Assembly: GCA_947627225.1 (NCBI GenBank)
Contig: CANQVB010000006.1
Span: 1-37,734 of the forward strand
Length of the DNA: 37,734 nucleotides
Reading direction: 5' to 3'
Origin: an uncultured Bacilli bacterium
GTDB taxonomy: Bacteria; Bacillota_I; Bacilli_A; RF39; UBA660
Shown here in pieces: positions 1 to 37,734 of this stretch (positions within the stretch are counted from its first letter, which is position 1; every line of letters begins with the position of its first letter). The translations under genes were made by a program, and so were the position numbers. The notes under the pieces were generated by a model. That model was not told where the DNA came from. It saw nothing but the letters and a program-made list of their open reading frames with translations, and ran no database searches.

Positions 1-9
1 TACCAAAAG

Positions 10-35
10 GAGCTACAGAAGTAGTTCTTTTTTTA
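10..35 (+). terminator. Rho-independent terminator of the gene left of the window
   Basis: GAGCTAC-agaa-GTAGTTC hairpin followed by a T-run. Confidence 0.7.
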
Positions 36-108
36 TCATTCAAAATTAAAGACAAAACAAAAATCTTCTGTTATAATACAAATAAATAGTTGTAATGGAG
101 GCGTTAAC

Positions 109-1266
109 ATGAAAAATCAACTGGTAGAATTTTTAGAGGATGAAGAAAAAGAATTTGAAGAAGATATTATTTCAGAAGTTGATTCTGAAACTACAGACGG
201 CCAAGATATAAAAATGGCGTCTAGAAAGTTACACACTTCAAGACAAGACAAAGCAATTGTAGACTTATTTCGAATGATTCAAGAGAAAGAAATTTGCCTT
301 TCTCCAGATTTTCAAAGAAGGTATGTTTGGACAAAGGGTGCGGCATCCAAATTTATAGAATCCCTTTTAATCAATATTCCAATTCCAACAATCTTCGTGT
401 CTACTACAAAGGATGGAACATGGGATGTTGTGGATGGGCAACAACGTTTAACAGCAATTGCGCAATTTTTGAATAATGATCTTAAATTATCCGGTTTAGA
501 GACTTTACCTGAATTAAACAAACTATACTATAAAGATTTAGAAGAAAAAACACAGAAAATTTTAAACAATAGAACGCTTTCTCTTGTCATTATTGATGAT
601 GATTCTTCCGAAGACATTAAATTTGATATCTTTATGCGGATTAATCAAGGTTCCGTAAAATTGAATGAACAGGAGTTAAGAAACTGCCTTTATCGTGGTC
701 CTTTTATGAATTTGATCAAGGAACTTGGCAAGCATCAAGATTTTATGAATGTTTTAGATACAAAGCAAGCTTTTGTAAGAAGATTTCAGCACTTAGAAAT
801 CATAGAAAGATTCTTTTTAATGCATGAATTGATAGAACCGGAAACATTTCTTTTGAAAGAAGGTAGCTATGGTGGTAGAACTATGAAAAGTATCAATCAT
901 TTTTTGAAAGAAAGACAGTTTTTAGATCAGGATGGGTTAAGTGTTTATGCTTCACTATTTGAACAGGCGATGCATAAAGTTTATCTGGTATTTGGTAAAA
1001 ATGCTTTTTCACAGTATGTTGATGATAAATATAGTTACAAAATCAATAAAGCTGCCGCAGAAATGCAGTTAACACTACTCAGCTTTTTACAGGAAGAGCA
1101 GGTAGAAAAATATAAGGTTCAAATCAAGCAAAGCTTTGAAAAATTAATGTGTGAAGATAAACAATTTGAGCAATCTCTCGTTCGTGCAACCAACAACACA
1201 AAGGTAGTAAATTATCGATATAATACTTGGGGAAAAATCCTTAAAGAGATGATAGAACAGGCTTAA
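109..1266 (+). CDS. DUF262 domain protein (ParB/GmrSD-N-like)
   Basis: ORF 385 aa; SPDFQRRYVWT...WDVVDGQQRLTAI motif typical of DUF262 (DGQQR). Confidence 0.88.
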   Translation: MKNQLVEFLEDEEKEFEEDIISEVDSETTDGQDIKMASRKLHTSRQDKAIVDLFRMIQEKEICLSPDFQRRYVWTKGAASKFIESLLINIPIPTIFVSTTKDGTWDVVDGQQRLTAIAQFLNNDLKLSGLETLPELNKLYYKDLEEKTQKILNNRTLSLVIIDDDSSEDIKFDIFMRINQGSVKLNEQELRNCLYRGPFMNLIKELGKHQDFMNVLDTKQAFVRRFQHLEIIERFFLMHELIEPETFLLKEGSYGGRTMKSINHFLKERQFLDQDGLSVYASLFEQAMHKVYLVFGKNAFSQYVDDKYSYKINKAAAEMQLTLLSFLQEEQVEKYKVQIKQSFEKLMCEDKQFEQSLVRATNNTKVVNYRYNTWGKILKEMIEQA

Positions 1267-1267
1267 A

Positions 1268-2089
1268 ATGAAAGTTGAATTGCAGAAATTTTTAAAGAAA
1301 ACAGATGAATTAGAAGCGTTGTTAGATTTTTTCCACCAAGAGAAACATACTGTCTCTTCACTAGAAGCAAGTTACCATGATTTTTATTTAAAAAATATAA
1401 TTTCCAATAATTATACAAATTTTGAAACGTATCTACGAAATTGTTTATTAGAAATTGTTGAAGAGCTGAGTACTTTGATGGAATGTAGAGAAGAATTAAT
1501 CAGTAAGGATTTACAACTGGATATTATTCAAAAAACCATAAATAAACTCCCTGTTAAGACAGTCACTGAGAAAAATCATAGGAAAAAAGATAGAATTTTT
1601 CAAAAGAAAGAAGAAATTCAAAGACTTTATAACATGATTATCAAAGGAATTTATGTGGTTGATTCTACTGAACATTCCTTCCGTCAACTTCCACATTCTC
1701 TGCCTGAATTAGAGGCGTTACTTTGTATGTATTTCCATCAAGAAAAGATTTTACACAATATTCTTATCAAACAAAAGAAGAATGATATTTCTGGCTTAGA
1801 ACTGGAAGAAGAAGAATCTGCATTTGCTTACTTAAATAGAAATGCAGAAAAATTAAGGCATCCTATTGTACATGAAGGCCTGATTGTTTATCAAAGCACT
1901 GATTTAGATTTGTCGATAGATTATGTATATCTCAAAACTATGCTTGATGAGTTTCGTTTTATAGCAACTGAATTAAATGTTATTTTTGTTCAATATTCTG
2001 AAGTGATTATGGAAGCGTCTTCTAAGAAAAATTGGAAAGAAAAGGAAATTTCTTTGGAAGAGATTCAAAAAGAAGAAATAGAGGTTTAA
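1268..2089 (+). CDS. HEPN-like nuclease protein (MAE_28990/MAE_18760-like)
   Basis: ORF 273 aa immediately downstream of the DUF262 gene; C-terminal LRHPIVHEGL matches the HEPN RX4-6H catalytic motif. Confidence 0.7.
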   Translation: MKVELQKFLKKTDELEALLDFFHQEKHTVSSLEASYHDFYLKNIISNNYTNFETYLRNCLLEIVEELSTLMECREELISKDLQLDIIQKTINKLPVKTVTEKNHRKKDRIFQKKEEIQRLYNMIIKGIYVVDSTEHSFRQLPHSLPELEALLCMYFHQEKILHNILIKQKKNDISGLELEEEESAFAYLNRNAEKLRHPIVHEGLIVYQSTDLDLSIDYVYLKTMLDEFRFIATELNVIFVQYSEVIMEASSKKNWKEKEISLEEIQKEEIEV

Positions 2090-2127
2090 TGTACTCTAAC
2101 AAAAGATATCAAGAAAGAAGGAATAGT

Positions 2128-2862
2128 ATGAAGACAGTACTAATTACAGGAGGTACCAGAGGAATTGGGAAAGCAACAGCTTTTGTTTTTGCATCACATG
2201 GGTATCAGCTTGCGCTTTCCTATTGTACAAGAGAAGATACAGCAATAAAAACAAAGGAAGAAATTGAAAAAGAATATGGGGTAAATGTCATGCTTGTGAA
2301 GGCAGATTTATCGAAGGAAGATGAGATTTCTAAAATGGTAGAGGATGTTTATGAGAAGTATCCTGTTTTAGATTGTCTTGTGAATAATGCAGGAATTGCG
2401 ATAGATACCCTGTTTGAAGAAAAAACCAAAGAGAATTTTTTAAAAACGTTGGATGTCAATCTAGTAGGGCCTTTTCTTTTAAGTCGTATGGTTGGGGATA
2501 AGATGAAAGATACAGGATGTGGTGTTATCATTAATGTTTCAAGTACAAGTGGGCTGGAAATGACATATCCTGAAAGTTTAGATTATGATGCTTCCAAAGC
2601 AGGGCTGATTTCTCTTACTCATAATTTAGCCAATTATTATGGAAAAGAAATACGTGTCAATGCTGTTGCGCCAGGATGGGTCAATACAGAAATGAGTCAG
2701 GATTTAGAAAAAGATTTTTATAAAAAACAACTTTCAAGTATTCTTTTAGAACGATTCGCAGAACCAAAAGAAATTGGGACAGCGATTTATTTTCTTGCAA
2801 GTGAAGAAGCAAGTTATATCAACGATACGGTACTTCGTGTTGATGGGGGAGTGAAACGGTAA
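2128..2862 (+). CDS. SDR-family oxidoreductase, 3-oxoacyl-ACP reductase-like
   Basis: TGGTRGIGKA cofactor motif, NNAG, YxxxK (YDASKAG); ATG at 2128 preferred over the ORF-track start 2032. Confidence 0.85.
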   Translation: MKTVLITGGTRGIGKATAFVFASHGYQLALSYCTREDTAIKTKEEIEKEYGVNVMLVKADLSKEDEISKMVEDVYEKYPVLDCLVNNAGIAIDTLFEEKTKENFLKTLDVNLVGPFLLSRMVGDKMKDTGCGVIINVSSTSGLEMTYPESLDYDASKAGLISLTHNLANYYGKEIRVNAVAPGWVNTEMSQDLEKDFYKKQLSSILLERFAEPKEIGTAIYFLASEEASYINDTVLRVDGGVKR

Positions 2863-4082
2863 TGCGCTATCAAGAACTTTTAGATGCTGAAAAAGAACTG
2901 TTGCCGCAGTTTCAACAAATCGACCTTTTAGAGCAAAAAAATAGTGCCAAAGTCTTACGTGCCTTTCAAGAAGAAAGGGTCGAAGAAAGTGACTTTCACG
3001 AAACGACAGGGTATGGGTATTATGATCAAGGAAGAGATAAATTAGAAAGAATTTTTGCGCGTGTTTTGGATGGAGAAGATGCGTTGGTAAGAAGTCAATT
3101 TATATCAGGAAGCCATGCCTTAACTGTGGCACTCTTTGCTTATCTTCGTCCAGGAGATACCTTACTATCCATCACTGGCAAACCTTATGATACCCTAGAT
3201 GAAGTCATAGGACTTGTGGAAAACCCTTCTTCACTCAAGGCATTTGGAATTTCCTATGAACAAATAGATTTGCAAGAGAATGATTTTGACTGGGAAAAAA
3301 TTAGAAAACGCCTTTCTAAAAATCCACCACGTTTGATTGAAATTCAACGGTCAAGAGGGTATGCCGAAAGAGATTCTCTTGGCATTTCTAGCCTTGAAAA
3401 AGTAATTTCCCTCATTCATTCTCTTTCTAAAGATACCATTGTGATGGTGGATAACTGTTACTGTGAATTTGTCGAAGAAAAAACACCTCTTTCTGTGGGA
3501 GCGGATGTGATTGTAGGAAGTCTCATTAAAAATTTAGGAGGTGGGATTGCTCCTAATGGGGCTTATATTGCAGGAAAAAAGGAACTTGTTACACTTGCCG
3601 CTGAACGACTTACTTTGCCTGGGGAAGGAAGGGAAGTAGGGCCAACGCTTGGGATTAACAAGCAACTTTATCTAGGCCTTTTCTTAGCACCAAGTGTCGT
3701 GGCAGGAAGTTTGAAAACGGCAATTCTTACTAGCTATTTACTCGAGAAAAAAGGCTACCAAGTAAGTCCAAAATACCAAGATGTGCGTGCTGACATTGTA
3801 CAGACCATTACCTTTCAAGATAAGAAAAAGCTAATCAAGTATTGCGAAGCCATTCAAAGTGCTTCTGCGGTGGATAGCTTTGTAAATCCTGTCCCAGCAC
3901 CCATGCCAGGCTATCAAGATGAAGTGATTATGGCAAGTGGAAGTTTTACACAGGGAAGCTCCATAGAACTTTCTTGTGATGGCCCTTTACGCAAACCTTA
4001 CATTGCCTATCAACAGGGAAGTCTTACGTATGCTTATGGAAGACTTGCCATTCTAAAAGCCATTTCTTCTTTGGAAGAGTAA
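2862..4082 (+). CDS. methionine gamma-lyase family protein (YnbB / aluminium-resistance-like, PLP-dependent)
   Basis: ORF 406 aa; FHETTGYGYYDQGRDKLE..FISGSHALTVALFAYLRPGD..VGSLIKNLGGGIAPNGAYIAG pattern. Confidence 0.85.
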   Translation: MRYQELLDAEKELLPQFQQIDLLEQKNSAKVLRAFQEERVEESDFHETTGYGYYDQGRDKLERIFARVLDGEDALVRSQFISGSHALTVALFAYLRPGDTLLSITGKPYDTLDEVIGLVENPSSLKAFGISYEQIDLQENDFDWEKIRKRLSKNPPRLIEIQRSRGYAERDSLGISSLEKVISLIHSLSKDTIVMVDNCYCEFVEEKTPLSVGADVIVGSLIKNLGGGIAPNGAYIAGKKELVTLAAERLTLPGEGREVGPTLGINKQLYLGLFLAPSVVAGSLKTAILTSYLLEKKGYQVSPKYQDVRADIVQTITFQDKKKLIKYCEAIQSASAVDSFVNPVPAPMPGYQDEVIMASGSFTQGSSIELSCDGPLRKPYIAYQQGSLTYAYGRLAILKAISSLEE

Positions 4083-4126
4083 AAAAAACCTTTATCAATT
4101 CCTGTCATACTTTTTTCTTTGCCTTC

Positions 4127-4134
4127 ATATAGTG
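4127..4134 (+). promoter_or_regulatory. sigmaE/sigmaK-like -10 element (CATATAGT) upstream of spoIIIAH-like gene
   Basis: CATATAGT 23 nt before the start codon, with GTCATA upstream; fits sporulation sigma -10 consensus. Confidence 0.45.
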
Positions 4135-4156
4135 AAGTAACGAGGGAGGAAGAAGT

Positions 4157-4681
4157 ATGATTAACAAACAAAATTTATGGTTTTTAACGTTGTTTAGTCT
4201 GATTTTGGTTTTAAGTGTGTACTATATTACCATGCCAAATGATTTACTCTCATCCAAGAAAAAGGAAGAAGTTGCGCAACAAGAAAGTAAAGAGAAAGAA
4301 GAAGATGGAAGTAGTACTAAAGTTACCATTGAAGAAAGTGACAATTTAACGGCACTCCGAGTTAGTCTTGAAGAAACAAGAGACGAAGAGAAAGAAAAAC
4401 TCAAGAAAACAATGACAAAAGAAGATGCGACAACAGAAGAGAAAAACAATGCGTATGAGCAACTCAAATATCTAGAGTCTGTCCAAGGGGAAGAAGAAAA
4501 ACTGGAAAAATTGATTCGCGATACGTATAAACTCAATAGTTTTGTTCAAGTCGATAATACGCAAATTAAAGTGGTTGCGGTTTCTAAAAAACATGATACA
4601 ACGCTTGCCAATAATATCATGCGAAGTATTCAAGCGGAATATAAAGAAAAGAAAAACATTACGGTTCGCTTTGAAAAGTAA
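4157..4681 (+). CDS. spoIIIAH: stage III sporulation protein AH-like
   Basis: N-terminal TM, charged linker, C-terminal AKVVAVSKKHD-type domain; position next to gerE and gerM. Confidence 0.7.
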   Translation: MINKQNLWFLTLFSLILVLSVYYITMPNDLLSSKKKEEVAQQESKEKEEDGSSTKVTIEESDNLTALRVSLEETRDEEKEKLKKTMTKEDATTEEKNNAYEQLKYLESVQGEEEKLEKLIRDTYKLNSFVQVDNTQIKVVAVSKKHDTTLANNIMRSIQAEYKEKKNITVRFEK

Positions 4682-4727
4682 TCGTTTTTTTCTATAGGCT
4701 AATCCCCGAACCGTTTTTTTCCCTTCT

Positions 4728-4736
4728 CATAGAATA
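4728..4736 (+). promoter_or_regulatory. sigmaE/sigmaK-like -10 element (CATAGAATA) upstream of gerE
   Basis: CATANNNTA match about 40 nt before gerE. Confidence 0.4.
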
Positions 4737-4775
4737 CTATTGAGAATAACAGCATAAAGGGAAAGGGGATAGCGT

Positions 4776-4982
4776 ATGCAAAGAGGGATTTTAACGCCCC
4801 GGGAGAGGGAAGTTTTTGAGCTTCTTGTACAAAATCAGTCAACCAAAGAGATTGCAACTGCACTCCAAATTAGTGAAAAAACCGTAAGAAATCACATTTC
4901 CAATGCAATGCAGAAGTTGGGTGTCAAAGGACGCGCCAGTGCGGTTGTGGAACTGTTAAAACTCAAAGAAATTTCATTCTAG
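4776..4982 (+). CDS. gerE: GerE-like LuxR-type HTH transcriptional regulator
   Basis: 68 aa, LTPREREVFELLVQNQSTKEIATALQISEKTVRNHISNAMQKLGVKGRASAV is a stand-alone LuxR/GerE HTH. Confidence 0.85.
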   Translation: MQRGILTPREREVFELLVQNQSTKEIATALQISEKTVRNHISNAMQKLGVKGRASAVVELLKLKEISF

Positions 4983-5006
4983 TCGTACTAAAATAGTGCG
5001 GCTTTT

Positions 5007-5015
5007 CATATGGTA
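5007..5015 (+). promoter_or_regulatory. sigmaE/sigmaK-like -10 element (CATATGGTA) upstream of gerM-like gene
   Basis: CATANNNTA match 17 nt before the start codon. Confidence 0.35.
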
Positions 5016-5031
5016 GAATAGGTGAAGGAAA

Positions 5032-5976
5032 ATGCTAAAGAGAAAAGCCGTTCGCAAAATGTTTGTTACGACAGTGTCCATTTTTATTATTTTAGTGCTT
5101 TATCTCATTCCAAGTACGTCCCAAGAACGTGTTTTAAATACGAACTTGGAACTAGAGTACATTACTGGAATTGGGAATAATCATATTTATCTTGCGAATC
5201 AAGATCATTATCTCGTGCGAAGCAAGATTTTTTTAGACGAAAAAAGTACGGAAGCGAAAATTAAGATGTTACTTTCTAATTTAACGCAACAGGAAACATC
5301 AAAATTTCCAACTGGATTAGAAGCGACGCTTCCAAAAGGGACAAAAGTAAAAAAAATAACAGTGGATGAAAATTTTGTAACCATTAATTTTTCTAAGGAA
5401 ATTTTACAAGTGAAAGATGACCTTGAAAAATGTATGATAGAAAGTATTGTGCATAGTGTTTTAGATTTAAAAGAAATTACAGGACTTGCTATCGAAGTGG
5501 AAGGAAAACCTTTACAAGCCTATCCTAATTCTAAAGAAAAGTTACCATCCATCTTTACCAAATCATTTGAAATTAATGCTGTTTTTGATTTAGATACGTA
5601 TCAACATGCCAAAAAGGTGGTTATCTACTATGTGGAACAAATTCAGAATGAAAACTATTATGTTCCGGTTACCAAGTATGTGAGTGATGAACGAGATAAA
5701 ATTCAAATTGTTGTCGAAGAACTTACAAGCAGTTATATTTATGAGCCAAATTTAATGAGTTTTGCGAAGGAAGATGTTAGTTTAATGAACTTTGAACTGA
5801 ATGATGATCTCTTAATCTTAAATTTTAATGATGCCTTGCTTCAAGATGGAAAAATAAAAGAAGAAGTGCTTTATACCCTTGCAATGTCTGCCTTTGATAA
5901 TTACGAGATTAACACGGTGTCTTTCGAGGTGGATGGAAAAGAAATGATGCTTGTGAAAGAAAGTGATTTGCCCTAA
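5032..5976 (+). CDS. gerM: GerM-domain protein (spore germination / sporulation)
   Basis: N-terminal TM plus two GerM-like repeats (LPKGTKVKKITVDENFVTINFSKEI; second copy DVSLMNFELNDDLLILNFND). Confidence 0.8.
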   Translation: MLKRKAVRKMFVTTVSIFIILVLYLIPSTSQERVLNTNLELEYITGIGNNHIYLANQDHYLVRSKIFLDEKSTEAKIKMLLSNLTQQETSKFPTGLEATLPKGTKVKKITVDENFVTINFSKEILQVKDDLEKCMIESIVHSVLDLKEITGLAIEVEGKPLQAYPNSKEKLPSIFTKSFEINAVFDLDTYQHAKKVVIYYVEQIQNENYYVPVTKYVSDERDKIQIVVEELTSSYIYEPNLMSFAKEDVSLMNFELNDDLLILNFNDALLQDGKIKEEVLYTLAMSAFDNYEINTVSFEVDGKEMMLVKESDLP

Positions 5977-5981
5977 GAAAA

Positions 5982-6003
5982 AACCTCTTAAGAAGAAGAG
6001 GTT
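5982..6003. terminator. bidirectional terminator between convergent genes
   Basis: AACCTCTT-aagaag-AAGAGGTT, flanked by A-run on the left and T-rich sequence on the right. Confidence 0.7.
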
Positions 6004-7307
6004 CTTTTGGGTTCTTGTTCCGTAAAGGCTTGATTCTTTTTCTTGGCTTTCTTTTTCACTAAGTTGCGATAGAAAGGAACAAGTTTAGTAAATAGAAAAT
6101 ACATAGGCCGATTCAAGATATAGTCAAATTCTCCAATAAACTCGATATAGTCTCCCCCAAACTTCTTTTTAAACTCATGAAGTCCCAATAGGGGATTTTC
6201 TTTTCTCAAGTCTCCAATGGTACCAAACTGATCATAGATTTTGATGCCTTTTTCATAAGCGTCTTTAAGATGTGCCTCATAGGTTTTATAGTTGGTATAA
6301 GTTTCGGATAAAAGATTGTGATTTCCAGCATAAAGCACCCAACTTTTTTTGCCATATTCGATAATAAAATGTGCACTTAAAGTAAGAGGACTTTTCTCTG
6401 TTTTTTGTACGGCTTGGTATTTTTCAAGATCACTTTTTGTCTTTTCATATCTTCGTTCTAATTCTTGTTTTTTGGCTTTTTCACTTTTACTTAAGCTTTC
6501 TTTTTGGAAGGCTTTTTTATCTTGCTCCAGGGTTTTTAAAAGTGCTTTTTCATCCTGAATGATTTTATCTAGGTCAACAGAACCTAAGAAAAGAGTACAG
6601 TGATTGTCTTTGTTCCATACGCGATAAAGCGTTTCATAATAGGTAAGGTTATGGGTCACAAAATCTTTTCTATTTTCTGTTTGTTGCATCAAGTGATAGA
6701 ACTCTTTTAAATCTTTTTCATTTCCTTTTTTCACTTCGACATGCAGTTGTTCTGCTTTTTTAATTCGCTGTTTGGTTGTCTTTGAAAAACAACTTTCAAT
6801 TTCTTCTATAGGTCTATTCAAATCAATTCGAAAGGTATATCTTGGTTGCATGGTTTCAAAATTTTTAGTAAAGCCTAAATGCTTATAGCCTAATTTTTTT
6901 AGAGTGGTAATGACTTCTCCTTGGTTTTCGATGATTTTGTTTCCAAAGGTATCTTCTTCGTTATAAATAATATCTGGATCGATTTTGATAAAGATTCCTT
7001 TTCTTTTTTTAGCAAAGATTTTTACAGCCTGTGTCATTTCTTTTAGCAATACTTCATTTTGAAAGTCAATTACATAGCCACGAGGGGCATAAAAATAGGT
7101 AAATCCAAAGGGAAGTTTCTTTTCTAAAAGAAGGGCAGCTGCTTGTAATTTTTTCTTATCATCAAGCAGTCCAACATAGCGTGGAATTACATTTTTTTCT
7201 AATTTTGCGAAAGTACCCCAAGCATAACTTTGTAAGAAATGGCTTTTCGGATGATTTCGCACAAAAGAATCATAGGTTTCTTGTTCAATTTCTTCTATAA
7301 ATGTCAT
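5988..7307 (-). CDS. FemA/FemB/FmhB-family peptidoglycan branch-peptide aminoacyltransferase
   Basis: 439 aa; FLQSYAWGTFAK...FYAPRGYVIDF...KIYDQFGTIGD...GLHEFKKKFGGDYIEFIGEFD; internal coiled-coil insertion. Confidence 0.85.
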   Translation of the reverse strand: MTFIEEIEQETYDSFVRNHPKSHFLQSYAWGTFAKLEKNVIPRYVGLLDDKKKLQAAALLLEKKLPFGFTYFYAPRGYVIDFQNEVLLKEMTQAVKIFAKKRKGIFIKIDPDIIYNEEDTFGNKIIENQGEVITTLKKLGYKHLGFTKNFETMQPRYTFRIDLNRPIEEIESCFSKTTKQRIKKAEQLHVEVKKGNEKDLKEFYHLMQQTENRKDFVTHNLTYYETLYRVWNKDNHCTLFLGSVDLDKIIQDEKALLKTLEQDKKAFQKESLSKSEKAKKQELERRYEKTKSDLEKYQAVQKTEKSPLTLSAHFIIEYGKKSWVLYAGNHNLLSETYTNYKTYEAHLKDAYEKGIKIYDQFGTIGDLRKENPLLGLHEFKKKFGGDYIEFIGEFDYILNRPMYFLFTKLVPFYRNLVKKKAKKKNQAFTEQEPKRTSSS

Positions 7308-7395
7308 AGCATCACCTTCTTTTATAGTATATCATTTTTTAGGCATTATAAAAAGAGAAATTAAAAGGCAAAGAAAAAAGAATCAAAGTATGATT

Positions 7396-7899
7396 CTAAG
7401 ATTTTGAAAGGGGTAGTTTTCTCATGATCGCTCTTACAACCGGTTGAATGAAAAAAAGTTGAGAGAGTAGAGCAAACGGAAAATTTAAGACAATTTTTTG
7501 AAGCCAACTCGGAATAAATTCAAGCAAAAAGTTGGAGAAGGATGCACCATGCAATAAAACTGCAAGGATTCCATTGTAGAGAATGGTTGCTAAAAAACTC
7601 ATCCAGGGACACATCACTAAAACAGTCGCACAAATTACAAGCACCTCAAAAAAGAAAGGGTCTATTTTCTTAGGGTTTACTGCTTTGCAAGCAATCTTCA
7701 TAGCAAGCGGACTTCCGAGAAAGATTTCACTGGTATAGGCTAGGACAAATTCAATGGGGATAAATACAAAAGATTGTTGTATGACGGAGATAGAAAAACC
7801 ACCCGCTTCATAAGAAGAGCAATAAAATACAAAACAAGGCACTGTAATGAGAACAGTAATGAGTGCAAAAATAAGATGTTTTTTTCTTGTCTTTGTCAT
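7396..7899 (-). CDS. DUF2798 family membrane protein (tandem repeat of two units)
   Basis: Hydrophobic; KKHLIFALITVLITVPCFVFYCSSYEAGG typical of DUF2798; ATG at 7899 follows AAAGGAG RBS. Confidence 0.65.
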   Translation of the reverse strand: MTKTRKKHLIFALITVLITVPCFVFYCSSYEAGGFSISVIQQSFVFIPIEFVLAYTSEIFLGSPLAMKIACKAVNPKKIDPFFFEVLVICATVLVMCPWMSFLATILYNGILAVLLHGASFSNFLLEFIPSWLQKIVLNFPFALLSQLFFIQPVVRAIMRKLPLSKS

Positions 7900-7928
7900 C
7901 TTTTTTCTCCTTTCTAGGCAAATAAAAA

Positions 7929-7995
7929 GCACATGTCATCTGATTAAAAAGTAAACTGCCGTAATCAGATTTACGAGCTTTCGCTCTACATGTGC
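7929..7995 (-). ncRNA. structured 5' leader RNA (three-way junction), putative cis-regulatory element of DUF2798 gene
   Basis: On the minus strand: P1 GCACATGT/ACATGTGC, P2 GAGC-GAAA-GCTC, P3 ATCTGATTA/TAATCAGAT; all stems perfect; followed by TTTTTATTT then RBS. Confidence 0.6.
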
Positions 7996-8076
7996 CGTGT
8001 AAATAAAATAATTTACCAAGACTCAAGTTATCATAAAAGACAAAGAAAAGTCAAGTAAAAAATGAGAAATTCTATC

Positions 8077-8105
8077 TTGTATAGAAAACAAACGTTTGCT
8101 ATAAT
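8077..8105 (+). promoter_or_regulatory. sigmaA promoter for putative type I toxin mRNA
   Basis: TTGTAT - 17 nt - TATAAT; spacer contains palindrome CAAACGTTTG. Confidence 0.7.
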
Positions 8106-8168
8106 TTTTATAGGGATATTTAACAGTTGAGTGCTTGCCAACTTTCTTTTAGAAAGGAGGCTGATGAT

Positions 8169-8252
8169 ATGTATAAGAAAGATTTTTTAATCTTATCTCT
8201 TATTCTAATTATCTTCTTACGCATAGCCTTACTTTTTACTTTAGTAATTTAG
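8169..8252 (+). CDS. 27-aa hydrophobic peptide, putative type I (holin-like) toxin
   Basis: MYKKDFLILSLILIIFLRIALLFTLVI; preceded by AGAAAGGAGGCTGATGAT; not in the ORF track because of size. Confidence 0.65.
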   Translation: MYKKDFLILSLILIIFLRIALLFTLVI

Positions 8253-8264
8253 TAACCTGTAATA

Positions 8265-8350
8265 AGAGAAAAGCACTCAATTTACTTTCATTTCAGTAGA
8301 TTAAGTGCTACCCAAATTATTTGGTGAGTACTCAACACTGCAATGTTAAG
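8265..8350 (-). ncRNA. putative antisense antitoxin RNA overlapping the 3' end of the toxin mRNA
   Basis: Minus-strand TATAAT at 8369-8364 and a minus-strand terminator AGCACTTAAT...ATTGAGTGCT + TTTTCTCTT (8309-8262); no well-spaced -35. Confidence 0.4.
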
Positions 8351-8363
8351 TATTCCCTTTTTT
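8326..8363 (+). terminator. terminator of putative toxin mRNA
   Basis: GAGTACTcAACA-ctgcaa-TGTTaAGTATTC hairpin followed by CCCTTTTTT. Confidence 0.75.
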
Positions 8364-8466
8364 ATTATATGCAAGGCATCCTTGACAAATACATGATAAC
8401 ATAAAAACGCACTTTTAGCAAGCACGTTTTCTTATTTGACTCGAAGCTATCGAGTTTCTTATCCAC

Positions 8467-8543
8467 TGGTGTCCCCGAGGCGATTCGAACGCCTGACCGA
8501 TCGCTTAGAAGGCGATTGCTCTATCCGACTGAGCTACGGAGAC
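8467..8543 (-). tRNA. tRNA-Arg (TCT)
   Basis: Minus strand GTCTCCGTAGCTCAGTCGGATAGAGCAATCGCCTTCTAAGCGATCGGTCAGGCGTTCGAATCGCCTCGGGGACACCA; cloverleaf, anticodon TCT, encoded CCA. Confidence 0.95.
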
Positions 8544-8594
8544 ATGCTCAAGAACACTCTTAATTTAGCACAAACTTTTCACTTTGTAAAGTTT

Positions 8595-8948
8595 TCACCG
8601 AAAAAATTGCTTGAAGAAAGAGGTTCTTTCTTTTTGCTTCATTTTGTCATACTGCTTATAAAGGCTTTGTACGGTATTTTCTAAAAAGAAATAATGAACT
8701 ACATAGAAGATAAGAAAAATAAGAAGAAAAAGAGAAATGACAAAAAGAAGTGGATGCAAAAGCGCCAGGAAAAAAGAAAGAAATGTAAAGAGTCCATAGA
8801 AGAGTGTAACCAGAAGATGAATCATTCGCTCATGTTGGAAAAATTGAATCTTGATAAGATGTTCCTCAATTTCTTTGGCTGAAAAAGTAGTTTGTTTTTT
8901 GAGTTTTTCTTCGATTTCTTGGTAATAGTTCCACAAATATTTTCTCAT
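8595..8948 (-). CDS. small membrane protein of unknown function
   Basis: 117 aa, central hydrophobic helices, adjacent to the nagZ-like gene. Confidence 0.6.
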   Translation of the reverse strand: MRKYLWNYYQEIEEKLKKQTTFSAKEIEEHLIKIQFFQHERMIHLLVTLFYGLFTFLSFFLALLHPLLFVISLFLLIFLIFYVVHYFFLENTVQSLYKQYDKMKQKERTSFFKQFFR

Positions 8949-8956
8949 AAATCCTC

Positions 8957-10186
8957 CTACTCAAAGTGTTCTTTCATATAGTTTTCGTGCTGTTCTAATT
9001 CACTTTCTTCTAAATCTTTTTTTTGTTGATCATCATCAAATAGATGATACTTTTCTTTTAGCCTTAGAATGCGAAGCACAGACGTTTCAACTTGGGCTTG
9101 TTCTAATTCTCCCTTTTCAATGGCTTCTTTTACAGTTTTGACAGCCTTTTCAAAGTTTGTTGGCATTAATAGGATATCGACTCCTGCCTGTAAAGCTTTT
9201 ACGATAATTTCTTCTTCACGATAGTGTTTAGTCAGTGCGCCCATATCGAGTGCATCTGTAATAATAACACCTTGATATCCTAAATCCTCACGCAACAGTC
9301 TAATCATAGTAGGAGAAAGGGAAGCAGGTGTTTCATCTTCTAAAATATTCGGAAGAGATAAATGCCCAACCATCATCATGACATCTTCTTCTTTGGCTGC
9401 TTCTTGAAAAGGATAAAGTTCTGTTTCGAACAGTTCTTCTTTACTCTTGTAGATGTTTGCAAAATCTTGATGGGAATCTTCATAGGTATCTCCGTGTCCA
9501 GGAAAGTGCTTATAAACAGGAATCACGCCTGTACTTTTCAAACCTTTGGCAAGGGAAAGCGCCATGTTTGTAACTTGTTCTTTGTCCGTTCCAAAACTTC
9601 GATTTCCAATGACTGTATTTTCTGGATTACTGTTAATATCTAAGACGGGGGCAAAGTCCACATTGATTCCAAGCGGCGCCAGTTCACTTCCTAAAATGAC
9701 GCCGACTTCTTTTGCTACCTCTACATCATTTGTACTTCCAACCGTTTGCATAGGAGGAATGCTTGTAAATTTTTTATCTTCCAAAGTCTTAAAGCGTTGT
9801 ACGCGTCCACCTTCTTGGTCCGTTCCAATAAAAAGAGGTGTTTTGGAAAGCATTTTTAGTTTTTGATTGAGCTCTTTCACATCCTGATACGTTGTAATGT
9901 TTTCTTGAAAGAGAATGAATCCACCAGGTTGATACGTTTTAACAGTATCAAAAAAACCATCTTCATAATCAGTATTTCGGTGACTGATGAAAAACAACTG
10001 GCCAATTTTTTCTTCTAGGCTCATTTTTTCTAATCGTTGTTTTGCAAGGTCTATTTTTTCTTCTTCTTTTGCATCTTGATTTGTAGGTGCATTTTTTTGC
10101 TGTGTACGTTGGTACCAAAAGAAAGTAGCACCCAAAACCAAAACAAGCAAGCAAACAAGGGAAATTATTTTTTTCAAATTTATCAC
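8957..10186 (-). CDS. nagZ: glycoside hydrolase family 3 beta-N-acetylhexosaminidase, membrane anchored
   Basis: GTDQEGGRVQRF, KHFPGHGDTYEDSHQD, MVGHLSLPNI, ITDALDMGAL motifs; N-terminal TM. Confidence 0.88.
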   Translation of the reverse strand: MINLKKIISLVCLLVLVLGATFFWYQRTQQKNAPTNQDAKEEEKIDLAKQRLEKMSLEEKIGQLFFISHRNTDYEDGFFDTVKTYQPGGFILFQENITTYQDVKELNQKLKMLSKTPLFIGTDQEGGRVQRFKTLEDKKFTSIPPMQTVGSTNDVEVAKEVGVILGSELAPLGINVDFAPVLDINSNPENTVIGNRSFGTDKEQVTNMALSLAKGLKSTGVIPVYKHFPGHGDTYEDSHQDFANIYKSKEELFETELYPFQEAAKEEDVMMMVGHLSLPNILEDETPASLSPTMIRLLREDLGYQGVIITDALDMGALTKHYREEEIIVKALQAGVDILLMPTNFEKAVKTVKEAIEKGELEQAQVETSVLRILRLKEKYHLFDDDQQKKDLEESELEQHENYMKEHFE

Positions 10187-10236
10187 ATCCTATCTATATT
10201 ATAAGTGAAAAACTATATTTCTAAAAGAAAAAAATA

Positions 10237-10257
10237 AATTGGTAAAAATTACCAATT
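10237..10257. terminator. hairpin, possible terminator
   Basis: AATTGGTAA-aaa-TTACCAATT, 9-bp perfect stem. Confidence 0.4.
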
Positions 10258-10306
10258 AGAAAAAAGGCCAAATCTATTTACGAAATACCCTTTCACTTTT
10301 ATAATA

Positions 10307-10437
10307 ATTATATTGCAAAGATGTCTTCTTTGATTTCACCGCACACTTGATTCAAAGATATATGATATTCTTTTGCAAGAAATACCAGCTTTTCAGTTGG
10401 TATTTTTGTTTTACTATCTTCATAATAGGAGTAGCTC
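10307..10437. repeat. left copy of 131-bp direct repeat flanking IS element (long target duplication)
   Basis: Identical to 12464-12594 except T/C at 10415/12572. Confidence 0.95.
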
Positions 10438-12463
10438 CCAAGTTTGACAGTTGAAGTTCAAAAATAGTCATGTAAGCATTGAAAATGCTTGTTTTTTTAT
10501 GAAATTGTATATTGCGTAGTTTCTCGTAGTGTGTTATAATACTTGTAGGATGTGATTATATGGCAAGGTTATCTTATTCCAAAACTAAAAACAGTTTAAA
10601 TTATTACATTATTGAAGACTACCAAAAAAATGGAAAAAGAACTACACGGAAACTGGAAAAAATAGGCAATTTAGATCAAGTTTCAAAATTAGCTCAAAAA
10701 GAAAATATTGATCCTGATACTTGGCTGAATAATTATTTAAATAAATATAAAGAAGAGCACTATTCTCAGGTTGAACCTGAAAAAGTTATTATTGAGAAAT
10801 ATGCAAATAAACTTATATCTAAATACGTTACTAATAGATTTAATGTTGGTTATCTATTTTTAAAAGATATTTATTATTCCTTAAAATTAGATAAAATAGC
10901 TAAGAACATTAGTAGAAAATATAAATTTGAATTTGATTTAAACGACGTCTTGTCTAATTTAGTGTTCTCAAGAATTATTTACCCTTCTAGCAAATTAAAA
11001 ACTTATGAATTAAGTCAAAAATTTATTGAAACGCCTAAATATAATTTAGAAAACTTATATCGTGGTTTAACTTATCTAAATAACGATTTAGATTATATTC
11101 AGAAAGAATTATATAATACGAGTAAATCTGTCATTGATAGAAATACCAAAATCATATATTTCGATTGTACAAATTATTATTTTGATATTGACGAAGAAGA
11201 CGATTTAAGAAAATATGGTAAAGGTAAAGACCATAAACCCAATCCTTTAGTTGGTATGGGATTATTTATGGATGGGAACGGTTTACCTATTGCCATGAAT
11301 ATATTTCCGGGTAATGAAAATGAAACGAAACACTTAATTCCTCTTCAAAAACAAATAGTAAAAGATTTTAATTTAGAAAATGATAAAACAATCATCTGTA
11401 CAGATGCAGCCATGTGTACGGACGAAATAAAACAATTTAATATCAAAAATGGTCGAGCTTTTGTGATAACACAATCCATCAAAAAATTAAAAGAAGAATA
11501 CAAACAAAAGGTATTTTCAGATGATGATTGGAGGATTATCGGAGATTTAAAAAATACATACAAGTTAAGTGAAATATTAAATGATGAAGAAAAAAGTATA
11601 AACAATTATGAAACGATATTTTATAAAATAGTTCCTACCGAAACTGCTCATGTGAAGCAAGATTTAATTGTTACATTTCAAATAAAATATCGAGATTATT
11701 TAAGAAAAGTTAGAAATGGACAAATTGAAAGAGCTAAGAAAAAAATAAGTTCAACAAATACAGGAGATAAAATTAAGTTAAGCGTTAATCCTAATGATTA
11801 TAGAAGACTTATTAAAGAAGAAGTAACTCTAACTCCAAAAGGAACCAAGAGTAAGCAGGCAGACAACTCTTTAAATGAAACTAAAAAAGAAAAGTATAAT
11901 TATTCCTATTCCATAGATGAAGATATTATAAAAGAAGAAGAAAAATTTGATGGATATTATGGAATTACTACTAATTTAGTTGGAGATATACAGGAAATAT
12001 TAAATATATCTAAAAACAGATGGGAAATTGAAGAGTCATTTAGATTATTGAAAACAGACTTTGATTCAGGAACAATACATCTATCAAGAGAAGATAGAAT
12101 CAAGGCACACTTTCTTACATGCTTTATTTCTTTGTTAATTTATAGAATACTGGAAAACAAACTAAATTACAAATATACAAACACTAAAATAATAGAAAAA
12201 TTAAGAGAAATGGAAGTATATGAAGAAAAAGGTGCAGGATATTCTCCATCTTATGTAAGAGATGATTTAACAGATGATTTACATGAAATTTTTGGTTTTA
12301 GGACTGACTATGAAATAATTTCCTATGAAACTTTCAAAAAAATTTTTAAGCAGGTTAAAAACTAGAAACTACGCAACTTTTTTTAAAGACAAAAAATCCC
12401 ACTTTTCCTTTTGTTTATAAGGGCTTGTGAGATTTTTTATATTCAACAACTGTCAAATTCAAG
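10438..12463 (+). mobile_element. IS1634-family insertion sequence (about 2.03 kb)
   Basis: Contains 601-aa transposase; inverted ends share TTTGACAGTTG (10443-10453 versus reverse complement of 12447-12457); flanked by 131-bp direct repeats. Confidence 0.88.
10560..12365 (+). CDS. IS1634-family (DDE) transposase
   Basis: MARLSYSKTKNSLNYYIIEDYQKNGKRTTRKLEKIG; KIIYFDCTNYYF, TIICTDAAM, FDGYYGITTNL..I..ISKNRWEIEESFRLLKTDF. Confidence 0.88.
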   Translation: MARLSYSKTKNSLNYYIIEDYQKNGKRTTRKLEKIGNLDQVSKLAQKENIDPDTWLNNYLNKYKEEHYSQVEPEKVIIEKYANKLISKYVTNRFNVGYLFLKDIYYSLKLDKIAKNISRKYKFEFDLNDVLSNLVFSRIIYPSSKLKTYELSQKFIETPKYNLENLYRGLTYLNNDLDYIQKELYNTSKSVIDRNTKIIYFDCTNYYFDIDEEDDLRKYGKGKDHKPNPLVGMGLFMDGNGLPIAMNIFPGNENETKHLIPLQKQIVKDFNLENDKTIICTDAAMCTDEIKQFNIKNGRAFVITQSIKKLKEEYKQKVFSDDDWRIIGDLKNTYKLSEILNDEEKSINNYETIFYKIVPTETAHVKQDLIVTFQIKYRDYLRKVRNGQIERAKKKISSTNTGDKIKLSVNPNDYRRLIKEEVTLTPKGTKSKQADNSLNETKKEKYNYSYSIDEDIIKEEEKFDGYYGITTNLVGDIQEILNISKNRWEIEESFRLLKTDFDSGTIHLSREDRIKAHFLTCFISLLIYRILENKLNYKYTNTKIIEKLREMEVYEEKGAGYSPSYVRDDLTDDLHEIFGFRTDYEIISYETFKKIFKQVKN

Positions 12464-12594
12464 ATTATATTGCAAAGATGTCTTCTTTGATTTCACCGCA
12501 CACTTGATTCAAAGATATATGATATTCTTTTGCAAGAAATACCAGCTTTTCAGTTGGTATTTTTGTTTTACCATCTTCATAATAGGAGTAGCTC
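12464..12594. repeat. right copy of 131-bp direct repeat, overlapping the 3' end of the HTH gene
   Basis: See 10307-10437. Confidence 0.95.
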
Positions 12595-12917
12595 GATTGT
12601 CGAATTTTTAGAATCGCTGCAAATTCTTCTTGTGTTTTTTCTCTTTTGTTGCGCTCTTCTTTCAGTAAATTGCCAATCGTTTGATAGGTAATATTTTGTT
12701 GGTACTTGCAGTATTTTCTGCTGTTCGATAATCCTAGTAAATATTCTACATTGGTGTGAAAGAGTTCCGCCAATTGAATCAGTTTTAAAATCGGAAAATT
12801 AACATCTCCTAATTCCCACATTGTATAAGTAGAACGTCGGATATGTAAGAATTCGGCAACATCCTCTTGAGTCATATCATTGTCTTCTCGTAAATTTCTA
12901 ATTCTTACGTACTGCAT
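12465..12917 (-). CDS. tandem XRE/Cro-type HTH regulator (two HTH domains)
   Basis: IRNLREDNDMTQEDVAEFLHIRRSTYTMWELGD and LLKEERNKREKTQEEFAAILKIRQSSYSYYEDGK. Confidence 0.85.
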   Translation of the reverse strand: MQYVRIRNLREDNDMTQEDVAEFLHIRRSTYTMWELGDVNFPILKLIQLAELFHTNVEYLLGLSNSRKYCKYQQNITYQTIGNLLKEERNKREKTQEEFAAILKIRQSSYSYYEDGKTKIPTEKLVFLAKEYHISLNQVCGEIKEDIFAI

Positions 12918-13043
12918 ATAACCACCTATATTTATTCTATTACAGCTATACTTTTTCTCATGGATTTGTCAAAATAATTGATAAAGTTTAAAAAAAGAGT
13001 GAAAAATCGTTCAAAAAGACAATGATATAGTAGGGGGATATCA

Positions 13044-15104
13044 ATGCGGAAAGTTCCAAAAGTACTCCAAGAGGATATGTTGGATTGTGGCCCTGCTTGT
13101 CTGTATGCCATTTTTAAGTATTATCATGGAAAAATGCCTTACGCAAAAATTAAAAAAATGGTCCAATTAACAGGAAAAGGTTGTGATGCGTATTCTCTAT
13201 TACAAGCAGGAGAAAAACTAGGATTTATGATGGAAGGAAAGAAAGGAGTGATTACACAGATTCCTTCTTCAAGCTATCCTGTTATAGCGCATATTAAAAA
13301 AGAGAACTATTATCACTTTGTTGTAGTGATGGGAATAGACACTTTTCAAAAAGCGGTTTTCATTATGGATCCTGCCAAAGGTTATGAGAAAATACCTCTT
13401 TCAAATTGGGAAGAAATTTGTACTGGGAATTACTTGTTTTTTCGTGTTAAACGTTTCTTAGCACGCGAAAAAAGTCGTTCTATTTGGAAAGAGATATTTC
13501 CTAAAACTTATTTGAAAAAAAGTATTTTACTGGCCCTTTTTGGAAATAGTATTCTAACTCTTTTTGAACTTTATACCTGGTTAGAAGTAAAATTGTTTTT
13601 TACTTATTTATGGGTGCAAAAAGATGTTTATAATTTATTACAGTACTTTTGTTTTTTTCTCAGTTTTCATCTCATTTTAGAAGGTGGATTTTACCTGCTC
13701 CGTTGGTTCTTTTTAAAACTTCAAAATACACTTTTAGCTTCTTACCTACAAACTTGGATGAAAAAATTGTTGTATCTCCCTTATTATTTTTATGAAAATT
13801 ATCGTGTGAGTGCATTGTTGGAGCGAACACAATCTTTTGAAGAAATTTATGCGTTTTGGTTTCAGTTGTTGGAAACGCTTTTCTTTTCATTCCCTCTTTT
13901 TATAATTGCTGCGTGGTTTCTTTCAAAAAAAAGCTTCCTTTTTCTAATTGGAGTTACGCCTTGTTGTTTGACTCTTTTGGGAAGTTCTTGCTTTTTCTTT
14001 CGTAAGTTTGAGAAAAAAGTAGAAAATTATCTTCAGAAAAGAGAAAGGAAAAACGAACTTTTTCTAGAAACATTTGGAAAGATGGACTTATTAAAAGGAC
14101 TTCATCAAGAACATTTTTTCTTTGCTAAGTGGCGCAAAATCTCGTTTCAATGTCAAAAAGCTACCTATCAATTTCAACTTTTTTTAAGACAGAAAGAAAG
14201 TATTCAGAAACTAGAGAGAAAGGTGAGTAAATTTTTGTTTTTATTTCTGTTTCTTTTTGCTTCTTATCGAAATGAGGTTGTTTTTTCTGACTTTTTCGTA
14301 TTAGAAATTCTTTTTGAATTGTTGTTAGAAAACTATACAAAAATATTAGAGCTCTTTCTGCTTTTTCCCAAAATAAAAGTAGAAGCTTCTAAATTAGAAC
14401 CTTTTCTCATGACCTCTTTTCAAGAAATTTTTCCTAAGAAAAGCCTTTTACCATATCCACATTTCACATCCCTTGCCATTCAAAATTTTACGTATCAGGT
14501 ACAAGGAAATGTCAAAAAAAGTACGTTTTCTATGTGTGTTCGTCCAAAGCAGAAAGTCATTTTACATGGCCCTTCAGGATGTGGAAAGAGTACGCTTTGT
14601 AAAAGTATCCTTCGCTATTATCCCATTGCAAAAGGAGAAATTTTTCTCAATCAAATGGATATTTTATATTTGAATTTAGAAGATTTAAGAAGTAGAATTT
14701 GTTATTTATCACAAGAAGAAGGCCTTTTTTCAGGGACATTACTTGAAAATATTACATTAGGAAAGAAAATCTCTCCAACACATCTTCAAAAAGTTTTAGA
14801 AATTACACATGTAGCCAAATTATTAAAGGAGAAGAAGATAGATCTTCATTTTCCAATTTCTATTTTAAATCTTTCGTTGAGTGGCGGGGAACGCAAAAAA
14901 ATTTTATTAGCAAGAACACTTCTTTTAAAACGAGATATTTATTTATTAGATGAAGTGTTCGAAAGTATAGAAGAGGAGGAAGCCTGCGAATTGATTCAAA
15001 ATACGCTAACCTATTTAAAAGATAAAATGGTCATTGTTATTTCTCATAGAAAAAATATTGATTTTCTCTTCGAAAAAGTATCTTATTTTGAGGAAACCGT
15101 ATGA
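13044..15104 (+). CDS. peptidase C39-containing ABC transporter (bacteriocin processing/export)
   Basis: N-terminal LQEDMLDCGPACLYAIFKYY (Cys), YYHFVVVMG (His), MDPAKGYEKI (Asp); Walker A GPSGCGKST, LSLSGGERKKILLAR signature, YLLDEVFES. Confidence 0.9.
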   Translation: MRKVPKVLQEDMLDCGPACLYAIFKYYHGKMPYAKIKKMVQLTGKGCDAYSLLQAGEKLGFMMEGKKGVITQIPSSSYPVIAHIKKENYYHFVVVMGIDTFQKAVFIMDPAKGYEKIPLSNWEEICTGNYLFFRVKRFLAREKSRSIWKEIFPKTYLKKSILLALFGNSILTLFELYTWLEVKLFFTYLWVQKDVYNLLQYFCFFLSFHLILEGGFYLLRWFFLKLQNTLLASYLQTWMKKLLYLPYYFYENYRVSALLERTQSFEEIYAFWFQLLETLFFSFPLFIIAAWFLSKKSFLFLIGVTPCCLTLLGSSCFFFRKFEKKVENYLQKRERKNELFLETFGKMDLLKGLHQEHFFFAKWRKISFQCQKATYQFQLFLRQKESIQKLERKVSKFLFLFLFLFASYRNEVVFSDFFVLEILFELLLENYTKILELFLLFPKIKVEASKLEPFLMTSFQEIFPKKSLLPYPHFTSLAIQNFTYQVQGNVKKSTFSMCVRPKQKVILHGPSGCGKSTLCKSILRYYPIAKGEIFLNQMDILYLNLEDLRSRICYLSQEEGLFSGTLLENITLGKKISPTHLQKVLEITHVAKLLKEKKIDLHFPISILNLSLSGGERKKILLARTLLLKRDIYLLDEVFESIEEEEACELIQNTLTYLKDKMVIVISHRKNIDFLFEKVSYFEETV

Positions 15105-15448
15105 ATAAATGGACGTTGTTTAAAGTGCTTTTATTTCTTTATAGTATCGTTTTGCTTGTCTTTTTGAATATGCCTTTTGAACTGTTAACTTATGTGGCAT
15201 ATCAAGGCAGTATGAAAAATAGGAAAGATGCGATTGTTTATTCTAAAGAACCATTGCATCAAAAACAAGGCTATATTAAAAATCAAAAATACGCTTTTCG
15301 AATTTTGTCAAAACAAAAAATCAAGACGAAATACTTTTATGAAATTTCTTTTAAAAAAGATGTACCACAAGATGATTTTACACTTTATTGTAGGGGTGAG
15401 CGCGTATCACTCTGGGAATTGATGCAGAAAGAATGGAGGTTATCATGA
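15101..15448 (+). CDS. single-pass membrane protein, putative accessory to the bacteriocin exporter
   Basis: 115 aa, N-terminal TM, ATGA overlap with the ABC transporter and with the first leader peptide. Confidence 0.6.
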   Translation: MNKWTLFKVLLFLYSIVLLVFLNMPFELLTYVAYQGSMKNRKDAIVYSKEPLHQKQGYIKNQKYAFRILSKQKIKTKYFYEISFKKDVPQDDFTLYCRGERVSLWELMQKEWRLS

Positions 15449-15594
15449 AAACATTAACAAAAGAAGAAATGATGCAAGTAAAAGGAGGCATTTCTGTCTG
15501 GGTAGGTGTCGGTATAGCAGCCCTTGCTGTTTTTTTAGCGGGACTCGTTGATGGAATTGTGCATCCAAATCCGTGTGAAGGAGGTGAAATATGA
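15445..15594 (+). CDS. double-glycine leader peptide, putative class IIb bacteriocin subunit 1
   Basis: MKTLTKEEMMQVKGG|ISVWVGVGIAALAVFLAGLVDGIVHPNPCEGGEI; GG leader, GLVDG (GxxxG), single Cys; ATGA overlaps on both sides. Confidence 0.82.
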   Translation: MKTLTKEEMMQVKGGISVWVGVGIAALAVFLAGLVDGIVHPNPCEGGEI

Positions 15595-15761
15595 CAAAGC
15601 TTTCCAAAGAAGAATTACAAAAAGTAAATGGTGGAATTGATTTAACGGGAACGCTTCTCAATTCATTTACTTCGTTGATCAAAATCCTTTTAGAAACAGG
15701 ACGAGCAGTAGGTTCTTCACTAAGAAGAATTGAAGAAAATCAAATTTGCCCTTTAAAATAG
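15591..15761 (+). CDS. double-glycine leader peptide, putative class IIb bacteriocin subunit 2
   Basis: MTKLSKEELQKVNGG|IDLTGTLLNSFTSLIKILLETGRAVGSSLRRIEENQICPLK; GG leader, GRAVG (GxxxG), single Cys. Confidence 0.82.
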   Translation: MTKLSKEELQKVNGGIDLTGTLLNSFTSLIKILLETGRAVGSSLRRIEENQICPLK

Positions 15762-15820
15762 GTTTTATTCCCTAAAAGCTGTTTTTTTCTAAGAAAAATA
15801 CGAAAAATTGTAAAATTTTG

Positions 15821-15849
15821 TTGTAACTCCAAGAAACTTTTGCTATAAT
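15821..15849 (+). promoter_or_regulatory. sigmaA promoter for rpsU
   Basis: TTGTAA - 17 nt - TATAAT. Confidence 0.75.
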
Positions 15850-15884
15850 CAAACTTAGAAAAAGGCGAAGGGAGGGATAATGTT

Positions 15885-16112
15885 ATGACACAAGTCACTG
15901 TAAAAAATGGAAACTTAGATATGGCACTTAGAAAATTTAAACAGAAAGTGGCAAGAGATGGTGTCCCTTCTGAATGCAGAAAACGGGAATGTTACGATAA
16001 ACCAGGGGTAAGAAGAAGAAATGCAAAAAAAGAAGCGATAAAAAATGCCAGAAAAACCGCAAGAAAGAATGCCAAAAAGAACGCAAGAGAAAATCATATT
16101 CACGAAAGCTAA
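15885..16112 (+). CDS. rpsU: 30S ribosomal protein bS21
   Basis: VTVKNGNLDMALRKFKQKVARDGVPSECRKRECYDKPGVRRRNAKKEA. Confidence 0.92.
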   Translation: MTQVTVKNGNLDMALRKFKQKVARDGVPSECRKRECYDKPGVRRRNAKKEAIKNARKTARKNAKKNARENHIHES

Positions 16113-16140
16113 ATGTAGAAAAGGAATTTTCTACATTTTC
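16111..16140 (+). terminator. terminator downstream of rpsU
   Basis: AAATGTAGAAAA-ggaa-TTTTCTACATTT perfect 12-bp stem. Confidence 0.8.
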
Positions 16141-16169
16141 TTTTTACTTCTAAACACATTACCTCTTTT

Positions 16170-16178
16170 CATAAACTA
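16170..16178 (+). promoter_or_regulatory. sigmaE-like -10 element (CATAAACTA) upstream of yqfC
   Basis: CATANNNTA match about 22 nt before the yqfC start. Confidence 0.4.
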
Positions 16179-16198
16179 AATACAAGAGGAGGTAAGTT

Positions 16199-16450
16199 AT
16201 GTATCATCCATTCGAAAACCTTAAAAATTATATTGAAGATAATGAATTTCGTGTCACACTCTTTGAAAATAAAGTTCATATTATGAATTATCAGGAACTC
16301 ATTTCTATTGGAAATGAAAAAATTATCCTGCAAGCGCCGCACTATCAAATGTCATTTTTTGGAAACAATTTGGCTTTATCCAAACTTCTAGATCAAGAAA
16401 TCTTAATTTCAGGACGCATTTACAAGGTGGAGATTTCTTATGCAGAGTAG
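16199..16450 (+). CDS. yqfC: sporulation protein YqfC-like
   Basis: YqfC-like small protein directly upstream of yqfD. Confidence 0.75.
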   Translation: MYHPFENLKNYIEDNEFRVTLFENKVHIMNYQELISIGNEKIILQAPHYQMSFFGNNLALSKLLDQEILISGRIYKVEISYAE

Positions 16451-17612
16451 ATATATTTTAAAAATTACAGGTAAAAATTATGCGCGTTTTTTAAGAATGA
16501 TAAAAAGCTTATCCATTCGAATCTACTCCCTTTCTTATTTACAAGATTGTATCCAGATGGAAGTGGATGAAGAAGGGTATCAAAAAATAAAGAAATTAAA
16601 AACAACGTATCCTATCGAACTGATTGCTTATAAAGGAAAAGTAAAATGGTACCTTCTTTTTCAAAAATATCGCCCTTTTTTAGGGTTCATTTTATTGGGT
16701 GTTTTTTTTCTTTTGTTTCTTTCCAATCTAATTTTAGAAGTGGAAGTCGTTCATACGAAAAAGGAAATTAGAACCCTACTTTTAGATGCTTTGAAAGAAG
16801 AGAATATTGCACCGTTTCATTTCAAACCTTCTTTTGAGAAAAAAGAAGACATCAAACAAAAACTCTTACAAACTTATAAAAACAAAATCGAGTGGCTTGA
16901 AATCGAAGAGGTTGGTACTAAATATATTGTGCGTGTAGAAGAAAGGAAAATAAAGGAACAACAAGAAAAGACGACGCCAAGAAATATTGTTGCTTCTAAA
17001 GATGCCATGATTTTATCGATTACAGCGCAAAGAGGAGAAATCGTCAAGAAAAGATTTGATTACGTAAAAAAAGGGGATGTGTTAATAGGAGGCGTCATTC
17101 ATAAAAATGAAGAGGCAAAAACCAAAGTACAAGCAGAAGGAGTCGTTTTTGGTGAAGTTTGGTATACCGTTTCTGTCTTACTTCCAGTTTATCAGCAAAA
17201 AGAAGAGGTGATTGGAAAGAAAAAGCAACGACTTTCTTTGCATTTTTTATCGCATACATATGATTTTTCAGATGCGTATTATAAAGTTCGGAAAACAGTT
17301 CCTATTTTTAAAAGTTTTCTACTCCCTATTTTTCTATCCCTAGATACAGTAGAACAAGTCAAATTGACAACCACAAAATATACGTTAGAAAGCAGTGAGA
17401 AAAAAGGAATCGCGCTTGCCAAAGAAAAACTTTCCTTAAAACTTCCCCAAAATAGTGAAATTATTGCACAAAAAGTTTTGAAAAAACAAAAGAAAGGAAG
17501 TAAAATATATATAGAAGTGTTTTTCAAAGTCAAAGAGGATATAACTGCTTATGAATCCATAGAAAATTTAGATCTTTCTTTAGAAAACAAAAAACAAGAA
17601 GAAACGGGGTAG
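16440..17612 (+). CDS. yqfD: sporulation protein YqfD
   Basis: 390 aa, single TM near residue 80, IVASKDAMILSITAQRGEIVKKRFDYVKKGDVLIGG. Confidence 0.85.
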   Translation: MQSRYILKITGKNYARFLRMIKSLSIRIYSLSYLQDCIQMEVDEEGYQKIKKLKTTYPIELIAYKGKVKWYLLFQKYRPFLGFILLGVFFLLFLSNLILEVEVVHTKKEIRTLLLDALKEENIAPFHFKPSFEKKEDIKQKLLQTYKNKIEWLEIEEVGTKYIVRVEERKIKEQQEKTTPRNIVASKDAMILSITAQRGEIVKKRFDYVKKGDVLIGGVIHKNEEAKTKVQAEGVVFGEVWYTVSVLLPVYQQKEEVIGKKKQRLSLHFLSHTYDFSDAYYKVRKTVPIFKSFLLPIFLSLDTVEQVKLTTTKYTLESSEKKGIALAKEKLSLKLPQNSEIIAQKVLKKQKKGSKIYIEVFFKVKEDITAYESIENLDLSLENKKQEETG

Positions 17613-17616
17613 TCAC

Positions 17617-18216
17617 ATGTTTGCAAGTTTATCAAAAACAATTGGCAATGTCTTTGCTTTTTCACTTCCCATGGTTTTTATCTCTTGTGTGATTGCAACT
17701 TCCTTGCGCTTAGTGTATCTCTATAAAAATAAGCAAAAGTTTGTACTTTATAAAGAGCTTTTTGCGCTTAGTTTCTTAATTTATATTCTGTGCCTATTTC
17801 AAGTCGTTACTTTTCAAGATACTGTCTCCTATGGAAAAAACAATTTCATACCCTTTCAAGAGATTTTTCGTTATCCGATTGGAAGTAGACTCTTTTTTAA
17901 GAATGTCTTTGGAAACATGCTTCTTTTTTTGCCCTATGGTTTCTTTGTAAGCAATTATTTAAAAAGTAAAAATCCTCGTGAAATTTTCATCCTGACTTTG
18001 ATTGCTTCTATTGCCATTGAAAGTACACAGGCTTTAATTGGTAGAGTCTTTGATATTGATGATATTCTTTTAAATTTATGCGGGGGACTGTTAGGGTATT
18101 TTTGTTATGTGTTGATCGAAAAGTTAGTTGCTCTTTGTCCACGCGTTTTTACAGCGACTTGGTTTTTAAATTCGCTGTCCATTCTTTTTTTAATTGGAAT
18201 GATAACATTATTATAG
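17617..18216 (+). CDS. VanZ-family membrane protein
   Basis: NNFIPFQEIFRYP...NVFGNMLLFLPYGFF...IESTQALIGRVFDIDDILLNLCGGLLGY. Confidence 0.88.
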   Translation: MFASLSKTIGNVFAFSLPMVFISCVIATSLRLVYLYKNKQKFVLYKELFALSFLIYILCLFQVVTFQDTVSYGKNNFIPFQEIFRYPIGSRLFFKNVFGNMLLFLPYGFFVSNYLKSKNPREIFILTLIASIAIESTQALIGRVFDIDDILLNLCGGLLGYFCYVLIEKLVALCPRVFTATWFLNSLSILFLIGMITLL

Positions 18217-18225
18217 GAGGATACC

Positions 18226-18681
18226 ATGCAAAAAAATGTAGTTCATATTTATAATGAAACCGAAGAACAGATACAAGAACTCAACCAAGTAAACAAGGTT
18301 TTACTCTATGCACTGAAAAAGGAAAAGTTTAAACAGACAGAATTTAATTTGATTTTTGTCGACCAAGAAACAATCAGAAATCTAAACCGAAAATATCGGA
18401 ATATCGATAAAGAAACAGATGTGATTACCTTTGCCTTAGAAGAAGATCAAATAGTCGTCTTGCCCAAAAATATACGGATCTTGGGAGATATTTATATTTC
18501 TTTACCGCAAGCAAAACAGCAAGCCACTTTGTATGGACATTCTCTTTTACGAGAACTTTCTTTTTTAGCTGTCCATGGATTTTATCATCTTTTAGGGTAT
18601 GATCATGAAACAAAAGAACAGGAAAAAGAAATGTTTCAAAAACAGGAAGAGCTCTTAAAAGAGATGAAAATTACAAGATAA
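18226..18681 (+). CDS. ybeY: rRNA maturation RNase YbeY
   Basis: ETDVITFALEE...LGDIYIS...LAVHGFYHLLGYDHETKEQEKEMF metal-binding H3. Confidence 0.93.
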   Translation: MQKNVVHIYNETEEQIQELNQVNKVLLYALKKEKFKQTEFNLIFVDQETIRNLNRKYRNIDKETDVITFALEEDQIVVLPKNIRILGDIYISLPQAKQQATLYGHSLLRELSFLAVHGFYHLLGYDHETKEQEKEMFQKQEELLKEMKITR

Positions 18682-18693
18682 GGGTGTGAGGAA

Positions 18694-19581
18694 ATGAAAA
18701 TAGGATTTGTATCTCTTGTAGGAAGACCCAATGTAGGAAAAAGTACACTTTTAAATCGACTTTTAAATCTTCATTTGGCGATTACATCAAACGTTCCTTC
18801 GACTACAAGAAATGTGATTCAAGGAATTTATGAAGATAAAGATGCTCAAATTGTTTTTATAGATACTCCAGGCATTCATAAACCGAATCATAAATTAGGA
18901 TCCCTTCTTAATAAGAAAGCCTATCAAAATGGATTGGATGGAATTGATCTGATTTTGTTTTTGGTGGATGCAAAAAATGGCATTGGAAAAGGAGACCAGT
19001 TTATCTTAAAAAAGCTAGAAGGAAGTACGGTTCCTGTTTTCTTGCTTCTTAATAAAATTGATCAAGTCAAAAAAGAAACGCTTCTTTCTATGATTGATTC
19101 TGCGAAAGATTTATATCCTTTTCAAGAAATTATTCCTATTTCTGCTTTAAAAAGTGAAAATATCACGCATCTTCTAGATGTCATCAAAACGTATTTAGAA
19201 GAAGGAGAAAAAATCTTTTCACAAGGTGAACTAACCAATGTAAGTACAAAATTTATCATGGCAGAATTTGTAAGAGAAAAATTGATGCACCAACTGAAAG
19301 AGGAAGTGCCACACAGCGTTACTTGCTATACAGAATACTATCATGAAGAAGAAAATCTTGTTCATATAAGAGTGCTTATTGTTGTGGATCGAGAGAACTT
19401 AAAGAAAATTATTATCGGAAAAAATGGAGGAATGTTAAAAGAAGTGGGGCGAAGAGCAAGAGTAGAAATGGAGAAGTTTCTAGGAAAAAAAGTCTATTTA
19501 GAAACGTATGTAAAAGCGATTACAAATTGGCGTGATGAAGAAAAACATTTGATTGAACTTGGCCTACAGGAAGATGAATAA
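18694..19581 (+). CDS. era: GTPase Era
   Basis: GRPNVGKSTLLN, DTPGIHKP, NKID, C-terminal KH domain GKNGGMLKEVGRRAR. Confidence 0.95.
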   Translation: MKIGFVSLVGRPNVGKSTLLNRLLNLHLAITSNVPSTTRNVIQGIYEDKDAQIVFIDTPGIHKPNHKLGSLLNKKAYQNGLDGIDLILFLVDAKNGIGKGDQFILKKLEGSTVPVFLLLNKIDQVKKETLLSMIDSAKDLYPFQEIIPISALKSENITHLLDVIKTYLEEGEKIFSQGELTNVSTKFIMAEFVREKLMHQLKEEVPHSVTCYTEYYHEEENLVHIRVLIVVDRENLKKIIIGKNGGMLKEVGRRARVEMEKFLGKKVYLETYVKAITNWRDEEKHLIELGLQEDE

Positions 19582-19622
19582 TTTATTCTCATTTTTCCCA
19601 TTTTAATAGTAGGTGAGGAAAG

Positions 19623-19766
19623 ATGAAGGATTTATTGTGGAACTTATTTAAAAAAACAGGAGATGTAAAATATTTTTTGTTAAAACAAGAATTAGAAAAA
19701 AGAAGTGATGATCGTGAAGATATTGAGTGTGAAAGGAATTTGTCTCAAAGAGATGAATTACAGTGA
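19623..19766 (+). CDS. yqzL: YqzL-like small protein
   Basis: MKDLLWNLFKKTGDVKYFLLKQELEKRSDDREDIECERNLSQRDELQ; era-yqzL-recO order as in Bacillus; not in ORF track. Confidence 0.65.
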   Translation: MKDLLWNLFKKTGDVKYFLLKQELEKRSDDREDIECERNLSQRDELQ

Positions 19767-20475
19767 AGCCAGTAAAATTTTACAGGTGTATACTTTAGAA
19801 TATGGTTTAATTGGAATTCTTTCTAAAAGTTGTCGGAACATGAAAAGTAAACTAAGAAGTGTATCTAGAAGTTTATTATCAGGAACGTATCACATTTACT
19901 ATAAAGAAAATGGACTTTCTACTTTGATTGGTGTAGATGTGATTCATCCCTATTCTAAAATAACAACGGACCTAGAAAGAGTATCGTATGCGTCATATTT
20001 GTTAGATTTGACATATCAAGTGATTAAACAGGGAACAGATGACTCTTTTCTTTCCCTTTTAGAAGCGACCCTCAATAAAATAGAAGAAGGTTTAGACTGT
20101 AGAACGCTTGTTAATATTTATGAAATAAAAATGTTAGATTATTTGGGAGTTCTTCCTAGCTTAGATGGTTGTGCTGTTTGTGGAAATACAACCAATATAG
20201 TTACGATTAGTAGTGATAAGGGTGGACTTCTTTGTGGGTCTTGTTTTGAAAGTGGAGTAGACAAGATAGTCTCTACCAAAACAATACAACTGTTTAGAAT
20301 GTATTATTATGTGGATATTGCTAAAATCAGTAAAATTACAGTCAATCCTGAAAATGTCAAAGAAATCGAAACGTTTTTAGAAGAATATTACGATAAATAT
20401 ACGGGAATTATCATGAAGAGTAAAAAAATGTTAAAAGATGTAAAACGTCTACAGATAGAAAGTAAACAAGAATAA
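19708..20475 (+). CDS. recO: DNA repair protein RecO
   Basis: VKGICLKEMNYSEASKILQVYTLEYGLIGILSKSCR..; C-terminal CxxC...CxxC zinc site; ATG at 19708 preferred. Confidence 0.85.
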   Translation: MIVKILSVKGICLKEMNYSEASKILQVYTLEYGLIGILSKSCRNMKSKLRSVSRSLLSGTYHIYYKENGLSTLIGVDVIHPYSKITTDLERVSYASYLLDLTYQVIKQGTDDSFLSLLEATLNKIEEGLDCRTLVNIYEIKMLDYLGVLPSLDGCAVCGNTTNIVTISSDKGGLLCGSCFESGVDKIVSTKTIQLFRMYYYVDIAKISKITVNPENVKEIETFLEEYYDKYTGIIMKSKKMLKDVKRLQIESKQE

Positions 20476-20602
20476 GAGGAAGGAATTGAACGGATGTGAT
20501 TTTACATCTTACTTCTCCTTTCTATTTTCTTCCATCCGTTTTCACACATCTCTAGAAAAATACTTGTGTAAAAAATAAAATTGGAATATACTAAATTTAT
20601 AA

Positions 20603-20722
20603 AGGCGAAGATGAGGGTTGGAATCCTCTAGTCATATTCAGTTGAGGAGATTCTGTTCAGGAATAAATAAGGTGGAACCGCTTCTTTGTTAAAAAGGAGT
20701 CCTTATGAAGACAGGGTCTTTT
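20603..20722 (+). promoter_or_regulatory. compact T-box leader (transcription attenuation)
   Basis: GGCGAAGATGAGG start, AAGGTGGAACCGC T-box core at 20669-20681, hairpin AAGAC-agg-GTCTT plus T-run at 20708-20724; lies upstream of glyS operon. Confidence 0.72.
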
Positions 20723-20743
20723 TTCTATGAGAAAGGAGGAACT

Positions 20744-21295
20744 ATGAAATTATTTATTGGGTGCTCTTCAGTAGATTTTATGGAAAAAGAAAAATACAGG
20801 CATCTTTTGAATCCATTACTGGATATCGATAAGCTTGAAGTCATATTAGGTGGGGCAACGAGTGGTTTAATGCAACTGGTATATCAGATGTGCAAGGAGA
20901 AAAAAGTTCCCATCACCTTTGTTGTTCATCAAACCTATCAAGAAGAAACCGAAAATTATGTTCATCAACAGGTGCTTGCTGCTTCGACTACTATGGATAG
21001 ATCTAAATATTGTTACCAAAAAAGCGATTTTTGTCTTTTCTTAAATGGAGGCATTGGTACGTTTTGTGAATTCTTTTCTTTTTTAGAAGAAAAAAGGACA
21101 GCAAAAGATGAGAATTATCCGATTTATATTTATAACGAAGATCATAGTTTTGATGTTCTGTATCAACTACTAGAAGATATGGAACAAAGAAAAGTGGCGA
21201 GTAGAAAAGATTTGTTTGAACTTTGTGAGTTTATCGATTCGCAAGAAGAATTGATTGAGAAGATTAAAAATTTGAATGGGAGTGATATGAAATGA
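20744..21295 (+). CDS. LOG-family (lysine decarboxylase-like / phosphoribohydrolase) protein
   Basis: LGGATSGLMQ and LNGGIGTFCEFF motifs similar to GGGxxGLMG / PGGxGTxxE; ATG at 20744 follows GAAAGGAGG. Confidence 0.6.
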   Translation: MKLFIGCSSVDFMEKEKYRHLLNPLLDIDKLEVILGGATSGLMQLVYQMCKEKKVPITFVVHQTYQEETENYVHQQVLAASTTMDRSKYCYQKSDFCLFLNGGIGTFCEFFSFLEEKRTAKDENYPIYIYNEDHSFDVLYQLLEDMEQRKVASRKDLFELCEFIDSQEELIEKIKNLNGSDMK

Positions 21296-22665
21296 CAAAA
21301 TTAACGATGGAAAAGTTGGTAAGTTACTGTAAGCAATATGGGTTTATTTACCAGGGAAGTGAAATTTATGGAGGCCTTGCGAACACTTGGGACTATGGGC
21401 CTTTAGGAGCAAAACTTAAGAATAATGTGAAAGATTCTTGGCGTAAGAGGTTTATTCAGGAGCGTGAGAATGCTTATGAAGTGGATGCCGCTATTTTGAT
21501 GCATCCGAGTGTTTGGGAAGCAAGTGGGCATGTCGCAAGTTTTTCAGATCCTTTGCTTGACTGTAAACGCTGTAAGAAACGCCTTCGGGCAGACACTTTA
21601 ATTGATGAGTTTGATGAAAATGCCAAAGCAGATGGAATGACACAAGAAGAAATGCTTGCCTATATTAAAGAAAAACAAGTTCCTTGTCCTTACTGTGGAG
21701 CAAGTGATTTTACAGATATTCGAAAGTTTAATTTAATGTTTGAAACGCATCGTGGGGTAACAGAGGATGCTAAGAGTAAAATTTATTTACGGCCTGAAAA
21801 TGCACAAGGGGAGTATGTTAATTTTTTAAATGTACAACGAACCATGCGGGCTAAACTTCCCTTTAGTATTGGGCAAGTTGGAAAAGCATTCCGCAATGAA
21901 ATAACACCAGGAAACTTTACATTCCGAACCATTGAATTTGAGCAAATGGAATACCAAACCTTTTGTAAAGAAGGAACGGATAGCAATCTCTATGCTTATT
22001 TTAAAGAATATGCCAAAAAATATTTTGTGGATCTTGGAATCCAAGAAGAAAAACTTCGTTATCACGATCATGAAAAATTAGCGCATTATGCCAAGGAAGC
22101 TTGCGATATCGAATACCAGTTTAATTTTGGTTGGGGAGAAATCAACGGAACGCATAATCGTACGAATTATGATTTGTCTCGCCATGAAGAATATTCAAAA
22201 GTATCCCAAAGTTATTTAGACCCAGAGACGAATGAAAAATATATTCCTTATATTATAGAGTCAACCGTAGGTTGTGATCGGCTTGTTCTAGCACTTTTAG
22301 ACAATTGCTATGAAGAAGAGGTTTTGGAAAACGGAGAGATTAGGGAAGTCATGCATTTTCATCCATTCCTTGCGCCTTATAAAGTTGCTGTTCTTCCTTT
22401 GGTGAAAAGGTATCAGGGGGAAAAAGCAAAAGAAGTATATCAAGCTTTATGCAAAGCCTTTCCCTGTAGTTATGATGAAGCAGGAAGTATTGGAAAGCGT
22501 TACCGAAGACAAGATGCCATAGGAACCCCTTTCTGTATTACCATTGATCAAGATACACTCGATCAAGAAACGGTGACGATTCGAAATCGGGATACGATGG
22601 AACAAGTAACCCTTCCACTTTCTTCCGTACAAAGTTATATCGAAGAAAGGATTCGTTTTGAATGA
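21292..22665 (+). CDS. glyS: glycyl-tRNA synthetase (single-chain class II)
   Basis: GFIYQGSEIYGGLANTWDYGPLG...FRNEITPGNFTFRTIEFEQME..ESTVGCDR. Confidence 0.95.
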   Translation: MTKLTMEKLVSYCKQYGFIYQGSEIYGGLANTWDYGPLGAKLKNNVKDSWRKRFIQERENAYEVDAAILMHPSVWEASGHVASFSDPLLDCKRCKKRLRADTLIDEFDENAKADGMTQEEMLAYIKEKQVPCPYCGASDFTDIRKFNLMFETHRGVTEDAKSKIYLRPENAQGEYVNFLNVQRTMRAKLPFSIGQVGKAFRNEITPGNFTFRTIEFEQMEYQTFCKEGTDSNLYAYFKEYAKKYFVDLGIQEEKLRYHDHEKLAHYAKEACDIEYQFNFGWGEINGTHNRTNYDLSRHEEYSKVSQSYLDPETNEKYIPYIIESTVGCDRLVLALLDNCYEEEVLENGEIREVMHFHPFLAPYKVAVLPLVKRYQGEKAKEVYQALCKAFPCSYDEAGSIGKRYRRQDAIGTPFCITIDQDTLDQETVTIRNRDTMEQVTLPLSSVQSYIEERIRFE

Positions 22666-23387
22666 GACCCATTGTTGGAATTTGTATGCGAAGTAATATC
22701 GATCAAAAAGAACGTGCCCTTCAGTATATGTTTGAGCGAGTACGGCTTCCGCTTAAAGAATTTGATGTCATTTTACTTCCGATTCCGTATGTGCAGAAAC
22801 AGAATATTTGGTATACGAAAGGAAAAGAGCTTTCCTTTCTTTCCAAAGAAGAAAAAGAAGAAATTTGTTTCTTTCTAGACCAGTGTGATGGTCTTTTCCT
22901 TCCAGGTGGCGATAAATTTGTAGAACAAGACCGCTTTCTTTTTGAAGAGGCAAGAAAAAGACATCTTCCAACCCTTGCTTGTTGCTTAGGAATGCAAGCA
23001 GCCGCATCCATTGGACAAGAAGTGAAGCTAGAAGAAATTACTTCAGAAATTCGGCATAAACGAAGGAAAGATTGCAAGTATGCCCATACAGTTGAAGTCG
23101 TGGAAGGCTCTTTGCTCTATGAAATTGTCGGAAAAAAGAAGCTTAAAGTCAATAGTTTTCATGCAAGGAAAGTAGAACCAAATCCAATCTTTCAAATTTC
23201 TGCGAAAAGTCCAGATGGCGTTATAGAAGCCATTGAACTTGCAGAAGATATGTTTTTTCTAGGGGTGCAGTGGCATCCTGAATTGATGGAATATGATTTA
23301 GATGCTAAGAAAATCTTAAAAGCATTTTATGATGCAGTTTGTATGTATCAAAAAGCCAATGAAAAAATTCGGAAAGAAGTGATTTAA
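22662..23387 (+). CDS. gamma-glutamyl-gamma-aminobutyrate hydrolase family (peptidase C26, class I GATase)
   Basis: GLFLPGGDK, ACCLGMQ, VNSFHARKVE, VQWHPE. Confidence 0.82.
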   Translation: MRPIVGICMRSNIDQKERALQYMFERVRLPLKEFDVILLPIPYVQKQNIWYTKGKELSFLSKEEKEEICFFLDQCDGLFLPGGDKFVEQDRFLFEEARKRHLPTLACCLGMQAAASIGQEVKLEEITSEIRHKRRKDCKYAHTVEVVEGSLLYEIVGKKKLKVNSFHARKVEPNPIFQISAKSPDGVIEAIELAEDMFFLGVQWHPELMEYDLDAKKILKAFYDAVCMYQKANEKIRKEVI

Positions 23388-23950
23388 TGCAGTATGATCA
23401 GTTAGTGAACAAGACACATCCCTACCAAGAAAAGAACAATCAAAACAGGCATCTTCTTTCTATAAAAAATATGCGTGGAGAAGAAATTTTCATTGAAGAA
23501 AAAACATATCGTGCTTTCTTAGAATTACAAGATGCCCTACGAAAAGAAAACATTGAAATCGGATTGATTGATGCGTTTAGAACGCAAGAAGAACAAGAAG
23601 AAATTTACCAAATCTATCAACAACAATTTGGAAAATCCTATGCGAAAAAGTATGTTGCTGGAAAAGATAAGAGTGAGCATTTAACGGGTCTTGCAATTGA
23701 CATTGGTATTTTAGAAGATGGAAAAATTTATGAAGAACTAGAAGATATCATACAACTTCAGGATCAATTAGATGTCATTTTTTCTCACTTAGAAGCGTAT
23801 GGTTTTCTTTTAAGATATCCAAAAGACAAGGAAGAAATTACTGAAATTTCTTATGAGCCTTGGCATTATCGCTATGTGGGAAAACAGCTTGCCAAAACAC
23901 TTACAGAAGAAAATCTTACTTTAGAAGAATATTTTGCCAAAAAGGAGTGA
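23387..23950 (+). CDS. D-alanyl-D-alanine carboxypeptidase, VanY-like
   Basis: FRTQEEQEEIY...SEHLTGLAIDIG...YEPWHYRYVG. Confidence 0.88.
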   Translation: MQYDQLVNKTHPYQEKNNQNRHLLSIKNMRGEEIFIEEKTYRAFLELQDALRKENIEIGLIDAFRTQEEQEEIYQIYQQQFGKSYAKKYVAGKDKSEHLTGLAIDIGILEDGKIYEELEDIIQLQDQLDVIFSHLEAYGFLLRYPKDKEEITEISYEPWHYRYVGKQLAKTLTEENLTLEEYFAKKE

Positions 23951-24029
23951 TGGTAGCACGCCTTTTTCTTGCGGAATGAAAGCAAGTTTGGTATAGTAGT
24001 ACTAGAGAAATATAGAAAGAAGGTAGAAG

Positions 24030-25220
24030 ATGAGAACAGTTGGAACGGTTGTCCGGGGGATTCGAACACCCATTATCAAAGAAGATACAAATTTAAAAGA
24101 AGTCGTTGTGGAAAGTCTTCTTGCTGCTCAAAAAGAAGAAGGCTTTACCTTTCACGATAAAGATATTGTCGCAATTACAGAAGCAGTGGTTGCGATTAGT
24201 GATAACAACTATGTAAGTGTTTCAGAAGTGGCAGAAGAAATTAAGGAAAAGTTTCCAAGTGGAGAAGTAGGCGTTGTCTTTCCAATTTTAAGTCGGAATC
24301 GTTTTTCCTTAATTTTAAAAGCCATCGCAAGAGGATGCAAAAAAATTACGATGCTCCTTTCATATCCTGCAGATGAAGTTGGAAATCATCTTTTTGAAGA
24401 AAAGGAACTGGAAAAAACAAACTATGACCCTTGGAAAGATACACTAACAGAACAAGAGTATATTGCGCATTTTGGAAATCTTGTGCATCCTTTCACAGGC
24501 ATTAACTATGTTTCTTTTTATCGAGAAATTGCCCAAAAAGAAGGATGTGAAATTTCCTTTGTGTTTGGGAATCGTCCCGAAGTCATTCTAGACTATACGA
24601 AAGATATCTTAACTTGTGACATTCATACAAGAGAAAAGACAAAACGCATCTTAAAAGAACGGGGAGCAAGTCTTGTATATGGCTTAGATGATCTTATGAA
24701 CCAAGCAAGAAATGGCAGTGGGTATAATGAAACATATGGCCTTTTAGGTTCTAATAAATCGACAGAAGAAAGATTGAAACTTTTCCCTAAGAATGGGGAA
24801 CAACTTGTTTTGGGAATTCAACAGGAACTTCTTAAGATAACTGGATGCCAAATTGAAGTCATGGTCTATGGAGATGGTGCCTTCAAAGATCCCGTTGGAA
24901 AGATATGGGAGTTGGCGGATCCTGTCGTAAGTCCTTTCTATACCAAAGGATTGGAAGGAACCCCAAACGAATTAAAACTCAAATATATTTCAGACAATCA
25001 ATATGATAACTTAAGAGGAGATGCCTTAAAGGAAGCCATTATTCAAGAAATTGCCCAAAAAGATAGCAATTTAAAGGGAACCATGCAAAGTCAAGGAACA
25101 ACGCCAAGAAGATATGTCGATCTCATTGGTTCCTTATGTGATTTGACAAGTGGTAGTGGAGATAAAGGAACACCAGTTGTCTTTATCCAAGGCTATTTTG
25201 ATAACCTTGCCAGTGAATAA
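24030..25220 (+). CDS. coenzyme F420-0:L-glutamate ligase family (CofE-like)
   Basis: RTVGTVVRGIRTPIIKEDTNL..DIVAITEAVVAISDNNYV...YGDGAFKDPVGKIWELADPVV. Confidence 0.72.
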   Translation: MRTVGTVVRGIRTPIIKEDTNLKEVVVESLLAAQKEEGFTFHDKDIVAITEAVVAISDNNYVSVSEVAEEIKEKFPSGEVGVVFPILSRNRFSLILKAIARGCKKITMLLSYPADEVGNHLFEEKELEKTNYDPWKDTLTEQEYIAHFGNLVHPFTGINYVSFYREIAQKEGCEISFVFGNRPEVILDYTKDILTCDIHTREKTKRILKERGASLVYGLDDLMNQARNGSGYNETYGLLGSNKSTEERLKLFPKNGEQLVLGIQQELLKITGCQIEVMVYGDGAFKDPVGKIWELADPVVSPFYTKGLEGTPNELKLKYISDNQYDNLRGDALKEAIIQEIAQKDSNLKGTMQSQGTTPRRYVDLIGSLCDLTSGSGDKGTPVVFIQGYFDNLASE

Positions 25221-25233
25221 AAAGGAGTACAAT

Positions 25234-26307
25234 ATGAAGTTAAGAAAAGGAAGAATATTTGCCGTTTTGCTTGGATTATTTGGGCTTCTTTTGATTGGCG
25301 GAAGTATTTTTTATACTTGCTATACTTCTCCCATTGATGCTTCCAGCCAAGCCGATATTGAAGTTGTGATTCCCTCTGGAATGAGTACTGAAAATATTTC
25401 AAAGTTACTGGAAAAAAGAGGTCTTGTTCGAAATGCTTCTATCTTTCGACTTTATCTTAAATTAAATCATATCTCAAACTTAAAAGCAGATACATATTTA
25501 TTTCGTAAAAGTATGTCGACGAAAAAGATTGCCTCGATGTTAGAAGAGGGAAGTAACTATAATCCAAATCTTGTTATGATTACCTTTCAAGAAGGAAAAA
25601 ATATGAAGCAATATGCCAAAATCTTAGCGGAAAAAACCAACATTAAAGAAGAAGATTTTCTTTTAAAGATGCAAGATAGAACGTATATTGCAACGCTTTT
25701 TCCGAAGTATTGGTTTTTACAAGATACCATTTTACAGGATGAAATTTATTATCCTTTGGAGGGATATTTAGCACCCGATACCTATCAATTTGATAAGAAA
25801 GATGTGACCATTGAGGAAGTGGTTACAACACTTCTTAACCAAACAGAGAAGAACTTAGAGCCGTACCAAAAGACACTACAAGAAACAGGCAATGTTCATG
25901 AGGTTTTGACCCTAGCTTCTCTTGCAGAATTAGAAGGAAAAAAGAAAGAGGATCGTGCCAAGATTGTAGGCGTTTTCCAAAATCGTCTTCAAGCTGGTAT
26001 GAATCTTGGAAGCGATGTAACGACATATTACGCCTTTCAACAAGAGATGACTGCTGATTTGACAACAGCTATGTTTAACACGTATAATCCTTATAACACC
26101 CGAAGTTTAGAAATGAAAGGACGTCTTCCAGTAGGACCTATTTGTAATCCTTCCTCTTCTTCTCTTGCAGCGAGTATATCACCAACACCGAGTGATTATT
26201 TCTATTTTGTTGCCGATAAACATGGCAATGTCTTTTATACCAAAACAGTACAAGAACATGAACAAAAAGTACAGGAAATCAAAGATAAGGGGGACTGGAT
26301 ATGGTAG
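25234..26307 (+). CDS. mltG: endolytic murein transglycosylase MltG
   Basis: VVIPSGMSTENISKLLEKRGLV...LEGYLAPDTYQF...LASLAELEG...YNTYNPYNTRS..LPVGPICNPS; ATG at 25234 follows AAAAGGAG. Confidence 0.92.
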   Translation: MKLRKGRIFAVLLGLFGLLLIGGSIFYTCYTSPIDASSQADIEVVIPSGMSTENISKLLEKRGLVRNASIFRLYLKLNHISNLKADTYLFRKSMSTKKIASMLEEGSNYNPNLVMITFQEGKNMKQYAKILAEKTNIKEEDFLLKMQDRTYIATLFPKYWFLQDTILQDEIYYPLEGYLAPDTYQFDKKDVTIEEVVTTLLNQTEKNLEPYQKTLQETGNVHEVLTLASLAELEGKKKEDRAKIVGVFQNRLQAGMNLGSDVTTYYAFQQEMTADLTTAMFNTYNPYNTRSLEMKGRLPVGPICNPSSSSLAASISPTPSDYFYFVADKHGNVFYTKTVQEHEQKVQEIKDKGDWIW

Positions 26308-26900
26308 GAGAAAATTATCAAATGCTCAAAGAAATGAAATCTTATGCGAAAGAAAATCGGATTCCTATTATGGAAGATGAGGGCATTGACTTTTTAACGA
26401 CTTTTATTTTAAAACATCAGATTAAACGTGTATTAGAAGTGGGTACAGCGATCGGATATTCTGCAATTATGATGGCACTTTGTCAACCGACGTTAAAGAT
26501 TACTTCGATTGAACGAGATGAGGTGCGTTATTTAGAAGCGCTTAAAAATGTTAAAAAATTTCATTTGGAAGATCGAATTACTTTGATTTTTAAAGATGCA
26601 TTAGATGTTAAAATAGAAGGGGAGTTTGATTTAATTTTTCTTGATGCTGCGAAATCACAGAATATTAACTTTTTTCAACTCTTTTCAAAAAATCTTGTTT
26701 CTGATGGGTATATTATTACAGATAACATGTATTTTCATGGCTTAGTTGAGAAACAAGAGAGAGAAATTAAAACAGCGAATCTAAGGAGTTTAGTACGAAA
26801 AATAAAAGAATATATTTCTTTTCTTAACAACAATCCCGATTTTAATACGATTATTTATCGCATTGGTGATGGCGTTGCGGTGAGTGAGAAGAAAAAGTAG
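26301..26900 (+). CDS. class I SAM-dependent O-methyltransferase
   Basis: VLEVGTAIGYSAIMMA, SIERDE, FDLIFLDAAKSQ, GYIITDNM. Confidence 0.88.
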   Translation: MVGENYQMLKEMKSYAKENRIPIMEDEGIDFLTTFILKHQIKRVLEVGTAIGYSAIMMALCQPTLKITSIERDEVRYLEALKNVKKFHLEDRITLIFKDALDVKIEGEFDLIFLDAAKSQNINFFQLFSKNLVSDGYIITDNMYFHGLVEKQEREIKTANLRSLVRKIKEYISFLNNNPDFNTIIYRIGDGVAVSEKKK

Positions 26901-26914
26901 GAGGTGCTTAAGAT

Positions 26915-27877
26915 ATGGATATCACGTCTAGTTGTGGCGATTATGTTTTGGCGGCTGTTCTGAATACAGTGCAGGATATCATTGCAATGATTCAAATGAT
27001 CACGCCGATTTTATTAATTGTTGCTTTGGCCATTTTAATCGTAGGAATTTTTGCGAATCCGGACGATAAAAAGTATAATAAAAAACTATACAATACCATT
27101 CTTGCAGCGTTGGTTGTTTTTCTGATTCCAACGGTTGTGGAATTGCTACTTGGAATACTTCCGAGTGATATTGCAGGATTAGAATTAGGAGCTTGTTGGG
27201 AAGCTGCAGGAAGTGTGACCTATGGGGAATACACTTCTCCTAGTGATTATGTTGGTTTAGGGCAAGAAGCAACTTCTTTTCGGATAGACCTTTCTTCACT
27301 TGTCAATGCGACACCTCCAAGTTCTACCCCATCTTCTTCTACGAATGGATTAACAACAGATTGTGGGACAGGACAAAATCTTGCAGGAATTACAAACCAA
27401 TGTATTTCAGGAAGTGGTGCGCGTGCAGAAGTTGTTAATTTGGCACTTTCATATTTAGGATATCCATATGTATATGGTGCAAAAGGGCAAGAGTTCACCC
27501 CAGAGTTACATCAACAATTAAAAAACGAAAATCCAAATAGGAGTTTCATGACAGAAGAAAAAGCACAAAACTATTATGGAAAAGGATTTTTAGCTTTTGA
27601 TTGCTCAGGATTCATCTCTTATGTCTATCAACAAAAAGGTTATACGCATGTTAGTGGTGGAAGTACAACGCTTTCTGAACTTGGTATAGGAACAACCTAT
27701 GAAAAATTACAACCCGGAGATATTTTGTGGAAAGAAGGACATGTTGCCATGTACGTTGGAAAAGATTCGAATGGCGTCAACTGGATTGTTCATGCGAGCA
27801 ATCATAACGATGGTGTAAAACTAAGTACTACCAATCCAAGTGAATTTGCGAAATATAGGAGGATTATAAACGAATGA
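26915..27877 (+). CDS. membrane-anchored NlpC/P60 peptidase with VirB2-like two-helix N-terminus
   Basis: N-terminal two hydrophobic helices; C-terminal ALSYLGYPYVYG...FDCSGFISYVYQ...LQPGDILW..GHVAMYVG. Confidence 0.8.
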   Translation: MDITSSCGDYVLAAVLNTVQDIIAMIQMITPILLIVALAILIVGIFANPDDKKYNKKLYNTILAALVVFLIPTVVELLLGILPSDIAGLELGACWEAAGSVTYGEYTSPSDYVGLGQEATSFRIDLSSLVNATPPSSTPSSSTNGLTTDCGTGQNLAGITNQCISGSGARAEVVNLALSYLGYPYVYGAKGQEFTPELHQQLKNENPNRSFMTEEKAQNYYGKGFLAFDCSGFISYVYQQKGYTHVSGGSTTLSELGIGTTYEKLQPGDILWKEGHVAMYVGKDSNGVNWIVHASNHNDGVKLSTTNPSEFAKYRRIINE

Positions 27878-28584
27878 AAGAAGAATTTCTGAAAGCGATT
27901 AAAGAAAACAAAATCATTGTAATCTTACTGATTGTTTGCGTCGTTCTATTTATACTTTCAAAGCTTGTCAATCATGCCAACAGCACCATGGAACGATTGG
28001 ATGCTAAAGAAGATTATGTATACACCAAAGAATCCTATTTATTTAAAGATGGTAAGAACCAATCAACGTTACCTGTCGTGAATTTAAACAGTTCTGATGC
28101 GAAGACTTTGAATCAAGAATTTGAAGAAATGTACCAAGATAAAGATCATATCTTATTAAATTATTCTTTTCAGGTTACGAATGATCTTTTATCAGTGGCA
28201 TACTGTAAAACGAGTTTTCTTGATGATACTACGCCTATTTTTGAAATCAAGACTGCTGTCTTTTCTTTAAAAAGTGGGAAATTACTTTCTACCGATGAGA
28301 TTTTAAAACGGTTCAACATCACCAAAGAAGAAGCTTGGAAAAAAATAAGCACGCAAATGGAATCGTATTACAATCGCTTGGTAGAAAAGGGAAGCCTTGA
28401 AAAAGCAGAGTGTGATTTTTCTTGCTTTCGTAGATGGAAAAAATGGACCAGTAAAGAACCATTACAACTGTATGTAGAAGAAAATAGCCTTTCCCATTTT
28501 CAATCTTGGACAGTATATATGAATGATGAGATGGAAGATTTTCAAGTTGAAAATACAAAATTTTTGATTGTAGAAGAAGCTTAG
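27874..28584 (+). CDS. membrane-anchored extracytoplasmic protein of unknown function
   Basis: N-terminal TM, ATGA overlap with the NlpC/P60 gene. Confidence 0.6.
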   Translation: MKEEFLKAIKENKIIVILLIVCVVLFILSKLVNHANSTMERLDAKEDYVYTKESYLFKDGKNQSTLPVVNLNSSDAKTLNQEFEEMYQDKDHILLNYSFQVTNDLLSVAYCKTSFLDDTTPIFEIKTAVFSLKSGKLLSTDEILKRFNITKEEAWKKISTQMESYYNRLVEKGSLEKAECDFSCFRRWKKWTSKEPLQLYVEENSLSHFQSWTVYMNDEMEDFQVENTKFLIVEEA

Positions 28585-28732
28585 GCTTTTTCTTTTTGGT
28601 TGACAGTAAGAGTTTACATTTTTGTTGGAAGAAAACGTAGATTTTTGGTATAATATAAGAAGAAAAGAATCGAAAAGGTGATAAATGGTATGGCATTTTA
28701 TCTCTTTTTTATGCAATGAAGGGAGTAGGATT

Positions 28733-30634
28733 ATGAAGACAACATATGATGCAGATTCCATTAAGATATTAGAAGGATTAGAAGCCGTTCGCAAAAGACC
28801 TGGCATGTATATTGGGTCTACAGATAAAAGGGGACTTCATCATTTAGTATGGGAAATTGTTGACAATGCTATGGATGAAGCGATCAATGGCTTTGGAAAT
28901 AAAATTCAAATTATGCTGCATAAAGATGGGAGTGTTTCTGTAGAAGACTTTGGTAGAGGGGTTCCTGTCGGTATGCATAAAAGTGGAAAGACAACCCCTG
29001 AAGTTATCTATACTGTCTTACATGCGGGTGGTAAATTTGAAGAAGCAGGTTACAAAGTATCTGGTGGACTTCATGGTGTTGGGGCGTCTGTTGTCAATGC
29101 ACTTTCAAAATGGATGGAAGTAACCATCAAACGAGATGGAGGAGAGTACCAGATTCGTTTTGAAAATGGAGGACATGTTGCAAAATCCTTACAACAAATC
29201 GGAACGACGAATAAAACGGGAACGAAGGTGCGTTTTTTACCAGATGATACCATATTTTCAAGTACCAACTTCTCCTTTACAACCATCTGTGAGCGAATGC
29301 AAGAAGCTGCTTTTCTTGTCAAAGGACTTACGATTGAAGTTGTGGATGAAGAAGATCAAAAACAGGCGACTTACTATTATGAAAACGGAATTGAAGCATT
29401 TGTCAATTACTTAAACGAAGGCAAAACACCCCTTCATAAAGTGATGGTTTTTCAAGGTGAAAAAGACAAAATCGAAGTAGAAATTGCCATGCAGTATACG
29501 GATACGTATCAAGAGAATATTGTCTCTTTTGTCAACAATGTAAAAACAGTAGATGGGGGAAGTCATGAAGTTGGGTTTAAAACAGCACTCACACGTGTTT
29601 TCAATGAATATGCCAAAAACAATGGTTTCATCAAAGGAAAAGAGAAAGCGTTTGAAGGAAGCGACGTCAGAGAAGGCTTGACTGCGATTATCAGTTTGAA
29701 AGTCCCAGAAGCTCTTCTTCAATTTGAAGGACAGACCAAAGGAAAACTAGGGACGCCACAAGCAAGAACGGTAGTTGATGCCATTGTGACCGAAAAACTT
29801 CAGTTCTACTTGGAAGAAAATAAAGCCATTGCGACAGAAATTGTGACCAAATCACTCAAAAGCAAAGTGGCAAGAGAAGCAGCTAGGAAAGCAAGAGAAG
29901 ATGCTAGAAAAGGAAAAAGTAAAAATGCCAAAGAGCGTTCGTTATCTGGAAAACTTGCCCCAGCTCTTTCCAAAGATAAAACGAAAAAAGAACTCTTTTT
30001 GGTGGAAGGAGATTCTGCTGGTGGTTCTGCCAAACAAGGACGAGACCGAATGTTTCAAGCGATTCTTCCTTTACGTGGAAAAGTTGTCAACACAGAGCGA
30101 GCTAAGATAGAAGAAATTTTAAAGAATGAAGAAATTAACACAATGATTTATACCATTGGTGCAGGATACGGGCCCAATTTTGATATTCGTGAAGCAGAAT
30201 ACAATAAAATCATTATCATGAGTGATGCCGATCAGGATGGAGGGCACATTCAGTGTTTGTTGCTTACGTTTTTTTACCGGTATATGCGGCCTTTAATTGA
30301 AGATGGAAGACTCTATGTTGCCATGCCACCACTTTTTAAGATTCAAAGTGGAAAGACGATAGAGTATGCTTATACCGTAGAAGAAATGAAAGAAAAAACG
30401 AAGGATAAGAGATGTGAAGTACAACGTTATAAAGGACTTGGGGAAATGAATGCAGACCAGTTGAAAGAAACGACGATGGCGCCAGGAACGAGAACTCTAA
30501 TCCGAGTCAACATCAATGATGCCTTACTTGCTGAAAAAAGAGTCAGTATCTTGATGGGGGATGAAGTAGCCCCACGAAAAGAATGGATTGATGAAAACGT
30601 TGAGTTTACGCTAGAAGATGATTATCAGATTTAA
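28733..30634 (+). CDS. parE: DNA topoisomerase IV subunit B
   Basis: DADSIKILEGLEAVRKRPGMYIGSTDKRGLHHLVWEIVDNAMDEA; VEGDSAGGSAKQGRDR; SDADQDGGHIQ. Confidence 0.9.
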   Translation: MKTTYDADSIKILEGLEAVRKRPGMYIGSTDKRGLHHLVWEIVDNAMDEAINGFGNKIQIMLHKDGSVSVEDFGRGVPVGMHKSGKTTPEVIYTVLHAGGKFEEAGYKVSGGLHGVGASVVNALSKWMEVTIKRDGGEYQIRFENGGHVAKSLQQIGTTNKTGTKVRFLPDDTIFSSTNFSFTTICERMQEAAFLVKGLTIEVVDEEDQKQATYYYENGIEAFVNYLNEGKTPLHKVMVFQGEKDKIEVEIAMQYTDTYQENIVSFVNNVKTVDGGSHEVGFKTALTRVFNEYAKNNGFIKGKEKAFEGSDVREGLTAIISLKVPEALLQFEGQTKGKLGTPQARTVVDAIVTEKLQFYLEENKAIATEIVTKSLKSKVAREAARKAREDARKGKSKNAKERSLSGKLAPALSKDKTKKELFLVEGDSAGGSAKQGRDRMFQAILPLRGKVVNTERAKIEEILKNEEINTMIYTIGAGYGPNFDIREAEYNKIIIMSDADQDGGHIQCLLLTFFYRYMRPLIEDGRLYVAMPPLFKIQSGKTIEYAYTVEEMKEKTKDKRCEVQRYKGLGEMNADQLKETTMAPGTRTLIRVNINDALLAEKRVSILMGDEVAPRKEWIDENVEFTLEDDYQI

Positions 30635-30639
30635 GGGAG

Positions 30640-33156
30640 ATGAAAAAAATGCCAAAGAAAAATACAACACAAGCGATTTTAGAGAAAATTTATGATTATT
30701 CCCTAGAAGATATCATGGGAGAGCGTTTTGCCATTTATTCTAAATATATCATTCAAGACCGTGCCATTCCTGATGCAAGGGATGGACTGAAGCCTGTTCA
30801 AAGACGAATTTTGTATTCGATGAACAAAGAGAAAAATACCTATGATAAGCCTTACCGAAAAAGTGCCAAGACAGTTGGAGATGTCATTGGAAATTACCAT
30901 CCACATGGAGATAGTTCCATCTATGATGCGATGGTTCGAATGAGTCAAGACTGGAAGATGCGAGAGCCTTATATTGATATGCATGGAAACAATGGGTCGA
31001 TTGATGGAGATGGGCCAGCTGCTTATCGTTATACGGAAGCTCGTCTTTCTAAAATCAGCAGTGAAATGTTAAAAGATATCGACAAAAATACGGTGGAGTT
31101 CGCTCCTAATTTTGATGATTCTATTTTGGAACCAACTGTCCTTCCTGCAAGGTTTCCAGCTCTTCTTGTCAATGGTTCAACAGGAATTTCTGCAGGATAT
31201 GCGACCAACATTCCACCGCATAATTTAGAAGAAGTTATTGATGCGACAATTCATAGAATACAGTATAAGGATTGTAGTCTTGATACCCTTATGAAGTATG
31301 TCAAAGGGCCTGACTTTCCAACAGGTGCTATCATCGAAGGAATCGATGGAATTAAGCAAGCCTATGAAACAGGACGGGGTAGAATTGTCATCAAAAGCAA
31401 AGCGGAAATTGTAGAAGAAAAATCCCAAAGCCAGATTGTGATTACCGAAATTCCTTATGAAGCAAACAAAGCCATGATTGTCAAGAAAATGGATGAGATT
31501 CGACTGGATAAAAAGATTGATGGAATTTTAGAAGTGCGTGATGAATCTACTAAAGATATTCGAATTGTAGTAGATTTAAAGAAGGGTGCTAAAAGTGATC
31601 TTATTCTAGCTTATCTTTATAAGAATACGGATTTGCAAATCAATTATCATTTTAATATGATTGCAATTGTCAACCGAAGACCAAAGCTTTTAGGATTAAA
31701 GGAAGCCTTGGATGCTTTTATAAATCACCAGAAAGAAGTGGTTTTAAGGCGAAGCAAGTTCGATTTAGATCATGCTTCCGCAAGACTTCATATTGTAGAA
31801 GGTCTCATTAAGTGTATTTCTATTTTAGATGAAGTCATTCGTGTGATTCGCTCTTCGAAAAACAAAGCAGATGCCAAGGACAATTTAGTCAAAGAATTTG
31901 CATTTACGGAAGTGCAAGCAGAAGCCATTGTTACACTGCAACTTTATCGCTTGACCAATACAGATGTTGTGCTCCTGGAAGAAGAGATGGCGAACTTAAA
32001 GAAAATTATCACAGGACTTACTGCCATCTTAGAAAATGAAGAGATTTTAAAAAAGGTCATGATTGAAGATTTACGAAAAGTGAAAAAAGAGTATGGAAGT
32101 GCAAGACGAAGCGAAGTACATGAAGAAATTGAAGAAATTAAAATTGATACTACGGTTATGCTTCCTAAAGAAGATGTTGTGGTAGCTCTTTCGAAAGAAG
32201 GTTATTTAAAGCGAAGTAGTTTAAGAAGCTACCAGGCAAGTGAAGAAGCTACGTTAAAAGAAGGGGATTATCTTTTGTTCTTGGAAAAGATGAATACAAG
32301 AGATACGTTGTTAGTCTTTACTTCGAAGGGAAATTATCTTTATCTTCCAGTACATCTTATTTTTGATTTAAAATGGAAGGACTTAGGAAAACATGTCAGC
32401 AATTTAGTTCCAATGGAAGAAGAAGAACAAGTGATTGGTGCTGTTTCTGTTGCTTCTTTTGATACCAAAGAGAACCTTGTCTTTGTAACGAAGCAGGGAA
32501 TGATTAAACGAAGTGCAATTCAAGATTTGAAACTTTCAAGATATTCAAAACCTGCAAGTTGTATGAAGTTAAAAGATAACGACGAACTTCTTAAGGTAGT
32601 CGTAGAAAAAGGACAAGAAGTGTTCCTAGCAACAAGACGTGGTTATGGGCTTTGGTTTGGAACGGAAGAGATTCCAGTTGTAGGGGCAAAAGCCGCAGGG
32701 GTCAAAGGAATTAACTTAAAAGATGATGAGGTTGTAGGACTTCACCTCTTTGATCAGGACTCTAGTAAGATGCTTGCTGTCTTTACAGATAAAGGAACTG
32801 GAAAACGAATTAAGCTTTCTTCGTTTGAAAAAACATCACGAGGAAGAAGGGGCCTGTTACTTCTTCGGGAAGTGAAGACCAATCCATATTATGTGGTTTC
32901 TACGCTTTTGGTAGAACACAAAGAAAAAATAGGAGTTAAGAAAGAGGAAGTTGACTTTATTAAAGCAAGTGATTTACCAATTACAGATCGCTATTCTACA
33001 GGAAGTATGCTGAAAAAGAAAGGTCTTACAACTGCTTTCTTACAAGCACAGCTTACCGAAAAGGAAGAAAGTGTTGAAAAAATCCCTTTAAAAGAGACGG
33101 TTTCTTTAGAAGAAGTTGACCAACGGTTAATGACAATTGATGATTTTTTGAAGTAA
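30640..33156 (+). CDS. parC: DNA topoisomerase IV subunit A
   Basis: RAIPDARDGLKPVQRRILYSM...NYHPHGDSSIYDAMVRMSQDW...AAYRYTEARLSKIS; C-terminal beta-pinwheel repeats. Confidence 0.92.
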   Translation: MKKMPKKNTTQAILEKIYDYSLEDIMGERFAIYSKYIIQDRAIPDARDGLKPVQRRILYSMNKEKNTYDKPYRKSAKTVGDVIGNYHPHGDSSIYDAMVRMSQDWKMREPYIDMHGNNGSIDGDGPAAYRYTEARLSKISSEMLKDIDKNTVEFAPNFDDSILEPTVLPARFPALLVNGSTGISAGYATNIPPHNLEEVIDATIHRIQYKDCSLDTLMKYVKGPDFPTGAIIEGIDGIKQAYETGRGRIVIKSKAEIVEEKSQSQIVITEIPYEANKAMIVKKMDEIRLDKKIDGILEVRDESTKDIRIVVDLKKGAKSDLILAYLYKNTDLQINYHFNMIAIVNRRPKLLGLKEALDAFINHQKEVVLRRSKFDLDHASARLHIVEGLIKCISILDEVIRVIRSSKNKADAKDNLVKEFAFTEVQAEAIVTLQLYRLTNTDVVLLEEEMANLKKIITGLTAILENEEILKKVMIEDLRKVKKEYGSARRSEVHEEIEEIKIDTTVMLPKEDVVVALSKEGYLKRSSLRSYQASEEATLKEGDYLLFLEKMNTRDTLLVFTSKGNYLYLPVHLIFDLKWKDLGKHVSNLVPMEEEEQVIGAVSVASFDTKENLVFVTKQGMIKRSAIQDLKLSRYSKPASCMKLKDNDELLKVVVEKGQEVFLATRRGYGLWFGTEEIPVVGAKAAGVKGINLKDDEVVGLHLFDQDSSKMLAVFTDKGTGKRIKLSSFEKTSRGRRGLLLLREVKTNPYYVVSTLLVEHKEKIGVKKEEVDFIKASDLPITDRYSTGSMLKKKGLTTAFLQAQLTEKEESVEKIPLKETVSLEEVDQRLMTIDDFLK

Positions 33157-33165
33157 ATTTTAATA

Positions 33166-33190
33166 GAGGATCATGGCATCCTCTTTTTTT
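33166..33190 (+). terminator. terminator downstream of parC
   Basis: GAGGAtcatggcaTCCTC followed by T-run. Confidence 0.75.
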
Positions 33191-33276
33191 GATTTCGTTC
33201 AAAGATACAAAGTAGAAAAAAATACTTTTCAAACTGAAAAAGTATGATACAATAGTTATAGAAAAGAAAAAGTTAT

Positions 33277-33351
33277 GCGAACGTGGTTCAATGGTTAGAA
33301 TACGGCCTTGCCAAGGCTGTGATGGGGGTTCAATTCCCCTCGTTCGCTCCA
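33277..33351 (+). tRNA. tRNA-Gly (GCC)
   Basis: GCGAACG...TTGCCAA anticodon loop...CGTTCGC T CCA, encoded CCA. Confidence 0.95.
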
Positions 33352-33428
33352 TTGACGAATCTGTTCGAACTTTTCGAACATTCAAATATATTTCATCTCT
33401 AGTTAGAGATGATTTTTTATTGAAATAA

Positions 33429-33479
33429 AAACCCCCAGAGGATTATTTTGATATACCTGTCAAAATTCCTAGGGGGGTT
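33429..33479 (-). terminator. terminator of the NUDIX gene
   Basis: Minus strand AACCCCCC...GGGGGTTTTTATTTC long hairpin. Confidence 0.65.
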
Positions 33480-33486
33480 AGTGATT

Positions 33487-34050
33487 TTATTTTATATTTA
33501 ATTTTTTTATTAATTTTTTATGGATTGGTCTAATAAAGTCGCACATTGTTTCGTTAGTTGCCTCTTCAAATGGAATCCATTTTACTCCTTTTGATTCATC
33601 TTCTCTATAAACTAATGGCATTTTATCGTCTGCTTCCATAATATATACCACATCTAAATGAAGATGCGCAGAAACATATTTGCCACGCTTAATATGGCCT
33701 TTAACTGGAGCAGATTGAATGGAGAAAATATTTTGATCTAAAACATCTACTTTTAATCCAGTTTCTTCTTCCACTTCCCGAACAGCAACGGATAAAAAAT
33801 CTTCTTCACCATCAGCATGACCCCCTGGATAAATCCAACCATCATTTATAATATGATAAACTACTATCATTTTTGTCCTTTCTTTATTAACAACAAAAGC
33901 TGATGCTGAAAAATGGCCAAAAACGTTATCTCTAGTCAAGACATCATCAAAAGTATCTATAAATTTTAAAAATTGTTCTTTATCTCTTTCTTCTTGTTCA
34001 TTAAAAGGTATATAATTTTCTACTTTATCTCTTAAATTCATAATCAGCAC
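33487..34050 (-). CDS. NUDIX hydrolase
   Basis: GHADGEEDFLSVAVREVEEETGL matches the Nudix box GX5EX7REUXEEXGU. Confidence 0.93.
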   Translation of the reverse strand: MLIMNLRDKVENYIPFNEQEERDKEQFLKFIDTFDDVLTRDNVFGHFSASAFVVNKERTKMIVVYHIINDGWIYPGGHADGEEDFLSVAVREVEEETGLKVDVLDQNIFSIQSAPVKGHIKRGKYVSAHLHLDVVYIMEADDKMPLVYREDESKGVKWIPFEEATNETMCDFIRPIHKKLIKKLNIK

Positions 34051-34302
34051 CTCTAATAACGATTATATCATAAAGTACTCTTTAGTTGTAGATATCTTCC
34101 TCAATCGCTCCAGATTGTGCTCCAGATTGATAGGAAACTCGGAAAATGCTTCGAGTATATATAAAAACTACTTTCTCATCTCAATTGGGAGTAGTTTTAT
34201 TTTTCTATTTAGAAAAATAACTTGCATATTGGCAACCCATATGCGTGAAACAAAATGCAAAAAAGAGGTATAAAAAAGGAAAAAAATTCCATGTTATAAA
34301 GG

Positions 34303-34959
34303 GTGAATGGAATGGACTATGTGAATGTAGTATTAAGAACGCTTCTTTTCTATGTGTTGATTACAGTGGTCTATCGTTTCATGGGAAAACGAGAAATTGG
34401 AGAACTTTCTATCATTGATTTGATTGTTTCTATTTTAATCGCAGAACTTGCTGCGATGGCCATTGATAAGTATGATATGAGTATATGGCTTTCTATTTTA
34501 CCGATTTGTGCCCTTGTGGTGATTCAAATTGCTGTTTCTAAACTCGCTCTTAAGCATAGTTCGATTCGCACGCTTTTAGATGGCAAGCCTTCTTTAATTG
34601 TAAATCGAGGAAAAGTGAATTTTAAAGAAATGTTAAAGCAACGCTATAATTTAGAAGATTTATTGACACAACTGCGCGCACGACAAGTAAAAAGCTTAGA
34701 GGAAGTCGATTATGCAATTTTAGAAACCAGTGGAAAACTCTCTGTCTTTTTAAAACAAAGAGGAAAAAGTGGAGCGTATCCACTCGCTGTCATTTTAGAT
34801 GGTGAAATACAAGAGGATACATTAAAATTTCTTCATAAAAGTAAACATTGGCTTCTAGATAATTTAGAAATAGAAAATGTAGCTTTAGAAGATGTGTTTT
34901 ATGCATTTTATAAAGGAAATCGCCTTTTTATTATTAAAAATACAGATTGTATCAGTTAA
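34303..34959 (+). CDS. DUF421 (YetF-like) membrane protein
   Basis: VVYRFMGKREIGELSIIDLIVSILIAELAAMAI...LLDGKPSLIVNRGKVN; GTG start or ATG at 34312. Confidence 0.88.
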   Translation: MNGMDYVNVVLRTLLFYVLITVVYRFMGKREIGELSIIDLIVSILIAELAAMAIDKYDMSIWLSILPICALVVIQIAVSKLALKHSSIRTLLDGKPSLIVNRGKVNFKEMLKQRYNLEDLLTQLRARQVKSLEEVDYAILETSGKLSVFLKQRGKSGAYPLAVILDGEIQEDTLKFLHKSKHWLLDNLEIENVALEDVFYAFYKGNRLFIIKNTDCIS

Positions 34960-35008
34960 AGACAAATTTCGACTTTGTCTTTTTTTATAGTAGAAGAAAG
35001 GTGATTTT

Positions 35009-36223
35009 ATGAAGCAGTTTGGAGTCTGTTTTTTGGTTTTTGTCCTTTTGTCCTTTTTTCTACTTAGCATAAAAACAAAGCCTATTGAACCCAAATCAAA
35101 AGAAAAGACAATCGAAAAAGATGAAGTAGTAGAACCTACGGAAAAGCGAGCACTTTTTTTCTCCTATATTGAAAACAGCCGTTATTTACAGGATAAGAGT
35201 TTAGAAGAAGCAAAGCAAAATATTGATGGGGTATTAGATACGATGCAAGAGAATCAATTTAATATGTTAATTCTTCAAGTACGAAGTTTCTCAGATGCGA
35301 TTTACCCTTCTCAAATTTTTCCAAGTAGTAAAACAGTAGTCCACCAAGAAGGAGATCCGCTTCCTTTTGATTTTTTAGCTTATTTTATCGAAAAAGCGCA
35401 CCAAAAAAACATTGAAGTGCATGCTTGGATTAATCCGTACCGTATTCGAAATCAAGTCGATATGGAAAATATTGCACAAGAAAGTCCTGCCAATGAAGCT
35501 TTAGAAAAAGGATATGCTAAAAAAATAGAAGGGAAGGGCCTTTTTTATAATCCTGCTCGTACGGAAACCAAGCAATTAATCCTAGCAGGAATCCAAGAAA
35601 TTTTAGAAAATTATGATGTTGATGGAATTCATTTCGATGATTATTTTTACCCTTCTTTAGACATTGATGAAGAAGAGTACCAACAAGCAAAATTAGAACA
35701 ACCGAATATCACGCATGATGCATTTCGCCTTTCTCAAGTATCTTCTTTGATTCAAGACGTGTATCGTGTTGTGAAGGAAAAAGATGAGTCTTTACAATTT
35801 GGTATTTCTCCAGAAGGAAATCTTGAGAATAATTATACCAGCAATTTTGTAGATACTAGGCGTTTTGCAAGTGAAGAAGGTTTTGTGGACTATTTGATGC
35901 CACAGATTTATTTTGGATTTCAGAATGAGAGAAAACCATTTTTGGACGTTGTCAAAGAATGGAATGATTTGATTCAACTGGAAAGTGTGACGTTGATTCC
36001 AGCCCTTGCTTTTTATAAAGTTGGTAAAGAAGATCAGTATGCTTTATCTGGAAAAAACGAATGGATAGAAGGAGGCAATATTATTCAAAAAGAAGTGATT
36101 GCATCTCGTGCTATGAGTCACTATGAAGGATTTTCTCTTTTTCGTTATGATTCTTTGTTTGGGGAAGAACAAACTGCGCTTGTCAATTTAGAAAAGGAAA
36201 ATTTAAAAGAGGCTTTACAATGA
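35009..36223 (+). CDS. glycoside hydrolase-like GHL10/DUF187 family protein
   Basis: RALFFSYIENSRYL...FNMLILQVRSFSDAIYPSQIFPSS...HAWINPYRI...VDGIHFDDYFYPS...FGISPEG. Confidence 0.85.
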   Translation: MKQFGVCFLVFVLLSFFLLSIKTKPIEPKSKEKTIEKDEVVEPTEKRALFFSYIENSRYLQDKSLEEAKQNIDGVLDTMQENQFNMLILQVRSFSDAIYPSQIFPSSKTVVHQEGDPLPFDFLAYFIEKAHQKNIEVHAWINPYRIRNQVDMENIAQESPANEALEKGYAKKIEGKGLFYNPARTETKQLILAGIQEILENYDVDGIHFDDYFYPSLDIDEEEYQQAKLEQPNITHDAFRLSQVSSLIQDVYRVVKEKDESLQFGISPEGNLENNYTSNFVDTRRFASEEGFVDYLMPQIYFGFQNERKPFLDVVKEWNDLIQLESVTLIPALAFYKVGKEDQYALSGKNEWIEGGNIIQKEVIASRAMSHYEGFSLFRYDSLFGEEQTALVNLEKENLKEALQ

Positions 36224-36250
36224 TTTTTTGGAGTGCGATAATGAAAATAG

Positions 36251-36778
36251 GTGAGGATGATGAACAAAAAGGGTTTTACCATGGTAGAGTTACTGGCGAC
36301 GCTTACTATTTTAGGAATAATTATGTTGATTGCTGTTCCAAATGTAATGTCTATCCTTGATAAAAATGAAAAAAGAGTATATGTAGATGATGCTAAGAAA
36401 ATGCAGGTGCTTGCCGAATATAAATTACGAAGTGATACGACAGTAGAAAGACCTAAAATCGGATATGCGATTGCGATTAGACTCCAAAGCCTTGATATGA
36501 CAGAATTATCTGAAGCGCCGAATGGAGGCACCTATTTACAGGATCAATCTTTTGTACTCATTGCGAATGAAAGTGGAACGTATCACTATTATATTACGCT
36601 TCAGGAACGATATGACAAAGGAAAAAAGAAAAAGGGGATTAATTTAACTGACATAGATACATTGAATCAAGAAAATTCCATCAATACGATTGTTGTAAGT
36701 AATGAAAAATTAAAGACATACGAATTAGCGGTTAGACGTAATTTGGGAGTAGGAGGAACCATCCAAGCCATTTACTAG
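36251..36778 (+). CDS. type IV pilin / pseudopilin-like protein with N-methylation motif
   Basis: NKKGFTMVELLATLTILGIIMLIAVPNV prepilin signal. Confidence 0.85.
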   Translation: MRMMNKKGFTMVELLATLTILGIIMLIAVPNVMSILDKNEKRVYVDDAKKMQVLAEYKLRSDTTVERPKIGYAIAIRLQSLDMTELSEAPNGGTYLQDQSFVLIANESGTYHYYITLQERYDKGKKKKGINLTDIDTLNQENSINTIVVSNEKLKTYELAVRRNLGVGGTIQAIY

Positions 36779-36865
36779 GAAGAGTAGGAAAAATATGAAA
36801 GAAATAATTGACTGAACTTTCATTCTTTAGTAGAATAGTATTAGAGAATATGAGGAGGCATAAAA

Positions 36866-37417
36866 ATGAAAGTATTAAAAAATAAGAAAGGATTCACACT
36901 GATTGAATTACTTGCAGTGATTGTGATTTTAGCTGTGTTAATGATGATTGCAATTCCAGCGATGACCGATGTTATTGAGCGTGCAAGAAAGGATACCTAT
37001 GCTGCGACAGCAAGTTCTTTTGTGAATCAAGTACGATATATGGCTTTACAAGAAACTTATCAGCTTCCAAGTCCAAATCACTATACTATTGTAGCAACAG
37101 ATCTTGTGAAACTAGAAAGTGGAGGAAAGACAAGTTCCTTCGGAAAAGCTTATGATACAAATAAAAGTTATGTTGTTATTGTCAATACCGGATCAGACTT
37201 AGAACCTTCTTATAAGTATTATGTAGCTATGAGTGATACGCAAGGTACAGGATTTAACTTAACAGAAGAAACCACTGTGAAAGAAAGTAAGGGTGCGGTT
37301 GTAACCAAGGGTACTGGTGGCGCTTCCAATGCAAGTTTTACCAGTGCAAGTAGTGGAATTGGTACATCTTTATCATTAGGTGGTAAGAGTTATACTTTCG
37401 AAAAAGGTTATAAATAA
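36866..37417 (+). CDS. type IV pilin / pseudopilin-like protein with N-methylation motif
   Basis: NKKGFTLIELLAVIVILAVLMMIAIPAMTDV prepilin signal. Confidence 0.88.
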   Translation: MKVLKNKKGFTLIELLAVIVILAVLMMIAIPAMTDVIERARKDTYAATASSFVNQVRYMALQETYQLPSPNHYTIVATDLVKLESGGKTSSFGKAYDTNKSYVVIVNTGSDLEPSYKYYVAMSDTQGTGFNLTEETTVKESKGAVVTKGTGGASNASFTSASSGIGTSLSLGGKSYTFEKGYK

Positions 37418-37540
37418 AAGATAAGAAAAATAAGAAAGAGAATTGTTGACCAATCCCTTTTTAAAGAGATTGGTTTTAAAATAGAACTTTACAAAATAAG
37501 GGATTCTTTATATAATCAAATTATAGAGGATGTGGATATT

Positions 37541-37734
37541 GTGGAACAAATGGACAAAAAAATACCAAAGCTGAAACTAATAGGAATGATAGGAACCCTT
37601 TTTTTTCTAGTTGTATTAGTACTGGGGTTCACGTATGCTGTTTTTTCCTTTAGTCAAGCAGGAAAAGTGGAAAATAAAATCACCACAGGAACACTTTTAA
37701 TGACTGTGACTGATTCGAAAGATTTAGCATTAAC
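37541..37734 (+). CDS. SipW/TasA (camelysin)-type surface protein, N-terminal fragment, truncated by window end
   Basis: VEQMDKKIPKLKLIGMIGTLFFLVVLVLGFTYAVFSFSQAGKVENKITTGTLLMTVTDSKDLAL; start GTG 37541 or ATG 37550. Confidence 0.6.
   Translation, partial: MEQMDKKIPKLKLIGMIGTLFFLVVLVLGFTYAVFSFSQAGKVENKITTGTLLMTVTDSKDLAL

Follow-up and report, generated by a model that had tools for sequence, protein, structure and literature searches.

The genes described here lie at positions 13044-15761 of the window, by which we mean the whole 37,734-nt stretch of DNA analysed, part of a contig (C6) of a 1.1-Mb metagenome-assembled genome (MAG; 69 contigs, 91.8% complete). Four genes reading in the same direction encode a C39 exporter, a 115-aa membrane protein (ACC) and two small peptides, A and B, and are joined at all three junctions by ATGA overlaps (15101, 15445 and 15591; Table 1). 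A first-pass annotation of this DNA had described the same genes and overlaps, together with leaders MKTLTKEEMMQVKGG and MTKLSKEELQKVNGG, mature lengths of 34 and 41 aa, and the GxxxG motifs GLVDG and GRAVG in the mature peptides; all of these features were confirmed, the gene coordinates being exact to the base. The divergent intergenic region upstream of the exporter contains one weak sigma-70-like site (12978-13007), which by itself is no evidence of a promoter.

Table 1 Features of the peptide locus and its immediate surroundings, in window coordinates.
Feature	Position	Strand	Basis
Double-HTH Xre-type regulator, divergent from exporter	12465..12917	-	Pfam HTH_3 x2
Intergenic region between the divergent Xre-type and exporter genes, presumed to hold the promoter/operator	12918..13043	.	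Position alone
Peptidase-containing (C39) ABC exporter, 686 aa	13044..15104	+	Pfam Peptidase_C39 E=3e-25, ABC_tran E=6e-23
ACC, accessory membrane protein, 115 aa	15101..15448	+	AlphaFold model; family alignment A4
Peptide A, 49 aa: 15-aa GG leader + 34-aa mature ISVWVGVGIAALAVFLAGLVDGIVHPNPCEGGEI	15445..15594	+	TIGR03949 30 bits; 76-sequence alignment
Peptide B, 56 aa: 15-aa GG leader + 41-aa mature IDLTGTLLNSFTSLIKILLETGRAVGSSLRRIEENQICPLK	15591..15761	+	78-sequence alignment
rpsU (ribosomal protein S21), conserved 3' neighbour marking the chromosomal site	15885..16112	+	Pfam S21

Beyond the Xre-type gene, a DDE (PF01609) transposase gene (10560-12365) lies in an element at 10307-12594 that is abutted by 131-nt direct repeats, 99% identical, at 10307-10437 and 12464-12594. 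We take this element to be an IS1634-type insertion that duplicated a long stretch of its target; the Xre gene remains open up to its stop codon after this duplication. On the other side of the locus, directly 3' of rpsU (16199-17612), a YabP-family gene is followed by a gene for a 390-aa protein that resembles the sporulation protein YqfD, and in this 1.1-Mb genome the two are possibly remnant or retained sporulation genes.

Profile searches of the kind that the first-pass annotation had proposed for the peptides placed A above the curated cut-off of TIGR03949, a class IIb bacteriocin family (30 versus 21.5 bits). TIGR03949 is matched by A in 59 of 76 family members, and the lactococcin G-beta/enterocin 1071B family in 45 of the 76. 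Peptide B was recognised among the curated families via its leader alone, with mature B matching no bacteriocin family. Both leaders carry hydrophobic residues at positions -4, -7, -12 and -15, which are the positions that bind peptidase-containing transporters (PMC7018657); across the family these positions are hydrophobic in 88-100% of leaders, neighbouring positions far less often. The TIGR03949 match and the hydrophobic leader positions therefore mark the small ORFs as genes. In close species pairs, mature parts showed dN of 0.01-0.25 against dS of ~0.4-1.8 or more, giving dN/dS values that were mostly 0.05-0.3 (mostly 0.02-0.2 for mature A, with one B pair at ~0.43) and usually lower than those of the 115-aa protein. 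The idea that these are spurious or non-functional small ORFs, which has their small size alone in its favour, is refuted by this selection and by order-wide conservation, and deserves practically no credence. The pair is almost certainly real and exported by the adjacent exporter.

The C39 catalytic residues of the exporter, C15, H91 and D109, were present wherever the column was filled in an alignment of 101 family homologues, and its Walker A, signature and Walker B motifs are intact. Given these catalytic residues and the leader motifs, the C39 domain would cut both leaders after the GG, and the exporter would release A as a 34-mer and B as a 41-mer. The best NCBIfam match of the exporter was NF045998 (Mbov_0121 family), at 245 bits; membership of this family was ruled out, the curated cut-off being 500. 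The Mbov_0121 family transporter of mycoplasmas shares the C39-TM-ATPase layout, but the Mollicutes-like genomes among the class and phylum samples yielded no B counterpart of full length.

The 115-aa gene product had been described as a membrane protein, which holds in that it has a TM helix; there is, however, just one, joined to a soluble beta domain. An AlphaFold model (pLDDT 94.3) consists of an N-terminal TM helix, a six-strand soluble beta domain and a C-terminal helix. ACC matched no Pfam or NCBIfam family and no PDB sequence, and a Foldseek search with the model returned no PDB fold match below E=0.08. Like the MFP/HlyD-type accessory proteins (LcnD, ComB, BlpB), ACC is encoded after the exporter and has a single N-terminal TM helix followed by a beta-rich domain; it differs from them in having 115 aa, no coiled coil and a dispensable gene, MFP/HlyD-type proteins being of ~450 aa. 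Its position and outline prompted us to consider a truncated MFP/HlyD protein, a candidate that we rejected as no sequence or fold match supports membership. ACC is present in 78 of the 95 loci that have a complete A-B pair, and in 15 loci A comes directly after the exporter; it is thus dispensable in relatives. Possible roles for ACC include export accessory and immunity.

Since iterated A and B profiles merged via the shared leader, each peptide was assigned to its best-scoring profile, and separate analyses were made of leaders and mature parts. A GxxxG-type motif was found in 95/98 A and 94/96 B mature parts, in near-invariant columns. A single Cys on the C-terminal side of each peptide is near-invariant, as are the glycines of GxxxG, the GG and, in B, an RR: G37 and C44 are invariant in the A alignment (76 sequences), as are G15, G41 and C53 in that of B (78 sequences), where G14, G37, R45 and R46 are nearly so. 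Exactly one Cys is present in 90 of 98 mature A and 93 of 96 mature B sequences. A forms a strongly hydrophobic, TM-like helix (best 18-mer mean 0.88 on the Eisenberg scale), and B a usually cationic, amphipathic helix, the moment of which lies on average above that of 99% of composition shuffles. At two loci without ACC, L044 and L066, a further GG-type peptide (MSDTELANVYGGFGIVSAIMNTHVVLRIARTLVRLLIRR in L044) is encoded between the genes for A and B.

With adjacent small ORFs that carry GG leaders, GxxxG in both mature peptides and a C39 exporter in the operon, the locus has several features of class IIb systems, and it shares these, together with helices of 30-40 residues, with lactobin A/cerein 7B (TIGR03949) and lactococcin G/enterocin 1071. 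It differs from them in that mature B matches none of these families, A is hydrophobic rather than cationic-amphipathic, each peptide has one Cys, inheritance is vertical across an order, and a canonical immunity protein is absent. To our knowledge, having one Cys in each peptide sets the pair apart from the class IIb systems described so far. Gallocin A of Streptococcus gallolyticus is likewise a Cys-bearing hydrophobic two-peptide pair; there, however, each peptide has two Cys that form an intramolecular bond, and production is under BlpHR regulation (PMC10100652). The Cys counts given above rule out a disulfide-bonded system of the gallocin type: an intramolecular bond is not available to A and B, leaving an A-B disulfide or some other use of the Cys. 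One model for a DsbA-type oxidase (PF13462) found no match in six genomes of the source genus, so that any disulfide would form spontaneously or via another enzyme. A catalysed disulfide is without support, and the cysteines may have other uses.

We then determined the extent to which this locus is shared. An exporter homologue (E<=1e-40) was found in 250 of 293 family genomes (140 of 152 genera), one per genome, and a B profile matched 271 of the 288 order genomes sampled (99 of 103 genera), all of which fall in one family. Within a set of 101 loci (100 fetched, and the window), A and then B are found beside the exporter in 95, the two peptide genes being immediate neighbours of each other in nearly all, in line with the conservation next to C39 exporters for which the first-pass annotation had suggested checking. 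An rpsU-anchored scan, which is independent and does not select for the cassette, gave a similar picture: of the 64 loci whose upstream sequence reached 3.5 kb or more, 58 have exporter, A and B upstream of rpsU, usually ~60-230 nt away. The relatives are MAGs labelled uncultured Bacilli, Tenericutes, Erysipelotrichaceae or Bacillales, and several carry gut or rumen sample names (goat ileum, goat jejunum, sheep rumen, yak rumen, deer omasum). One genome of the source genus (G400; 90% complete, 140 contigs) lacks a B match, reflecting an assembly gap or true loss.

Outside the family, searches of class and phylum samples found no full-length B, returning only leader-length matches to unrelated small proteins, and B had no match on known plasmids or phages. 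Four Mollicutes-like families (f4, f15, f7 and f18; loci L248-L259) encode lone microproteins (59-137 aa) with a GG or AG leader. These were rejected as orthologues of A or B, as the similarity is confined to the leader and no C39 exporter was found within 5 kb; export of GG peptides may nevertheless be a wider theme in small-genome Bacilli. Our literature search, which was thin in subscription papers, found no description of an RF39 bacteriocin or GG peptide.

The locus has been inherited vertically. Pairwise identities correlate with those of Era, a housekeeping GTPase (Mantel r=0.60 for the exporter, 0.57 for mature B, 0.56 for ACC and 0.37 for mature A; all p=0.001), the A leader being uncorrelated (r=0.03). 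On the exporter tree, all 11 genera with at least two members form clades, a result equalled in none of 200 shuffles. Era was used as the marker because GlyS, initially considered, shows identities to the window that fall into separate bands within one genus (61 versus 82% in g40), and was dropped. This glycyl-tRNA synthetase (window 21292-22665) has identities to relatives banded at ~80, 72 and 62% even within a genus, which suggests horizontal replacement in the family.

Mean identity across the loci was 0.41 for mature A, 0.40 for mature B, 0.34 for the exporter and 0.19 for ACC, and within the source genus mature B is 71-85% identical, the exporter 48-59%. The peptides are therefore changing more slowly than their exporter, the opposite of what is expected of diversifying competition toxins. 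In addition, the divergence of mature A is correlated with that of mature B after control for Era and the exporter (partial r=0.21, p=0.002), and no such correlation was seen between mature A and the B leader, the A leader and mature B, A and the exporter, or B and the exporter. As judged from these sequences, the correlated divergence supports a working partnership, although the effect is modest and the peptides short. That A and B are unrelated single peptides merely sharing an operon as export cargo gains something from the likeness of their leaders, which inflates the family resemblance; yet, given adjacency in 95/101 loci, an order that is always A then B, one Cys each and mature parts that diverge in step beyond phylogeny, we consider it very improbable. 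The two peptides very likely act jointly.

In 50 of 95 loci, we observed a further gene, gene C, encoding a leaderless membrane peptide of ~40-70 aa. Its start lies within or directly next to the 3' end of B, as a rule 7-26 nt ahead of the B stop codon. Of 93 genera in a wider sample, 42 contained a gene C match at E<=0.001; the weakest of these matches may have arisen by chance. In hhalign comparisons, the C-terminus of the gene C peptide, GxxxGTxxR, was aligned with B (P=2e-6, probability 89%) but not with A (P=0.71). On the exporter tree, gene C switches between presence and absence 15 or more times, and it is absent from the source genus and genome, where B alone scores (E=0.039). The gallocin A immunity peptide GIP has been proposed to work via structural resemblance to the bacteriocin peptides (PMC10100652), and a resemblance to B but not to A fits what is expected of a mimic immunity peptide, making gene C a plausible candidate for such a role. 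There is no recognisable immunity gene in the window, where ACC is a possible candidate. Since 11 loci consist of exporter, A and B alone, neither ACC nor gene C is obligatory. The earlier proposal of an uncharacterised two-peptide bacteriocin or signalling system was sound in recognising coupled class IIb-type GG peptides beside their cognate C39 exporter in small-genome Bacilli, and none of its refuting conditions that could be checked held. It missed the near-invariant single Cys, the dispensability of ACC, the lack of an obligatory immunity gene and this B-mimicking fifth gene in about half of the loci.

The signalling half of that proposal would have A and/or B act as pheromones to which the population responds, the response being regulated by the divergent Xre-type protein. 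Pheromones are also exported by C39 exporters (PMC7018657), and the Xre gene holds the same divergent position in all same-genus loci fetched (three besides the window) and in three further loci, making its product a candidate local regulator of the cassette. This gene is, however, missing beside most family loci, being confined to some lineages, and neither a histidine kinase nor any other receptor was seen linked to the locus; on both counts, signalling is less likely than a self-directed role. Two co-conserved, membrane-active-looking peptides with a B mimic would also be atypical of pheromones, and we regard this explanation as quite improbable.

RF39 is an uncultivated gut order of Bacilli with highly reduced genomes, nearly all of which are missing fatty-acid synthesis; its members are widespread in the gut and their lifestyle is unknown (PMC6784871). 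In our samples, a single family genome out of 25 had a ketoacyl synthase (PF00109), compared with 8 of 15 other members of the class and all 14 controls. The main rival to an antimicrobial role is a self-directed pair, in which A and B would function in the membrane or envelope of the cell that makes them (in the handling of membrane or lipids, in adhesion or as a cell-surface complex). Near-universal and vertical inheritance, strong purifying selection on the mature parts and the lack of an obligatory immunity gene all suit such a role, and the scarcity of ketoacyl synthase makes an unusual membrane physiology plausible. Against it stand the resemblance of A to class IIb families, the class IIb layout itself (a GxxxG pair, a cationic amphipathic B and C39 export) and a B-like gene C that suggests a need for protection in many lineages, and we judge a self-directed function to be unlikely.

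The class IIb layout and the resemblance of A to known members make a membrane-active pair the leading reading. Sequence does not decide between antimicrobial, signalling and other conserved functions; on balance, we lean slightly towards a class IIb-like, membrane-acting two-peptide system that would have become fixed as a core trait of the order RF39, and give an even chance to A and B permeabilising other cells. Bacteriocins are usually patchy, mobile and diversifying, and a pair that is near-universal, chromosomal and slow-evolving counts against the bacteriocin reading. Near-universal presence, vertical inheritance and a slow rate of change, in a locus with no obligatory immunity gene, together make an ordinary accessory bacteriocin unlikely, and the first-pass description of a bacteriocin cassette, taken as an isolated unit, gives way to that of a core locus which the whole order passes on vertically. 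As the pair is found in nearly all members of an order mostly without fatty-acid synthesis, a core function is probable over strain-level warfare. The vertically inherited operon would make both GG-leader peptides, and the membrane-acting pair may then have an ecological role as a core function, for example by causing nutrients, perhaps lipids among them, to leak from neighbouring cells or by defending a niche. A fuller and more speculative version, to which we give rather little weight, is of a core, order-defining system, possibly the first to be fixed order-wide, in which nearly every lineage would release a Cys-linked A-B heterodimer for housekeeping use (e.g. causing neighbours to leak lipids or nutrients to auxotrophs), with the membrane-anchored B mimic encoded by gene C as self-protection where needed.

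A peptide pair kept by nearly all RF39 is one of very few clues to the effects of these bacteria on other cells. The family offers ~100 natural A-B pairs, together with a candidate immunity principle in the form of a leaderless membrane mimic. If true, the reading of the pair as a membrane-acting system fixed across the order would contradict the common view of two-peptide bacteriocins as accessory genes that are exchanged rapidly.
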